A stretch of 64,000 nucleotides of DNA from Palleronia aestuarii (GTDB lineage: Bacteria; Pseudomonadota; Alphaproteobacteria; Rhodobacterales; Rhodobacteraceae): positions 1-64,000 of the forward strand of contig NZ_QKZL01000008.1 of NCBI RefSeq assembly GCF_003253995.1, written 5' to 3'. The notes under the pieces were generated by a model, which saw only the letters and a program-made list of their open reading frames with translations, was not told the origin of the DNA and did no database searches. Shown here piece by piece: positions 1-64,000 of the stretch; positions within the stretch are counted from its first letter, which is position 1; every line of letters begins with the position of its first letter. The translations under genes were made by a program, and so were the position numbers.

Positions 1-1
1 C

Positions 2-571
2 ATGGAAGGGTTGGCAGCCGAGGGCGCGGAACGGAAGACGATCATGATCGACGCAACTTATCTCAAGGCACATCGCACGGCTTCCAGCCTGCGGTTGAAA
101 AAGGGGGGCGTGGCAGGCTGATCGGACGGAGTTCGAGGATCAGGAGACGATCCAGTGGATCGTTTCCCCGAGGACGGCGGGATGAACACGAAGCTTCACG
201 CCATCACCGACAGTATCGGGCGCCCGATACGGTTCTTCATCACAGCCGGACAAGTCAGCGACTATACCGGAGCCAGGGCTTTGGTGGGTAGTTTGCCGGC
301 GGCCGACTGGCTGCTCGGAGATCGCGGATATGACGCGGACTGGTTCCGCGAAGACCTTGTACACAAAGGAATAACCCCCTGCATCCCGGGACGGAAGTCG
401 CGCGACAAGCCGGTCCGATATGATAAACGCCGCTACAAGCGCCGCAGCAGGATCGAGATCATGTTCGGGCGCCTAAAGGATTGGCGCCGCGTCGCCACTC
501 GCTACGATCGGTGCCCGAAGGCTTTCTTGTCAGCGATCGCCCTCGCAGCAACCGTCTTGTTCTGGCTCTAA
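2..571 (+). pseudogene. IS5-family DDE transposase, interrupted
   Basis: Two pieces of one transposase are visible. The first (from position 2, stop at 119-121) carries the first catalytic aspartate in MIDATYLKAHRTA and ends in the A5G6 run typical of frameshifting IS5 elements. The second (about 155-571) carries the second aspartate in GDRGYDADW and the glutamate in RIEIMFGRLKDWRR, then ends normally. A -1 shift at the A/G run gives the expected GRLIGR, but the next conserved block (GGMNTKLHA) then follows about 40 bases later than family spacing predicts. The extra segment includes an inverted repeat, GAGACGATCC/GGATCGTTTC, with a 3-base loop. Because 40 is not a multiple of three, simple frameshifting gives no intact DDE protein in which the insert is removed. 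GTG at 155 is only a possible start for the second piece. Confidence 0.7.
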
Positions 572-593
572 CTTAATGAGTCTGCAGCCTAAG
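2..593 (+). mobile_element. IS5-family (IS427-like) insertion sequence, right part, decayed
   Basis: The window opens inside an insertion sequence whose left end lies outside. Transposase reading frames run to the stop at 569-571. About 8 bases later comes GAGTCTGCAGCCTAA (579-593), which has the look of the right terminal inverted repeat of IS427-type elements; that match is from memory. The left repeat and a target duplication cannot be checked here. The coding frame is broken near position 120, so the copy looks inactive. It abuts a decayed gene remnant and, about 375 bases further on, a truncated cysG, so it may mark a deletion junction. Confidence 0.7.
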
Positions 594-609
594 TCCGGCC
601 ATTGATTAA

Positions 610-968
610 GCTTTCGACAAGGCCGACGGTGAGACGAAGCGGAAGGCCGAACAGGTCCTTCGACGTCGAGCAGGTTTGAACAGCAATGTCACTCAAGGGA
701 TTGAGGTGCCCGCGCTTGCCGGTTCCAGACGCATGCTACGCAATCTTTCGGTTGAACCAGACTACAGGGTGCCAGGTCGTCCCTGCGAGGCATCGGGCTC
801 GGACCAGCTCGCCTCGCGGTAGCGGATGCTGTCGGCTTCAGCATGCGACCGACCTACAGGATTGTCGAACGGACTCCCTCACAACAGCACGTGCGACAAG
901 CCAGACTTCCATGCCTGCCACCGCCTTTCTTTAAAGTAGACGCGATCCGCTCGTCCCTGAATTTGCCG
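610..968 (+). pseudogene. Unidentified gene remnant beside the IS
   Basis: No intact gene lies between the IS end and the cysG remnant. One plus-strand frame is open from 610 to the stop at 820-822 and has protein-like composition (for example KADGETKRKAEQVLRRR and VPALAGSRRMLRNLSV). A one-base shift at about 821 lets the translation continue through ADAVGFSMRPTYRIVERTPS to roughly 950. This looks like a former coding region with a frameshift and no visible start. I do not recognise the family. It points toward the truncated 3' end of cysG, so the junction near 969 probably records a deletion or insertion. Confidence 0.35.
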
Positions 969-2102
969 TCAGCGCCAGGGCTGATGAGCGCTCCATGCCA
1001 CGTCGGGGAGTACACCTTCTTCCTTGTGGAGCGCGGCGGCATGTTTCGTCGCGCTGCGCGTTTTGAGCGGTCGCCCAATTGTGGTTCTAGAGATGCGAGA
1101 CGCCGCAACCCCGGGGACAATCTCGATCGCGATTCCCGCAGTACGTGCGACGTCGAGTTCCTGGCCGAGGCGATCGAGATCCGCCGGGTCGCCTGATTTC
1201 AGGCGGACGACGCGACGGCCCTTGCGGGCCTCGGCGATGACGACCGCATCGATCCGCTCCTGCGGCCAAGCACGAATGCCAACTGCCTTGCCCACGAAGA
1301 CGCGCTCGGCGTCGCGGCGGGCGAGTTCCATCACGTCCGGGTCGTCGAGCCGGTCATGGAAGATCACGTCGGCTTCCTGAAGGCGCGCGACGGCGCGCAG
1401 CGTCAGCAGATCGCGGGCCCCGGGGCCCGCGCCGATATAGGCGACGGAGCCGGCAGAAAGTGCATCGGGCGCGCGGCCGGCCTCGAGAGCCTGCTTGACG
1501 AGGCGCGCGGCGTCGCGCTCCGCACCACGGATCCAGGCGGTACGCGGATCGCCCGAGAACACCCAGCGCCAGAAGGCGCGCCGGCCCTCGCGCGGCACCC
1601 GTGCCGCGACACCGGCGCGCAGGCGACCTGCGAACGCGGCGAGGCCGCCGAGAGAGGGCGGCAGCAGGCGCTCGACCTCGGTCTTGATCTGCCGGGCGAG
1701 CACGGGGGCGGTGCCTTCGGTGCCGATGGCCACGACCACGGGGTCGCGGTCCACGATCGACGGTGTCGTCAGGTCACAGAGCGCCGGCTGGTCGACCACG
1801 TTTACCGGGCAACGTGCTGCGCGGGCGAGGTCCGACAGGCTGGCGTCGAGCCCAGGGCAGCCCGTCGCGATGAAGCCCATCGCCGCGCCCTCGAAGAGGG
1901 TAGAGGTGACCGGGCCGGGCACGTGGCAGGCCCGCCCCGATTTCACCAGCGCGGCCAGTTCCGCGTCGAGAGCGGGCGCGACGAGGACGAGTTGCGCATC
2001 GGTCTTCGTCAGGAGCCGCGCCTTTTGAGCGGCCTGTTCGCCTCCGCCCGCGATCACCACGCGGCGGCCAGTGGTACGGATGAACATGGGAAAGCTCTGC
2101 AT
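969..2102 (-). CDS. cysG: Siroheme synthase CysG, C-terminally truncated
   Basis: Intact CysG is a fusion. Its N-terminal part is a precorrin-2 dehydrogenase/sirohydrochlorin ferrochelatase that uses NAD. Its C-terminal part is a uroporphyrinogen-III C-methyltransferase that uses SAM. Here the first part is present, with a Rossmann motif near residue 18 (VVIAGGGEQAAQKA). The methyltransferase begins at about residue 218 (VAYIGAGPGARDLLTLRA) and keeps VVRLKSGDP and VEIVPGV-like blocks. The protein stops at 377 residues; fused CysG proteins are usually about 460-480. The last 85 or so residues of the methyltransferase, including the VYM region, are missing, and the end lies against decayed DNA. 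It is the last gene of the nitrate operon, where it would supply siroheme to NirB. The methyltransferase half is probably inactive. The start is ATG at 2102; a second Met lies five codons in. Confidence 0.85.
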   Translation of the reverse strand: MQSFPMFIRTTGRRVVIAGGGEQAAQKARLLTKTDAQLVLVAPALDAELAALVKSGRACHVPGPVTSTLFEGAAMGFIATGCPGLDASLSDLARAARCPVNVVDQPALCDLTTPSIVDRDPVVVAIGTEGTAPVLARQIKTEVERLLPPSLGGLAAFAGRLRAGVAARVPREGRRAFWRWVFSGDPRTAWIRGAERDAARLVKQALEAGRAPDALSAGSVAYIGAGPGARDLLTLRAVARLQEADVIFHDRLDDPDVMELARRDAERVFVGKAVGIRAWPQERIDAVVIAEARKGRRVVRLKSGDPADLDRLGQELDVARTAGIAIEIVPGVAASRISRTTIGRPLKTRSATKHAAALHKEEGVLPDVAWSAHQPWR

Positions 2103-2114
2103 GGACGTCTCCGG

Positions 2115-3086
2115 TCAGGCGGCGATATGTCGATTTCGCGCGTCCCAGAGCGCGCGCGCGGTGCGGTGCGGGGCATCGACGCCCGCCGCGTCGAGGGCGA
2201 GGGCGGCGGTCGACAGGATGATGGCTTCGGCGAACGGGTGCTGAAGCGTACCGCTCCAGATCTCCGCCAGCGCCTGTGGGTCCGACGGGGCATCGGCGAG
2301 ACGCCTGTGACCGGCGGTGACATGCGGCGCCGTTCCGGTCCAGCGTCGCCCGTCGCGCAGTCCGAAGAGCGCGATGTCTTTGCCGGGATGGTGCTCGAAC
2401 TCGCCGCCACCGCCCTTCAGTACGCTGAGCCGGTCGAGGCCCAGCAGCGCGCCGGCATCGGCCTGAAGCTCCCGGTAGGGTGGATGGAAAACACCTTGTA
2501 CCGCGGCGTGGGCGCCTCCCGGGTTCAGCATTCGGCAGACCGTGTTGATGCAGGAGCGCAGACCAAGCGTATCGCGCAGGCGGAGCAAGTTCATGAGGCC
2601 GGGCGCCAGCGCCTCGAGAGGCAGGTAGGCGATACCGTCATGGGCCAGATCCCGGGCCGCGCCCGTCGGGTCCCGGGCCACGCGCAGGCCGATCATCGGA
2701 AGGGTTGTGCGGACGGAGGCGCCGCGCGACTGGTGACTGTTCCAGCCGTGAAGCAGCACCGGTACGCCCGCGGCCGCCACCAGCCTCGCAGAGAGCAGGA
2801 ACCACGGCAGGCCACGGGTGCGTCCCGCGGCGTAGCACGGCCAGTCGAGCCCGGGGCGCGTTCCGACCCATTCACCAAGCGATGCCTTGGCGGCCGCGGC
2901 AAAGCCCGCGATCTCCTGCGCGGTTTCTCCCTTCATCCGCATCAGCATCAGGATCGCACCGATCGCCTCCGGTGCCGCATCGTGGGCAAGCATCGCCGTC
3001 ATCGCGGCGCGGGCCTCGTCTTGATCGAGCGACCGCGCGCGGCCCTGCCCGCGGCCGAGGATCTGTACGAAGGGGGCGAGGGTCAT
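2115..3086 (-). CDS. TrpD2/YbiB-like glycosyltransferase-fold protein
   Basis: The 323-residue protein resembles the anthranilate phosphoribosyltransferase (TrpD) family, in particular the TrpD2/YbiB-type proteins annotated as glycosyl transferase family proteins. An N-terminal helical part (FVQILGRG, then AMLAHDAAPEAIGAILMLMRMKGET) is followed by an alpha/beta domain with PVLLHGW where TrpD has its glycine-rich substrate loop. The usual TrpD loop GTGGD is not present, so tryptophan synthesis is unlikely. Family members have been linked to nucleic acid binding, but the role here is unknown. The ATG at 3086 overlaps the nasA stop by 4 bases, so it is co-translated with the nitrate genes. An upstream in-frame extension to 3251 lies inside nasA and is not used. 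Confidence 0.75.
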   Translation of the reverse strand: MTLAPFVQILGRGQGRARSLDQDEARAAMTAMLAHDAAPEAIGAILMLMRMKGETAQEIAGFAAAAKASLGEWVGTRPGLDWPCYAAGRTRGLPWFLLSARLVAAAGVPVLLHGWNSHQSRGASVRTTLPMIGLRVARDPTGAARDLAHDGIAYLPLEALAPGLMNLLRLRDTLGLRSCINTVCRMLNPGGAHAAVQGVFHPPYRELQADAGALLGLDRLSVLKGGGGEFEHHPGKDIALFGLRDGRRWTGTAPHVTAGHRRLADAPSDPQALAEIWSGTLQHPFAEAIILSTAALALDAAGVDAPHRTARALWDARNRHIAA

Positions 3087-5683
3087 TCCGCGGCCACGCG
3101 GGCTTGCGCGGCGGTGAGCAGCGCCGCGATCTCGGGGCGGCACGAGCCGCAATTCGTGCCCGCGGACAGCGCCGCGCCGACGGCTTCGACGGTGAGCAGG
3201 CCGTCCGTTTCGATCGCGGTGACGATGGTGTTCATCCCCACGCCGAAACACGAACAGAGGACCGGCCCGGGATCGGGTCGGTCGGCAGGGGCGCGGCCCG
3301 TCAGCGTGTCGGTTTCGGGCAACGTGGTCAGGTGATCGCGCATCACACCCACGGGCTGCGGCGCGATGAAGAGCGCGGCGGCGACGCGTCCCTCGACCCG
3401 CATCGCGATCCGCGCGATGCCGCGGGCCGGATCACTCATGATTTGCGCGTCGGCATCGGGAAGGGCGAAGAGGGCACGTGCGGCGGCCTCCCAGTCTGCG
3501 GGAGCGTTGCGGCCTGCGAGTTCCGCCCGCCAGCCGTTCGGGCTGCGCGCAACGGCCCAGTACTCGCAGGCAGGCGCCATCGGCCCGGCGGAGACGGCGA
3601 AGCCGTACCAGGCGGCCGCGAAGGGACGCGCCGCGCAGATCGTTGCCTTGCTTTCCGGCTGTCCCGAAATCGGATCTGTCGCCGCGGCCACCATCGCGTC
3701 GATCCGGCCCGAGGGGGCGGTCTCCGCGGACCAGTGCATCGGTGAGAAGAGCGTACCCGGCTGCACCGCGTCCGTAATCGTGGCGCGCAGGATTGCGCTT
3801 CCTGTGGGGGACGACACTTCGACCAACGTGTCCGGCGCGATGTGAAGGCGGTCCGCGTCTTCGGGATGGATCTCCACAAAGGGTTCGGCGAGGTGGGCCG
3901 AAAGCCTGGCGGAGCGGCCGGTGCGCGTCATCGTGTGCCAATGGTCGCGTACCCGCCCGGTATTCAGGCGGAATGGATAGCGCGGTTCCGTCTTGCCTAC
4001 AGGCTCGGACCAATGCACGGGGATCATCCGCATCTTTCCATCCGCATGGAAGGCCAGGCCGTCGGCGAAGAAGCGACCCCCGCGGCGCGCGGCGACCGGC
4101 CACCGTGTGGGAGCGAGAGCGTCGTAATCGGCATCGGTCAGGTCCGCGAGACCGGAGATGTCGAAGTCGCGCCCGAGACCGCCGGCGATCCCCGACAATG
4201 CGGCGTGTTCGCGAAAGATTTCGGACGGACCGACATAGTCGAAGGCGTGGGCGTGACCCATGCGGGTCGCCACCTGCGCGATGTGCCACCAGTCGGGTTT
4301 CGCCTGTCCCGGCGGGGTGAGGGCCGCGCGCTGGCGCGAGATCGTCCGATCGGAATTGGTGACCGTGCCGTCCTTCTCGGCCCAGGCCGCGGCGGGCAGC
4401 AGGACGTCGGCGAGCCGCGCCGTATCGGTCGCGTTGGTCACGTCGGAAACCACCGTGAACGGGCACTCGGTGATGGCCTCGCGCACCGCATTGGCTTCGG
4501 GCAAGGTCGCGGCCGGGTTCGTGTGCATGATCCAGAGCGCCTTGACGCGCCCATCTGCCACCGCGCGGAACATGTCGACGGCCTTGAGGCCCGGAGTGGC
4601 GGCAAGGCGTGGCGCAGACCAGAAACCGGCCACGGCCGCGCGATGGGCGGGGTTCTCGATGTCGAGATGGCAGGCGAGCGTGTTCGCCAGCCCCCCGACC
4701 TCGCGCCCACCCATCGCGTTGGGCTGGCCGGTGACGCTGAACGGGCCCATGCCCGGCTTGCCGATACGGCCCGTGGCGATATGGCAGTTGAGAATGGCGC
4801 TCACCTTGTCGGTTCCGCACGTGGACTGGTTCACGCCTTGGCTGAAGACGGTGACCACGCGCTCGGTCCCGATCCACAGGCGGCAGAAGCTTTCGACGAG
4901 ATCGGGAGCGAGCCCGGTAGGCGCGATGTCGGCCGAGCGCGCCGCGGCAAGCGCGGCGTCGAAGCCGGTCACGCTTGCGATGTAACCGTGATCGACCGCG
5001 TCCGCTTCGTGGATTGCCGCAAGGAGCCGATTGAAGAGCGCCACATCCGAGCCGATGGCAAGGGGCAGGTGCAGGTCCGCGCCGTTGCAGCTGGCGGTCC
5101 GACGCGGATCCACGACCACGATCTTCGTGCCGCGCGCGGCCTTGGCGGCCAGGACACGCTGATGGAGAACGGGGTGACACCACGCGAGGTTCGAACCGAC
5201 CAGCACAACTAGGTCGGCGTCGTCGAGATCCTCGTAGGTACCGGGCACCGTGTCGGTGCCGAAGGCGCGTCTATGACCTGCGACCGTCGACGCCATGCAG
5301 AGCCGCGAGTTGGTATCGATATTGGCGGTGCCGACGAAGCCCTTCATGAACTTGTTGGCGAGGTAGTAATCCTCGGTCAGCATCTGCCCCGAGGCGTAGA
5401 AGGCCACGCTGTCCGGGCCGTGGGTCGCGACGGTGTCCGCGAAACGGCGCGCCACGTGGTCGAGCGCGGTTTCCCAGTCGGTCTGGCGCCCACCGATCCG
5501 CGGGGCGAGCAACCGGCCTTCGGTTCCGACCGTCTCGGCCAGCGCCGATCCCTTGGAGCAGAGCCGCCCCCGGTTGGCCGGGTGGTGCGGATCGCCGCGC
5601 ACCTGCAATCCGTCCGCCCCGGGTGCAAGGATCACCCCGCAACCCACCCCGCAATAGGGACAGGTCGAGCGGACCTCGCTCAT
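3083..5683 (-). CDS. nasA: Assimilatory nitrate reductase, catalytic subunit
   Basis: This 866-residue cytoplasmic enzyme should reduce nitrate to nitrite with a bis-MGD molybdenum cofactor. The N-terminal [4Fe-4S] cysteines are visible at residues 8, 11, 15 and 42 (CPYCGVGC, then LCSKG). The molybdopterin oxidoreductase core and the dinucleotide-binding domain follow. A C-terminal BFD-like [2Fe-2S] extension carries VLCSCFG and NCGSC, as in NasA proteins that take electrons from a flavoprotein. No signal peptide is seen. The ATG at 5683 overlaps the nirD stop by 4 bases, and the gene's own stop overlaps the next start. It sits in the nrt-nir-nas operon with its substrate importer and the nitrite reductase. 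Confidence 0.95.
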   Translation of the reverse strand: MSEVRSTCPYCGVGCGVILAPGADGLQVRGDPHHPANRGRLCSKGSALAETVGTEGRLLAPRIGGRQTDWETALDHVARRFADTVATHGPDSVAFYASGQMLTEDYYLANKFMKGFVGTANIDTNSRLCMASTVAGHRRAFGTDTVPGTYEDLDDADLVVLVGSNLAWCHPVLHQRVLAAKAARGTKIVVVDPRRTASCNGADLHLPLAIGSDVALFNRLLAAIHEADAVDHGYIASVTGFDAALAAARSADIAPTGLAPDLVESFCRLWIGTERVVTVFSQGVNQSTCGTDKVSAILNCHIATGRIGKPGMGPFSVTGQPNAMGGREVGGLANTLACHLDIENPAHRAAVAGFWSAPRLAATPGLKAVDMFRAVADGRVKALWIMHTNPAATLPEANAVREAITECPFTVVSDVTNATDTARLADVLLPAAAWAEKDGTVTNSDRTISRQRAALTPPGQAKPDWWHIAQVATRMGHAHAFDYVGPSEIFREHAALSGIAGGLGRDFDISGLADLTDADYDALAPTRWPVAARRGGRFFADGLAFHADGKMRMIPVHWSEPVGKTEPRYPFRLNTGRVRDHWHTMTRTGRSARLSAHLAEPFVEIHPEDADRLHIAPDTLVEVSSPTGSAILRATITDAVQPGTLFSPMHWSAETAPSGRIDAMVAAATDPISGQPESKATICAARPFAAAWYGFAVSAGPMAPACEYWAVARSPNGWRAELAGRNAPADWEAAARALFALPDADAQIMSDPARGIARIAMRVEGRVAAALFIAPQPVGVMRDHLTTLPETDTLTGRAPADRPDPGPVLCSCFGVGMNTIVTAIETDGLLTVEAVGAALSAGTNCGSCRPEIAALLTAAQARVAAE

Positions 5684-6012
5684 GCCGCGCTCCGCCTGTC
5701 GATGGCGTCGCCGTCGATCAGGATGCGGCCATCCTCGATCCGGACGGGATATGTCGCGATGCGCCCCTGGTCGGCACCCTGCGCCTCGCCGGTTTCGAGC
5801 GACCAGACCCAGTTGTGCAGCGGGCAGGTCACCTTGCGGTCGTGGACGATCCCCTCGCTGAGCGGTCCACCCTTGTGCGCGCATGTATTCGAGGTGGCGA
5901 AGATCTCGGTTTCGGTGGTGCGGAAGAGCGCGATGCAGCCCGCATGCGTCTTCACCAGGCGCGCGCCGCGAACCGGAACATCGCCCAATGCGCCAATGTC
6001 GATCCAGCTCAT
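5680..6012 (-). CDS. nirD: Nitrite reductase small subunit, Rieske type
   Basis: This 110-residue protein is the small subunit of cytoplasmic NADH-dependent nitrite reductase. It has the Rieske-like fold with NTCAHKGGPLSEG and CPLHNWVW. These are the two CxH and CxxH cluster-binding motifs, so this NirD probably holds a [2Fe-2S] cluster, unlike the cluster-less E. coli form. It overlaps nirB upstream and nasA downstream by 4 bases each, which supports coupled translation of the three reductase components. Confidence 0.95.
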   Translation of the reverse strand: MSWIDIGALGDVPVRGARLVKTHAGCIALFRTTETEIFATSNTCAHKGGPLSEGIVHDRKVTCPLHNWVWSLETGEAQGADQGRIATYPVRIEDGRILIDGDAIDRRSAA

Positions 6013-8438
6013 TCCGCGGCCTCCAGCGTGAGATCCGCGATGGGCGCGAAGCTCCGCGCGGTCTCGCGGGCGGTGTGCTGCGCCCAGGGGTCCGTCTGGT
6101 AGATGGTCTGGCTGAGATCGAACCGTTCCACCAACGCGCTGCGCGTCGCGGGATCGGACAGCGTGTCTATCACCCAGTCGAGTCCGACCTTAGCGAGCCA
6201 CTTGTAGGGTCGGTCGAGATATTTCGCGTGCTCGCGGTAGAGCTGGACGAAGGCCACCGTCCACTCGACCGTTTCGTCCTCGGTCGCGACCTTGGCAAGG
6301 CGCTCGACTTCCCTCACATCCATGCCCGCCGCACCGCCGACGCCGATCTCGTAGCCGCTGTCGACGCAGACGATGCCCACGTCCTTGCATGTCGCCTCCG
6401 CGCAGTTGCGTGGGCAGCCCGAGACGGCGAGCTTGACCTTGTGCGGCGTCCATGACCCCCAGAGCCGTTTCTCGAGGCGGATGCCGAGACCGGTGCTGTC
6501 CTGTGTGCCGAACCTGCAATGATCGGTTCCGACACAGGTCTTCACGGTGCGCAGACCCTTGGAATAAGCATGTCCCGACACCAGACCGGCGGCGTTGAGG
6601 TCGGCCCAGATGGCGGGCAGGTCTTCTCCCTTCACCCCCAGGAGGTCGATCCGCTGCCCGCCGGTGACCTTGACCGTGGGCACGTCGTATTTCTCGGCGG
6701 CATCGGCGATGGCGCGCAGTTCGGACGCGCTCGTGATCCCGCCCCACATGCGGGGCACGACCGAAAAGGTCCCGTCCTTCTGGATGTTGGCGTGTTTGCG
6801 CTCGTTGACGAAACGGCTCTGCGGGTCGTCGTGATACTCCAGCGGCCAGTCCGCCAGCAGGTAGAAGTTCACCGCCGGGCGGCAGACGTGGCAGCCGTTC
6901 GGCGTGCGCCAGCCGAGTTCCTGCCAGACGGCAGGCTGCGACTTCAGTTCGCGGCTCTTGATGAGGCGGCGCACGTCCTCGTGGCTGAGATCGGTGCAGC
7001 CGCAGACGGGCTGGGCCGCGGTGATCGTGAACGCGTCACCCAGGGTGGCGGCGAGCACCTGTTCGACGAGGCCGGTGCAGGTGCCGCACGAGGCGCTGGC
7101 CTTGGTCGCGCCGCGCACGGCGCCGAGGTCCGTCGCGCCGCCTTCGATGGCCTCGATGATCCGACCCTTGCAGACGCCGTTGCAGCCGCAGATCTCTGCA
7201 TCAGCCGGCAAGGCTGCAACGGCGGCCAAAGGGTCCTGCACGGACCCTCCCTGGTAGGCGGGCCCGAAGATCAGTGTCTCGCGCATCTCCGCGATGTCGG
7301 TCTCGTCACGGATCAGCCCGAAGAACCAATTGCCGTCCGCCGTGTCGCCGTACATCACCGCGCCGACGAGACGGTCGTCCGCCACCACCAATCGCTTGTA
7401 GATCCCGCGCGCGGGATCGCGGAAGACGATGTCCTCGCGACCCTGTCCGTCGGAGAAATCGCCGGCGCTGAACAGATCGCAACCGGTGACCTTGAGTTTG
7501 GTCGAGAGCTGTTTCGGCGTGAAGGCGGCGGGCTCGTCCAGCAGCGTCGCGGCGAGCACCTTGGCCTGATCGTAGAGCGGGGCGACCAGCCCGAAGAGCT
7601 GGCCTGCGAACTCCACGCATTCGCCCACCGCGAAGACGTTCGGGTCGGAGGTTCGCATCTGTGCGTCCACCTCGATGGCGCGACCTACCGTGAGCCCCGA
7701 CGCCTGGGCGAGCTTGACCGAGGGGCGGATACCCACGGCCATGACCACGAGATCGGCCGGCAGGATCGTACCGTCCTCGAGTTCGACCGCTTCGACGCGG
7801 CCCTCGCCCCGGATGCGTGAGGTCGAGGCCTGGGTCATCACGGAAATGCCGCGTCGCTCCAGATCGGCGCGCAGCAGATACCCCGCCGCCGGGTCGAGCT
7901 GGCGATCCATCAGATGTCCGGAGAGGTGCAGGACCGTGACCTCCATCCCGCGCAGACGCAGGCCCGCCGCGGCCTCGAGACCGAGGAGGCCACCGCCGAT
8001 CACCACGGCACGGGTGCCCGGCGGCTGGTCGATCATGCGGTTGGTGTCGTCGAGATCGCGGTAGGAGATCACGCCATCGAGGTCGTGTCCGGGACAGGGG
8101 ATGATGAACGGATCGGAGCCGGTCGCGATCACGAGCCGGTCGTAGGGTACATCGCCAGTCGCGCCCGTGACCACCTTGCGGTCGCGATCGATGTGCTGGA
8201 CGCGTTCGCCGAACCGACAGGTCACGCCATGCGCGGCGTACCAATCGTCGTCATGGGTGACGATCTCGGCATAGCTCTTTTCTCCGGAGAGGACCGGCGA
8301 CAGCATGATGCGGTTGTAATTGCCGCGCGGTTCCGCGTTGAAGAGCGTGACCTCGAACCGCCCCGGCGCGGCCTCGAAAAGATGCTCGAGCAGGCGCCCC
8401 GAGGCCATGCCCGCGCCTATGACAACCAAACGTTCCAT
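6009..8438 (-). CDS. nirB: Nitrite reductase [NAD(P)H] large subunit
   Basis: NirB reduces nitrite to ammonium in the cytoplasm using FAD, Fe-S clusters and siroheme. The 809-residue protein starts with an FAD/NAD-binding domain (VVIGAGMASGRLLEHL). Two BFD-like [2Fe-2S] domains follow at about residues 414-460 (CGCNGVCKG, SCGTC) and 476-520 (CGCTDLS, CHVCRP). The siroheme/[4Fe-4S] half has its cysteines at about 635-641 (TCVGTDHC) and 674-678 (CPRNC). The start is ATG at 8438; longer in-frame reading upstream overlaps the GAF-like gene and is not used. The enzyme needs siroheme, while the cysG at the end of the same operon is truncated. Confidence 0.96.
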   Translation of the reverse strand: MERLVVIGAGMASGRLLEHLFEAAPGRFEVTLFNAEPRGNYNRIMLSPVLSGEKSYAEIVTHDDDWYAAHGVTCRFGERVQHIDRDRKVVTGATGDVPYDRLVIATGSDPFIIPCPGHDLDGVISYRDLDDTNRMIDQPPGTRAVVIGGGLLGLEAAAGLRLRGMEVTVLHLSGHLMDRQLDPAAGYLLRADLERRGISVMTQASTSRIRGEGRVEAVELEDGTILPADLVVMAVGIRPSVKLAQASGLTVGRAIEVDAQMRTSDPNVFAVGECVEFAGQLFGLVAPLYDQAKVLAATLLDEPAAFTPKQLSTKLKVTGCDLFSAGDFSDGQGREDIVFRDPARGIYKRLVVADDRLVGAVMYGDTADGNWFFGLIRDETDIAEMRETLIFGPAYQGGSVQDPLAAVAALPADAEICGCNGVCKGRIIEAIEGGATDLGAVRGATKASASCGTCTGLVEQVLAATLGDAFTITAAQPVCGCTDLSHEDVRRLIKSRELKSQPAVWQELGWRTPNGCHVCRPAVNFYLLADWPLEYHDDPQSRFVNERKHANIQKDGTFSVVPRMWGGITSASELRAIADAAEKYDVPTVKVTGGQRIDLLGVKGEDLPAIWADLNAAGLVSGHAYSKGLRTVKTCVGTDHCRFGTQDSTGLGIRLEKRLWGSWTPHKVKLAVSGCPRNCAEATCKDVGIVCVDSGYEIGVGGAAGMDVREVERLAKVATEDETVEWTVAFVQLYREHAKYLDRPYKWLAKVGLDWVIDTLSDPATRSALVERFDLSQTIYQTDPWAQHTARETARSFAPIADLTLEAAE

Positions 8439-8449
8439 GATCCCGCTCC

Positions 8450-9382
8450 TCAGCAATACCAGGCGACCACGTGGGCAAGCTCGCCGCCCCTGTGGATCGG
8501 AAGCCCTACCATCATCGCATAGCCGCCGGCCGCGGCCCCGGTCTCGACCACCGGTAGTCCGGTGCCGAGAACGCGGCCCACTGGCCCTTCCCAGACATGG
8601 GCCACGCGTTCCTTCCCGGCGTTCTCCGGATCCCAAAGCGGGCCTTCGCGTTCGCAGATGCCGTCGGTCAGCCTCGCCGTCTCGCGGGGGCCGGTCCTGG
8701 CGGCGCGCGCGTCCCAGATCTCGAAGCGGCGTGCGATAGGCGTGCCCTTGGCCGAGAGCAGCGTCAGCACATAGGTCGTGCCGCCCGGCACCGGGACGGG
8801 AAGGCCGAGACCGGTGGTCAGACCCGCCCGGCCCGCGCTTTCGGATCGCACGAACCTGTAGCCGGAACCCAGATCCCGCATCAGGATCGGCGTGTTCGAG
8901 GCCCAGACACCCCCCGGAAGACCTTGGCCACGCGGGAACTGCGTGTGCTGGCTGACCCATTCGAAATGGCTTGCGGCCCCGTAATAGCCGTCGTCGAGGG
9001 TCAGGATACCGTCCGCTTCGGCCCAGACCTCGATGGCACCGGTCCGGGTCGCGTCGTCGGCACAAAGAATGACCAGCACCGCTTTCAGCTTCGACCCGGC
9101 GAAGACGGGAACCGCGACGGCACTGGTCAGGCCGGCCTCCTTCGCCGCCTCGGTGCGCTTGAAGTAGGAGCCGTCGAATTGCTTCAATACGACAGGGCGC
9201 GCCTCGGCCCAAGCCTTGCCCGGCAGACCTTCCCCCTTCGCGAAACTTTCGTCATGCGAAGCGTGCGCGAAGGTGCCATGAGCGCCGTAGACGCCGCCGG
9301 ACAGTACGAGGCGGCCCTCTTCGGGCACCCAGATCTCGGCGACCTCCACGAAAGTTTTCGTCGCCTCCAGAACCGTGTCCAT
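8450..9382 (-). CDS. GAF-like domain protein of the nitrate operon
   Basis: The 310-residue soluble protein appears to contain two GAF-like repeats: KGEGLPGKAWAEARPV and GLTSAVAVPVFAG in the first half, then RGQGLPGGVWASNTPI and GLTTGLGLPVPVP in the second. A shorter third segment follows (GPVGRVLGTGLPVVET). The repeated LPG-W and GL-PV pattern is what one sees in GAF domains that bind small ligands. No output domain is present. It lies between the transporter ATPase and nirB with gaps of 5 and 11 bases, so a sensory or stabilising role in nitrate or nitrite reduction is possible but unproven. I chose ATG at 9382 because GGAG lies 8 bases upstream. GTG at 9391, overlapping the previous stop, is the alternative. 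Confidence 0.75.
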   Translation of the reverse strand: MDTVLEATKTFVEVAEIWVPEEGRLVLSGGVYGAHGTFAHASHDESFAKGEGLPGKAWAEARPVVLKQFDGSYFKRTEAAKEAGLTSAVAVPVFAGSKLKAVLVILCADDATRTGAIEVWAEADGILTLDDGYYGAASHFEWVSQHTQFPRGQGLPGGVWASNTPILMRDLGSGYRFVRSESAGRAGLTTGLGLPVPVPGGTTYVLTLLSAKGTPIARRFEIWDARAARTGPRETARLTDGICEREGPLWDPENAGKERVAHVWEGPVGRVLGTGLPVVETGAAAGGYAMMVGLPIHRGGELAHVVAWYC

Positions 9383-9387
9383 GGAAC

Positions 9388-11058
9388 TCACTCCGCCGCG
9401 ATGGCCGTGTCGGCCGGTTTGGGTTTGGGACGCGCGCCATGCTCGTATTCCTCCAGGAAGTTGAGCACCTGTTCGCGGTAGAGATAGTAGTCGGGGTGTT
9501 CGAGCAGCGCCTTGCGCGAGCGCGGACGCGGCAGGTCCACATCGACGATCCGCCCGATCGTCGCCTGCGGGCCGTTCGTCATCATCACGACGCGGTCGGC
9601 CAGCAGGATCGCTTCATCGACATCGTGGGTGACGCAGATCGCGGTGACCTTGGTGCGGTCCCAGACCTCCATCAGCACCTCCTGCAACTCCCAGCGGGTC
9701 AGGCTGTCGAGCATGCCGAAGGGTTCGTCGAGAAGCAGGAGCTTCGGCGACAGCGCAAAGGCGCGCGCAATGCCGACGCGCTGCTTCATCCCGTTCGAAA
9801 GCTCCGCGGCGGGCTTGTCCATCGCATCTGCGAGGCCCACCCGTTCGAGGTAGTATTCCACCACGTCCTGCCGCTCGGCGCGGGAGGAGCGGGGATACAC
9901 CTTGTCGACGCCCACGGCGCAGTTCTCGCGCGCGGTGAGCCACGGAAAGAGCGACGGAGACTGGAACACCACCGCGCGCTCGGGATCCGCGCCCATCACG
10001 TGCCGCCCGTCGAGCTTGATCGCGCCCTTGGAAATGTCGTTGAGCCCGGCGGCCATGGTCAGCACCGTGGACTTGCCGCAGCCCGAATGGCCGATGAGCG
10101 AGATGAACTCGCCGCGGTTCATCTTGAGATCGAAATTCTCGACCACCGTCAGTGGCCCTTTCGGCGTGGGATAGACCTTGTGGAGCTGGCTGAAGTCGAG
10201 GAACCGCTCTTCGATCATGCCGGTCTGTGCCTCCTTCTGCGCCTTGGGTATTCCGTGGATCGGGGTGACGTTCGGCAGCGTCTTCCTTCCCTGCGCCTCG
10301 GTCTTGATGCCCACATCCATGAGGTAACCGGTGATATCGGCGCGCAGGCGCTTGAACCCCTCGTGATGGTTCATGGCGCCGCGTTCGCGGGGGCGCGGGA
10401 TCGTCACGGTGAACTCCCGCCCGAGCGTGCCGTCCGGGGTCAAGGCGACGATCCGGTCGGCCAGCACGATGGCTTCGTCCACGTCGTTGGTGATGAGGAC
10501 GCAGGTCTGTCTTTCTTCCTGCCAGATCGCCTCGATCTCGTCGGCGAGGTTGGCCCGCGTCAACGCATCGAGCGCCGAGAGTGGCTCGTCCAGCAGCAGC
10601 ACCTGCGGGTTCATCGCCAGCGCACGCGCCACGTTCACCCGCTGCCGCATCCCTCCCGACAATTCGGCCGGGCGTCGGGTGGCGGCATGGGAAAGGCCCA
10701 CCATCTTCACGTAGTGCGCAACCTTGGCGTCCTTCTCCTTGGCGGTCAGTTTCGGAAAGACGGTATCGACCGCGAGACGCACGTTTCCGGTCACGGTCAG
10801 CCACGGCATCAGGGAGTAGTTCTGGAAGATCACGCCACGCTCCGGGCCGGGTCCGGTGACGGGTTGGCCCTTGAAGGTGACACGACCCGTCGTGGGAGGC
10901 TCGAGCCCCGCCATGAGATTGATCAGCGTCGTCTTGCCCGTGCCGGAGAACCCCAGCAGGACGAGGAATTCGCCCTCGGCCACGTCGAGATCGATACCCT
11001 TCAGGACCGCGCTGTCGCCGTAGCTCTTCGAGACGTTTTCGAACGAAAGGATACCCAT
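9388..11058 (-). CDS. nrtCD: Nitrate ABC transporter, fused double ATPase (NrtC/NrtD-like)
   Basis: This 556-residue protein carries two complete ABC ATPase domains in one chain. The first has Walker A GFSGTGKTT, signature LSGGMRQRV and Walker B LLLDEPLSALD. The second, from about residue 285, has GHSGCGKST, the variant signature LSNGMKQRV and LLLDEPFGMLD. In cyanobacteria the two ATPases are separate NrtC and NrtD, and NrtC has a solute-binding-like C-terminal domain that is absent here. The fused dimer would drive nitrate/nitrite uptake with NrtA and NrtB. ATG at 11058 is preferred because GGTGA lies 6 bases upstream; GTG at 11067 would overlap the nrtB stop. Confidence 0.88.
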   Translation of the reverse strand: MGILSFENVSKSYGDSAVLKGIDLDVAEGEFLVLLGFSGTGKTTLINLMAGLEPPTTGRVTFKGQPVTGPGPERGVIFQNYSLMPWLTVTGNVRLAVDTVFPKLTAKEKDAKVAHYVKMVGLSHAATRRPAELSGGMRQRVNVARALAMNPQVLLLDEPLSALDALTRANLADEIEAIWQEERQTCVLITNDVDEAIVLADRIVALTPDGTLGREFTVTIPRPRERGAMNHHEGFKRLRADITGYLMDVGIKTEAQGRKTLPNVTPIHGIPKAQKEAQTGMIEERFLDFSQLHKVYPTPKGPLTVVENFDLKMNRGEFISLIGHSGCGKSTVLTMAAGLNDISKGAIKLDGRHVMGADPERAVVFQSPSLFPWLTARENCAVGVDKVYPRSSRAERQDVVEYYLERVGLADAMDKPAAELSNGMKQRVGIARAFALSPKLLLLDEPFGMLDSLTRWELQEVLMEVWDRTKVTAICVTHDVDEAILLADRVVMMTNGPQATIGRIVDVDLPRPRSRKALLEHPDYYLYREQVLNFLEEYEHGARPKPKPADTAIAAE

Positions 11059-11063
11059 CCCGA

Positions 11064-12140
11064 TCACCGCTGGTTCGTGAAGGTGAAGGCGGCCTGCACC
11101 GCGAACATCAGCCGGTCGAGCAGGAAGCCGATGATGCCGATGGTGAAGACGGCGACCATGATCCGCGCCAGGCTCGACGAGCTGCCGTTCTGAAACTCGT
11201 CCCAGACGAACTTGCCGAGGCCCGGATTCTGCGCCAGCATCTCGGCCGCGATCAGGACCATCCAGCCGACGCCGAGAGACAGGCGCAGACCGGTGAAGAT
11301 CAGCGGCAGCGCCGAGGGCAGGACGAGCTTGGTGATCTTGGTCCAGGTGCCCATCTTCAGGACCTTCGAGACGTTCACCAGATCCTTGTCGATCGAAGCG
11401 ACGCCGAGGGCCGTGTTGATGAGCGTGGGCCAGAGGGAGCAGAGCGTCACCGTGATCGCCGAGACGAGGAACGACTTGGCGAAAAGTCCGTCATTGGTGA
11501 CGTAGACCGCCGAGACGATCATCGTCACGATGGGCAGCCAGGCGAGCGGGCTCACGGGTTTGAAGATCTGGATGATCGGGTTCAGCGCCGCGTTGGCGGT
11601 GGGCGACAGACCGGCTGCGATGCCAAGCGGAACGGCGATCGCCGTCGCGACGAGGAAGCCGAAGAACACCGTCCCGATCGACGTGCGGATCTGCTGATAG
11701 AAGGACGGCGCGCCGGTATAGGCGCGTTCCATGGCCTCCTGTCCGTTCGCGATACGACGTTCGTTCAGGGTGGCGAGCTGTTCCTGGAACCGGGCCCGCT
11801 GCTCTCCCGTACGCACGGCGTCGGCATGCAGCCCCCGTGCCTCGCTCCAGACCTGCACCGGTCCCGGGACGGCGCCGAGCGAGGTTTGGACCTGCGGCGC
11901 CAGCACGCCCCAGAGCGCCAGGAAACCGACGATGGCCAGAAGGGGCACGCCGAGGAGGCGCCAGATCTCCGAAAGTTGCGCCTTGGGGTTGTCGCCCGCA
12001 GCGGCCCGCAGGAGCGGTGTGACAAACGACAGGCCGAGGACGTTGAACCACGCGTCGGCCTTGTTGATGCGGGTGAACCAGAGGGCGCGGCGTGCCTCGC
12101 GGTGCTGTGCTTCGAGGGCGTTCGGATCGACGGCGGTCAT
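11064..12140 (-). CDS. nrtB: Nitrate ABC transporter permease
   Basis: The 358-residue inner-membrane protein is the permease of the nitrate importer. A first hydrophobic helix (LLAIVGFLALWGVLAP) is followed by a charged, probably periplasmic stretch of about 75 residues rich in Glu, Arg and Gln. The BPD transporter core has about five further helices, with the EAA-like loop near ALGVASIDKDLVNVSKVLKM contacting the ATPase. The long insert after helix 1 is typical of the alphaproteobacterial form. The start is ATG at 12140, with an 80-base gap to nrtA. Confidence 0.9.
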   Translation of the reverse strand: MTAVDPNALEAQHREARRALWFTRINKADAWFNVLGLSFVTPLLRAAAGDNPKAQLSEIWRLLGVPLLAIVGFLALWGVLAPQVQTSLGAVPGPVQVWSEARGLHADAVRTGEQRARFQEQLATLNERRIANGQEAMERAYTGAPSFYQQIRTSIGTVFFGFLVATAIAVPLGIAAGLSPTANAALNPIIQIFKPVSPLAWLPIVTMIVSAVYVTNDGLFAKSFLVSAITVTLCSLWPTLINTALGVASIDKDLVNVSKVLKMGTWTKITKLVLPSALPLIFTGLRLSLGVGWMVLIAAEMLAQNPGLGKFVWDEFQNGSSSSLARIMVAVFTIGIIGFLLDRLMFAVQAAFTFTNQR

Positions 12141-12220
12141 GATGCGTTCCCGAAAAGTGCAGATGGGGTTTCGAAGGCGTCCGGGGGACGGGTGCGCGAA
12201 TGTCCCGCGCACCCGATCGA

Positions 12221-13588
12221 TCAGCCTTCGACGCCGGAGCCGGTGACGGTCTGGCCATCCTTGAGGCCGATCTCGAGGCTTTCGAGGTATCCGGTCGGAT
12301 CGCGCCCGTCATAGGCCAGCCCGTCGATGACATCCTCGGCCGGGGTCGGATCCTTGTACCCGTCGGTGTCCCAGGGGAAGCCGTCCTCCGGCGCGAGGCC
12401 CTCATCCACCAGCATCCTGGCCGCCTCGAGATAGATGTCGGGGCGATAGACGCTCTCGGCGGTGTCGAAGTACCACTGATCGTCCTTGGCCTCGACGATC
12501 TGGCCCCAGCGCCGCATCTGCGTGAGGTACCACACCGCGTCGGAATAGAAGGGGTAGGTGGCGTTGTAGCGGAAGAAGACGTTGAAGTCGGGAACCTCGC
12601 GCACGTCGCCCTTCTCGTATTCGAAGGTGCCCGTCATCGAGTTCGCGATGACCTCGGCATCGGCGCCCACGTATTCGGGGCGGGAGAGGATCTCCACGGC
12701 CTCCTCGCGGTTGGCGTTGTCGTTCTCGTCGAGCCAGATCGCCGCGCGGATCAGCGCCTTGGTGAGCGCCAGCGTGGTGTTCGGGTTCTCCTCGGCAAAC
12801 TCGGCGGTGATGCCGAAGACCTTCTCGGGGTTGTTCTTCCAGATCTCGTAGTCGGTGATGACCGGCACGCCGATCCCCTTGAACACCGCTTGCTGGTTCC
12901 ACGGCTCGCCCACGCAGTAGCCGTGGATCGTTCCGGCCTCGAGCGTCGCCGGCATCTGCGGCGGAGGGGTCACCGACAGCAGCACGTCGGCGCCGATCTG
13001 ACCGGTGGCGTCGCCATCGCCGTAGAAGCCGGGGTTGAGGCCGCCCGCCGCCAGCCAGTAGCGCAGTTCGTAATTGTGGGTGGAGACCGGGAAGACCATG
13101 CCCATCTTGAAGGCCTCGCCCTTCGCGGCGAAGGCCTCGACCACCGGGGACAGGGTCTCGGCCGAGATGGGATGCTGCGGCTTGCCGTCTGCGGACTGGG
13201 GGATGTTCGGCTTCATCATCTCCCAGACCTCGTTCGACACCGTGATGCCGTTGCCGTTCAGGTCCATCGAGAAGGGGGTGACGATATGGGCCTCGGTGCC
13301 GTATCCGATCGTCGCGGCAAGGGGCTGGCCGGCGAGCATGTGCGCCCCATCGAGCGTGCCGTCGATCACGCCGTCGAGCAGAACCTTCCAGTTGGCCTGC
13401 GCTTCGAGCGTGACGAAGAGACCCTCGTCGAGGAAGTACCCCTGCTCGTAGGCGACCGCGAGGGGCGCCATGTCGGTGAGCTTGATGAACCCGAGGGTCA
13501 GCTGGTCCTTTTCCAACTCCAGCATCTGTGCGAGGGCGGGGCTGGTGAGGCAGGTGGTGGCGGCGAGGCCGATCAGGAGGTGTTTCAT
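12221..13588 (-). CDS. nrtA: Nitrate ABC transporter substrate-binding protein
   Basis: The 455-residue protein is the periplasmic nitrate/nitrite-binding component of the importer. An N-terminal signal peptide is clear ([20 protein letters not shown], cleavage after ALA). The mature part matches the NrtA/NasS family, with [21 protein letters not shown] at the start and a [14 protein letters not shown] block lining the binding site. It is the first gene after a leader RNA with a terminator (13632-13682), so its expression probably depends on NasT antitermination. The start at 13588 is set by the signal peptide. Confidence 0.95.
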
Positions 13589-13631
13589 GTCGTCGTTCCA
13601 TCTTGGGCCGCCGTGGGGCCGGCCAAACACG

Positions 13632-13682
13632 AAAAAAGCCGCTGACGCACTTCGCCGTTGAGGCGAAGGGTCGAGCGGCTTT
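13632..13682 (-). terminator. Leader terminator upstream of nrtA
   Basis: On the minus strand AAAGCCGCT pairs perfectly with AGCGGCTTT, enclosing a second perfect stem TTCGCC/GGCGAA with loop TCAAC. It runs directly into a U tract (six T residues). This is a strong factor-independent terminator 44 bases before the nrtA start, between nasS and the nrt-nir-nas operon. Its place makes it the natural target of NasT antitermination. Confidence 0.85.
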
Positions 13683-13712
13683 GCTCATCGTCCCGGTCGT
13701 TCGGGTGTGGGA

Positions 13713-13824
13713 GTGCGATCGGCCCCGTTGCCTGTCGCACCACCGTCATGCAGTCGTCCGGACGGGAAACGGAAGAGCTTTTTCGTTCGCAACCGCAGGC
13801 TGCGCTGCATTGCGGCAGCGAACG
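13713..13824 (-). promoter_or_regulatory. Candidate ANTAR (NasT) tandem hexaloop leader element
   Basis: ANTAR regulators such as NasT bind two successive hairpins with six-base loops that have A at position 1 and G at position 4. On the minus strand, 13713-13740 folds as GTGCGA/TCGCAC with an inner GGC/GCC stem and the loop AACGGG, which fits. The hairpin at 13784-13824 has a 7-bp outer stem CGTTCGC/GCGAACG, an inner 6-bp stem and a possible AGCGCA loop, which also fits, although its last two base pairs are weak. Both lie just after nasS and upstream of the terminator. The 43-base linker between them is longer than in the textbook cases. Confidence 0.6.
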
Positions 13825-13851
13825 GCGCTCCTGCCGACGAAATGGGCAGTA

Positions 13852-15024
13852 TCAGAACACCGGATCGAACGTGCGTCCGTCGAAGAAGCTGTCGCGGAAC
13901 AGGACCGTATCTCCTCGGGTAGCAGCGACCGGCGAATCGCAGGCCAAGGCCCCTTCAATCCGCGACGAAGCCGCGGGCAGCTCGGCACCCGTATTCTCCA
14001 GCGCCGCGCGGTAGAGGTCGCTGCGGAACACCGCGCGGGCGGAGGCTGCGGCCTCGTCGCGGTCGAGCCCCGTACGTGCGGCGAGCTGGCCGCCGATCCA
14101 CGCCGCCTGGCTGCGCCACGGGAAGTTCGCCTGCCCTGCGTGGAACGCGACGAACCGGGGGGCTGTCTGGGTCTCGCCGGTCCGGGCAAGGATCAGGCGT
14201 CCGGACAATCCACGCTCGACAAGCTCCGGCGAGATGTCGAGATGGGTTGGACGCGACAGGAGTTCGGCTGCGAGCGACCGGCCGTCGGCGGTGTCGAGCC
14301 AGCGCCCCGCGCGCCAAACCGCACGGATCAGGCGGCTGGACAGGTCCGGATTGGCCTCGGCCCAGTCGCGGCGCACCGCGAGGATCTTTTCGGGTGCGTA
14401 GGCCCAGATGGCGCTTCCGGGAAGCAATAGCTCGCCCATTCCGCTCTCGACGGCTTTCGACCCCCAGGGCTCGCCCACGCAGAACGCGTCGATCTCGCCC
14501 GCCCGGACCGCGTCGGCCATCAACGGGGGCGGCACGGTACGGACGGAGAGGCTTTGCGGGCTGGGGCGGCCCAGCGCGGAGAGCCAGTAGAAAACGAGTT
14601 CGGCATGCATGGAGAACGGGAACGGCACGCCGATCCGCAGCGGCTCGGGCGCTGCCGCGATCAGGGCCTGCCCGGCGGCACGCGCATTGGCGAAATCGAA
14701 GGCATGCCCCGCATCCCGCATCCGACGGGCGAGATCCCGACTGACACCCACGACCGTCCCGTTCATCGACAGGACCGACAGCGCGTCGAGGGGAGCTGCC
14801 CCGCCACCCAGACCGAGCGCCATGGCCACCGGGACCGGCGCCAGCATGTGGGCCGCCGTCACCTGCCCGAAGGTCAGCGCGTCGCGGGCCGAGGACCACG
14901 ACGGCGCGCGGTGAAGGTTGAGCGCCAGTCCTTCCTCGGCTGCGAAACCCATTTCCTGGGCGACGAGAAGCGGGGCGGCGTCCAAGAGCGGCATGAAACC
15001 GATGTCGATGCCGGACGCCTTCAT
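13852..15024 (-). CDS. nasS: NasS nitrate/nitrite sensor
   Basis: This 390-residue protein is an NrtA-like nitrate-binding protein without a signal peptide (it begins MKASGIDIGFMPLLDAAPLL), so it works in the cytoplasm. In known systems NasS holds NasT inactive until nitrate or nitrite binds, when NasT is released. It shares with NrtA the CVGEPWGSKAVESGMG block near residue 180. The ATG at 15024 overlaps the nasT stop by 4 bases, fitting a 1:1 complex. The leader RNA of nrtA begins right after its stop. Confidence 0.92.
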   Translation of the reverse strand: MKASGIDIGFMPLLDAAPLLVAQEMGFAAEEGLALNLHRAPSWSSARDALTFGQVTAAHMLAPVPVAMALGLGGGAAPLDALSVLSMNGTVVGVSRDLARRMRDAGHAFDFANARAAGQALIAAAPEPLRIGVPFPFSMHAELVFYWLSALGRPSPQSLSVRTVPPPLMADAVRAGEIDAFCVGEPWGSKAVESGMGELLLPGSAIWAYAPEKILAVRRDWAEANPDLSSRLIRAVWRAGRWLDTADGRSLAAELLSRPTHLDISPELVERGLSGRLILARTGETQTAPRFVAFHAGQANFPWRSQAAWIGGQLAARTGLDRDEAAASARAVFRSDLYRAALENTGAELPAASSRIEGALACDSPVAATRGDTVLFRDSFFDGRTFDPVF

Positions 15025-15605
15025 TCCAGCAATCTCGCGGCCGTGATCAGCGCTTCGGCCACATCGGCGACGCGGCGGCCCTGGTCCATCGCCGTGCGGC
15101 GCAAGAGGGCGTAGGCCTCGTCCTCGGGAAGACCACGGGCGCGCATCAGGAGACCCTTGGCCCGGTCGATCACCTTGCGCTCCTCGAGGGCGCGCTTGGT
15201 CTCGGCCAGTTCCGTACGCATTCGCGCCATCAGGCGGAACCGCGCGATGGCCGCGTCGAGCACGGGCTTCACCCGCGTGCGTGTCAGGCCGTCGACGACG
15301 TAGGCCGACAACCCCGCCTCGATCGCCGCGGTCGACAGCCCCTCCGCGCTGCGTTCGACGAAGAGCGCCACGGGCCGGTCGAGCGGTCCCGTCGCAAGGG
15401 TCAATTCCTCGATGATGTCACGGGACGGATCGGCGACGTCGATCAGCACGACGTCCGGATTGACCTTGGCGATCTGTCGCGCCAGCGCGGCGCGCTCGGC
15501 GATGATGTGAACCCGATAATCGGCGTTGTCGGTCAGGGCGTCGACGATGAAACGGGCCCGTTCGGGATCGGGTTCAACGACGACGATTGTGAGCGGTTCG
15601 AGCAT
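15021..15605 (-). CDS. nasT: NasT ANTAR-domain antiterminator
   Basis: The 194-residue protein has an N-terminal receiver-like domain (acidic pair near residues 11-13, Asp56 in VLIDVAD) and a C-terminal ANTAR RNA-binding domain (about 125-190, RKVIDRAKGLLMRARG). NasT acts by binding a two-hairpin leader RNA and preventing termination. Control is through NasS rather than phosphorylation. Here it heads the nasT-nasS pair, and a fitting leader lies just downstream. The start is ATG at 15605. Confidence 0.93.
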   Translation of the reverse strand: MLEPLTIVVVEPDPERARFIVDALTDNADYRVHIIAERAALARQIAKVNPDVVLIDVADPSRDIIEELTLATGPLDRPVALFVERSAEGLSTAAIEAGLSAYVVDGLTRTRVKPVLDAAIARFRLMARMRTELAETKRALEERKVIDRAKGLLMRARGLPEDEAYALLRRTAMDQGRRVADVAEALITAARLLE

Positions 15606-15938
15606 GGAGCCACTTAGATCGAACGCGAGGGGCGACCGTGAGATGGTTTCGCGCGGAGAGGACGATCAATGTCCGCACTGCAATAAAAATCGCCTGCGCG
15701 GAGGAAGGGTGCCCATCCTTTGAACAAGCGAGGCGTGACGCCAATGGCCTCTGTCCGATGCGCGTTCCGCTCCTCGCTATTGCCTCACGACGTGTCGAAG
15801 AGATTTGTCGACAATCGACAGATAGCAGGTTAGGCTTTTGCGAAAGGCGTGTGGGAACCCCGCGATCGGGACCGTATGGTTGCGATGTCGAGAGTGATCG
15901 CACTCCCGGCGACGCCTTCGACCTGAACAGGGCACGAC
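15606..15938. other. Divergent intergenic region, nasT / deacetylase operon
   Basis: This 333-base gap separates nasT (minus) from the amidohydrolase operon (plus). It must hold both promoters, but I see no strong -35/-10 pair and no sigma-54 TGGC-N-GC element. Visible structure is the palindrome at 15805-15820 and a short GAGTG/CACTC inverted repeat at 15892-15905, just upstream of the plus-strand gene. An AT-rich patch (AATAAAAAT, about 15680-15690) could be part of the nasT promoter. Confidence 0.4.
15805..15820. promoter_or_regulatory. FadR/GntR-type operator-like palindrome
   Basis: TTGTCGACAATCGACA contains the perfect palindrome TTGTCGACAA, which fits the FadR-subfamily consensus TNGT-N(0-3)-ACNA. 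An overlapping inverted repeat, TGTCGA-CAA-TCGACA, extends it. It lies about 120 bases upstream of the deacetylase-family gene. No GntR gene is adjacent; the nearest is at 27061-27705, and its own candidate site is different (TCGTATACGA). Confidence 0.4.
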
Positions 15939-16982
15939 ATGAGATGCTTCTATGCGGCCGCCACCGAGCGGCACGATCCGAAATTCCGCCTGACCCACGG
16001 GACGATCCTGCCGAACGCGGAGCAAGCGGAGCGGGCGCATCTGCTCCTCGCCGGGCTCGAACGGGCAGGGCTTTCCACCGAGGAGCCGCCCGAAGTACCG
16101 CGAGCGGCATTCGAGACCGTCCATTCCGCGCGCTTCCTCGACTTTCTCGAAACCGGCTGGGACGAGTGGCAGAAACTGCCCGGCGCGGGTCCCGAGATCG
16201 TTCCGAACGTATTCGCGCAGCGCGATTGGGCCGCCTATCCCGAAAGCATCGTCGCACGGGCGGGGTGGCACCTGGGCGATACGTCCGCGCCCATCGGCGC
16301 GCATAGCTGGGAGGCGTCGCGGCGCGCGGCCGATTGCGCGGTGGCGGCCGCCGATACGGTCGCCGCGGGGCAGGGGCCGGCCTATGCGCTCTGCCGTCCG
16401 CCGGGCCATCATACCGACCGGGAAACGGCGGCGGGGCATTGTCTCATGAACGTCGCGGCGATCGCGGCCGAACGCCTGCGCGAACGTCACGAGCGCGTGG
16501 CGATCCTCGACATCGATGTCCATCACGGCAACGGGACCCAGCGGATCTTCTACGACCGAAGCGACGTACTCTTCGCCTCGATCCATACCGATCCTGCCGC
16601 CTACTACCCTTTCTACCTAGGCTACGAGGCGGAGACCGGGACCGGCGACGGCACCGGCTTCAACCTGAACCTGCCGCTGCCGCAGGGGACCGGGGACGAC
16701 CCCTGGCTCGCCGCGCTCGACACGGCCCTCGCGCGGATCGCGGAGTTCGATCCCGGTGCGCTCGTCGTGAGCCTCGGGCTCGACGCGCACGAGAACGACC
16801 CCTTGAAGGGCATGGCGATCACCTTCGATGGATTCCGGCGCGCCGGAAAGGCCATCGCCGCTGCAAACCTGCCCACGGCATACATCCAGGAGGGGGGATA
16901 CCTCTCTCCCGATCTCATTACCTCGCTGGCGGAATTCCTGGCGGGCGCACTGGACAATGCGCCCGAGTCTGCTTCAGCCTGA
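15939..16982 (+). CDS. Histone deacetylase-family amidohydrolase (acetylpolyamine type)
   Basis: The 347-residue enzyme belongs to the arginase/deacetylase superfamily; bacterial members of this length often act on acetylpolyamines or related amides. Zinc and catalytic motifs are clear: RPPGHHTDRE near 150, DIDVHHGNGTQ near 190 (Asp and His ligands) and LGLDAHENDP near 280 (second Asp). The neighbours are a class III aminotransferase and an amidohydrolase, which suggests a polyamine or amide breakdown operon with deacetylation first. ATG at 15939 gives the expected N-terminus. The true substrate is not shown by the sequence. Confidence 0.85.
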   Translation: MRCFYAAATERHDPKFRLTHGTILPNAEQAERAHLLLAGLERAGLSTEEPPEVPRAAFETVHSARFLDFLETGWDEWQKLPGAGPEIVPNVFAQRDWAAYPESIVARAGWHLGDTSAPIGAHSWEASRRAADCAVAAADTVAAGQGPAYALCRPPGHHTDRETAAGHCLMNVAAIAAERLRERHERVAILDIDVHHGNGTQRIFYDRSDVLFASIHTDPAAYYPFYLGYEAETGTGDGTGFNLNLPLPQGTGDDPWLAALDTALARIAEFDPGALVVSLGLDAHENDPLKGMAITFDGFRRAGKAIAAANLPTAYIQEGGYLSPDLITSLAEFLAGALDNAPESASA

Positions 16983-17004
16983 CATCGTCAATCGGAGACT
17001 TCCC

Positions 17005-18381
17005 ATGAACAAGATATCGAATTCCCTCGCCATCTCGGATCAGGCCCATTCGATCCACCCCTACACGAACATGCGGGCGCATGAGCGCGACGGACCGATG
17101 ATCATCACCCATGGCAAGGGCGTCCATGTCTATGACAGCGAGGGCCGGGAATATATCGAGGGGCTGGGCGGCCTCTGGTCCGTCGCCGTCGGCTTTTCCG
17201 AACCCCGGCTCAGAGAGGCGGCGATGCGTCAGATGGATGCGCTGCCCTACTACCACAGCTTCGCGCACAAGGCGCACGAGCCATCGATCAAGCTTGCCGA
17301 GAAGCTCGCGCACATGTCGCCGGGCGACCTGAACCGGGTGTTCTTCACCAATTCCGGGTCCGAGGCGAACGACACCGTCGTCAAGATGGTCTGGTTCATG
17401 AACAACGCCCTCGGCCGGCCGGAGAAGAAGAAGTTTCTCGCCCGCCTCAAGGGATATCACGGGATCACGGTCGCGGCGGGCTCGCTTACAGGACTGCCGG
17501 CGAACCACAAGGATTTCGATCTGCCGGCGATCCCGGTCACGCACCTGACCTGTCCGCATCACTGGAAGAACGGGCAGGGGGAGTCGGAGGCCGAGTTCAC
17601 CGCGCGTCTGCTGAAGGAGACCGAGGACACGATCCTCGCGGAAGGTCCGGAGACGATCGCCGCCTTCATCGGCGAGCCGGTCATGGGCGCGGGCGGCGTC
17701 ATCACGCCGCCGGAGGGCTACTGGCCGGGCATCGCGGCGCTCTGCAAGAAATACGACATCCTGCTCGTGGCCGACGAGGTGATCAACGGGTTCGGGCGGC
17801 TCGGTACCACGTTCGGGTGCCAACGCTACGATTTCACGCCCGACATCATGGTCGTCTCGAAGCAGCTCACCTCGTCCTACATGCCGCTGGCCGCGATCAT
17901 GGTCAGCGAACAGGTCTACGACGCGATCGCCGACAACACCGAAAAGCTCGGGACGTTCGGGCACGGCTATACCGCGTCGGGTCATCCCGTAGCGACGGCC
18001 GTGGCGCTCGAGAACCTCGCGATCATCGAGGAGCGCGACCTGATCGGCAACGCCGCGCGGATGGGCGAGCTCATGCAGACGCAGCTGAAGGCGCTCGAGG
18101 GAAATCCGATCGTGGGCGAGGTACGGGGCGTCGGTCTCATCGCGGGGATCGAAGTCGGCAAGAAGGACACCGCGGAAGCCATCGGTCCGATGGGTGTCCT
18201 CGCGAAGTCGGTCTACATGAACGCCCAGGAGGAGGGCCTGATCTGCCGCAACGTCTATGACACGGTCGCGCTATGCCCGCCCCTGATCGTGACGGAGGAC
18301 GACATCACCCAGATGGTGGAGCGGCTGACCCGCGCGTTCGACCGCACCGCGGAATGGGCGAAGGCAGAAGGCCACATTTGA
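17005..18381 (+). CDS. Class III PLP aminotransferase (polyamine/omega-amino type)
   Basis: The 458-residue protein is a class III (omega) aminotransferase of the putrescine/beta-alanine:pyruvate type. It shows the family pattern: FFTNSGSEANDTVVK for cofactor binding, LLVADEVINGFGR with the PLP-contacting Asp, and the Schiff-base Lys in VVSKQLTSSYMP at about residue 286. It follows the deacetylase-family gene after 22 bases, so free polyamines released upstream are plausible amine donors. ATG at 17005 is used; the longer reading frame overlaps the preceding gene. Confidence 0.88.
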   Translation: MNKISNSLAISDQAHSIHPYTNMRAHERDGPMIITHGKGVHVYDSEGREYIEGLGGLWSVAVGFSEPRLREAAMRQMDALPYYHSFAHKAHEPSIKLAEKLAHMSPGDLNRVFFTNSGSEANDTVVKMVWFMNNALGRPEKKKFLARLKGYHGITVAAGSLTGLPANHKDFDLPAIPVTHLTCPHHWKNGQGESEAEFTARLLKETEDTILAEGPETIAAFIGEPVMGAGGVITPPEGYWPGIAALCKKYDILLVADEVINGFGRLGTTFGCQRYDFTPDIMVVSKQLTSSYMPLAAIMVSEQVYDAIADNTEKLGTFGHGYTASGHPVATAVALENLAIIEERDLIGNAARMGELMQTQLKALEGNPIVGEVRGVGLIAGIEVGKKDTAEAIGPMGVLAKSVYMNAQEEGLICRNVYDTVALCPPLIVTEDDITQMVERLTRAFDRTAEWAKAEGHI

Positions 18382-19606
18382 CTCTCGCGCCCGATATCGA
18401 TCGATACTGGTCGACGATCGAAGCCTCGGCCCGGATCGGGCCGGGCCGGCCCGGCGGGCTCTCCCGCCTGACCCTGTCGGATGCGGATCGGGACATGCGA
18501 GATCTCTTCGTTTCCTGGTGCCGGGATGCGTCCCTGTCCGTGACGATCGACGCGTGCGGAAACATCTTCGCACGGCGGGACGGCCGCGACCCGGACGCCG
18601 CGCCCGTCATGATCGGCAGCCACCTCGACACGCAGGTCGATGGCGGCCGGTTCGACGGGATCGCGGGCGTTCTGGCGGGGCTCGAGATCGTCCGCCGTCT
18701 CGACGATCTCGACATCGCCACGCATCGCCCGATCGTGGTCGCGAACTGGACGAACGAGGAGGGGGCGCGGTTCTCTCCGCCCATGGTGGCCTCGGGCGCG
18801 TTCGTCGGCGCGCACGATCCCGGTTGGGTCCACGACCTCACGGATGACGACGGCAAGCGGTTCGGAGACGAGCTTGCCGCATCGGCTACCTCGGCGACAC
18901 GCCCTGCGCCGCCGGGCTGATCGACAGCTATTTCGAACTTCATATCGAGCAGGGCCCGATCCTCGATGCCGAGCGGGCCGAGGTGGGGATCGTCACCCAT
19001 GCCTATGACAGTCACGGGATCCGGGCGCGGTTCACGGGCCGGACGGCCCATACCGGCCCCACGCCCATGGAGGCGCGGCAGAACGCCCTCATCGCCGCGG
19101 CGCGTTGGCTCGTCGCGGTCGACGATCTCGGCTGGGCAGAGGCCGCGCAGGACGGCAAGGCGACCGCGGCGAGCCTTCGCGCCTGGCCCAACCGTGCGGG
19201 GATCCTGTCCGATTTCGCGGAGGCCGTCTGCGACGTGCGCCATCCCGATCCCGCCGCGGCGCGGGTCATGCGTGAGACGATGCGGCGAAGCTTGCACGCA
19301 GCCGCGGCCCATGCGGGTTGTACCGCGACGATCGAGGACGAATGGAGCTGGGGCGGGGCGATTTTCGACGCGGACCTCACGGAGCTCTGCCGTCGTCACG
19401 CCGCGCCATATCGCTGGCGCGACATCGCGAGCCAGGCGGGCCACGATGCCTATCACCTCTCCGCGCATTGTCCGACCGCGATGATCTTCACACCCTGCCG
19501 CAACGGGATCACCCACAATCACGAGGAAAGCTGCGACCCCGACGATCTCGCTCCTGGCCTCGCCGTTCTCCTGAACGCGGTGGTCGAGAGAGCCGTCGTC
19601 GCCTGA
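18378..19606 (+). pseudogene. M20-family amidohydrolase (N-carbamoyl amino acid/allantoate type), frameshifted
   Basis: Two adjacent frames together encode one M20 hydrolase of about 409 residues. The first (18378-18920) has the metal-binding GSHLDTQVDGGRFDG and NWTNEEGARF blocks. The second (to 19606) has ELHIEQGPILD, the dimer-domain GRTAHTGPTPM and the QAGHDAYH block. The join is at about 18877-18880, where inserting one base restores a continuous protein, so there is either a real single-base deletion or a sequencing error. The start is TTG at 18378, overlapping the aminotransferase stop as TTGA. Relatives hydrolyse N-carbamoyl-amino acids, ureidoglycolate-like or allantoate substrates; the exact one is unknown here. 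Confidence 0.8.
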
Positions 19607-19698
19607 TCGGGGGCAAGGCCCGAGGATCGTCGCGTCACCACCGGCATTTTCGCATTGCGGAGCGGTCGTGCATGACTAGCATCGGCCCCCATTCGCCG

Positions 19699-19784
19699 GC
19701 GGGCGTGATGGAATGGTAGACATATCAGACTTAAAATCTGTGGGCCGAAAGGCCGTGTGGGTTCGAGTCCCACCGCCCGCACCA
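19699..19784 (+). tRNA. tRNA-Leu (anticodon TAA)
   Basis: A complete class II tRNA is visible. The acceptor stem is GCGGGCG (19699-19705) paired with CGCCCGC (19774-19780), followed by discriminator A and encoded CCA (19782-19784). The anticodon stem CAGA/TCTG encloses CTTAAAA, giving anticodon TAA. The long variable arm GGGCCGAAAGGCC and the T arm GGTTCGAGTCC are typical of leucine tRNAs. It lies between the M20 hydrolase and the helicase gene. Confidence 0.97.
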
Positions 19785-19918
19785 CGCAACTTCACCTCGT
19801 ATCCGTTCTCGCGGACTTGTTGGTGCGGGGGCGAATGATCCTCAGACCCCGGGTGGCGGAATGCCGCGGAACCGCGACGGCGGGTTGCCGTTTGCCCTCC
19901 ATTCCGTGGAGGGCTTAG

Positions 19919-22900
19919 ATGGCAGACATTTCGCCGGCAGGAGGCGAGGCCATCCGGCTTCTCCGCGCCGTCAGGGATCACGAGACGAACCGGGCGATCT
20001 ATGTCGCGCGAAACGCAGAACGTGCGGCGGAAATCTTCCGCTTCCTCTCCGTGATCGCGCCCGATCTCGGTGCCGTTCTTCTGCCCCGCTGGGACTGTCT
20101 CCCCTACGATTGGGCCTCCCCCGGCACCGGTATCATGGGACGCCGCCTCGCCGCGCTTCGCCGGATCGAGGAGGATGGCCCGGTCCTCGTTCTGACCTCG
20201 CCAGCAGGGCTCCTGCAGCGGGTCCTGCCTGCCGATGCGCTCGATCACCGCTCCCTGGCCTGCGGCACAACGTTCGATGTCGACGCCTTTCAGGCCTGGG
20301 CCTTGCGGAACGGGTACGCCCAGGAGGAGCGCGTCGGAGAACCGGGTGATCTGGCGATCCGCGGATCCGTCATCGACATCTTTCCCGCAGCGGCCGACGC
20401 GCCTGTCCGTTTCCATCTCGAGGACGGCAAGATCACGGAGATGAAGTCCTTCGATCCGGTGACGCAGCTCACGGTGGAGACGGTCGATGACGTGCCCGTG
20501 GATCCGGCCACCGAACTGCCTCCTCCCGAGGATGCCGAGGCGGGCTGGCCGCGCGGGGAAGAACACTGGCTGCCCGCGCATCGGGAGGGGCTCGTCCCGC
20601 TGACCGCGTATCTTCCCGACGCGCCCGTCTTCCTCGCGGAGGCGGTGATTTCCCTGGGCGACCGGTTCGTCGGCTCGCTCGCCACGGCCCGGCGAGAGAG
20701 GTCCGACGCCGAGATCGAGGCCGGTACTTCCCGGCGTCCGCTTGAGCCCGATGCGCTCTACCTCGGGCAGGAGGAATGGGAGGCGGTCCGGGATGGCGCG
20801 ACGCCCGTTTCCACCGAGGGACTGGAAGCCGCGCCCGAAATCGCGGCGGAAAGGCGGCCCCGCGCGGCGCTGGGCGAGGCGATGAAGGAGACGCGATGCG
20901 TCCTACTGGCCGGTAGCAACCGCGACGCCAAGCGGATGGCGAGGATGGCAAAACGGTTCGCGGAGGTCGCGGAAGTTTCCGATTGGAAGGCCGCGATGGA
21001 CGTGCCGGCCGGGCAGGCGGCCCTCCTGCGCGCCCCGCTTCATCGGGGGTTCCGCGACGGCGAGCTTCTTGCCCTGACGTCGCGCGATCTTCTTGGGCAC
21101 GCCGCGGAAGAGGCCGGTCAAGCGACCGTGGTGCCGCCCTGGCTCGCGGATGCGCAGGACCTGCATCACGGTGATCTGGTCGTCCACGAGGACGAGGGGC
21201 TTGGCCGGTTCGAGGGGCTCGAGCCCATCGAGGCGGGCGAGGCGCTGCGGCTCGTCTATGCCGACGACAAGTCCTGTCTCGTGCCGCTGCGTGAAGCGGG
21301 GCTCGTCTGGCGCTACGGCCACGATACCGGGGACGTGTCGCTCGACAATCTCGGAAGCGAAAGCTGGAACAAGCGACGGGCACGCTTCGCCCGCAGCGTC
21401 CAGAAGACCGCGGCGGCCCTTGCGGAGCGTGCGGAGGCCCGTGCCCGGGAGACGGCGCCCAAGCTCTCTCCCGAGACGCGGGAAATGAAACCCGTCGCCG
21501 ACAGCTTCCCCCATGCGGAGACGGCCGATCAGAGTGCCGCCATCCGCGCCGTTCTCGACGATCTCGGTTCGGGCAGGCCGATGGACCGCCTCCTCGTCGG
21601 CGATGTCGGCTTCGGCAAGACGGAGGTCGCGATCCGCGCGGCGGCCGCTGCGGCGCTGAGCGGTCACCAGGTTGCGATCATCGCCCCCACGACGGTTCTC
21701 GCGCGGCAGCATGCCACGACGTTTTCGCGGCGGCTCGGCATGGCCGGGCTGAAGATCGCCTCGCTCTCCCGTCTCTCCAGCAAGTCGGAGGCTGATAAGG
21801 TGCGCACGTGCCTCGCGGACGGAACTGTCGATGTCGTGGTCGGCACCCACGCGATCCTCAAGAAAGGAACGGAATTCGCGCGTCTCGGCCTTGTCGTGAT
21901 CGACGAGGAACAGCGCTTCGGCAAGGCCCACAAGAAGGCGCTGCGCGACCTCGCGAGCGGCGTCCATGTCCTGTCGATGACGGCCACGCCGATCCCGCGC
22001 AGCTTGCAGGGGGCGATCGCGGGTCTGCAGGAGTTGAGCCTGCTGACGATCGCGCCCGCGCGACGCCGCCCCGTCCACACCATCGTGACGGAGCGGGCCG
22101 ACGGGTTGATCCGGGACGCCCTGTCACGCGAGCATCGCCGCGGCGGACAGAGTTTCGTGGTCGTCCCCCGGATAGAGGATATCGAGGCGACCGTCGCGTC
22201 CCTGAAAGACCTCGTTCCCAACCTCGACATCCGCATCGCCCACGGCAAGCTCCCGGCCCGCGAGATCGACGAGACGATGACGGGGTTCGCCGAAGGGCGG
22301 GGCGACGTGCTTCTGGCCACGAGCCTTATCGAATCCGGGCTCGACGTGCCGCGCGCCAACACGATGGTGGTGCTCCGTCCCGATCTTCTCGGCCTTGCCC
22401 AACTCCATCAGCTCCGGGGGCGTGTGGGCCGCAGCGAGCGGCAGGCGCATTGCTGGCTGCTCGTCGATCCCGACGAGGAGGTGACGGAGGAAACCCGTTC
22501 TCGGCTCGAGACCTTCGAGGCGGAGGACGGGCTCGGGGCGGGCTTCGCTCTGTCGGTGGCCGATCTCGACCGGCGCGGCGCGGGCGATCTCTTCGGCGAT
22601 GCGCAAAGTGGGCATGAGGCCCGGATCGGTCCGGCGCTCCATGCGGAGATGCTGGCCTCGGCGCTGCGGCAGGCGCGTGGCGAAGACGATCCGCGTCCGC
22701 CGGACCTGACGCTGCCGGACGTGGCCCGTCTGCCCGCCGAGTACGTCCCGCGGGAGGACGTTCGCGCAAGCCTCTATGTGAGGATCGCCCGCGCGCGGAC
22801 GTCGGACGAGGCGGATCGGCTCGCCGACGAGATCGAAGACCGGTTCGGGCCGTTGCCGAAGGAGGCGGCGATCCTGCTCGAACATGCCGCGATCCGCATC

Positions 22901-23101
22901 CGCGCGTCTGCGCTCGGCGTCTCGGCAATTTCGGCCGGACCGAAAGCCGTGGCGCTGGACTATGCCGAGAGCAGACGACCCGAGAGCGTGCCGAAGGGTT
23001 TCGAGGTCTCTGGCGACCGGGTCGTCGTTCCGGTCGAAGGCGACGACGAGGATGCGCTTTCCCGCATGTCGAGCGCCCTCGAGGGCCTCGATCCGGATTG
23101 A
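19919..23101 (+). CDS. Mfd-like DEAD/DEAH helicase (transcription-repair coupling factor paralogue)
   Basis: The 1060-residue protein has Mfd architecture: a UvrB-like N-terminal module, an RNA-polymerase-interacting domain (about 420-470, DLHHGDLVVHEDEGLGRF), a RecG-like motor with Walker A GDVGFGKTE near 560 and DEEQ box near 661, and a C-terminal TRCF domain (about 940-1040). Canonical Mfd is usually about 1150 residues and has the tighter block GDYVVHxxHGIGRY. Here the protein is shorter and those positions are altered. I therefore favour the second, Mfd-like helicase common in alphaproteobacteria over the housekeeping Mfd, though it could be the only copy. Start ATG 19919 has GGAGGG 5 bases upstream. 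Confidence 0.85.
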   Translation: MADISPAGGEAIRLLRAVRDHETNRAIYVARNAERAAEIFRFLSVIAPDLGAVLLPRWDCLPYDWASPGTGIMGRRLAALRRIEEDGPVLVLTSPAGLLQRVLPADALDHRSLACGTTFDVDAFQAWALRNGYAQEERVGEPGDLAIRGSVIDIFPAAADAPVRFHLEDGKITEMKSFDPVTQLTVETVDDVPVDPATELPPPEDAEAGWPRGEEHWLPAHREGLVPLTAYLPDAPVFLAEAVISLGDRFVGSLATARRERSDAEIEAGTSRRPLEPDALYLGQEEWEAVRDGATPVSTEGLEAAPEIAAERRPRAALGEAMKETRCVLLAGSNRDAKRMARMAKRFAEVAEVSDWKAAMDVPAGQAALLRAPLHRGFRDGELLALTSRDLLGHAAEEAGQATVVPPWLADAQDLHHGDLVVHEDEGLGRFEGLEPIEAGEALRLVYADDKSCLVPLREAGLVWRYGHDTGDVSLDNLGSESWNKRRARFARSVQKTAAALAERAEARARETAPKLSPETREMKPVADSFPHAETADQSAAIRAVLDDLGSGRPMDRLLVGDVGFGKTEVAIRAAAAAALSGHQVAIIAPTTVLARQHATTFSRRLGMAGLKIASLSRLSSKSEADKVRTCLADGTVDVVVGTHAILKKGTEFARLGLVVIDEEQRFGKAHKKALRDLASGVHVLSMTATPIPRSLQGAIAGLQELSLLTIAPARRRPVHTIVTERADGLIRDALSREHRRGGQSFVVVPRIEDIEATVASLKDLVPNLDIRIAHGKLPAREIDETMTGFAEGRGDVLLATSLIESGLDVPRANTMVVLRPDLLGLAQLHQLRGRVGRSERQAHCWLLVDPDEEVTEETRSRLETFEAEDGLGAGFALSVADLDRRGAGDLFGDAQSGHEARIGPALHAEMLASALRQARGEDDPRPPDLTLPDVARLPAEYVPREDVRASLYVRIARARTSDEADRLADEIEDRFGPLPKEAAILLEHAAIRIRASALGVSAISAGPKAVALDYAESRRPESVPKGFEVSGDRVVVPVEGDDEDALSRMSSALEGLDPD

Positions 23102-23104
23102 GAC

Positions 23105-23127
23105 CTCCGCCGAGCTTTCAGGCGGAG
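23105..23127. terminator. Hairpin between convergent genes
   Basis: CTCCGCC and GGCGGAG form a 7-bp stem with a 9-base loop. The hairpin spans the gap between the helicase stop (23101) and the oppositely oriented amine oxidase stop (23118). There is no U tract on either side, so it may only assist termination in both directions. Confidence 0.4.
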
Positions 23128-24485
23128 ATTGCGAGCGCGTTCGGTGCCGCCACCTCCGCTGCGGCGCGCTGGCCCGAGCGGATCGCGCCCTCGACATACC
23201 CCGTCCAGACATCGGACGTTTCCGTCCCCGCCCAGTGGATGGGCCCCACCGGGGCGCTTAGATGCGCCCCGTAGGACGAGAGCACCCCGGGTGGCGCAAA
23301 GGCGCCGTAGCACCCCCGCGACCATTCTTCCGCACGCCAGTCCTGATCGAGATAGGCGAGCGGCGTCCGCGCCTGCTCCCCCAGGTGTGCCACGAGGACG
23401 TCGATCACGATGCGGCTGCGCTCGCGGCGCGTCATGTCGGCATGGCGGATCGCCTCGTCCCCGTCGAAGAACCCGACGAGAAGGCCCCGCTTCTGTCCGG
23501 GAGGAGAGACGTCCATGATCGGCGTCGCTGGCGCCTCGTCACTCAGGATCGTGCCGTTGAGCCCGGCCTCGCGCCAGAACGGGCGGTCGTACATGACCCA
23601 GAACTTCAGGGCCGATCCCATCACCAGACGGTCATGCAGCGCCATCTTCGCGCGGGGAAGCTCGGGGGTGAAGGTGATCGTGTCGAGCATCGTGGGCGGA
23701 ACGGTGACGATCGCGTTGCGCGCGGTCCAGGATCGCGCGCCACTCCGGGCCGTTACGTGGCCGGGGCCCCATTCGATCGCATCGATGGGTGACCTCAGGT
23801 GCACGCGCTGACCGAGATCGGCCGCCATCATCCGGCTGAGCTGATGAAGCCCGCCGTGGAAGAGGAGGTTCTGCGCACCTCCCTCGTCGGCGGAGATGAG
23901 CACATCGAGCCCTCCCGCCGATTTCAGGTAGTGCAGGAAGAAGAGGAGCGAGATCTGCGAGGGTTCCGCACAGAAGAGCGTCGCCGTGACCGTACGGAAC
24001 GCGCTCCGCAGCAGGCGATTGCCGATATTCTCGCGGATCCAGCTGTCCACCGTGGTTGCATCGAGCCGCGCCGCATCGGGGTGCGCCCAGGGCCTTGCAC
24101 AATCCAGAGGCTCCATGAGGCGCCCGAGATGACGCCGCGCGAGGAGATAGCCGATGCCGCCCCGAAGACCGAGAAGCGGGCCCAGTTCCTCGCGCTGACC
24201 AAGGCGCTGGCGTCCGCCGAACTGGAAGATCGCCTTGCCGTCGAGATACGTGGGATACGTGCGAACGCGGCGGGTTTCGGCGAGCCGGGCGAGTTCGGTC
24301 TGGGACGGCGCCATCCACATGCCGCCGAGATCGACAGGCAGGTCGCCGAGCATTCCGCGCTTTGTCCGCCCACCCACGCGATCACGCGCCTCGAGCACGA
24401 CGAATGAGCCATCGCCGCGTTTCTCGAGCGTCTCCGCGGCGGACAGTCCGGCAAATCCGGCGCCGATGATCAGCGTTCCGAGCAT
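23118..24485 (-). CDS. Flavin monoamine oxidase-family protein
   Basis: The 455-residue protein is an FAD-dependent amine oxidase-like flavoprotein. The N-terminal dinucleotide-binding motif is IIGAGFAGLSAAETLE, followed by GGRTKRG and GGMWM. The C-terminal flavin contact is HWAGTETSDVWTGYVEGAI. No signal peptide or membrane helix is seen, so it is cytoplasmic. The substrate (an amine or amino acid) cannot be read from sequence. It stands alone, convergent with the helicase. ATG at 24485 sits directly before the Rossmann strand, as in relatives. Confidence 0.88.
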   Translation of the reverse strand: MLGTLIIGAGFAGLSAAETLEKRGDGSFVVLEARDRVGGRTKRGMLGDLPVDLGGMWMAPSQTELARLAETRRVRTYPTYLDGKAIFQFGGRQRLGQREELGPLLGLRGGIGYLLARRHLGRLMEPLDCARPWAHPDAARLDATTVDSWIRENIGNRLLRSAFRTVTATLFCAEPSQISLLFFLHYLKSAGGLDVLISADEGGAQNLLFHGGLHQLSRMMAADLGQRVHLRSPIDAIEWGPGHVTARSGARSWTARNAIVTVPPTMLDTITFTPELPRAKMALHDRLVMGSALKFWVMYDRPFWREAGLNGTILSDEAPATPIMDVSPPGQKRGLLVGFFDGDEAIRHADMTRRERSRIVIDVLVAHLGEQARTPLAYLDQDWRAEEWSRGCYGAFAPPGVLSSYGAHLSAPVGPIHWAGTETSDVWTGYVEGAIRSGQRAAAEVAAPNALAISA

Positions 24486-25019
24486 GATGCCTCCTCCATC
24501 GTTGCCGGGCGCCGGACCGGCCCCTTGGGTGCGATCGCCTCGCGGGAGCTGCCGTATCCGCGAAACCCCTAGTATATCGCGCCTTTGGGACATCCGCCCC
24601 GCCGTGTCGAGATCCGATCGGGCCCCGAATCGTGGCGCTCTCGAAAGGCTATTCTAATAGAGCCCGCAAGGATTCGGACGTCGCATGCCGAAAGGCGGCG
24701 TCGGATTGCCAATTTCCCTTCGCTGACCGCACATTCGGGCGCCATGTTGCGTGAAGTTTGGACCGATCAAGCCGGATCCCGCGGGCCTGCCCCTTCCCCG
24801 AGCGGTACGCTCCACGCCGTTCGCCCCGCTGCACGGAAGATTACAGCGAGCGAGGCGGATTGCGAAGGATAACGGAATCGGCCGATCCTGCCGTGCGACC
24901 GGGATCGGCAGACCGGTCGGATGAAAGATGACAACCGGCCCCGGACAAGTCGGCGGGACACACTACTTGCCGTTTCAGGACCGGCCGCGGCCCTGCGGCG
25001 CAAAATGACGGAACGAAGA
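24486..25019. other. 534-base gap between amine oxidase and treZ
   Basis: The gap lies between divergent genes and must hold both promoters. I find no convincing gene, RNA or repeat in it. An in-frame upstream extension of treZ starts at 24921 but lacks protein-like composition and a binding site. CCTAGTATATCG at about 24570 is the only AT-rich -10-like patch for the minus-strand gene. No EcfG-type GGAAC element was recognised, although trehalose genes are often stress controlled. Confidence 0.4.
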
Positions 25020-26921
25020 ATGACACCGAGCGACACCGATCTGCAGACATCCGGGAACGAGGCGACCGCGGAGGCGGGCGGCGAGCAGAGGGAACACCTT
25101 CCCGCCTGGGGCGCCGTTCCGCTCGACGGGGGAAAGGTGAGGTTCCGCCTCTGGGCGCCGGACATCGCGGCCGCCGGAGGGACGCTGAAACTTCGTCTCA
25201 ACGACAGCACGCTCGACATGGAGGCGGAGGAGGGGGGCTGGTTCTCCCTTGCCACCGATGCCGCACCCGGGGATGCCTACCAGTATCTCCTCCCTGGCGA
25301 AACCGACGGGGACGGGCTGGCGGTCCCCGATCCGGCGTCCCGCGCACAGGCGGGCGACGTGCACGGTCCCTCCATCGTGACGGCTCCCGGGCGATACGAG
25401 TGGCGTGCCGAATGGTCGGGTCGCCCCTGGGAAGAAGCGGTCATCTACGAGTTCCACATCGGCACCTTCACCGACGAGGGGACGTTCCGCGCGGCGATCG
25501 AACGGCTCGACCACGTCGCGGCCGCAGGCTTCACCGCCATCGAGATCATGCCGGTGGCACAGTTCGCCGGAACGCGCGGCTGGGGCTACGACGGCGTGCT
25601 CCTCTATGCACCGCACTCGGCCTATGGTCGTCCCGACGATCTTCGCGCGCTCGTGGACGCGGCGCATGAGCGGGGGCTCATGGTTCTACTCGACGTCGTC
25701 TACAATCATTTCGGCCCGTCCGGGAATTACCTCAACGCCTACGCCACGGACTTCTTCCATTCGGAGCGGCAGACGCCCTGGGGCGACGCGATCGCCTACG
25801 ACCGGCCTGCCGTCCGGCGGTTCGTGATCGACAACGTCCTCTACTGGCTCGAGGAATTCCGCCTCGACGGCCTGCGGTTCGACGCCATCGACCACGTCGA
25901 CGATCCGTCCGACCCGGAAATCCTCGTCGAGGCGGCACGGGAGGTCCGGGCGCGCATCACGGATCGCCCGATTCACCTGACGACGGAGGACAATCGCAAC
26001 ATCACGCGGCTTCACGAGCGTGGCCCCGACAATTCCGTCCCGCTCTTCACCGGCGAATGGAACGACGACCTGCACAACGTGGCCCATGTCGTCGCGACGA
26101 ACGAATCCGAAGGGTATTACGTTGATTTCGCCTCGCACCGTTGGGAGTATCTCGCGCGGGCGCTGGCCGAAGGTTTCGCCTATACCGGGCAGGTTTCGCC
26201 CCAGACGGGCGAGGAACGTGGCGTTCCTTCTGCGCATCTCCCGCCGGTGGCCTTCGTCGATTTCCTCCAGAACCACGACCAGATCGGAAACCGCGCTTTC
26301 GGAGAGCGTCTGCCGGCGCTCGCGAGCGAATGGCGCGTCGAACTCCTCACGTCCATGCTGCTTCTTTCCCCGCATATTCCGCTGATGTTCATGGGCGAGG
26401 AATACGGGGAGGAACGGCCGTTCTGTTTCTTCGCCGATTTCGAGGGGGAACTCGCGGAGAGCGTAACCGAGGGGCGCCGTCGCGAATTCGCCGATTTCGA
26501 CGCGTTCTCCTCGACCGGGATTCATCACGTCCCCGATCCGATCTCGCCCTCGACCTTCGAGGCGTCGAAGCTCGACTGGTCCCGCGTCGGGACCGAGGAT
26601 GGACGCGCCGTGCTCGACCGGGTCGGCAGGCTGCTCGATCTGAGACGCACCCATATCTTGCCGCATCTCGCGGCAACCGGGGGAAATTGCGGACGCATCC
26701 TGCGCATGGAGAACGGCGCCATTGCCATCGACTGGCACCTCGGAAAGGATGCCGCGGTCATCCTGCAGCTGCGCGCCAACTTCTCCGACGAGCCGGTCGA
26801 CTTGCCCGCGGCGGAAGGCGAGCTCATCCACCGCGTGCAGGATCAGGAGCACGGCGTCGGCGACACGATCGGCTCCCCGCATTCGGCGCTGCATTTCGTG
26901 AAGAACCAGCATATGACCTGA
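25020..26921 (+). CDS. treZ: Malto-oligosyltrehalose trehalohydrolase
   Basis: TreZ releases trehalose from maltooligosyl-trehalose, the second step of the TreY/TreZ route from glycogen. The 633-residue GH13 enzyme has an N-terminal carbohydrate-binding-like domain (RFRLWAPDIA) and a barrel with LLDVVYNHFG, the nucleophile in LRFDAIDHV (about residue 290), the general acid in TTEDNRN (about 321) and the third carboxylate in QNHDQIGNR (about 418). No treY is seen in the window, so the partner must be elsewhere. The start could be ATG 25020 or ATG 25005; neither has a strong ribosome site. Confidence 0.9.
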   Translation: MTPSDTDLQTSGNEATAEAGGEQREHLPAWGAVPLDGGKVRFRLWAPDIAAAGGTLKLRLNDSTLDMEAEEGGWFSLATDAAPGDAYQYLLPGETDGDGLAVPDPASRAQAGDVHGPSIVTAPGRYEWRAEWSGRPWEEAVIYEFHIGTFTDEGTFRAAIERLDHVAAAGFTAIEIMPVAQFAGTRGWGYDGVLLYAPHSAYGRPDDLRALVDAAHERGLMVLLDVVYNHFGPSGNYLNAYATDFFHSERQTPWGDAIAYDRPAVRRFVIDNVLYWLEEFRLDGLRFDAIDHVDDPSDPEILVEAAREVRARITDRPIHLTTEDNRNITRLHERGPDNSVPLFTGEWNDDLHNVAHVVATNESEGYYVDFASHRWEYLARALAEGFAYTGQVSPQTGEERGVPSAHLPPVAFVDFLQNHDQIGNRAFGERLPALASEWRVELLTSMLLLSPHIPLMFMGEEYGEERPFCFFADFEGELAESVTEGRRREFADFDAFSSTGIHHVPDPISPSTFEASKLDWSRVGTEDGRAVLDRVGRLLDLRRTHILPHLAATGGNCGRILRMENGAIAIDWHLGKDAAVILQLRANFSDEPVDLPAAEGELIHRVQDQEHGVGDTIGSPHSALHFVKNQHMT

Positions 26922-26939
26922 TGCCCCATGTCGAGCCGA

Positions 26940-26964
26940 GCGATCCCGCCACGGGCGGGGTCGC
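26940..26964 (+). terminator. Strong hairpin after treZ
   Basis: GCGATCCCGCC pairs with GGCGGGGTCGC (11 bp, one G-T pair) around the three-base loop ACG, 19 bases after the treZ stop. No U run follows, so it may be a Rho-assisted or RNA-stabilising hairpin between two convergent genes. Confidence 0.5.
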
Positions 26965-27060
26965 ATCGCGGATCGTCGGGGTAAGGCTCCAGTACAATCC
27001 GTCGGTTACCGAGATCCGAGAAGCAAGATTATGTTGAATTTATCCGTGATGTCTTGAGCT

Positions 27061-27705
27061 TCACTCTTCCGGGATTTGCAGGGTCGCGTTGATCATGTGG
27101 GCGTGCATCATTGCTGCCGCACCCTCCGCATCGCCCTCGACCATGGATCGGAAGATCTCGTCATGCTCCTTCCAGACGCGCAGTGTCGCGCCCGGAACGT
27201 TCAGCACCTCGATCATGGCACGTTGCAGATGGCGCCAGTTCAGGCTCATCGTATCGGAGATGATGAGGTTGCCGCTCAGCGTATAGATCAGGTTGTGGAA
27301 CTCGATATCGCAGCGTAGCGCGGCCGATCGTTCGCCGGCCTGGACCTGACGCTTTCCGCGCTCGATCACGTCTCGTCCGAGCGTGATGGCATCTCGCGTC
27401 AGTCGCCCGGTCGCGAGGCGCACCGCCAGAGGCTCGACCGCGGTCCTGAACGTGTAGATCGACTCGAAGATCGTGCGGTCGATCGGGGCCACGACCACGC
27501 CGCGCCGGCCGGTATCGTTCACGAAACGCTGCGCCTTCAGCATCGCGATCGCGCTGTTGACCGGCTGCCGCGAGACGGAAAGCCGCGCCGCGATCTCGTC
27601 CTGATTGAGGCGCTCTCCGGCCTTGATGCTCCCGGTGCAGATCGCCTCGAGCAGTGCCTCGTAGGTCTGATCCAGCAACGTCTTGTTCTGCGTCAACGCC
27701 CGCAT
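27061..27705 (-). CDS. GntR/FadR-family regulator of the hcm cluster
   Basis: The 214-residue protein has a GntR-type winged helix at the N-terminus (about 10-75, with RLNQDEIAARLSVSRQPVN as recognition region) and an all-helical FCD/FadR ligand domain (IYTFRTAVEPLAVRLA and HNLIYTLSGN, which carry the usual metal-binding His/Asp pattern). It diverges from the mutase operon across a 97-base gap that contains a perfect FadR-type palindrome. It is therefore likely to repress this operon and itself, with a pathway CoA ester or acid as inducer. ATG 27705 has GGAAG upstream. Confidence 0.87.
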   Translation of the reverse strand: MRALTQNKTLLDQTYEALLEAICTGSIKAGERLNQDEIAARLSVSRQPVNSAIAMLKAQRFVNDTGRRGVVVAPIDRTIFESIYTFRTAVEPLAVRLATGRLTRDAITLGRDVIERGKRQVQAGERSAALRCDIEFHNLIYTLSGNLIISDTMSLNWRHLQRAMIEVLNVPGATLRVWKEHDEIFRSMVEGDAEGAAAMMHAHMINATLQIPEE

Positions 27706-27740
27706 CGGCTCTTCCTTCCCATCGAAAGACCACGACAGCC

Positions 27741-27775
27741 TTGACATGTCCCGCGGTCTCACATTTCGTATACGA
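27741..27775 (+). promoter_or_regulatory. hcm operon promoter with GntR operator
   Basis: A perfect -35 box, TTGACA, lies at 27741-27746. About 19 bases downstream is the perfect palindrome TCGTATACGA (27766-27775), which fits the FadR-subfamily pattern TNGT-N2-ACNA and covers the expected -10 region. A repressor bound there would block RNA polymerase. The exact -10 hexamer is not clear. The hcmB ribosome site GGGAGGAG follows. Confidence 0.65.
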
Positions 27776-27802
27776 CATTCGATCCGAGGGAGGAGAATTA
27801 TT

Positions 27803-28210
27803 ATGGCCGCACCCATTCGCGTGCTTCTGGCGAAGATCGGTCTCGACGGCCACGACCGCGGCGTGAAGGTCGTCGCACGGACCTTGCGCGATGCCGGGAT
27901 GGACGTGATCTATTCCGGTCTGCACCGTACGCCCGAGGAAGTCGTCTCGGCCGCCGTACAGGAAGACGTGGATGTGCTCGGCGTCTCTCTCCTTTCCGGC
28001 GTTCAGATGACCGTCTTTCCCAAGATCTTCAAGCTCCTGGAGGAGAACCGCGCCAAGGACATGATCATCATCGCGGGTGGCGTGATGCCCGACGAGGATG
28101 TGGAGGAGCTCAAGAAGATGGGCGTCGCGGAAGTGATGCTGCAGGACACCCCGCCCCAGAAGATCGTCGATACGCTCAGGGAGCTGGTCGAGGCGCGGGG
28201 CGTCCGCTGA
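27803..28210 (+). CDS. hcmB: 2-Hydroxyisobutyryl-CoA mutase, B12-binding small subunit
   Basis: The 135-residue protein is a free-standing cobalamin-binding domain like the C-terminal domain of methylmalonyl-CoA mutase. The cobalt-ligand motif DxHxxG is present as GLDGHDRG near residue 15, and the GVSLLSG and IIIAGGVMPDED loops complete the B12 pocket. The large subunit is encoded three genes downstream. A GGGAGGAG ribosome site lies before ATG 27803, and its stop overlaps the ligase start by one base (TGATG). Confidence 0.9.
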   Translation: MAAPIRVLLAKIGLDGHDRGVKVVARTLRDAGMDVIYSGLHRTPEEVVSAAVQEDVDVLGVSLLSGVQMTVFPKIFKLLEENRAKDMIIIAGGVMPDEDVEELKKMGVAEVMLQDTPPQKIVDTLRELVEARGVR

Positions 28211-29655
28211 TGACCGCCCGGATGGAGCAATGGTCGTTCCCGCCGAAATTCGATGACGGCTATCTCCCCGATCCGGACAGCCGCTACTGGTTTTCGCACC
28301 GGGAGACGATGCCGGCTGCCGACCGGGACGCGGCGATCCTCGTCAGGCTACAGGAGATCTGCGCTTATGCCTATGACCACGCGCCCTTCTATCGTAGCAA
28401 ATGGGACGAGGCAGGGTTTCATCCATCTCAATTGAAATCCCTCGAGGATTTCGAGGAACGCGTGCCGGTGATCCGGAAGGCGGATCTGCGTAGCTCGCAA
28501 TCCTCCGCCCCGCCCTTTGGCGATTACCTCTGCGTGCCCGAAGGCGAGGTCCACCACATCCACGGGACGAGCGGGACGACGGGGCGGCCCACGGCCTTCG
28601 CGATCTCGCGCGAGGATTGGCGGGCGATCGCGAACGCCCATGCCCGGATCATGTGGGCCATGGGAATGCGGCCGGGCGACACGATCTGCGTGGCGGCGAT
28701 CTTCAGCCTCTACATGGGCAGCTGGGGCGCGCTCGCGGGTGCGGAGCGGCTCGGGGCCAAGGCGTTCCCGTTCGGTGCCGGCGCCTCCGGCATGTCCTCG
28801 CGCTGCGCGCAATGGCTCGACATGCTGAAGCCTGCAGGCTTCTACGGTACGCCCACCTACGCCATCCATCTCGCGGAGACGGCGATCAAGGACGGGCTCG
28901 ATCCGCGCAAGTTCGGCCTTCGCTACATGTTCTTCTCGGGCGAGCCCGGCGCCTCCATTCCGGCGGTGCGCGAGCGGATCGAGGATCTCTATGGCGCGTC
29001 CGTCTTCGATTGCGGCTCGATGGGAGAGATGACGCCCTGGATGCATCTGGGCGGCGCGCGGGGCACGCCCGGTATGCTGAGCTGGCAGGACATCGTCTAT
29101 ACCGAGGTCTGCGATCCCGAGACCCACTCCCGCGTGCCCTACGGCTCCCGGGGAACGCCGGTCTACACGCATCTCGAGCGGATGTCGCAGCCGATGATCC
29201 GGCTGGAATCGGGCGATCTCACGATCTGGGAAGACGGCCCGACACCGTGCGGGCGGACCTATCCGCACCTGCCCATGGGCATCATCGGACGGATCGACGA
29301 CATGATCACGATCCGCGGCGAGAACGTCTATCCGAGCGAGATCGAGGCCGCGCTGAGCAAGACGGACGGCTATGGCGGCGAGCACCGGGTCTTCGTCACG
29401 CGCGAGGGAACGATGGACGAGATGATGATCTCCGTCGAACTCGACGACGCGGGCTGGCAGCAGGGAGACGAGCGGCGCAAGGCTTTCCATGCGCAGGTTT
29501 CGCGACAACTCCACGACATGCTGGGGCTCAGGGCGGCGGTCGAAGTCGTGGCGCCGAACAGCCACGAGCGCACCGATTTCAAGGCCAAGCGCGTGATCGA
29601 CGACCGCGAGGCCTTCGCGGAGATGCGGCGACGTCAGGAAGGAGGATCGTCGTGA
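28210..29655 (+). CDS. hcl: AMP-forming acyl-CoA ligase (probable 2-hydroxyisobutyrate-CoA ligase)
   Basis: The 481-residue protein belongs to the phenylacetate-CoA-ligase-like branch of adenylate-forming enzymes. It has the phosphate loop HGTSGTTGRPTAF near residue 117, a YGTPTYAI block, the acyl-adenylate motif GSMGEMTPW and the C-terminal hinge IIGRIDDMITIRGENVYP. Set between the two mutase subunits and the chaperone GTPase, it most likely activates 2-hydroxyisobutyrate to its CoA ester with ATP. A ligase of this family serves the same role in described HCM pathways. The substrate assignment is by context only. Confidence 0.8.
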   Translation: MTARMEQWSFPPKFDDGYLPDPDSRYWFSHRETMPAADRDAAILVRLQEICAYAYDHAPFYRSKWDEAGFHPSQLKSLEDFEERVPVIRKADLRSSQSSAPPFGDYLCVPEGEVHHIHGTSGTTGRPTAFAISREDWRAIANAHARIMWAMGMRPGDTICVAAIFSLYMGSWGALAGAERLGAKAFPFGAGASGMSSRCAQWLDMLKPAGFYGTPTYAIHLAETAIKDGLDPRKFGLRYMFFSGEPGASIPAVRERIEDLYGASVFDCGSMGEMTPWMHLGGARGTPGMLSWQDIVYTEVCDPETHSRVPYGSRGTPVYTHLERMSQPMIRLESGDLTIWEDGPTPCGRTYPHLPMGIIGRIDDMITIRGENVYPSEIEAALSKTDGYGGEHRVFVTREGTMDEMMISVELDDAGWQQGDERRKAFHAQVSRQLHDMLGLRAAVEVVAPNSHERTDFKAKRVIDDREAFAEMRRRQEGGSS

Positions 29656-30620
29656 TGGCAGATTACATCCCCTCCATGGACCTGATCGAACCGGCCTCGA
29701 AGGGAGAGACCTGGGCTGTGGCCCGCCTCATTTCCCGTGCGGAGGCGAACATGTCGGAGGTGCGCGAGGCCATCGGCGAGATCTACCGCCGTGCGGGCAA
29801 CGCGCACGTGATCGGGCTGACCGGCGTTCCGGGCTCGGGCAAGTCGACGATGGTCGCGAAACTCGTGCACAAGCTGCGCGCCGCCGGCCGCCGCGTCGCG
29901 GTGGTGGCGATCGATCCGTCGAGCCCCTATTCCGGCGGATCGATCCTGGGCGACCGCATCCGCATGTCCGACCTGGCGCTGGACCGCGACGTCTTCATCC
30001 GCTCGATGGCGACGCATGGCTCGGTGGGCGGCATGGCCCATGCGGCGCTCGACGTGGTCGACATCCTCGACATCGCCGGCTTCGACAAGATCATCATCGA
30101 GACGGTCGGCGTCGGACAGGACGAGGTGGAGATCGCGAACGCCTCCCATACCACGGTGGTCGTCTCCGCGCCGGGCCTGGGCGACGAGGTGCAGGCGATC
30201 AAGGCCGGCATCCTCGAGATCGCCGATATCCATGTCGTCTCGAAATGCGACCGCTCGGATTCGAACAAGACGATGACCGATCTCAAGTCCATGCTTAGGG
30301 ACGGCATCGGCCACGGCGTGCAGCCCAACTGGCGCGCACCCGTCATCGGTTCGAGTTCGTTCCAGGAGGAAGGGTTCGACGAGCTCGTCGCCGCCTTCGA
30401 CAAGCACCTCGAAAGTCTCGAGGGCGAGCCCGGGCGGGCACGGCGCGAACAGATCTCGTCCTTTCGCCTGCGCAAGGCGGCGGAGGCCCTCATGCTTGAG
30501 CGTTTCGAGGCCCAGAGCGACTTCGACGGCGCCGCGACGGATGTCGCCGCACGGACCGTCGATCCCTACAGCGCGGCCGAAACGCTCGTGCGCAACTTTT
30601 CAAGCGAGGCAAGTTCATGA
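29655..30620 (+). CDS. meaH: MeaB/ArgK-type P-loop GTPase, mutase chaperone
   Basis: The 321-residue G protein is of the MeaB/ArgK family, which guards adenosylcobalamin mutases by GTP-dependent loading and release of cofactor. Walker A is GVPGSGKST near residue 58, the switch region includes IIIETVGVGQDEVE, and the base-recognition motif reads SKCD rather than NKxD. It lies directly before the mutase large subunit, overlapping it by 4 bases. ATG 29655 is preferred. GTG 29652 is also possible because GGAGG lies 6 bases before it. Confidence 0.87.
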   Translation: MADYIPSMDLIEPASKGETWAVARLISRAEANMSEVREAIGEIYRRAGNAHVIGLTGVPGSGKSTMVAKLVHKLRAAGRRVAVVAIDPSSPYSGGSILGDRIRMSDLALDRDVFIRSMATHGSVGGMAHAALDVVDILDIAGFDKIIIETVGVGQDEVEIANASHTTVVVSAPGLGDEVQAIKAGILEIADIHVVSKCDRSDSNKTMTDLKSMLRDGIGHGVQPNWRAPVIGSSSFQEEGFDELVAAFDKHLESLEGEPGRARREQISSFRLRKAAEALMLERFEAQSDFDGAATDVAARTVDPYSAAETLVRNFSSEASS

Positions 30621-32308
30621 CTGCAAGCATTTCCCAGATGTCGCCCGATCAGATCCGCGAAACCGTCGCGAAATGGGAGCAGGAGGAAGTCGCGGGGTTC
30701 CTCAAGCGCGCGCCCGAGCGCCGGGAGGAATTCTACACACTCGGTGACTTCCCGGTGAAGCGCACCTATACCGCCGCCGATATCGCCGACACGCCGGCGG
30801 AGGATATCGGTCTGCCGGGCAAGTATCCCTTCACCCGCGGCCCCTACCCCACCATGTACCGCGGCCGGAACTGGACAATGCGCCAGATTGCGGGCTTCGG
30901 CACCGGCGAGGACACGAACAAGCGCTTCAAGTTCCTGATCCAGCAGGGTCAAACCGGCATCTCCACCGATTTCGACATGCCGACGCTGATGGGTTACGAC
31001 AGCGATCATCCAATGTCGGATGGCGAGGTGGGCCGCGAGGGCGTGGCCATCGACACGCTCGCCGATATGGAGGCGCTTCTGGAGGGCATCGATCTGGAGG
31101 AGATCTCGGTCTCCCTGACGATCAATCCCACCGCCTGGATCCTGCTCGCCATGTACATCGCGCTCGCGGAGAAGCGCGGCTACGATCTCGACAAGCTCTC
31201 GGGCACGGTGCAGGCCGACATCCTCAAGGAATACATGGCGCAGAAGGAGTTCATCTACCCGATCACGCCATCGGTCCGGATCGTGCGCGACATCATCTCC
31301 TACTCGGCGAAGACGATGAAGCGCTACAACCCGATCAACATCTCGGGCTACCACATCTCCGAAGCCGGTTCCTCGCCGCTCCACGAGGCCGCCTTCACGC
31401 TCGCGAACCTCACCGTCTATGTCGACGAGGTGCTGAAGACCGGCGTCGACATCGACGATTTCGCGCCGCGGCTTGCCTTCTTCTTCGTCTGCCAGGCCGA
31501 TTTCTTCGAGGAGATCGCGAAGTTCCGCGCGCTGCGCCGCTGCTACGCCAAGATCATGAAGGAGCGCTACGGCGCGAAGAAGCCGGAATCGATGCGTCTG
31601 CGCTTCCATTGCCAGACCGCCGCGGCCTCTCTGACGAAACCGCAATACATGGTCAACGTCATGCGCACGACGACGCAGGCGCTGGCCGCGGTTCTGGGCG
31701 GTGCGCAATCGCTGCACACGAACGGTTACGACGAGGCCTTCGCGATCCCGACGGAGCACGCCATGCAGCTCGCGCTCCGCACGCAGCAGGTGATCGCGGA
31801 CGAGACCGGCGTGACGCAGGTCGTCGACCCGCTGGGCGGCTCCTATTATGTGGAGTCGCTCACCAACGAGTACGAGAAGAAGATCTTCGAGATCCTCGAC
31901 GAGGTAGAAGAACGCGGCGGCACGATCAAGCTGATCGAGGAAGGCTGGTTCCAGAAACACATTGCCGATTTCGCCTACGAGACGGCTCTGAAGAAGCAGT
32001 CCGGCGAGAAGCCCGTAATCGGCGTCAATCGCTACGTAAGCGAGGAGGCCGACCCGAAGATCGAGGTTCACCCCTACGATGCCACCACAGCGGAGCGGCA
32101 GATCAACCGCACGAGAAGCGTTCGGGAGAACCGCGACGAGGCGAAGGTGCAGTCTCTCCTCGACGAACTCGTCGCCACCGCGAAGGACGAGAACGCCAAT
32201 ATCATGCCGGTCACGATCAAGCTGGTGAAGGAGGGGGCAACGATGGGCGACATCGTCGAGAAGCTGAAGGAAATCTGGGGCATCTACCGCGAGACGCCGG
32301 TCTTCTGA
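30617..32308 (+). CDS. hcmA: 2-Hydroxyisobutyryl-CoA mutase, large subunit
   Basis: The 563-residue protein is an acyl-CoA mutase large subunit that rearranges the carbon skeleton by radical chemistry with B12 supplied by HcmB. Its length fits large subunits whose B12 domain is separate. Methylmalonyl-CoA mutase has Tyr in RQYAGF and Ala in the following SVAFD block. Here these read RQIAGF (Ile91) and STDFD (Asp118). These match the Ile90/Asp117 pair known in Aquincola HcmA to admit 2-hydroxyisobutyryl-CoA and yield (S)-3-hydroxybutyryl-CoA. The CoA/B12 contact YHISEAGSSPLHEAAF and SLHTNGYDEA are also present. It overlaps the GTPase stop by 4 bases. Confidence 0.93.
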   Translation: MTASISQMSPDQIRETVAKWEQEEVAGFLKRAPERREEFYTLGDFPVKRTYTAADIADTPAEDIGLPGKYPFTRGPYPTMYRGRNWTMRQIAGFGTGEDTNKRFKFLIQQGQTGISTDFDMPTLMGYDSDHPMSDGEVGREGVAIDTLADMEALLEGIDLEEISVSLTINPTAWILLAMYIALAEKRGYDLDKLSGTVQADILKEYMAQKEFIYPITPSVRIVRDIISYSAKTMKRYNPINISGYHISEAGSSPLHEAAFTLANLTVYVDEVLKTGVDIDDFAPRLAFFFVCQADFFEEIAKFRALRRCYAKIMKERYGAKKPESMRLRFHCQTAAASLTKPQYMVNVMRTTTQALAAVLGGAQSLHTNGYDEAFAIPTEHAMQLALRTQQVIADETGVTQVVDPLGGSYYVESLTNEYEKKIFEILDEVEERGGTIKLIEEGWFQKHIADFAYETALKKQSGEKPVIGVNRYVSEEADPKIEVHPYDATTAERQINRTRSVRENRDEAKVQSLLDELVATAKDENANIMPVTIKLVKEGATMGDIVEKLKEIWGIYRETPVF

Positions 32309-32474
32309 TATCCGGCTCACACCGGCGCCGGTCCCCGATCCACCTCCGTCAGCGGGTCGGGTCCGGCCGTCGGACCGGCTTGCCCGGAACCATACCGCTC
32401 ACCACGCCTTCGCCGCTATATGGGGCGGTGAAGGCCGGCGCCCCGGCGAAACCGCCGACCGGAGGAGAACATTC

Positions 32475-33512
32475 ATGCCGAACGACCCGATGTCGATCCT
32501 GACCCCCTATCACGGGACCAAGCCCGAATTCGCGGGGCCGCCCGCCTATGCGGGGGCCGGAGCGGCCGTGCTCGGCCGGGCACGGATCGGGCGCGATGCC
32601 TGGCTCGGCCCCTGCAGCGTCATCCGCGCCGATGGTCATTGCGTCGAGATCGGGGACGACTTCTTCCTCTCCGAGCATGCGACGGTCCATATCGCGCACG
32701 ACGTCCTGCCCACCCATATCGCCCATCACGTGACCGCCGGGCCGCGCAGCGTCATCCATGCCTGTGACGTGGCCTCCGACTGCGTGGTCGAGCGCGAGGC
32801 TGTGATCCTCGACGGCGCCAGGATCGGCCCCGGCGCCGTGATCTCCGCGCGCTCCGTCGTCTTTCCCAGGACCGAGCTCGAGGGAGGCTGGATCTATGCG
32901 GGCGTGCCCGCCAAGCCCGTAGAGCGGATCGATGCCGCCGGTCTCGAGGCACGTCACCAGAAACTCCGCGCCGAGCAGCGAACCGGCGATGCAGTCGCTA
33001 TGAGGCAGGAAGCCCCCGCTTTCTTCCTCGCCCCCTCCGCCACGACGATCGGGGAGATTTCGTGCGGAATCGAAGTCGGAATCTGGTACGGCTGCGAACT
33101 CGATGCCGGTACCGGAAGCATCACGATAGGCGACGGCACGAACGTACAGGACAATTCGCTCCTGCGCTGCGGATCGGGCAAGATCGAGATCGCGGGCGAC
33201 GTCACGATCGGCCATAACGTCACGCTCGCGGAATGCCGCGTGGAGACACGCAGCCTGGTCGGCATCGGTGCCGTTATCGCGCCCGGCACGGTCGTCGAGA
33301 AGGACGTGCTCGTCGCTGCGGGTGCCGAGACCGAGCCGGGGCAAGTCCTGACGTCGGGCAAGGTCTGGGCCGGGCGGCCTGCAAAGCCGATCGGGGACAT
33401 GAACGAGGCGCGCCGCAAGATGCTGTCGGAGACGCTGCCGACCTACCGCGGCTACGCCGCTCATTTCCGCGACGCGGATGTCGCGCCGATCCCGACTCGC
33501 CAATCCGAGTGA
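32475..33512 (+). CDS. Tandem gamma-carbonic-anhydrase-like (hexapeptide) protein
   Basis: The 345-residue protein contains two left-handed beta-helix domains of the gamma-carbonic anhydrase/PaaY type in one chain, at about 20-150 and 180-325. The family usually has a single domain of 170-200 residues. The first domain keeps several candidate zinc histidines (EHATVHI and IAHHVTAG, then SVIHACD). In the second, the equivalents of two of the three ligands are replaced (SLLRCG and LAEC) and only IGHNVTL remains, so it may be structural. It follows hcmA after 166 bases with its own GGAGGAG site and may share the operon. Hydratase, esterase or acyltransferase activity is all possible. Confidence 0.8.
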   Translation: MPNDPMSILTPYHGTKPEFAGPPAYAGAGAAVLGRARIGRDAWLGPCSVIRADGHCVEIGDDFFLSEHATVHIAHDVLPTHIAHHVTAGPRSVIHACDVASDCVVEREAVILDGARIGPGAVISARSVVFPRTELEGGWIYAGVPAKPVERIDAAGLEARHQKLRAEQRTGDAVAMRQEAPAFFLAPSATTIGEISCGIEVGIWYGCELDAGTGSITIGDGTNVQDNSLLRCGSGKIEIAGDVTIGHNVTLAECRVETRSLVGIGAVIAPGTVVEKDVLVAAGAETEPGQVLTSGKVWAGRPAKPIGDMNEARRKMLSETLPTYRGYAAHFRDADVAPIPTRQSE

Positions 33513-33658
33513 GGATTGCGTTTTCAATTCTTTGGCGTACGGATCGACCAGATCCGGCCACCTAAACTTCTCGATTTGACCCCGCGCGCATCTTAGAGTT
33601 GCAATTTTCGAAAAAATCACGTACGCATCTAACTGTTGCGTGTGTGAGGCGCCGAGTT

Positions 33659-33943
33659 ATGAGCGCAATTCCCCGGAATGAAGTTCGATTATCATCCGAC
33701 CCTCACGCGTCGGATACCCAACAGCATGGCACGGACGAAAAACCGGGCTACTGGGACGAAATCGGATACGCGCTCGCCCGTACGATCATTCTTATCGCGA
33801 GCGGAAGCGCGACAGTGGCGTTTTACGTCTGGATCGCATCGCTGTTTCTGCCGTCAATCGCTCCGGCGATCGCCATCGGCTTGATCGTCTTCGGCGGTTT
33901 GGTCGGAGGGATGTGCAGTCTAATTCTCGGTGGTCGACGCTAG
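33659..33943 (+). CDS. Small two-helix membrane protein
   Basis: The 94-residue protein has a polar N-terminus of about 40 residues and two strong hydrophobic segments (TIILIASGSATVAFYVWIAS and a second from about residue 66, AIAIGLIVFGGLVGGM) ending in Arg-Arg. I do not recognise a family. ATG 33659 has GAGG about 9 bases upstream; a longer frame from 33599 lacks a ribosome site. It stands alone between the hcm cluster and the metal transporter. Confidence 0.5.
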   Translation: MSAIPRNEVRLSSDPHASDTQQHGTDEKPGYWDEIGYALARTIILIASGSATVAFYVWIASLFLPSIAPAIAIGLIVFGGLVGGMCSLILGGRR

Positions 33944-34090
33944 CCGGACGTCCTGCGTCCCTTCCGCAAACATTTCTGCGACGGCGAGATGGACTGATCT
34001 GCCTTGTGCCCCATGAGGTTGTGCTGCTTCCAGGGCTTTGCGATCCCGGGGCCTCGCCGACATGCAGATAGCTTGCCTCAACCTACCTCT

Positions 34091-35317
34091 TTAGGCGGAA
34101 CATGGCGACAGCAGCCTGACCGAAGGGCGACAGAAGCTCTGCCGTCCCGCCTTCACGCCCAGCCGCGCCGGGGCTAGGCGGCGGACGGCATCGGCGGGGC
34201 CCTCCGCGTCGAGGACGACGATATCGGCAGGCGCGCCGGGCTCGATCCTCAAGGCCGGGCGGTTCATGAGCGCGCGCGCGTCCTCCGATACGAGGGAGAA
34301 GCAGCGCGCGAGCCCTTCCGCATCGCCGATCCGGGCCACGTGCGCATAGAGATGGGCGATCCGAAGCGCGGAGCCGTCGCCGAAGGGGGTGAACGGATTG
34401 AGCACGTTGTTCGTCGAAAGCGAGCAGCGGCAGCCCTTCGCCGCGTGGACCGGGGCCACGCCGCGGGGCACGAGATGCTCTGCGCCCTGCCCCATCAGGA
34501 AAAGATCGGTCGAGGGCAGCGCGGTGAGCCCGATCCCCGCCGCCGCGAGCCGGTCCGTCATCCCCTCGCGCGCTTCCCGCGCCACGGCGGAAAGGCGGTT
34601 GACGTGACCCACGACCACGCGCCCCTGCCAGCTGGCGGCCTCGGTCCGTTCGATCACCGCGTGAAGCGTCGAGAGATCGGGATCGAGGTCGAAGTCGAGA
34701 TGCATATCGAGATCGACATCATGCTCCACCGCCATGTCGAAGAGGATGTCGAGCTGCGCCATCGGGTCGTCGTCGGTGTAGGGACAGGCCCCGAGCACCG
34801 TCGCCCCCGCGGCCAGCCCCTCGCGCAGCAGCGTCTCCGTTCCGGGCAGGTTCGTCAGACCGTCCTGCGGAAAGACGCAGATCTCCGTCTCGATCCCCCA
34901 GGCGCGCGCGGAAGCAGCCTCCATCACGCCCTCGAGGCCGGTGAGCCCCACGACGGGATCGACCTCGACCTGCGTCCGCAACAGCGTCGTGCCCTGGGCG
35001 ATCATCATGTCGAGCACCCGGCCCGCCCGGGCCGCGACATCGTCGCGGGTGAAATCGGCCTTGGCCTCCTTCACCGCCGCGATCGCGGCCTTCGGATCGC
35101 CGCCCGCCTGCGTCCGGTCGAGAAGACAGGCCTTGTCGAGGTGCACGTGGCTTTCGACGAAGCCCGGGAAGGCGTATCCACCGGCGCCGTCGAGCGTCTT
35201 CGTTTCCGCCTTCGTCGCGAGGCGCGGCGCGATCTCCACGATCCGCCCGTCCGCGACGCCCAGATCGACCGGAGCCGCGCCCGGGGCGAGGATGACATTG
35301 CGGACGATCAGCTCCAA
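34091..35317 (-). CDS. Cytosine deaminase/AtzC-like amidohydrolase
   Basis: The 408-residue protein is a metal-dependent amidohydrolase of the cytosine deaminase-like group. The first ligand pair is ESHVHLDK near residue 58, and later His-containing blocks are DMHLDFDLDPD and VVGHVNRL. At the position where cytosine deaminase has the metal-binding Asp (SDN), this protein reads STNNVLNPFTPFGDGS. That suggests changed chemistry or a shifted ligand. It is the last gene of the metal-transporter operon and overlaps sitD by about 10 bases. TTG 35317, with GGAG 7 bases upstream, is the best start. Confidence 0.75.
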   Translation of the reverse strand: MELIVRNVILAPGAAPVDLGVADGRIVEIAPRLATKAETKTLDGAGGYAFPGFVESHVHLDKACLLDRTQAGGDPKAAIAAVKEAKADFTRDDVAARAGRVLDMMIAQGTTLLRTQVEVDPVVGLTGLEGVMEAASARAWGIETEICVFPQDGLTNLPGTETLLREGLAAGATVLGACPYTDDDPMAQLDILFDMAVEHDVDLDMHLDFDLDPDLSTLHAVIERTEAASWQGRVVVGHVNRLSAVAREAREGMTDRLAAAGIGLTALPSTDLFLMGQGAEHLVPRGVAPVHAAKGCRCSLSTNNVLNPFTPFGDGSALRIAHLYAHVARIGDAEGLARCFSLVSEDARALMNRPALRIEPGAPADIVVLDAEGPADAVRRLAPARLGVKAGRQSFCRPSVRLLSPCSA

Positions 35318-36174
35318 GATGCCGCTCCGTCCTCGCGTATGCGCGTCCGGGAGGCCGCCCGCACCGCGCGGACGCGCCGCAGGAAGGCCACGAGGAAGAT
35401 CGCCGTGAGGATCAGGACGATGGTCGGCGCGGGCGCGCTGTCGAGGAAGAAGCTCGCATAGACCCCCGCGAGCATCGCGACCATGCAGGTCACGACGGCG
35501 ACGGCGAGCATCTTCCCGAAGCTCCTGACGGACAGGAACGCGATCGCTCCGGGCGCGATGAGGAGCGCCACGGCGAGGATCAGTCCCGTGGCCGACAGCG
35601 TCGCCACGATGGTTAGCGACAGGATCGAGAGAAGCCCGTAATGGAGCAGGCCCGTCCGGAGCCCGCTCGCCCGCGCCTGTGCCGGGTCGAAGGCATGGAG
35701 AAGCAGGTCCTTCCATTTCAGGAGCAGGGCTGCGGAGACCGGCGCCGCGATAAGCCCCGTGGTCCAGAGATCGCCCGTGCCGACACCCAGCATGTTGCCG
35801 AAGAGCACGTGGTCGAGATGCTCGTTCGTATGGATCGATGTGTAGAGGATGAGGCCCAGGCCGAACATGCCGGAGAAGACTACGCCCATCACCGTGTCGT
35901 GCTTCACCCGGCTGTTCTCGCTCAGATAGCCCGTGGCCACCGCGCAGGTCATGCCGGCCGCGAAGGCGCCCAGGATCAGCGGCAATCCGGTGATCCAGGC
36001 AAGCACGATGCCGGGCAGGACAGCGTGGCTCACCGCATCGCCCATCAGCGCCCAACCCTTGAGGACGAGGAAGCACGACAGGAGCGCCGTCGGAACGGAG
36101 ACGAGGATCGCGATTGCGAACGCGTTCTGCATGAACGGGAATTGCAGCGGCAGGAGCAGTGTCTCGAGGTTCAT
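35308..36174 (-). CDS. sitD: Mn/Fe ABC transporter permease (SitD-like)
   Basis: The 288-residue inner-membrane protein belongs to the ABC-3 (ZnuB/MntB/SitCD) permease family, with about eight hydrophobic helices. It includes the conserved opening FLVLKGWALMGDAVSHAVLPG and ATPase-contact loop ARASGLRTGLLHYGLL. It starts one base after the sitC stop and would pair with SitC in the membrane. Confidence 0.88.
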   Translation of the reverse strand: MNLETLLLPLQFPFMQNAFAIAILVSVPTALLSCFLVLKGWALMGDAVSHAVLPGIVLAWITGLPLILGAFAAGMTCAVATGYLSENSRVKHDTVMGVVFSGMFGLGLILYTSIHTNEHLDHVLFGNMLGVGTGDLWTTGLIAAPVSAALLLKWKDLLLHAFDPAQARASGLRTGLLHYGLLSILSLTIVATLSATGLILAVALLIAPGAIAFLSVRSFGKMLAVAVVTCMVAMLAGVYASFFLDSAPAPTIVLILTAIFLVAFLRRVRAVRAASRTRIREDGAASWS

Positions 36175-36175
36175 C

Positions 36176-37054
36176 TCAGGCTTCCCCGGGCGCGTTCGGA
36201 ACGACCGCCGCGGCTTTTCCAGCCTTCCGGCGCGCGGCGAGAAGCCCGTGCTTCGGCGCGAGGACGAAGGCCGCGAGGAAGATCGCCGTCTGCAGCACGA
36301 CGATCACGCCGCCCGTTGCCCCGTCGAGAAAATAGCTTGCATAGGCCCCGAGAAAACTCGTCGCCGACCCGATCGCGACCGCGACGACGAGAAGGCGCGG
36401 AAAGCGGTCGCAAAGCAGGTAGGCCGTGGCGCCCGGCGTCACCACCATCGCGATGACGAGGAATGCGCCCACTGTCTGCATCGCCGCGACGACGGCGGCC
36501 GACAGCAACACGAAGAACATGGCCTTCAGAAGCCCGGGCCTGAGGCCGATGGACCGCGCATGGGTCTCGTCGAAGAAGACGACCATCAGGTCCTTCCACT
36601 TCAGAAGCAGGACCGCGAGCGAGACCACGCCGATGAGGGCGAGCTGCAGCGTGTCGCCGGGCGTGATGGCGAGGATGTTGCCCATGGTGATGGTCTGGAT
36701 CGACACCGCGACCGGGTTCAGCGACACCATGAAGAGGCCGAGCCCGAAGAAGGCGGTGAAGATCAGCCCGATCACGACGTCGACCTTGAGACCGGAGCGG
36801 TCCGACAGGAACAGCATCGCGCCCGCCGCGAGCCCGCCCGCGAGGAACGCGCCGAGCGCGAAGGGCAGTCCCAGCATGTAGGCACCCGCGACCCCCGGCA
36901 CGACGGAATGCGACAGCGCGTCGCCGATCAGGCTCCAACCCTTCAGCATGAGATAGCACGACAGGAAGCCGCACAGCCCGCCCACGAGTGCGGAGACCCA
37001 CATCGCGTTCGTCATGTAGCCATAGGAGAACGGCTCGAGCAGGATCCCCATCAT
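36176..37054 (-). CDS. sitC: Mn/Fe ABC transporter permease (SitC-like)
   Basis: This is the second ABC-3 family permease, 292 residues and about eight helices. It has [20 protein letters not shown] near the N-terminus and the loop [16 protein letters not shown]. Two different permeases in tandem are the mark of Sit-type manganese/iron importers rather than ZnuB. ATG 37054 overlaps the sitB stop by 4 bases; the next codon is also ATG. Confidence 0.88.
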
Positions 37055-37953
37055 TCCCGCTCTCCCCGGACCTGCGCGCGGTCGCCGTAATGGACGAGCG
37101 GCCGTTCGTCGTCGGTGAAGATGGAGATCTGGCGCGCATCGTCGGCATGGTCGTCATGCAGGTCCGCGCCCCCCAGCGTAAAGTGGCGCAGCACACCGCC
37201 GAAGGCACGCTCGAGATTGGCGCGGGTGAAGGTCGTCTCCGTCGGGCCATAGGCGAGCACGGTGCCCTTCACGAGAACGGTGCGGTCGCAGAACTCCGGC
37301 ACGGAGCCGAGATTGTGCGTGGAGACGAGCATCACGCGCCCCTCGTCCTTCAACTCGCGCAGGAGCGTCACGATCTGCTCCTCGGTCTGGACATCGACGC
37401 CGGTGAAGGGTTCGTCGAGAAGGATAACCTGACCGTCCTGCGCGAGCGCGCGGGCGAGGAAGACGCGCTTGCGCTGCCCGCCCGAGAGCTCGCCGATCTG
37501 GCGCTGGCGATACTCGCTCATGCCGACGCGGGCGAGCGCCTGCGCCACGGCCTCCCGGTCGGTCGCCGAGGCGCGGCGGAGAAAGCCCATATGCCCGTAG
37601 CGGCCCATCATGACGACGTCCTCGACGAGCACCGGGAAGGCCCAGTCCACCTCCTCGGATTGCGGGACATAGGCCACGAGGTTCTCGCGCAGGGCGTCGC
37701 GCACGCTGCGCCCGAGAAGCCGGATCTCGCCCTGCGACGCGGGCACGAACCCCATGATCGCCTTGAAGAGCGTCGACTTGCCGGCGCCGTTCACGCCCAC
37801 GAGCGCGGTCACGGTGCCGCGCGGGATCTCGAAGCTCGCCCGCGTGAGCGCGGTATGGCCATTACGATAGGTCACGGTCAGGTCCCGCGCGAGGATGCCG
37901 CCCCCCGGCCCGTCCGCCGAGATCCGTGCCTCGAGAGGCTCCGTGGGGATCAT
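37051..37953 (-). CDS. sitB: Mn/Fe ABC transporter ATPase (SitB-like)
   Basis: The 300-residue ATPase energises the SitCD permease. Walker A is GVNGAGKST near residue 55, the signature is [15 protein letters not shown] and Walker B is [14 protein letters not shown]-terminal tail of about 50 residues rich in Asp and His ([12 protein letters not shown]) could touch metal. ATG 37953 overlaps the sitA stop by 4 bases. Confidence 0.9.
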
Positions 37954-38843
37954 CGCGTCCCCGCCCCGAGCCCGTCCGCGATTGTCTCCGACGTCACGCG
38001 CAGCAGGTCGAGATAGGTGGGCACCGGGCCGTCCGGCTCTGACAGGCTGTCGACATAGAGGACGCCGCCGTAATCGGCGCCCGTCTCCCGCGCGACCTGT
38101 TCGGCCGGAGAGGTGTTCACGGTACTCTCGCAGAAGACGGCCGGGACTTCGTGCTCTCGCACCCCGTCGATCACCGCGCGCACCTGCTGCGGCGTGCCGG
38201 TCTGATCGGCGTTCATCGGCCAGAGATAGAGTTCCTGCATCCCGTAATCGCGCGCGAGATAGGAGAAGGCGCCCTCGCAGGTGACGAGCCACCGCTGCGC
38301 CTCGGGGATCGCCGCGATCCGGTCGCGCACGGGGCCGATCGTTTCGCGGATCCGCGCCTTGTAGGCTCCGGCATTGGCCGCATAGAGGTCCGCGTTCTCC
38401 GGATCGGCTTCGGCGAAGGCCGCGGCGATGTTGTCGACGTAGATCTCCGCGTTCTCGAGCCCCATCCAGGCATGGGGGTTCGACTGCCCCTCGTAGGCGC
38501 CCTCGGCGATCGGGATCGGGTCGATCCCATCGGTCAGCGTGGCCGAGGGCAGGTCGCCGAGATTGGCGAGGAACTGCTCGAACCAGCGTTCGAGGTTCAG
38601 CCCGTTCCACAATATCAGGTCCGCGCCATGCGCCCGCACGATGTCCTGCGGCGTCGGCTCGTAGCCGTGGATCTCCGCGCCCGGCCGGGTGACTGAAACG
38701 ACCTCCGCCGCCTCCCCGCCAACGTTCTGCGCCATGTCGGCGAGCACCGTGAAGGTCGTCACCACCTTGAGCGGCCCGCCTTCCTGCGCCGTGGCACCTG
38801 CCGCCAGACAGGTCAGCGCCACGCCGGCAATCAACACGCGCAT
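37950..38843 (-). CDS. sitA: Mn/Fe-binding periplasmic lipoprotein-like SBP (SitA-like)
   Basis: The 297-residue cluster A-I binding protein has a signal peptide ([19 protein letters not shown]) without a clear lipobox at the cleavage site. Candidate metal ligands are His in IHGYEPTP, His in NPHAWMG, Glu in FCESTVN and Asp in YVDSLSEPD, the usual His-His-Glu-Asp set. The His-rich loop of zinc carriers is absent, which favours manganese or iron. It is the first gene of sitABCD and sits behind a promoter with a Mur-like box. Confidence 0.9.
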
Positions 38844-38870
38844 GAAATCTCTCCAATGAAGTCCCGCACC

Positions 38871-38899
38871 TGATAATGCAATTCATTCGCAAAAGTCAA
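38871..38899 (-). promoter_or_regulatory. sitA promoter with Mur/Fur-like box
   Basis: On the minus strand TTGACT (plus 38894-38899) and TTATCA (38871-38876) lie exactly 17 bases apart. That fits a sigma-70-type promoter 28 bases before the sitA start. The spacer holds the partial palindrome TGCAATTCATTCGCA (plus 38877-38891), which resembles the Mur box (TGCAA-type half-sites) of alphaproteobacteria. A manganese-loaded Mur protein bound there would block transcription. Confidence 0.65.
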
Positions 38900-38931
38900 T
38901 GTCCGCACCCTGCTTGCCTCCCTGTGCATCA

Positions 38932-40407
38932 TCACGTTGCAAGGAGCGGCGTGCTCGCCGCGATCGCCCAGGCAAGGCAGACCCCGAGGGCAAGCGCCGT
39001 ACCTGTCCGGCCGCCTCGTGCGCCGATCCAGCGCGCCGCAGTGCCGTAGACCAGCCAGAAGAGACCGAGGACCGGCAGGACCGTGAACGCCACCCCGAGC
39101 CGCGGTGCCGCGATCATGCAAAGAAGCAAGGTCGCGATCGGCACGACACGGAGCGCGATCCTGGGACCTAGACCGCGTCCCGCGACGAGCGCCGCGTCGG
39201 CAAGACAGAAGGCGATCGTTCCCGGCAGCAGCAGCGCCATCATCCAGAGCCGCGGCCCGGTCGGAACGAAGGCCGCCCCGTAGCGGTCGAGCGCCGGCGC
39301 GAAGAGGCAGAGCCCCCAGAAGAGGAGCATGGCCGCACCGGCGGCCCGGATCCGCGCAGGCAGAACTCCGGCGCGCCAGAGGATCGCGAGTTGTACGCCG
39401 CCCCAAGCCAGGAAGAACGCGGCAAGCGGTCCGAACGCCGCGATCCCCACGAGCCCCTCGGGAACCGCGAGCGCCGCGATCGCGGCGGGCAGAACCGGGA
39501 GGACGAGCGCGCGGCGCATCAGCCCGGTGGAGCGCGGACCGGGCGCTTCGGGTGGGCCCAGGAGGCGCGACAGCGGGAGGGCGAGCGCCAGAACGCTGCC
39601 GAGAAGAAGGAGGAGCGGCAGGCCGGTCCGAGGCAGCGCGCCCGCGGGCGCGATCCCCGCGGCGGTGGCGAGCCAATCGCGAACTTCCCGCAGCGTCGTG
39701 GCGCTGTAGAGGACGCCCACATGCCCCACGAGGGGCGCGACCGCCGCGCGGCGGAGGACATCGCCCGCCCGCACGATCTCGCCCTCCTCGGCGTCGGGCG
39801 CCACAAGGCGCGCCCGATCGAGGGCGACCTCTCTGAGCCGTCCCTCGAACGCGCCCGATACGATCAGGAGGCGCGGGGGCGATGTGGGGGAAACCGCGTC
39901 GGAATACATCGAGATCGCGACGACTGCCGCGACATCGTCCGCTTCGCCCGCGGCGCGGATCACGATGTCGGTCGCCATCGAATGACCGAGGAGCGAGACC
40001 GAACCGCCGATCCCCTCCCGGCCTTCGAGCGCCGCCCGGACCTCCCGCGTCTGCGTCACCAGATCGGCCGTCGCGCCGTCGAGGCGGGTGACGTCGCCCC
40101 GCATGGGCAGCGGATTGCGTCCGTGGCCGTGAAAGTCGAACGCGGCGGCCGCGAAGCCCGACCGCGCGAGCGTCGCGGCGATGGTCTGCATGAATTGCCG
40201 CGACCCGCCGTAGCCGTGCGCCACGACGACGAGCGGATGCGGCCCCGCGGTCGCGGGTTGCCAGAGCGTCACCGGTGTCGATCCGACGGCGAAGCTGTCC
40301 ACGCGGAGTCCCGCGCGCACCGCCTCGAGCCGCCAGATGCAGGCGAGAGACAGCGCCGTCAGGCCGACGGCCAGCAGGTATGGCCAGAGGCGCGGCAACC
40401 GGGTCAT
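38932..40407 (-). CDS. Alpha/beta hydrolase with multi-helix membrane domain
   Basis: The 491-residue protein begins with a membrane anchor (LLAVGLTALSLACIW). An alpha/beta hydrolase domain follows (about 45-215), with oxyanion block VVVAHGYGGS and nucleophile elbow LLGHSMATD. About eight more hydrophobic helices come after residue 250. The mix of one lipase-like domain and a long membrane half is unusual, and I cannot name a substrate. It stands alone behind sitA. Confidence 0.7.
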   Translation of the reverse strand: MTRLPRLWPYLLAVGLTALSLACIWRLEAVRAGLRVDSFAVGSTPVTLWQPATAGPHPLVVVAHGYGGSRQFMQTIAATLARSGFAAAAFDFHGHGRNPLPMRGDVTRLDGATADLVTQTREVRAALEGREGIGGSVSLLGHSMATDIVIRAAGEADDVAAVVAISMYSDAVSPTSPPRLLIVSGAFEGRLREVALDRARLVAPDAEEGEIVRAGDVLRRAAVAPLVGHVGVLYSATTLREVRDWLATAAGIAPAGALPRTGLPLLLLLGSVLALALPLSRLLGPPEAPGPRSTGLMRRALVLPVLPAAIAALAVPEGLVGIAAFGPLAAFFLAWGGVQLAILWRAGVLPARIRAAGAAMLLFWGLCLFAPALDRYGAAFVPTGPRLWMMALLLPGTIAFCLADAALVAGRGLGPRIALRVVPIATLLLCMIAAPRLGVAFTVLPVLGLFWLVYGTAARWIGARGGRTGTALALGVCLAWAIAASTPLLAT

Positions 40408-40483
40408 GCCGGGGAGCTAGCGCCATCGGCTTCAAGGGCGCAACGCGCCATCTGCCGCAAGCGCGCGCTCTTCGCCCCTCGCC

Positions 40484-40975
40484 TCAGCCCGGATCCCCCG
40501 GCGTCGCCGCCGCGACGGCGGCGTCCTTGATCGCCTGCATCGCCACGAAGGTGGAGGTCTGGGCAACGTGTGGCAGGACAGAGATCCGCGTTCCGAGGAT
40601 TTCGCGGTAGGTTGTCATGTCGGAGGTGCGGACCTTCAGGAGGTAATCGAAATCGCCCGCGATCATGTGGCATTGCTCGATCTCGGGCACGCGCCTGACG
40701 GCGGCGTTGAAGGCCGCGAGCGCGGCTTCCCGGGTATCGCCGAGTTTGACCTCGACGAAGGCCACGTGTTCGCGGTTGAGCCGCACCGGATCGATGAGCG
40801 CGCGATAGCCGGTGATGACCCCGGTCTGCTCGAGCCGTTTCAGCCGAGCCTGAACGGGAGATTTCGACAGGCCCACGCGGGAGGCGAGTTCGGTCACGCT
40901 GATCCGTCCCTCGACCCCCAGCACGTCGAGAATGGCGAGATCGAAGGTGTCGAGGTCGGATCTTTTCAAATGCAC
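40484..40975 (-). CDS. putR: Lrp/AsnC-family regulator of putA
   Basis: The 163-residue protein has an AsnC-type helix-turn-helix (about 12-60, RISVTELASRVGLSKSPVQA) and a C-terminal RAM/ligand domain (AFVEVKLGD and AGDFDYLLKVRTSD). Divergent orientation from putA is the normal PutR arrangement, where the protein activates proline dehydrogenase when proline is present. I prefer GTG 40975, with GAGG 8 bases upstream; TTG 40981 is too close to that site. Confidence 0.9.
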   Translation of the reverse strand: MHLKRSDLDTFDLAILDVLGVEGRISVTELASRVGLSKSPVQARLKRLEQTGVITGYRALIDPVRLNREHVAFVEVKLGDTREAALAAFNAAVRRVPEIEQCHMIAGDFDYLLKVRTSDMTTYREILGTRISVLPHVAQTSTFVAMQAIKDAAVAAATPGDPG

Positions 40976-41080
40976 GGACAATGCCTCACAAAGCGGGCGG
41001 ATCGTCTGTCGATCGACATCAATTCGGTCAGGTCGCCCGCGGGAACGGGGCTATACTATGATGTGACGAAGGAGATTGCC

Positions 41081-44000
41081 ATGCCCCGCGACACGACCCT
41101 GCCCCCATCCGTCCTGCCCCTCTCGCCCTATCCCGATCCCGACGCGGTGCTGGAACGGCTCGTCTCCGAGGCGGCGCTCGCCGCGGGCGACCGCGCGCGC
41201 ATCCGCAAGGCCGCCGCAGGCCTCGTGCGCCACATCCGGGAGGACAGCCGGCCCGGCATGATGGAGGTGTTCCTGGCCGAGTACGGGCTTTCTACCGAGG
41301 AGGGGATCGCGCTCATGTGCCTGTCGGAGGCGCTCCTGCGGGTGCCCGACGCGCCCACGATCGACGCGCTCATCGAGGACAAGATCGCGCCGGGCGACTG
41401 GGGCACGCATCTGGGCAAGTCCACCTCGCCGCTCGTCAACGCCTCGACTTGGGCGCTGATGCTGACGGGCCGCGTCCTCGACGAGAAGCGCGCCTCCCCC
41501 GCGAAGGCGCTCCGCGGTGCCGTCAAGCGGCTGGGCGAGCCGGTGATCCGCACCGCGACGGGCCGCGCGATGCGGGAGATGGGCCGCCAGTTCGTCCTGG
41601 GCGAGGACATGGGAAAGGCCATGGAGCGCGCGAAGAAGCAGGAGGCGAAGGGCTACACCTATTCCTACGACATGCTGGGCGAGGCGGCGCGCACGATGGC
41701 CGACGCCGATCGCTACTACCGCTCCTACGACGACGCGATCGCGAAGATCTCCCGCGGCGCCAAGCACGACAGCATCGCGAAGAACCCCGGCATCTCCGTC
41801 AAGCTCTCCGCGCTCCATCCCCGCTACGAGGTGGCGCAGCGCGACCGCGTGCTCGACGAGCTCGTCCCCCGCGTCCGCGACCTCGCCGCCAAGGCGGCGG
41901 AACTCGGCATTGGCTTCAACATCGACGCGGAGGAGGCCGACCGCCTGACCCTCTCGCTCGAGATCATCGCGCGCGTGCTCGAGGATCCCCGGCTCGAGGG
42001 CTGGGACGGCTTCGGCATCGTCGTGCAGGCCTATGGGCCGCGGGCGGGCGCGGTGATCGACTGGATCGCGGAGACGGCGTCGAAGCTCGACCGCAAGCTC
42101 ATGGTCCGCCTCGTCAAGGGCGCCTACTGGGACACGGAGATCAAGCGCGCGCAGGTCGAGGGGCTGGAGCGCTTCCCCGTCTTCTCCCGCAAGCCCGCGA
42201 CCGACGTGAGCTATATCGCCAACGCCCGCAAGCTTCTAGAGAACCGCGCGCGGATCTACCCGCAATTCGCTACGCACAACGCCCATACGGTCGCGGCCGT
42301 CCTCGACATCGCGGACAGCCTCGACGCGCGCGTGGACGAATACGAGTTCCAGCGCCTTCACGGCATGGGCGAGGCCCTCCACGACGTGGTGATGGACCGC
42401 CACGACACGCGCTGCCGCATCTACGCCCCCGTGGGCGCGCATCGCGATCTCCTGGCCTACCTCGTCCGCCGCCTGCTCGAGAACGGCGCGAACTCCTCCT
42501 TCGTGAACCAGATCGTGGACGAGACCGTTCCCGCCGAAGAGGTCGCCGCCGATCCCTTCGCCGCGCTGGGCTACACCGCCCCGGTGACGCCCGGGACCGA
42601 CATCTTCCTGCCCGAGCGGAAGAACAGCCAGGGCTGGGATCTCGCCTGCGCCGACCATCTCGACCGGATCGAGGCCGCGCGCGCGCCCTTCCGCGACGCG
42701 CGCTTTGAGGCCGGACCGCTACTCGCGGTCGATCCGGCCCCCGACGCCGCGGCCTCCGTAAAGAACCCCGCCGATCCCGGCGACACGGTCGGGGAGGTTC
42801 GCGCCGCGAGTGCCGAGGATGCGAAGGTGGCTCTCGACGCGGCAGAAACCTGGGACGCCACGCCCGAGGAGCGGGCGCGGATGCTGAACGCGGCGGCCGA
42901 TCTCTACGAGGAGAACTTCGGGCAGATCTTCGCCATCCTCGCGCGCGAAGGCGGCAAGACGCTCCGCGACGGCGTGGCGGAGCTGCGCGAGGCGGTGGAC
43001 TTCCTGCGCTACTACGCCGCCCGGATCGCGGATCTCGACGCCGCCCCCCTGGGCCGCGTCACCTGCATCTCGCCCTGGAACTTCCCGCTCGCGATCTTCA
43101 CGGGCCAGGTCGCGGCCGCTCTCGCCGCCGGCAACGCGGTGCTGGCCAAGCCCGCGGAGCAGACGCCCCTCATCGCCCATCTCGCCACCACGCTGCTGCA
43201 CGAGGCGGGCGTGCCGCGTGGCGCGCTCCAGCTTCTGCCGGGCGGCGGAGAGGTCGGCGCGGCGCTCACCTCCGATGCCCGTGTCGATGGCGTGGCCTTC
43301 ACCGGATCGACCGCCACCGCGCGCAAGATCAAGCAGGCGATGGCCGAGCATTGCGCCCCCGGCGCGCCCCTCATCGCGGAGACGGGGGGCCTGAACGCGA
43401 TGATCGTCGATTCGACCGCGCTCCCCGAGCAGGCGGTCCGCGACATCGTGCAATCCTCGTTCCAGTCGGCGGGCCAGCGCTGCTCCGCGCTTCGCTGCCT
43501 CTACGTGCAGGAGGACATCGCGGAGGATTTCCTCGAGATGCTGACGGGCGCGATGGACGAGTTCCGCCTCGAGGATCCCTGGCACCTCGCCTCCGACAGC
43601 GGCCCGCTCATCGACGGCGCGGCGCACGAGCAGATCGCGTCCTACGTGACGAAGGCGCGCGAGGCGGGCCGCGTGATCCACGAGGCGCAGGCCCCCGGCA
43701 CCGGCCACTTCCTCGCCCCCACCCTCATCCGCGTGTCCTCCATCGCGGATCTGGAACGCGAGGTATTCGGCCCCGTCCTCCACGTCGCGACCTACAAGGC
43801 GCGTGACATCGACCGGGTGATCGACGCGATCAACGCCACGGGCTACGGCCTGACCTTCGGGCTCCACACCCGCATCGACGACCGCGTGCAGCACGTTACC
43901 GACCGGATCGAGGCCGGCAACCTCTACGTCAACCGCAACCAGATCGGCGCCATCGTGGGCTCCCAACCCTTCGGCGGCGAGGGCCTCTCGGGGACCGGTC

Positions 44001-44476
44001 CGAAGGCCGGCGGGCCGTTCTACCTGCCCCGCTTCGCCCAAGCGCGGGAGAGCGAGCGGCCCGAGATGGTCCGCGAGATGCCGGGCCCCACGGGAGAATC
44101 GAACCGGCTCCACCTCGTGCCCCGCCCGCCGGTGCTCTGCCTCGGGCCCACGGACGCGGATCGCCGCGCGCAGGTGGCGGAGGTCGAACGTCTGGGCGGC
44201 GTGGCCAGGCCGCTCTCGATCCTGCCCGATCTGGAGCACGAGGACGCCTTCGGCGCGGCCATCTGGTGGGGCGACGAAGAGAGCGCCCGGTCCCTCGCGG
44301 GCCAGCTCGCCCGCCGCGACGGCCCGCTCCTGCGGCTCGTCACCGGCCCCGTGACCGTGCCCGACGTGATGCACGAGCGTCATCTCTGCGTCGATACCAC
44401 CGCCTCGGGCGGCAATGCCGCCCTCCTCGCGCAGGTGGCCGACGACGATCCGCACCGCAAGACCGGCGTGGCCTGA
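41081..44476 (+). CDS. putA: Bifunctional proline dehydrogenase / pyrroline-5-carboxylate dehydrogenase
   Basis: PutA oxidises proline to glutamate in two steps. The 1131-residue protein has the flavin-dependent barrel (about 150-480, with VKLSALHPRYE and MVRLVKGAYWDTEIK) and an aldehyde dehydrogenase domain (about 560-1000, SPWNFPLAIFTGQ, catalytic Cys in SAGQRCSALRC). A C-terminal part follows. Length and the absence of an N-terminal ribbon-helix-helix domain mark it as a non-DNA-binding PutA, consistent with separate PutR control. The start has AAGGAG upstream. A TATACT hexamer at 41052-41057 is a possible -10, but the -35 is poor. Confidence 0.96.
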   Translation: MPRDTTLPPSVLPLSPYPDPDAVLERLVSEAALAAGDRARIRKAAAGLVRHIREDSRPGMMEVFLAEYGLSTEEGIALMCLSEALLRVPDAPTIDALIEDKIAPGDWGTHLGKSTSPLVNASTWALMLTGRVLDEKRASPAKALRGAVKRLGEPVIRTATGRAMREMGRQFVLGEDMGKAMERAKKQEAKGYTYSYDMLGEAARTMADADRYYRSYDDAIAKISRGAKHDSIAKNPGISVKLSALHPRYEVAQRDRVLDELVPRVRDLAAKAAELGIGFNIDAEEADRLTLSLEIIARVLEDPRLEGWDGFGIVVQAYGPRAGAVIDWIAETASKLDRKLMVRLVKGAYWDTEIKRAQVEGLERFPVFSRKPATDVSYIANARKLLENRARIYPQFATHNAHTVAAVLDIADSLDARVDEYEFQRLHGMGEALHDVVMDRHDTRCRIYAPVGAHRDLLAYLVRRLLENGANSSFVNQIVDETVPAEEVAADPFAALGYTAPVTPGTDIFLPERKNSQGWDLACADHLDRIEAARAPFRDARFEAGPLLAVDPAPDAAASVKNPADPGDTVGEVRAASAEDAKVALDAAETWDATPEERARMLNAAADLYEENFGQIFAILAREGGKTLRDGVAELREAVDFLRYYAARIADLDAAPLGRVTCISPWNFPLAIFTGQVAAALAAGNAVLAKPAEQTPLIAHLATTLLHEAGVPRGALQLLPGGGEVGAALTSDARVDGVAFTGSTATARKIKQAMAEHCAPGAPLIAETGGLNAMIVDSTALPEQAVRDIVQSSFQSAGQRCSALRCLYVQEDIAEDFLEMLTGAMDEFRLEDPWHLASDSGPLIDGAAHEQIASYVTKAREAGRVIHEAQAPGTGHFLAPTLIRVSSIADLEREVFGPVLHVATYKARDIDRVIDAINATGYGLTFGLHTRIDDRVQHVTDRIEAGNLYVNRNQIGAIVGSQPFGGEGLSGTGPKAGGPFYLPRFAQARESERPEMVREMPGPTGESNRLHLVPRPPVLCLGPTDADRRAQVAEVERLGGVARPLSILPDLEHEDAFGAAIWWGDEESARSLAGQLARRDGPLLRLVTGPVTVPDVMHERHLCVDTTASGGNAALLAQVADDDPHRKTGVA

Positions 44477-44491
44477 AACGAGCGGCGGTGC

Positions 44492-44509
44492 GCGGGGTCG
44501 CGGCCCCGC
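44492..44509 (+). terminator. GC hairpin after putA
   Basis: GCGGGG and CCCCGC pair around the loop TCGCGG 15 bases after the putA stop. No U run follows, so it is only a weak terminator candidate. Confidence 0.35.
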
Positions 44510-44559
44510 CCCCCGCGTGCGGACCTTGACCGTCCCGCGCCACTTGGGCACGAGGGACC

Positions 44560-45294
44560 ATGTTCCCGATCCGCGACCACAATCCCTCGCAATCCGTGCC
44601 GTGGGTCACCTACGCGCTCATCGCCGCGAACGTCGCCGTCTTCTTTGCCACCGCGCCCGCCTTCGCCGACCCGCGCGCGCTCGCGGCCCTTCTGGAGCGC
44701 TGGGCCCTCGTGCCCGCGATCTCCTCGCCGGTGACGTTCCTCAGCTCGCAATTCCTGCATGGCGGGCTCATGCACCTGCTGGGCAACATGTGGTTCCTCT
44801 GGCTCTTCGGCGACAACATCGAAGAGGAGATGGGGCCGCTTCCGTTCCTCCTCTTCTACCTCGCCGCGGGCGTTGCGGCGGCGATCGGACAGACGCTCCC
44901 CGACCCCGGCTCGACCGTGCCGATGGTCGGCGCCTCGGGCGCGATCGCGGGCGTGATGGGCGGCTATCTCCTGCTCTTCCCGCGGGCCCGCGTGGACATC
45001 CTCGTCATTCTCCTGATCTTCTTCCGGATCATTCCCGTACCCGCCTGGATCGTGCTCGGCATCTGGTTCGCGCTGCAGATCCTCTCGGGCGCCAATACGC
45101 CCGCGGGCGCGGGCGGCGTGGCCTATTGGGCGCATGCGGGCGGTTTCGTGGCCGGCATCGCGCTCACCCTGCCGCTTTTCCTGCGCCGCGGCGGCCCGCG
45201 CTACTGGCGCCGCACGAGCGGCCACCCCCCTCACGCCCCCGCGCGTTACGCGACGCGGGCGAGCACCATTCCCAAAGTAGGACGCAAGAGATGA
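44560..45294 (+). CDS. Rhomboid-family intramembrane serine protease
   Basis: The 244-residue membrane protein has the rhomboid core: FLHGGLMHLLGNMWFLW in the second helix region, the catalytic serine in GASGAIAGVMGGYL and the catalytic histidine in AHAGGFVAG. About six hydrophobic helices are seen. It would cleave substrates inside the membrane; targets are unknown. Its stop overlaps the next start by 4 bases. ATG 44560 follows CGAGGGAC. Confidence 0.9.
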   Translation: MFPIRDHNPSQSVPWVTYALIAANVAVFFATAPAFADPRALAALLERWALVPAISSPVTFLSSQFLHGGLMHLLGNMWFLWLFGDNIEEEMGPLPFLLFYLAAGVAAAIGQTLPDPGSTVPMVGASGAIAGVMGGYLLLFPRARVDILVILLIFFRIIPVPAWIVLGIWFALQILSGANTPAGAGGVAYWAHAGGFVAGIALTLPLFLRRGGPRYWRRTSGHPPHAPARYATRASTIPKVGRKR

Positions 45295-45656
45295 ACGACG
45301 TGACCCTGACCTGCCATTGCGGCGCCGTGGAACTCCACGCGATCCTCGCGGACGGGATGGAATCGATCCGCCGCTGCGACTGCTCGTTCTGCTCGCGCCG
45401 GGGGGCGGCCACGGTCTCCGCGCGGCTCGAGGACGTGGAAGTGGTGCGCGGTGAGGCGGACCTCACGCTCTACACCTTCGGGACCGGCACGGCGCAGCAT
45501 TACTTCTGCCGCCATTGCGGGATCTACACCCATCACCGCCGCCGCTCCGACCCCACGCAATACGGGCTCAACGCGGCCTGCATCCGCGGCGTGGACGTGC
45601 GGCTGCTCGATCCGATCCCGTGGACGGACGGCCGCAACCATCCCTCCGACGCCTGA
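45291..45656 (+). CDS. GFA-family (CENP-V/Gfa-like) zinc protein
   Basis: The 121-residue protein has the GFA zinc-binding cysteines: CHCG near residue 8, RRCDCSFCSRRG and FCRHCG. This Mis18-like fold is known from glutathione-dependent formaldehyde-activating enzyme, but most members have no proven activity. It overlaps the rhomboid gene by 4 bases. Confidence 0.85.
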   Translation: MNDVTLTCHCGAVELHAILADGMESIRRCDCSFCSRRGAATVSARLEDVEVVRGEADLTLYTFGTGTAQHYFCRHCGIYTHHRRRSDPTQYGLNAACIRGVDVRLLDPIPWTDGRNHPSDA

Positions 45657-45658
45657 GA

Positions 45659-46444
45659 TCACTCGGCGCGCACGACCTGGGCGAAGGTCTCGAAGATCGC
45701 GGCGTTCGTCGCGATCACGTGCCCGCTCTCGAGGATGCTCTCTCCCTCGACGATGGGCGCCACGAGACCGCCAGCCTCGCGTACGAGGATGAGCCCCGCG
45801 GCCATGTCCCAGGGGTAGATGCCGCGCTCCCAGAAGCCGTCGTAGCGGCCCGCCGCGACATAGGCGAGATCGAGCGCGGCGGCCCCGAACCGCCGCACGC
45901 CCGCCGTCGCCGGCAGGATGCGGCCCAGATCCTTCAGGCTCCGCGGCAATTGCCGGCTGCCGCCGAAGGGCAGGCCGGTCGCGAAGATGCACTCGATCAT
46001 CTTGTGGCGGCCCGAGACGCGGAGCCGGGTCTCGTTCATGAACGCCCCCTGCCCCTTCTCGGCCACGTAGAGCTCGTCCTTGGCCGCGTCGAAGACGACG
46101 CCCGCCACGATCTCGCCCTTGTGCTCGAGCGCGATGGAGACGGCCCAATGCGGCAGCCCGTGGAGATAGTTCGTCGTTCCGTCGAGCGGATCGACGATCC
46201 AGCGCCGCGTCGGATCCTTGCCCGGCACGGGATCGCTCTCCTCGCCGAGCCAGCCGTAATTCGGACGCTCCTTGGTGAGGATCTCGCGCACGATGCGCTC
46301 GGCCTCGAGATCGGCGCGGGAGACGAAGTCGCCCGGCCCCTTGGAGGAGACCTGCAGGTTCTCCACTTCCCGGAAATCCTTGACGAGCGAACGGCCCGCG
46401 GCCCGCGCGGCCTTGATCATCACGTTGAGATTTGCACTGGCCAT
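45659..46444 (-). CDS. suhB: Inositol-1-monophosphatase family protein (SuhB)
   Basis: The 261-residue cytoplasmic enzyme removes phosphate from inositol-1-phosphate or related substrates with Mg2+. The metal-binding motifs are present: WLGEESD near 66, WIVDPLDGTTNY near 82 and the C-terminal YPWDMAAGLILVREAGG. SuhB homologues also assist ribosomal RNA transcription complexes in E. coli. The gene is convergent with the GFA gene. Confidence 0.93.
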   Translation of the reverse strand: MASANLNVMIKAARAAGRSLVKDFREVENLQVSSKGPGDFVSRADLEAERIVREILTKERPNYGWLGEESDPVPGKDPTRRWIVDPLDGTTNYLHGLPHWAVSIALEHKGEIVAGVVFDAAKDELYVAEKGQGAFMNETRLRVSGRHKMIECIFATGLPFGGSRQLPRSLKDLGRILPATAGVRRFGAAALDLAYVAAGRYDGFWERGIYPWDMAAGLILVREAGGLVAPIVEGESILESGHVIATNAAIFETFAQVVRAE

Positions 46445-46562
46445 GCGTCGCTCCTTCGGTCCGAACCCGGCCTATAAGGTCCGCACGCGGCAAAGCCAAG
46501 CCGAACCGGCGGGTCTGGCTGCTTGCCTCTCCCCATATCCTGCCGCAAGAGCGGGGGAGACA

Positions 46563-47759
46563 GTGAACCCGTCCTCGCGCGGTGCCCCCGTCCGGCTCGG
46601 ACCGGGACATGCCCCGAGGCTCCGACCGGAGGCCGCCATCCGCACGCTGCTCAGCGCGACCGCCTCGCCGCTCTCCTCCATCTTCGGGAGCGGATTCCTG
46701 GTCATCGTGCCGATCCTCGCCGCGGCGGTGGGCTCCTTCTCGCCCCTCGCGATGGCGGTGGTCTGCGCCGTGGCCTATCTCCTCGGCGCCGCGATCCGCT
46801 TCAACATCCGTTACGCGGAACCGGCGCTCGCGGCAACGCCGGGCCGCCTTCTCCTCGGGATCGAACGAGCGTCCGACGTGGCGCTGATCCTGGCCTACGT
46901 GATCTCCGTCTGCCTCTACATCCACATCCTCTCCTCGTTCCTCCTCGGCGGGTTCGGGGTCGAGGCGGAGGCTACGCTGCGCTGGCTCACCACCGCGATC
47001 ATCGCCGCCATCGCGCTCGTCGGCGTGACGCGGGGCCTCGGCGCGCTCGACCGGCTGGAGATGCTGGGCCTGGCCGTGACACTTCTCATCGTGGTGCTTC
47101 TCGGGGCGGGTTTCGCGGTCTACGACGCCTCGGTCCTCTCCGGGCCGGGCTTCACGCCCCCCGCGACCGAGGATCACACGCCCTGGGAGGTCGCGACCAT
47201 CGTCGCCGGCACGCTGATCGTGGTGCAGGGCTTCGAGACGCCGCGCTATCTCGGTGCGAGCTACGACATGGAAACGCGGATCCGCGCCTCGCGCCTGTCG
47301 CAATGGATCGCGGCCACCGTCTACATCCTCTTCGTCGCACTCGCCCTGCCCGCGCTCCATACGCTCGGCGGTGCATATGACGACAACAGCCTCATCGACC
47401 TCGTCGCGGCGGCCGCCCCGCTCCTCGCCCTCCCTCTCGTCGTGGCGGCGGTGCTGAGCCAGTTCTCCGCGGCCGTCGCCGATACCCATGCCGCGACCGG
47501 GAACATGGCGGAGCTCACGCGTGGCTGGCTCGACGATCGGCGCGGATGCCTCCTCGTCGCGGCGGGCGCCATCCTGCTGACCTGGTTCGCCGACACGCTG
47601 CAGATCCTCGCCATCGCGTCGCGGGCCTTCGCCGTCTACTACGCGCTGCAATGCGCCGTCACGTTCATTGTCGCGCAAAGCCTTGCCGTCCGGATCGCCG
47701 CGGGCGCGCTCGTCGCGCTCTGCACGTTCGTGGCCCTCTTCGCCGTACCCGCGGGCTGA
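46563..47759 (+). CDS. Polytopic membrane protein, APC-transporter-like
   Basis: The 398-residue protein is almost entirely hydrophobic, with about eleven predicted helices (for example LVIVPILAAAVGSF and VALILAYVISVCLYIHIL) and a broken helix near ATIVAGTLIVVQGFETPRYL that resembles amino acid/cation permeases. I cannot name a substrate. GTG 46563 has GGGGGAG just upstream; reading further back overlaps suhB. Confidence 0.7.
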   Translation: MNPSSRGAPVRLGPGHAPRLRPEAAIRTLLSATASPLSSIFGSGFLVIVPILAAAVGSFSPLAMAVVCAVAYLLGAAIRFNIRYAEPALAATPGRLLLGIERASDVALILAYVISVCLYIHILSSFLLGGFGVEAEATLRWLTTAIIAAIALVGVTRGLGALDRLEMLGLAVTLLIVVLLGAGFAVYDASVLSGPGFTPPATEDHTPWEVATIVAGTLIVVQGFETPRYLGASYDMETRIRASRLSQWIAATVYILFVALALPALHTLGGAYDDNSLIDLVAAAAPLLALPLVVAAVLSQFSAAVADTHAATGNMAELTRGWLDDRRGCLLVAAGAILLTWFADTLQILAIASRAFAVYYALQCAVTFIVAQSLAVRIAAGALVALCTFVALFAVPAG

Positions 47760-47762
47760 GCC

Positions 47763-48680
47763 TCAGGCGGAGGCCTTGGCGCGCTGGAGTTTCACGGGTT
47801 CCGTCCGGGCGAGGCGCAGGAAATGCGCCATGAAGGGCTCCGTCGTCTCGCCGCCCCGCGTCGCCGCATAGAGCCTGCGCGTGAGCCCCCCCTTCGTGAT
47901 CGGCCGCGTGACGTAGTCCGAATGCCGCGCCACGTCCCGCACCACCCAATCGGGCAGGACCGCGACCCCCCTCTGCGACGCCACGAGAAGCAGGATCACC
48001 GCCGTCAGCTCCACCTGCCGGACGGCGCCGGGCTCCACCCCCGCGGGGGTCAGCAATTCGGTGAACACGTCGAGCCGGGCGCGCTCCACCGGGTAGGTGA
48101 TGAGCGTCTCGCCCACGAAATCCTCGGCCACGACGAAGGGTTTCTCGGCGAGCGGATGCCGGGCTGAAGCGACGAAGACCGGCTCGTAGTCGAAGAGCGG
48201 CGTGAAATCGACATCCTCGATCCTCTCGGGATCGGACGTGACGACGAGGTCCACCGTCTCGCGCACCAGCGCGGGCAGCGCCTGGAAGGCGAGGCCGGGG
48301 CGGATGTCCACGTCCACCTCCGGCCAGGCATGGCGGAACTTCTCGAGCACCGGCATGAGCCATTCGAAACAGGCGTGACATTCGATCGCGATATGGAGCC
48401 GCCCGGACCGCCCGGCCTCGAGCGCCGCGAATTCCGCCTCGAGCGCGGCCATCTCGGGCAGGATCCGCTCCGCCGCGCGCAGCACCTTCATTCCCGCCGC
48501 CGAGAGCCGCATGGGCTTCGCGCGGCGCACGAAGAGCTCGGCCCCGGTCTGCTCCTCAAGCGCCTTGACCTGATGGCTGAGCGCGCTCTGTGTGATGTTG
48601 AGCATGTCCGCCGCGCGGGCGAGCCCGCCGGCATCGTGGATCGCCTTGATCGTTCGCAGGTGACGGAACTCGATGCGCAA
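47763..48680 (-). CDS. metR: LysR-family regulator, MetR-like
   Basis: The 305-residue LysR-type protein has an N-terminal helix-turn-helix (LNITQSALSHQVKALEEQTG) and an effector domain with HACFEWLMPVLEKFR. That last feature is typical of MetR, which senses homocysteine. It is divergent from metF, the usual MetR arrangement. The start is TTG 48680 with GAGG upstream; no ATG gives the expected N-terminus. Confidence 0.88.
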   Translation of the reverse strand: MRIEFRHLRTIKAIHDAGGLARAADMLNITQSALSHQVKALEEQTGAELFVRRAKPMRLSAAGMKVLRAAERILPEMAALEAEFAALEAGRSGRLHIAIECHACFEWLMPVLEKFRHAWPEVDVDIRPGLAFQALPALVRETVDLVVTSDPERIEDVDFTPLFDYEPVFVASARHPLAEKPFVVAEDFVGETLITYPVERARLDVFTELLTPAGVEPGAVRQVELTAVILLLVASQRGVAVLPDWVVRDVARHSDYVTRPITKGGLTRRLYAATRGGETTEPFMAHFLRLARTEPVKLQRAKASA

Positions 48681-48713
48681 CTTGCACGTACCTCATAGTC
48701 TTGTTGAGCGTTA

Positions 48714-48726
48714 TGAATTTGTCTCA
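48714..48726. promoter_or_regulatory. MetR-like binding site
   Basis: TGAATTTGTCTCA in the gap between metR and metF fits the MetR consensus TGAA-N5-TTCA with one mismatch in the second half. Its place between divergent genes suits control of both. Confidence 0.5.
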
Positions 48727-48772
48727 CGGGCGCCGCAATGCGACAAGCACTCATCAGCGAAGGACGCCAGAC

Positions 48773-49636
48773 ATGACCCGCCCCGCCATCTCGTTCGAAT
48801 TCTTCCCGCCGAAATCCCTCGAGGCGTCGTTCCGTCTCTGGGACACGATCCACGCGCTCGCGCCCCTCGCGCCCGACTTCGTCTCCGTCACCTACGGTGC
48901 CGGCGGCACCACGCGGGAGCTGACGCACGAGGCGGTGACGACCATCGGCAAGCTCACCGGGCTCAAGGTCGCGGCCCACCTTACCTGTGTCGATGCAAGC
49001 CGGGCGGAGACGCTCGAGATCGCGCGCAGCTATGCGGAGGCCGGGATCACCGACATCGTGGCGCTCAGGGGCGACATGCCCGGCGGCAAGCCCTTCGCGC
49101 CCCATCCCGAGGGCTTCGCCAATTCGGTCGAGCTGATCGCGGCGCTGAAGGAGACGGGCGATTTCACCCTGCGCGTCGGCGCCTATCCCGATCCGCATCC
49201 CGAGGCGTCGGACCCGGACGCGGACGTGGCCTATCTGAAGCGCAAGGTCGATGCGGGCGCGGACGCCGCGATCACGCAGTTCTTCTTCGATGCGGAGACG
49301 TTCTTCCGCTTCCGCGACCGCTGCGTGGCCGCCGGCATCGACGTGCCGATCATTCCCGGCATCCTGCCGATCGAGAACTGGAAGGGCGTCAAGAAGTTCG
49401 CGAAGTCCTGCGGCACGCCGATCCCCGAAGAGCTCGACCGCGCCTTCGAGGCCGCGGCCCGCGACGACCGCTCCGATCTCCTCGCGACCGCGCTCTGCTC
49501 GGAGCTTTGCTCCGATCTCCTCGAGGGCGGCGTGGAGAACCTGCATTTCTACACGCTGAACAAGCCGCAGCTCACCCGCGACGTGGTCCACGCCCTGGGC
49601 CTCGCGCCCGAAGCCGCGCTCCAGAAGGTCGCCTGA
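48773..49636 (+). CDS. metF: Methylenetetrahydrofolate reductase
   Basis: MetF makes 5-methyltetrahydrofolate for methionine synthesis with FAD. The 287-residue barrel protein starts ISFEFFPPKSLE and holds VSVTYGAGGTTRE, AHLTCVDASR and ALRGDMPGG (flavin and folate contacts), then ITQFFFDAETFF. Length is normal. It is divergent from metR and followed by a good terminator. ATG 48773 gives the family's usual N-terminus. Confidence 0.96.
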   Translation: MTRPAISFEFFPPKSLEASFRLWDTIHALAPLAPDFVSVTYGAGGTTRELTHEAVTTIGKLTGLKVAAHLTCVDASRAETLEIARSYAEAGITDIVALRGDMPGGKPFAPHPEGFANSVELIAALKETGDFTLRVGAYPDPHPEASDPDADVAYLKRKVDAGADAAITQFFFDAETFFRFRDRCVAAGIDVPIIPGILPIENWKGVKKFAKSCGTPIPEELDRAFEAAARDDRSDLLATALCSELCSDLLEGGVENLHFYTLNKPQLTRDVVHALGLAPEAALQKVA

Positions 49637-49702
49637 AGCCGGGTCCGGCCGCATCCGGGGAAGGATGCGCCTGGTGAGACGAGGGCGACGAAGAACGATC
49701 CG

Positions 49703-49733
49703 GGCGGTGGCAGGAGGCCGCCGCCTTTTCTTT
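49703..49733 (+). terminator. Terminator after metF
   Basis: GGCGGTGGC pairs with GCCGCCGCC (one G-T pair) around loop AGGAG, then TTTTCTTT. A clear factor-independent terminator about 70 bases after the metF stop. Confidence 0.85.
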
Positions 49734-49883
49734 ATCGAGCGAGCGACCGGTTCCGCCATCAAAAGGGTCCACCGTCGAAACCGCCCTTGCGGGCTCGAAG
49801 ATGACCCGGGAAACCAAACCGCTTCAGAGGTGTTCGGCATCGTTGTTCGTGTTGGGACATCGTAGCAAGGGTAATACCGAGAA

Positions 49884-50276
49884 ATGCCGCTCCTGAGAAT
49901 TGAGATGATCGAAGGACGTTCGGACGAAGAGCTCCGGCACCTCCTCGATACCATCCAGAATTGCGTCGTGGAGGCTTTCGGCGTCCCCGAAACCGACCGC
50001 TATCAGATCGTCCACGAACACAAGCCAGGCCGCATGGTGTTCCTCGACACTGGCCTCGGCTTCTCCCGGAGCGACCGGATGATCTCGATCCAGTTCTTCA
50101 CCAGCCCGCGGACGCATGTCGAGAAGAAGAAGGTATACCGGCTTCTCTCGGAAAACCTCGAAAAGGAATGCGGTCTCGATCCGAACGACCTTCTGATCTC
50201 GGTCTTCACGAACCGGGAGGAAGACTGGAGTTTCGCCCAGGGCGAAGCACAATACGTGACCGGACGCCTGCCTTGA
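49884..50276 (+). CDS. Tautomerase-family protein
   Basis: The 130-residue protein belongs to the tautomerase superfamily of the longer, 4-OT-like group. It has Met then Pro (MPLLRIEMIEGRSDEEL), so Pro2 would become the catalytic N-terminal proline. FFTSPRTHVEKKKVYRLL and the DLLISVFTNREEDWSF end are seen in the same group. Natural substrates are unknown. Confidence 0.85.
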   Translation: MPLLRIEMIEGRSDEELRHLLDTIQNCVVEAFGVPETDRYQIVHEHKPGRMVFLDTGLGFSRSDRMISIQFFTSPRTHVEKKKVYRLLSENLEKECGLDPNDLLISVFTNREEDWSFAQGEAQYVTGRLP

Positions 50277-50447
50277 GCGAGGATACCGCTTCCCGTCGGG
50301 AGGCAAGGACGTAGTCGACGATCCGTCGATTGCGCGAGGTCCGCGTCGCCCCGCATCACCTGTGCCGGCAGTCTCAATCGCAGAAAACGGTCCCGCAGGT
50401 TTCGCCCCTCGACGTCGAACCCGGACGGGATCGGCCGGCCTCCGCTC

Positions 50448-51257
50448 CTACCTCCTTCGCGCGGCCGCCGCGCTCGAAACCAGTCCGCGGAGCGCCTCGT
50501 CGAGCATCTTCGGCGGATGGCGCGCCGCATCGAGCGCGGCGTCCACGTCCCGGCCCTCCAGCGCCGCCGCGTTGAGGCGGGCGAGCGCGAAGGTCTCGAC
50601 CCGCACGACACCCCTCAACGCAGCGCGCGCGAGGCCGTGGACCGCCAGCGCGTCGGGATGGGTGGAAAGCAGCCCCGCGCCCGGCGCGGCGCCGCCCTCG
50701 GCATTGATCCGGCACGCTTCCGCGTCGCTGGAGAGATAGGCGCGGCAGAGGCCGGGCCGTTCGTCGTAGGCGCGACAGGTCCGCGTTTCGGGATCGAGCG
50801 CGGGACAGGCGGCGGGATGCCAGTCGCGTCCGTCGGGCCGTCCCGCGAGGGGTGCGAGCGCCCCATGCATCCGCCGTGCCTCCACCTCCGTGATCGTGCC
50901 CCCGTCCGGCCCGTCGAGGATGCAGCAGAAGGCGCAGCCCGCCCGGCAGGCCGCGTCGCGCAGCACGGGCGGCGGGTTGCGGGAAATTTCCGTCTCGAGC
51001 GCGCCGCGAAGCTGCTCCGCCGCACTGCCGTTGCCGAGCCCCCGCACGATGTCGCGGAGCGACGCGCCATGCGCCGCCGCCGTTCCGATCCATGCCGAGA
51101 GAAGCCGCCGCGCCCGCTCCGCCCGGTCGGCCGGTCCGGGGATGGCGGCGCGCGCCACGCGGGCGCGCAGCCCGTCGAGGTCGAGCGGCGCGTCGCGGGC
51201 GGCCCGCGCATCGCGCCGCCGCGCGGCCCGTCCCGCGGGCTTGCCCGTTCGCGCCAT
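50448..51257 (-). CDS. YkgJ-family cysteine cluster protein
   Basis: The 269-residue protein has the cysteine pattern of YkgJ/CxxCxxCC proteins: ACRAGCAFCC near residue 108, then ACPALD, TCRAYDERPGLCRAY. Such proteins are thought to bind zinc or an Fe-S cluster. The first 50 residues are rich in Ala and Arg and may be disordered. It follows the molybdenum hydroxylase gene after 21 bases on the same strand, so it may help that enzyme, but this is only inferred. Confidence 0.8.
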   Translation of the reverse strand: MARTGKPAGRAARRRDARAARDAPLDLDGLRARVARAAIPGPADRAERARRLLSAWIGTAAAHGASLRDIVRGLGNGSAAEQLRGALETEISRNPPPVLRDAACRAGCAFCCILDGPDGGTITEVEARRMHGALAPLAGRPDGRDWHPAACPALDPETRTCRAYDERPGLCRAYLSSDAEACRINAEGGAAPGAGLLSTHPDALAVHGLARAALRGVVRVETFALARLNAAALEGRDVDAALDAARHPPKMLDEALRGLVSSAAAARRR

Positions 51258-51278
51258 GAGATGCGGCTCCGGGCGGAC

Positions 51279-53582
51279 CTATTCCGCCGCGACCGCCGGC
51301 CGGGCCTCGTTCAGCATCGCCCAGACCCGAGCGGGCGTGAAGGGCAGGTCCACCTGCCGCACGCCCTCGTCCCAGAGCGCGTCCTGCATGGCGTTGGCCA
51401 CGGCCGCGAGCGCGCCCACGGTTCCGGCCTCGCCGCAGCCCTTCATCCCGAGCGGATTGGCCGTCGAGGGAACGGGATGCGTGTCGAAGGAGATGAACGG
51501 CATCTCCGCCGCGCGCGGCATCCCGTAATCCATGAAGCTCGCGGTCAGAAGCTGCCCGTCCGCGTCGTAGACGACCCGCTCGCTCATCGCCTGCCCGATG
51601 CCCTGCACGACGCCGCCATGCACCTGGCCCTCGGCCAGCATCGGATTGATGAGGTTGCCGAAATCGTCGACAACCGAGTAGCGCACGACATGGGCTTCCC
51701 CGGTCTCGGGATCGACCTCGACCTCCGCCACGTGGGCGCCGTTCGGATAGGACCGTCCGGGCAGCGTCTCCTCGCCGGCGAAGGTCAGCAGGTCCTCGCG
51801 TCCCGCCTCCCGCGCCATCGCGGCCGCCTCGAGCATGGTGGGCGTCTCGTTCGAGCCTTCGATCCGGAACCGCTCGTCGTCGAAGGTGACGGCCTCCTCG
51901 GTCGCGTCGAATTTCTCGGCGAGGAAGGCCGAGAAATCGGCGATCATCTTCCGCGCCGTGCCGAGCGTCGCGTTGTTCTGCGTCGTGACGGAGCGCGAGC
52001 CGCCGGTGCCGCCGCCCGAAGCGATCAGGTCCGAATCGCCCTGCACGACATTGATCCGGTCCGCCGGGATCCCGGTGTGATCGGAGAGGAACTGCGCGAA
52101 GACGGTCTCGTGCCCCTGCCCGTTCGACTGCGTGCCGACATAGATCGACGCGGTATCGTCGTCGTGAATCTCCACCTTCACGTTCTCCGTGGGCGAGCCC
52201 AGGATCGATTCGATGTAGTAGCAGAGCCCGATGCCCCTGAGCCGCCCGCGCGCACGGCTTTCCTCCCGCCGCTTGGCGAAGCCCTCGCGATCCGCCGTCG
52301 CGGCCACCCGCGAGAGCACCGCGGCGAAATCGCCGACGTCGTAGGTCTCCCCGGTCGCGGAGGTATAGGGGAAGGCGTCTGGCGCGATGAAGTTCTTGCG
52401 CCGAAGCTCCCACGGATCGACGCCGAGCTCGCGCGCGGCATGTTCCATCACCCGCTCGAGCGCGAAGATCGCCTCCGGCCGCCCCGCACCGCGATAGGCA
52501 TCGACCGGCGCGGTGTTGGTGAAGACCCCCCGCGTCCGCAGCCACGTCGTCTGCACGTCGTAGGTTCCCATCAGCACGCGGCTGAAGAGCTGCGTCTGGA
52601 TCATCTGCCCGAAGGTTGAGTTGTAGGCCCCGAGATTGCAGAGATTCTCGATCCGGTAGGCGGTGATCCGGTAATCCGCGTCGAAGGCCAGTTCCGCGTC
52701 GTGGACGAGGTCGCGTCCGCCATTGTCCGACAGCATCGCCTCGCCGCGCTCCGACATCCAGCGCACCGGCCGGCCGAGCTTCATCGCCGCCGCCGCGACG
52801 GCCAGGTATTCGGGATAGACGAACCCCTTCATCCCGAAGCCGCCGCCCACGTCGGGGTTGGTGGTCCGCACGTTGGCCTCGTCGAGCCCGAACATCCGCA
52901 CCAGCTCGCCCTTCATCCCCCAGACGCCCTGCCCGCCGAAGCAGACATGCAGCCGCCCGCCCTCGTATTCGGCATAGGCGCCGCGCGGCTCCATCGACGA
53001 CACCATGATGCGGTTGTCCTCGATGCGGAGCTTCACGACATGCGCGGCCTCGGCGAACGCCTTCTCGGTGGCCGCCTCGTCGCCGAGCCCGAAATCGAAG
53101 GCGAGGTTCTCGGGCGCTTCCGCGTGGATCGCCTCGCCGCCCACCACCGGCTCCACATGGGCGGGCAGGTCGGTGAGGTCGAGCTCCACGAGCTCGGCGG
53201 CCTCCCGCGCGGCGGCGAGCGTCTCGGCCACCACGAGCGCGACCGGCTCGCCGATGAAGCGCACCCGGCCCTCGGCGAGGAACGGCCGCTTCGGGCTCGC
53301 CCCGGTGCTCTCGTCGCGATTCGTCACCGCGGAATAGGCCATGCCCGTCTCGAGCCCCATCTGAGCGCAATCGGCGGCCGTGAGCACCAGCGCCACGCCC
53401 TCGACCTCCATCGCGGCCTCGGTGTCGATGCCGCCGATCTCGGCATGACCAACGGGAGAGCGGACGAACACCCCGTGGAGCGCACCCTCGGGCGCGATGT
53501 CGTCCACGTAGCGGCCCTCGCCGGTGAGGAACCGAACGTCCTCCTTGCGCACCACCGGTTGGCTCTTGCCGAAAGTCTGCAT
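51279..53582 (-). CDS. Molybdenum hydroxylase large subunit (CoxL/aldehyde oxidase type)
   Basis: The 767-residue protein is the molybdopterin subunit of the xanthine dehydrogenase/CO dehydrogenase family. It contains GGGFGMKG, AYRGAGRPEA, GQGHETVFAQ and, near the C-terminus, the catalytic Glu in KGCGEAGTVG. AYRGAGR places it with form II, aldehyde oxidase-like enzymes and not true CO dehydrogenase, which has AYRCSFR. The expected FAD and [2Fe-2S] subunits are not adjacent, so it is an orphan in this window. ATG 53582 is the natural start. Confidence 0.88.
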   Translation of the reverse strand: MQTFGKSQPVVRKEDVRFLTGEGRYVDDIAPEGALHGVFVRSPVGHAEIGGIDTEAAMEVEGVALVLTAADCAQMGLETGMAYSAVTNRDESTGASPKRPFLAEGRVRFIGEPVALVVAETLAAAREAAELVELDLTDLPAHVEPVVGGEAIHAEAPENLAFDFGLGDEAATEKAFAEAAHVVKLRIEDNRIMVSSMEPRGAYAEYEGGRLHVCFGGQGVWGMKGELVRMFGLDEANVRTTNPDVGGGFGMKGFVYPEYLAVAAAAMKLGRPVRWMSERGEAMLSDNGGRDLVHDAELAFDADYRITAYRIENLCNLGAYNSTFGQMIQTQLFSRVLMGTYDVQTTWLRTRGVFTNTAPVDAYRGAGRPEAIFALERVMEHAARELGVDPWELRRKNFIAPDAFPYTSATGETYDVGDFAAVLSRVAATADREGFAKRREESRARGRLRGIGLCYYIESILGSPTENVKVEIHDDDTASIYVGTQSNGQGHETVFAQFLSDHTGIPADRINVVQGDSDLIASGGGTGGSRSVTTQNNATLGTARKMIADFSAFLAEKFDATEEAVTFDDERFRIEGSNETPTMLEAAAMAREAGREDLLTFAGEETLPGRSYPNGAHVAEVEVDPETGEAHVVRYSVVDDFGNLINPMLAEGQVHGGVVQGIGQAMSERVVYDADGQLLTASFMDYGMPRAAEMPFISFDTHPVPSTANPLGMKGCGEAGTVGALAAVANAMQDALWDEGVRQVDLPFTPARVWAMLNEARPAVAAE

Positions 53583-53733
53583 CGCGTCCTCCGTCTGACG
53601 TTCCGGACGCACCCTAGCCATCCTGCGGCGCGATGCCAGTGGCGAATGCGCACGGGCGGCGCGGAGCGGCGGCGGCCCTTTCCCTCGGCCCGGCCTTTGG
53701 CTATCCCGGCCCGGACCGCGCGAGGAGGCTCCG

Positions 53734-57017
<3,284 letters not shown>

Positions 57018-57021
<4 letters not shown>

Positions 57022-58121
57022 GCGGCCCCCGTCTGACGCCGCTCGCGACCTCCCTGCCCGCGACGATCCCCTTCGTCGGCCCCGAAACGATGGAGCGTCT
57101 CCGCGGCGCCCCCTTCACCGCCCGCCTCGGCGCCAACGAAAGCCCCTTCGGCCCCAGCCCCCGCGCCATCGCCGCTATGTGCGATGCCGTGACGGAGGCT
57201 TGGATGTATCCCGACCCGGAGAACCACGACCTCCGCCAAGCCCTTGCGGACTATCACGAAATTGGGCTCGATCATATCGTCGTCGGCGAGGGGATCGACG
57301 GCCTCCTGGGCGTCGTCGTCCGCCTCCTCGTGGCCCCCGGCGACGCCGTCGTGACCTCGGACGGCGCCTACCCGACCTTCAATTACCACGTGGCCGGGTT
57401 CGGCGGGACGCTCCACAAGGTCCCCTACCGTGACGACCGCGAGGATCCGCAAGCGCTCCTCGATCGCGCCCGCGAGACCGGGGCGAAGCTCCTCTACCTC
57501 TCAAATCCCGACAACCCCATGGGATCATGGCACGATCCCGCGACGATCGAGGCGATGATCGGCAATCTGCCCGACGGCTGCCTTCTCGTCCTCGACGAGG
57601 CCTATGCGGGATGCAGCGACATACCCACCGCGCCGCCGCTCGATGTCGACGATCCCCGCGTCATCCGGATGCGGACCTTCTCGAAAGCCCACGGCCTCGC
57701 CGGCGCGCGGGTCGGCTACGCCATCGGGGCCGCCCCGCTCGTCGCGTCCTTCGGCCTCGTGCGGAACCATTTCGGCGTCTCCCGCCTGTCGCAGACGGCC
57801 GCGCTCGCGGCGCTGTCGGACACGGATTGGCCCGTTGAGGTGCGGCGCCGCATCGCCGAAAGCGCGAGCGCGATCAACGACATCGCCACCGACGCCGGGC
57901 TCGTCGCCCTGCCCACCGCCACCAATTTCGTCACCATCGATTGCGGTCGCGATGGCGCCTTTGCCCGCAAGGTTCTGGACGGGCTGCTTCGTCGCGGCAT
58001 CTTCGTGCGGATGCCCGGCGTGGCCCCGCTCGACCGGTGCATCCGCGTGAGCTGCGGTCCCGCGCCGGACATGGAACGGCTTGCGCAGGCGTTGCCCGGA
58101 GCCGTCGCGGAGGCAAGCTAG
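57018..58121 (+). CDS. Histidinol-phosphate-aminotransferase-like PLP enzyme
   Basis: The 367-residue protein is a class I/II aminotransferase of HisC type: [30 protein letters not shown] and Lys in [15 protein letters not shown]. HisC or a HisC-like aromatic/phosphonate transaminase is likely, but no histidine genes lie nearby, so the substrate is open. It begins with GTG overlapping the valS stop (GTGA) and is likely co-translated with it. Confidence 0.83.
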
Positions 58122-59314
58122 GCCTCCGCGCAGACCGACGCCGCGGCGTCGAGCCCGCCCGGCCCGTGCGGAATGTCGAGCGCCTTCAGCCCGGCCTGGA
58201 TCACCCCCAGAAGCCCCATCGTCATATGCGCGTTGATGTGCCCCATATGGCCCACGCGGAAGAACCCGCCGGCCTCTGGGCTGCCCGGAGGTGCCATGCC
58301 GAGGCCGATGCCGAGCGTGACGCCCGCCTTCTGTTCGCACCACGCGCGGAGCCGGTCGCCGTTGTCGCCGCCGATCCGGATCGCGGTCACCGCGTGGCTG
58401 CGATACGCGGGGTCGGCCATGTTGATCTCGATCGGCCCCTCCGCCCCCCAGCCGTCGAAGGCGGCCCAGAGCGCGCGGGCAAGGATCGCGTGGCGGCGCA
58501 TCACCTGCTCGAGGCCCTCCTCGCGGATCATGTCGAGCGCGGCGCGCAGGGCGAAGAGGTGATGCGTGGGCGCCGTGCCGTCGAAATGGCGGTAGAAGTC
58601 GACGGGATCGGTGCGCGGCCGCCAATCCCAGTAATGCGTGACGCAACGCGCGTTCTCCCGCACCCGGTCTGCCTTGTCGTTGTAGAAGACGAAGGCGAGG
58701 CCCGGCGGCGTCATCAGGCCCTTCTGGCTGCCGGTGATCGCCACATCGACGCCCCAGGCATCCATCTCGAACCGGTCGCAGCCCATGCAGGCGATGCAAT
58801 CAGCCACGAGGAGAGCCGGATGGCCGGTCTCGTCGAGCACGCGCCGCAGCGCCTCGAGATCGTTCCGGATACCCGTGGACGTGTCGACATAGACGGTAAG
58901 GACGGCCTTGATCCGGTGCTCGCGGTCCTCGACGAGGGCCTCGCGCACCCGCTCCGCGTCGATCGGGCTTCTGAGGCCGAAATCGATGATCCGGTTCTCC
59001 ACCCCGAGCGCCGCCGACATGTCGCTCCAGGTATGGCCGAACCGTCCCGTGGCCGGGATCAGAACCGCGTCGCCGGGGCTCAGCATGTTGGCGAGCGCCG
59101 CCTCCCAGCCGCCATGGCCGTTGGCGATGTAGATCGCGCAATGCTGCTCGGTCTGCGCGACGTATTTCAGATCGGCCACGAGCTCCGGCATCATCTCGTG
59201 CAGCTCGCCGGTATAGATGTTGGGCGCCGCCCTGTGCATGGCCCGGAGCACGGCGTCGGGAATGACCGACGGGCCGGGAATTGCGAGATAGGGACGTCCG
59301 TTGGCGAGACTCAT
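58118..59314 (-). CDS. Class V aminotransferase (serine/alanine-glyoxylate type)
   Basis: The 398-residue PLP enzyme begins YLAIPGPSVIPDAVL and has NGHGGWEAALAN, VADCIACMGCDRFEMD and the Schiff-base Lys in ITGSQKGLMTPPGL. These fit the serine-glyoxylate or aspartate/alanine-glyoxylate group. In marine Rhodobacterales such enzymes feed glyoxylate into glycine or the beta-hydroxyaspartate cycle. The other cycle genes are not here, so the donor is unknown. Its end overlaps the HisC-like gene end by 4 bases. Confidence 0.85.
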   Translation of the reverse strand: MSLANGRPYLAIPGPSVIPDAVLRAMHRAAPNIYTGELHEMMPELVADLKYVAQTEQHCAIYIANGHGGWEAALANMLSPGDAVLIPATGRFGHTWSDMSAALGVENRIIDFGLRSPIDAERVREALVEDREHRIKAVLTVYVDTSTGIRNDLEALRRVLDETGHPALLVADCIACMGCDRFEMDAWGVDVAITGSQKGLMTPPGLAFVFYNDKADRVRENARCVTHYWDWRPRTDPVDFYRHFDGTAPTHHLFALRAALDMIREEGLEQVMRRHAILARALWAAFDGWGAEGPIEINMADPAYRSHAVTAIRIGGDNGDRLRAWCEQKAGVTLGIGLGMAPPGSPEAGGFFRVGHMGHINAHMTMGLLGVIQAGLKALDIPHGPGGLDAAASVCAEA

Positions 59315-59438
59315 GGCGGGCACTCGAATGGTGGTGGTCGTTTTGGCCCTATGCGCCTGAGGGGGTAAGGTCAATCGACGCGGAAGGCGACGCGGCGGCG
59401 CTTTCCCCCGGCGGGGATCCGCGCTAGGCCTCCGGCCG

Positions 59439-61235
59439 ATGTCCTCGTCCGCCTCATCCCCGAAGGCCGCCGCCTTCTCGCCGAGCTCTCGCGCCCTGAT
59501 GATGCGGCTCTGGCACGATTACGTGTCGACCCATTGGCGCTGGCTCCTCGTCGCGACGCTCCTGATGATCGTCGAGGGCAGTACGCTCGGGGTTCTGAGC
59601 TGGATGCTGCAGCCGATGTTCGACCGCGTCTTCGTCGCCGGCAACACGTCGGCGATGTGGTGGGTCGGCGGGACGATCTTCGCCCTCTTCGTGATCCGCG
59701 CGGTCACCGGGGTCGCGGAGAAGGTGATCCTGACGCGCGTGGCGCAGCTTACCTCCACGGCGATGCAGACGGACCTGCTCGCGCACATGATGACCCTCGA
59801 CAGCACTTATTTCCAGACCAACGCGCCCGGATCGCTGATCGAACGGGTCCAGGGTGACACGCTCGCCGTGCAGAACGTCTGGCAGGTCATCATCTCTGGG
59901 CTCGGCCGCGATGTCGTGGCGCTGATTTCGCTCACGGTCGTGGCGCTCTCGATCGATGTCGGCTGGACGCTCACCGCGGTAATCGGCATCCCGCTCCTCA
60001 TCCTGCCGTCGGTGACGCTGCAACGTTACGTCCGGCGGAAGACCCGGGAGATGCGGTTCTCCTCCATGAGCCGCGCCACCCGCCTCGACGAGATCTTCCA
60101 CGGGATCAACGCGATTAAGCTCAACGGCATGGAGGCCTATCAGCTTGGCCGATTCCGTCGCGTCGTCGACCGGATCGTGCGCAACCAGGTCCGCAAGGAG
60201 GCCGGGCGCGCCATGCTGCCGGGCCTGATCGACGTGGTTACGGGTCTCGGCTTCTTCGGCGTGCTGATCCTCGGAGGGCGGGAGATCATCGCAGGCGATA
60301 AGAGCGTGGGCCAGTTCATGTCGTTCTTCACCGCGATGGCATTGGCCTTCCAGCCGCTCCGGCGTCTCGGTGGCGTCGCGGGCGTGTTCCAGATCGCCGC
60401 GGCCTCGCTCGAGAACATCTACACCGTCTTCGCGCTCCACCCGTCCATCGTTTCGGGCCCGGGCGCTGGCGTGCGAGACGTGTCGCGGCCCGAGATCGTG
60501 GTGGAGGGCGCGCGCTTCGCCTACGGGGACGCCAACGTGCTCGATGGCGTCGATCTCGTCGCCCGTGCGGGCGAGACCACGGCCCTCGTCGGTCCGTCGG
60601 GCGCGGGCAAAAGCACGCTCTTCAACCTCCTGACGCGGCTGGTGGAGCCGCAATCGGGTTGGGTGACCATCGACGGACGCGACATCCGCGACATGCCGCT
60701 TGCGGACCTGCGCGGCCTCTTCTCCGTGGTCACGCAGGACGCACTCCTCTTCGACGAGACGATCCGGGAGAACATCCTCCTCGGCCGGACCGATATTCCC
60801 GAAGCGCGGCTCCGTGCGGCGGTGGAGGATGCTCATGTCGCGGATTTCGCGGACGACCTGCCGCTGGGACTCGAAACGCTCGCGGGTCCGCGCGGCTCGA
60901 ACCTCTCGGGCGGGCAGCGCCAACGCGTGGCGATCGCCCGGGCGCTCCTGCGCGACACGCCGATCCTGCTCCTCGACGAGGCGACCTCGGCGCTCGATGC
61001 CCGGTCGGAGGCGGTGATCCAGTCGGCGCTCGACAGGTTGAGCGCGGGGCGCACGACCCTCGTCATCGCCCACAGGCTCGCGACCGTGCGCGGCGCGGAC
61101 CGGATCGTGGTGATGCGCGGCGGACGGGTTGTCGAGGAAGGCAGGCATGACGATCTGTTGCAGGGCGACGGCACCTATGCCGAGCTTTACCGCCTGCAAT
61201 TCGCCGAAACCGCGCCTGACGGAGGTTCCGAATGA
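59439..61235 (+). CDS. MsbA-like ABC exporter (fused permease-ATPase)
   Basis: The 598-residue half-transporter has six N-terminal helices (about 35-310) and a C-terminal ATPase with Walker A GPSGAGKST near residue 390, Q-loop VTQDALLFD, signature NLSGGQRQRVAIARAL and Walker B ILLLDEATSALD. It works as a homodimer in the inner membrane and may flip lipid A core or another lipid-like substrate. Its stop overlaps ygfZ by 4 bases. Confidence 0.9.
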   Translation: MSSSASSPKAAAFSPSSRALMMRLWHDYVSTHWRWLLVATLLMIVEGSTLGVLSWMLQPMFDRVFVAGNTSAMWWVGGTIFALFVIRAVTGVAEKVILTRVAQLTSTAMQTDLLAHMMTLDSTYFQTNAPGSLIERVQGDTLAVQNVWQVIISGLGRDVVALISLTVVALSIDVGWTLTAVIGIPLLILPSVTLQRYVRRKTREMRFSSMSRATRLDEIFHGINAIKLNGMEAYQLGRFRRVVDRIVRNQVRKEAGRAMLPGLIDVVTGLGFFGVLILGGREIIAGDKSVGQFMSFFTAMALAFQPLRRLGGVAGVFQIAAASLENIYTVFALHPSIVSGPGAGVRDVSRPEIVVEGARFAYGDANVLDGVDLVARAGETTALVGPSGAGKSTLFNLLTRLVEPQSGWVTIDGRDIRDMPLADLRGLFSVVTQDALLFDETIRENILLGRTDIPEARLRAAVEDAHVADFADDLPLGLETLAGPRGSNLSGGQRQRVAIARALLRDTPILLLDEATSALDARSEAVIQSALDRLSAGRTTLVIAHRLATVRGADRIVVMRGGRVVEEGRHDDLLQGDGTYAELYRLQFAETAPDGGSE

Positions 61236-61969
61236 CGAACGACCGCACCATCCTGTCGATCGAGGGGCGCGACCGCGTGGCGTTCCTGCAGGATCTCGTG
61301 ACGAACGACATCACCCATCCGGAGCGGATGACCTATGCTGCGCTCCTGACGCCGCAGGGCAAGTACCTTGCCGATTTCTTCGTCGTCCATGACGGCGGGC
61401 GGCTGCTCCTGGATGTCGCCACCGCCCTCGCCCCGGCACTCGCACAGCGCCTCTCGATGTACCGCCTGCGCCGCGACGTGAAGATCACGGAAACGGATCT
61501 CCGTTCCTCGCGCGGGACAGGCGAGCCGCCCGCAGGCGCCTTCCCCGATCCGCGCCACCCCGAGCTTGGCTGGCGCCGCATATCGGAGAGCGGAGAGGTG
61601 GACGATACCGACTGGGACGCCCTCCGCGTCGCGCATTGCATTCCGGAAGCCGGGCACGAACTCGTCGTGGGCGAGAGCTACCCGCTGGAAATGGGGTTCG
61701 ACCGACTGAACGGCGTGGATTTCCGCAAGGGATGCTATGTCGGACAGGAAGTCACTGCGCGGATGAAGCACAAGACCGAGCTGAAGAAGGGCCTCGCGGC
61801 CGTCGCCCTATCCGCCCCCGTCCCGCCCGGAACCGAGATCACGTCGGGCGGGCGCACGGTCGGAACCGTGCATACGCAATCCGGGGGACGCGCGCTCGCC
61901 TATCTTCGCTTCGGCCGCGCCGGAACGGAACCGCTTGAGGCCGGGGGAGCCGAGGTGACGCTCGCCTGA
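61232..61969 (+). CDS. ygfZ: YgfZ/GcvT-like folate-binding protein
   Basis: The 245-residue protein belongs to the YgfZ family that uses tetrahydrofolate to support Fe-S cluster enzymes and tRNA thiolation. The hallmark KGCYVGQEV with the key Cys is at about 168-176, and FLQDLVTNDI starts the N-terminal domain. It is slightly short for the family (E. coli 326). It ends 6 bases before the oppositely oriented efp end. Confidence 0.9.
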   Translation: MTNDRTILSIEGRDRVAFLQDLVTNDITHPERMTYAALLTPQGKYLADFFVVHDGGRLLLDVATALAPALAQRLSMYRLRRDVKITETDLRSSRGTGEPPAGAFPDPRHPELGWRRISESGEVDDTDWDALRVAHCIPEAGHELVVGESYPLEMGFDRLNGVDFRKGCYVGQEVTARMKHKTELKKGLAAVALSAPVPPGTEITSGGRTVGTVHTQSGGRALAYLRFGRAGTEPLEAGGAEVTLA

Positions 61970-61975
61970 CGGGCC

Positions 61976-62539
61976 TTAAGCCCGCTCGGCGTATTCCATC
62001 GTTTCGGTATTGACGACGATCTCCTCGTCCTGACCGACGAAGGGCGGGACCATCACCTTCACGCCGTTCTCGAGGATCGCGGGCTTGAAGCTGTTGGCCG
62101 CGGTCTGACCTTTCACCACCGGCTCCGTCTCCGCGATCTTGCAGACCACCTTCTGCGGCAGCGTCGCGTTCAGCGCCTCGGCCTCGTAATACTCGATCTG
62201 GATCGTCATTCCGTCCTGCAGGAACGGCCGGCGTTCGCCGAGGATCTCCGCGGGCAGCTCGATCTGTTCATAGGTCTCGCTGTCCATGAAGGTCAGCATG
62301 CCGTCGGATTCGAACAGGAATTGCTGGTCCTTCTGCTCGAGCCGGACGCGCTCGACCTTGTCCGCGGACCGGAAGCGTTCGTTCAGCTTGGAGCCGTTGC
62401 GGAGGTTGCGCAGTTCGACCTGCGCGAACGCACCGCCCTTGCCGGGCTTCACGTGGTCGACCTTCACCGCGGCCCAGAGGCCGTTATTGTGCTCCAGCAC
62501 GTTGCCGGGCCGGATCTCGTTACCATTAATCTTGGGCAT
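61976..62539 (-). CDS. efp: Elongation factor P
   Basis: EF-P relieves ribosome stalling at polyproline. The 187-residue protein has [11 protein letters not shown], with Lys34 at the tip of domain I as in forms that are beta-lysylated by EpmA/EpmB. The C-terminal SYLKR-type end is replaced by ETMEYAERA. The length is standard and the start is ATG 62539. Confidence 0.97.
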
Positions 62540-62758
62540 GCGCGGGCCAAACCTTGCAAATTGGTTGATGAGCGGATTTCGGACCCTATATCCCTCCCTT
62601 GCAAGCCGCGCAACACGGCCCGCAACCTATGGATCCACGACTTGGAGCTATGCATCTTCCGCAAGGGTGCCATTCCGAAACAGGGACCCTGCGCTGGATC
62701 AAAGCGTCCATAAGGGGCGCCACGCTAACCAAGACAAGAATAAGAGCAAGGAAGACGA

Positions 62759-63082
62759 ATGTCCGACTTCGTTGATGGAACCGCTTTCAATCACGAGCAA
62801 GGCAACCGGGCGCGCAAGCTGTTTGCCGCCGTGGTCCTCGCCGCGCTCGATGATGCCATCGCGGACGACAAGAAATACGGCAATGGTCCCGAGCAAATTG
62901 CGCGGTGGGCGCGGTCGCGCGATGGGCGCGAAGTGCTGAGCTGCGCCGGAATCGACCCGAACGAGCGGGTCGTGACCGGGCTGATGGAATTTGTCTCGAA
63001 GGGTATCCGCACCTCCGTCGCGCTGAGCCGCGAGGAGAGCGAACGCCGCCACGCCGCGCAGGCCGAGGCCGAGGCCGCCTGA
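62759..63082 (+). CDS. Conserved small protein (Rhodobacterales type)
   Basis: The 107-residue acidic, helical protein (starting MSDFVDGTAFNHEQGNRARK, then ADDKKYGNGPEQIARWARSR) has no recognised catalytic motif or membrane segment. From memory it matches a small family (DUF6280-like) confined to Rhodobacteraceae; this I cannot check. An AGGAAG site precedes ATG 62759 and a strong terminator follows. Confidence 0.75.
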   Translation: MSDFVDGTAFNHEQGNRARKLFAAVVLAALDDAIADDKKYGNGPEQIARWARSRDGREVLSCAGIDPNERVVTGLMEFVSKGIRTSVALSREESERRHAAQAEAEAA

Positions 63083-63101
63083 TCCCGACCGGTATGCTTC
63101 C

Positions 63102-63139
63102 GACGACGCCGTGGGCTCCGCCTGCGGCGTCGTCGTTTT
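63102..63139 (+). terminator. Terminator after the small protein
   Basis: GACGACGCC pairs perfectly with GGCGTCGTC (9 bp) around a 15-base loop and is followed by GTTTTC. It sits 20 bases after the stop at 63082 and before cobQ. Confidence 0.8.
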
Positions 63140-63193
63140 CTACCCCGGGCCTTTGCCCCGGATGACACGACGCGTTTGGGGGCCGCCGCGACA

Positions 63194-64000
63194 TTGACCC
63201 GTGCCGTGATGATCCAGGGGGCAGGCTCCAACGTCGGCAAGTCCATGCTGGTCGCGGGTATCGCCCGGGCCTGCCTCCGCCGCGGCCTTTCGGTCGCGCC
63301 GTTCAAGCCGCAGAACATGTCGAACAATGCCGCTGTCACCGAGGATGGCGGTGAGATCGGACGTGCGCAGGCGCTCCAGGCTCGCGCCGCGGGACGTGCG
63401 CCGCTGACGGACATGAACCCCGTGCTTTTGAAGCCCGAGAGCGACGAGGGCGCGCAGGTCATCGTGCAGGGCGCGCGGATGGGCACGTTGCGCGCCCGCG
63501 ATTACGGCACTCAGAAGGCCACCCTCCTGCCTCGCGTCGTCGAGAGCTTCCACCGCCTTTCCCGCACCGCCGATCTCATCCTCGTCGAGGGCGCGGGAAG
63601 TCCAGCAGAGATCAACCTGCGCGTTGGCGATATCGCGAACATGGGCTTCGCGGAGGCCCTCGACATCCCCGTGATCCTCGTGGGCGACATCGACCGCGGC
63701 GGGGTCATCGCGCAATGCGTCGGGACGCATGCCGTGCTGCCGGCCGATGACCGGGACCGCATTCGGGGTTTCGCGATCAACAAGTTCCGTGGCGATCCGG
63801 CGCTCTTCGCCGCGGGAATGGACGCGATCGCCGTGCGGACCGGATGGTGCGCGCTGGGGCTCGTGCCGTGGTTCGAGGATGCCTGGCGCCTGCCGGCCGA
63901 GGACATCCTCGATCTGTCCGCTCCCGCCCGCCGGGAGGGGATTCGGATCGCGGTGCCGAAACTCGGGCGGATCGCAAATTTCGACGATCTCGATCCGCTT
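63194..64000 (+). CDS. cobQ: Cobyric acid synthase CobQ (5' part, runs off window)
   Basis: CobQ amidates cobyrinic acid diamide four times in B12 synthesis, using glutamine and ATP. The visible 269 residues include the P-loop-like [16 protein letters not shown] near residue 7, [23 protein letters not shown] and [11 protein letters not shown] 63194 gives the family start (M-T-R-A-V-M); GTG 63206 and ATG 63209 are alternatives. The C-terminal glutaminase domain lies outside. It links with the window's B12-dependent mutase. Confidence 0.93.

Follow-up and report, generated by a model that had tools for sequence, protein, structure and literature searches.

The gap between nasS and nrtA in Palleronia aestuarii raises the question of whether its transcript acts as a leader RNA through which the regulator NasT controls the downstream genes and, if so, which RNA hairpins NasT would recognise. 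ANTAR proteins, of which NasT is a predicted member, are widespread. The gap was studied within a DNA stretch of 64,000 nucleotides (hereafter, the window). A first-pass annotation had proposed a NasT antitermination leader, with hexaloops carrying A at position 1 and G at position 4 (A1/G4) and a terminator before nrtA, and conservation and covariation strongly support this predicted element. Our best explanation, to which we give a probability of about 0.88, is that the nasS-nrtA gap is a transcription-attenuation leader that NasT would control by binding to it. We view it as a three-hairpin variant of a known mechanism, because it agrees with that mechanism in each testable feature but linker length.

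Gene context of the leader

The minus strand carries all of the relevant genes, in the order nasT, nasS, gap, nrtA, nrtB, nrtC/D, GAF protein, nirB, nitrate-reductase-like gene and cysG. The first gene, nasT (15021-15605), encodes a receiver-like and ANTAR-domain protein, a predicted RNA-binding antiterminator (Pfam PF03861, 4.3e-22). It overlaps by 4 nt with nasS, which encodes an NrtA-like nitrate sensor (PF13379, 1.2e-60) whose closest named relatives are those of Palleronia pelagia (82%) and P. abyssalis (80%). After a gap of 263 nt comes nrtA, encoding a nitrate-binding protein (PF13379) and predicted to be the first gene of the regulated operon. Gene coordinates thus bear out the placement of the leader directly 3' of nasS (15024-13852) and ahead of nrtA (13588-12221). 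Further downstream are the nrtB permease gene (11064-12143; TIGR01183, 1.5e-44, below its cut-off, and PF00528), the fused nrtC/D ATPase genes (9388-11067; TIGR01184, 6.8e-179), a gene for a GAF-domain protein (8450-9391) and the nitrite reductase gene nirB (6009-8450, start codon putative; TIGR02374, 3.8e-253). These are followed by an open frame for an assimilatory-nitrate-reductase-like molybdopterin enzyme (3083-5884; PF00384, 6.4e-68; NF047855, 2.8e-122, below cut-off) and by a C-terminally truncated siroheme synthase gene, cysG (969-2102; NF007922, 1.6e-110, below cut-off). The CysG product matches profile positions 2-353 of 450, and the next frames show no clear continuation by eye.

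NasT has the composition of a NasT-type ANTAR regulator, with a receiver-like and an ANTAR domain and nasS adjacent, the receiver match being weak (20.4 bits, below the Pfam cut-off of 30.2). Residues 7-187 of its 194 align with EutV (6wsh) and its C-terminus with NasR (4akk); it also matches AmiR (1qo0). A tyrosine and a methionine are reported to contact the hexaloop in EutV (PMC8934654), and a tyrosine and a methionine of NasT align with this pair. One further ANTAR protein (52.4 bits) is encoded in the genome, on another contig (C43:2256-2414, locus L149).

Anatomy and folding

Three hairpins follow one another in the folded leader (all minus strand). Hairpin 1 (P1, 13713-13740) is GUGCGAcaGGC[AACGGG]GCCgaUCGCAC, with its loop at 13729-13724; the A1/G4 hairpin with an AACGGG loop that had been proposed is therefore real at 13740-13713, and its loop is conserved in relatives. 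A 7-nt linker (13706-13712) leads to the middle hairpin (M, 13692-13705), CCCG[AACGAC]CGGG, with its loop at 13701-13696, where relatives mostly have an RNGAY pentaloop. After a 5-nt linker (13687-13691) comes hairpin 2 (P2, 13673-13686), GAGC[AAAGCC]GCUC, the predicted antiterminator hairpin, which has bases in common with the terminator. All three loops carry A at position 1 and G at position 4, and P1 [AACGGG] and P2 [AAAGCC] each qualify as a stem-loop of at least 3 pairs with a six-base A1/G4 loop, as in the ANTAR two-hairpin target RNA (Ramesh 2012).

The intrinsic terminator ahead of nrtA was also correctly foreseen. Its hairpin (13636-13681), whose arm pairing is kept in relatives, has a 5' arm, AAGCCGCU, that starts within the P2 loop, and a 3' arm, AGCGGCUU, that leads into a U6 tract (13632-13637), the whole spanning 13681-13632. 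The P2 loop and the 3' half of P2 thus double as the terminator 5' arm. A simple promoter/terminator consensus scanner did not list this terminator (one terminator-like site, versus 2.4 in shuffles), probably because its stem is interrupted.

The folding energy of the whole leader (-122.5 kcal/mol, z -4.09) is below that of 200 out of 200 shuffles. As the transcript lengthens, the predicted probability of the closing pair is 0.86-1.00 for P1, M and P2 up to the emergence of the last arm. The P2 closing pair, at 0.97-1.00 before the terminator arm emerges, falls to 0.00 after, and enforcing P1, M and P2 gives a structure 12.2 kcal/mol less stable than the terminator form (-42.8 versus -55.0 kcal/mol). 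P2 is thus predicted to overlap and exclude the terminator.

The first-pass annotation had read the leader differently: AGCGCA and AACGGG would be two NasT loops 43 nt apart, with the terminator a separate structure. Both loops do occur in the minimum-energy fold of the window, but AGCGCA is closed there by only two base pairs, and it lies in a conserved TGC.GCA dyad that looks more like a DNA site. The check on the conservation of the two loops has a split outcome: AACGGG is conserved, whereas in only 1 of 79 relatives (L090) does AGCGCA form a hexaloop with 3 or more pairs, and there on another stem. It is AAAGCC, not AGCGCA, that overlaps the terminator and is nearly invariant. AGCGCA was accordingly rejected as the second loop on conservation, and we consider this version hardly credible. 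AACGGG is instead partnered by AAAGCC, the hexaloop within the terminator 5' arm, in the classic ANTAR arrangement. The 43-nt linker was correctly computed for the two hairpins chosen (13784 to 13740), but it involved the wrong partner loop: the apparent length arose from the choice of a non-conserved loop, and the puzzle disappears because a third hairpin intervenes, leaving linkers of 7 and 5 nt. Neither CCCG[AACGAC]CGGG (13705-13692) nor GAGC[AAAGCC]GCUC (13686-13673) had been noticed. Other A1/G4 hexaloops upstream of P1 are scattered, and several of them are readings of the TGC.GCA dyad.

Conservation and covariation in Rhodobacteraceae

In a NasS-alignment scan of species genomes, the best 80 of 376 loci were kept. 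The order nasT-nasS-gap-nrtA is present in 79 of these best 80 named loci, with gaps of 243-287 nt and nrtA genes 78-95% identical over the matched stretch. Palleronia marisminoris (L044) has nasT-nasS and no nrtA match downstream. The 79 named relatives and the window form a conservation set of 80 gaps.

The P2 loop, found with an anchor that left the loop letters free, has G4 in 80/80 gaps and A1 in 79/80. The P1 loop is A1/G4 in 72 of 80 gaps, versus 17 of 181 control hexaloops in upstream intervals; here, the best hexaloop in the expected interval was taken by a position-limited picker blind to loop letters, which was used instead of an earlier, wider one that took the wrong P1 in several rows. 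Among the eight P1 picks that are not A1/G4, four (L057, L095, L096, and L099) come from gaps in which the picker overlooked an AAUGGC loop, and the other four (L051, L059, L066, and L110) have G1 with G4. Over the 80 gaps, we counted 129 hairpins with an A1/G4 hexaloop and at least 4 Watson-Crick pairs, against 8.3 +/- 3.0 in dinucleotide shuffles, while all other hexaloops amount to 155 against 138. The terminator is kept in 75 of the 80 gaps, defined as a 3' arm pairing with P2 at 7 or more of 8 positions plus a T tract; five gaps failed this test.

Covariation was assessed on an alignment (A2) of 70 sequences, namely the window and 69 of the 79 other gaps. Left out before any counting were three gaps with an extra hairpin (L062, L072, and L092), the four with a mis-picked hairpin (L057, L095, L096, and L099) and three near-duplicates (L060, L090, and L101). 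In A2, the P1 loop has A1 in 66/70 sequences and G4 in 70/70. The closing pair is C-G in 69/70 sequences for P1 and in 70/70 for P2, so that both hairpins have the features of the consensus reported for NasR by SELEX, namely a C-G closing pair, A1 and G4 (PMC7496416). There are 114 pair-keeping double changes in A2, versus 42.8 after shuffling, a value that 0 of 500 shuffles reach; when partners are slid by 1-3 columns, only 6-43 double-change cells remain. P2 hardly varies, as expected for a stretch that serves two structures.

These results bear on another reading, in which the gap is a plain constitutive terminator acting as an insulator between nasTS and the nrt operon, its hexaloops being accidental. 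A terminator is present, and an operator-like dyad in the gap (see below) suggests that the nrt operon has its own promoter. However, the A1/G4 loops exceed shuffles 15-fold while other loops are near expectation, the P1 stem covaries around a loop that remains mostly AANG, and copies of the element are also found ahead of cysG, apart from nasTS (see below). An insulator of this kind is very improbable.

A CCTCC motif occurs in the terminator loop region, 34 nt after P2, in 45 of the 80 gaps (the window not among them), versus 3 of 240 control intervals. It resembles what we take to be the anti-Shine-Dalgarno or 'cuckoo' RNA motif of Rhodobacter. Translational control has been reported for the nas genes of Paracoccus denitrificans (PMC5424462), and the CCTCC motif might relate to such control.

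The middle hairpin and other alphaproteobacteria

A CCC...GGG-type hairpin lies between P1 and P2 in most gaps. The 28 nt before P2 have a mean fold z of -1.45 relative to shuffles, with 52 of the 80 gaps below -1. Run on the same MAFFT alignment, RNAalifold predicted P1 and P2 and not the middle hairpin; in the hexaloop group, MAFFT misplaces the middle hairpin by one column, and its pairing percentage is thus probably too low. The loop has six bases (AANGAC-like) in the Palleronia group and elsewhere mostly five (RNGAY).

The middle hairpin may be a spacer or an RNA polymerase pause element rather than a protein site, a reading that we regard as a serious possibility, somewhat short of an even chance. 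It is favoured by the near-fixed distance between the P1 loop and P2, which is 32-42 nt in 77 of the 80 gaps as picked and in 76 after correction of L099 (49 nt), and by the fact that the three exceptions with distances of 58, 66 and 66 nt (the gaps L062, L072, and L092, in no stated order) have an extra hairpin between the middle hairpin and P2. A pure spacer, however, needs no conserved letters, and the middle loop in A2 keeps G in 66/70 sequences, A in 58/70 and a pyrimidine in 68/70.

We also examined 55 regions lying 3' of nasS on plasmids and in the rest of the class, four of which (L150, L178, L182, and L183) belong to Rhodobacterales. Downstream of nasS in 27 class loci, A1/G4 hexaloops number 39 versus 4.0 +/- 2.0 in shuffles, and other hexaloops 79 versus 64. 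An automatic test recognised the P2-in-terminator arrangement in 24 of the 55 regions and in 77 of the 80 Rhodobacteraceae gaps. In three cases of each set, two more A1/G4 hexaloops (at least 4 pairs) were present; these are undercounts, since inner stems of 3 pairs are ignored. The test mis-chose P2 in L016, L151, and L181. An A1/G4 hexaloop lies 0-8 nt from P2 in nine loci (L152, L153, L165, L169, L174, L180, L195, L197, and L201), and an upstream one lies at 25-39 nt in 12 loci, at 19 nt in L179 and at 14 nt in L181 (with P2 mis-chosen). Both spacings are found together in L153, L195, and L197. The middle hairpin of the window therefore occupies the position at which other lineages have a canonical hexaloop, and the middle loop of most Rhodobacteraceae may be a shortened version of it. 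In L161 and L162, there are two separated groups of A1/G4 hexaloops (at least four hairpins) 3' of nasS, and only the second group adjoins the terminator.

These comparisons raise another possibility: NasT may dock on the middle hairpin as a third site, which would make the leader a three-step relay and not a two-hairpin element with a spacer. The middle loop of the window, AACGAC, is itself A1/G4; three A1/G4 hexaloops occur in a row in other lineages (L183, L180, L153, L195, and L197), among them those of Rhodobacter sp. CZR27 and Sinorhizobium mexicanum; and the hexaloop at 0-8 nt before P2 has a C-G closing pair in 9/9 of the other loci that have one. The EutV dimer reportedly grips a single hexaloop at a time, cycling from P1 to P2 (PMC8934654), and P. 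denitrificans NasT, once freed, is reported as about six monomers (PMC3795266). Against a third docking site, most Rhodobacteraceae have a five-base RNGAY loop there, the closing pair varies among relatives (A-U, U-A, G-C) while P1 and P2 keep C-G, and at least one cysG leader (L243) has no middle hairpin by eye. In the window, the closing pair is G-C rather than the C-G selected in SELEX, which makes the middle hairpin a doubtful NasT site. On balance, a third docking site is possible, with the odds leaning against it. Its extension to alphaproteobacterial NasT leaders in general is more tentative still, and we hold it to be rather unlikely: these leaders would be three-hairpin relays made of a loading hexaloop, a modified middle site (AACGAC/RNGAY) and a terminator-embedded hexaloop, along which one or more NasT dimers would step on the nascent RNA to reach P2 before the terminator closes.

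A small predicted regulon

In Rfam, no family matched the leader at gathering score, and even a search at E up to 10 brought no fitting one. The covariance search suggested by the first-pass annotation thus did not succeed with existing models, but it did with our own model (R1), which has one strong site in this genome, at 55.7 bits and in the window. The next two places score 20.8 and 20.3 bits, followed by 17 further weaker matches among those listed. At these two places, there is no T run of at least 4 on either strand (450 nt) and no NasS, NasT or NrtA match nearby, and we therefore take them as chance. Scores of 20-26 bits are nonetheless not safely attributed to chance, as in another genome (G645) a 20.0-bit place is found some 320 nt 3' of nasS, and L195, which has real hairpins, scores 24.0 bits.

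In the family, 96 of 295 genomes have an R1 site at E up to 1e-5, for a total of 104 places, and 91 of these are located within 400 nt 3' of a nasS match, although this search is not an independent test, as many genomes are probably of the same species as the source loci of R1. All 13 other places were fetched. Seven precede cysG, each being a second copy in its genome; cysG was identified by a family search for L235 and by BLASTP to L235 for the other six. Four precede nrtA without lying directly behind nasS in the fetched stretch or the listed nasS places. Another (L245, 29.6 bits) precedes the gene of a nitrite-reductase-like flavoprotein, by eye. The last one (L244, 29.3 bits) lies inside an ABC-transporter gene, by eye, and was judged false and dropped.

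Class-wide, 50 of 385 genomes have an R1 match at E up to 0.01. Of 30 loci fetched, four represent nasTS-nrtA leaders (L111, which is the window, L119, L120, and L121) and one, L142, adjoins nasTS; the remaining ones have no nasTS-nrtA neighbours. R1 thus predicts a small nitrate regulon in Rhodobacteraceae, comprising the nrt operon and, where it stands apart, cysG, whose product supplies nitrite reductase with its cofactor. Within the window, no gene identified on this strand follows cysG in the series, in keeping with the presence of just one strong R1 site. The literature matches listed included no paper dealing with ANTAR leaders of three hairpins or with NasT control of cysG in Rhodobacteraceae.

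Candidate promoter and operator signals

The dyad that covers the AGCGCA loop (TGC.GCA / TGC-N11-GCA, 13801-13817) is conserved. TGC-N1-GCA occurs in 47 of the 80 gaps versus 8.7 in shuffled ones, an excess that is somewhat flattered because this dyad came top in a screen of all trinucleotide dyads with gaps of 0-19; TGC-N11-GCA, which emerged from the same screen, occurs in 27 of the 80 gaps versus 8.2. For TGC-N1-GCA, 44 of 52 occurrences are located 60-105 nt upstream of the P1 loop. The dyad is a putative DNA operator, perhaps NtrC-like, a tentative label that leans in part on a site quoted in PMC5424462. The dyad hints at a promoter inside the Rhodobacteraceae gap. A promoter consensus scan of the window gap returned no sigma-70-like site, and no promoter was identified. 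Readthrough from nasT-nasS feeding the nrt operon is possible.

Elsewhere in the class, a sigma-54-type site (TGGCA[CT]-N7-GC) was found in 20 of the 55 nasS-downstream regions, versus 1 of 55 on the reverse strand. Such sites are present in L160, L165, L169, L174, L188, L197, L201, and others, and several directly precede hairpins. As none of the 80 Rhodobacteraceae gaps contains one, a sigma-54 promoter is not the explanation for the window.

Proposed mechanism

Under our preferred reading, a NasT-controlled attenuation leader, P1, the middle hairpin and P2 would fold in succession as the polymerase moves through the gap. If P2 were left unheld, the arm AGCGGCUU would capture the P2 loop and 3' half, the terminator would form and transcription would stop before nrtA. 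Nitrate or nitrite would free NasT from NasS, and the freed NasT would then dock on the upstream hexaloop or hexaloops and hold P2. With P2 held, no terminator would form, and the nrt genes, nirB, the nitrate-reductase-like gene and cysG would be transcribed. The middle hairpin could serve as a spacer keeping P1 near P2, or as a third dock.

Comparison with known systems

Paracoccus denitrificans has the same regulator pair, NasS-NasT, and the same gene position, in front of an operon (nasABGHC) that differs from that of the window. Its NasT is reported to bind nasA leader RNA, and NasS-NasT to dissociate on nitrate (PMC3795266). We found hexaloops AACGGC and AAUGAU in the nasS-nasA gap; over the 420 nt examined, its hairpins are not followed by any T tract of 4 or more. 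R1 did not recognise this gap, scoring just 13.8 bits on P. denitrificans, at a place outside it. Growth on nitrate is reported to depend on one hairpin of the gap, HI, located 137 bp before nasA (PMC5424462). Judging by its position, HI may correspond to the AAUGAU-loop hairpin, whose start lies 134 nt ahead of nasA in the strain examined here. In Bradyrhizobium, NasT is reported to act by antitermination at leader hairpins of nosR, nirA and coxS (PMC6759348), so that its targets there are denitrification and other genes; the likeness is one of description rather than of sequence.

The Klebsiella nasF leader offers another parallel, as nitrate controls antitermination there through an ANTAR protein acting on a tandem hairpin, and would do so here. 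NasR is nevertheless a single protein with its own nitrate domain, whereas NasS would sense and NasT bind here, and the window leader has an extra middle hairpin.

Published ANTAR targets are described as pairs of A1/G4 hexaloops, the second inside a terminator (PMC3369931, PMC7496416). The Enterococcus faecalis eut leaders of EutV share with the window the A1/G4 hexaloops, a second hairpin in the terminator 5' arm and mutual exclusion (predicted here). They are reported, however, to have two hairpins with linkers of 5-12 nt (PMC3369931), whereas the window has three, its P1 and P2 stems being 26 nt apart with a hairpin between them; the linkers (7 and 5 nt) fall within that range only when the middle hairpin is treated as a unit in its own right. 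As a lengthened linker is reported to have abolished induction by EutV (PMC3369931, PMC8934654), the P1-P2 spacing of the window would exceed the working range of EutV unless the middle hairpin bridges it. The natural leaders of this family have two, three or perhaps four hairpins, near-fixed spacing and a distinct middle loop. They allow direct tests of the hand-over model, and so of how a dimer that reportedly binds single hexaloops would handle several hairpins.
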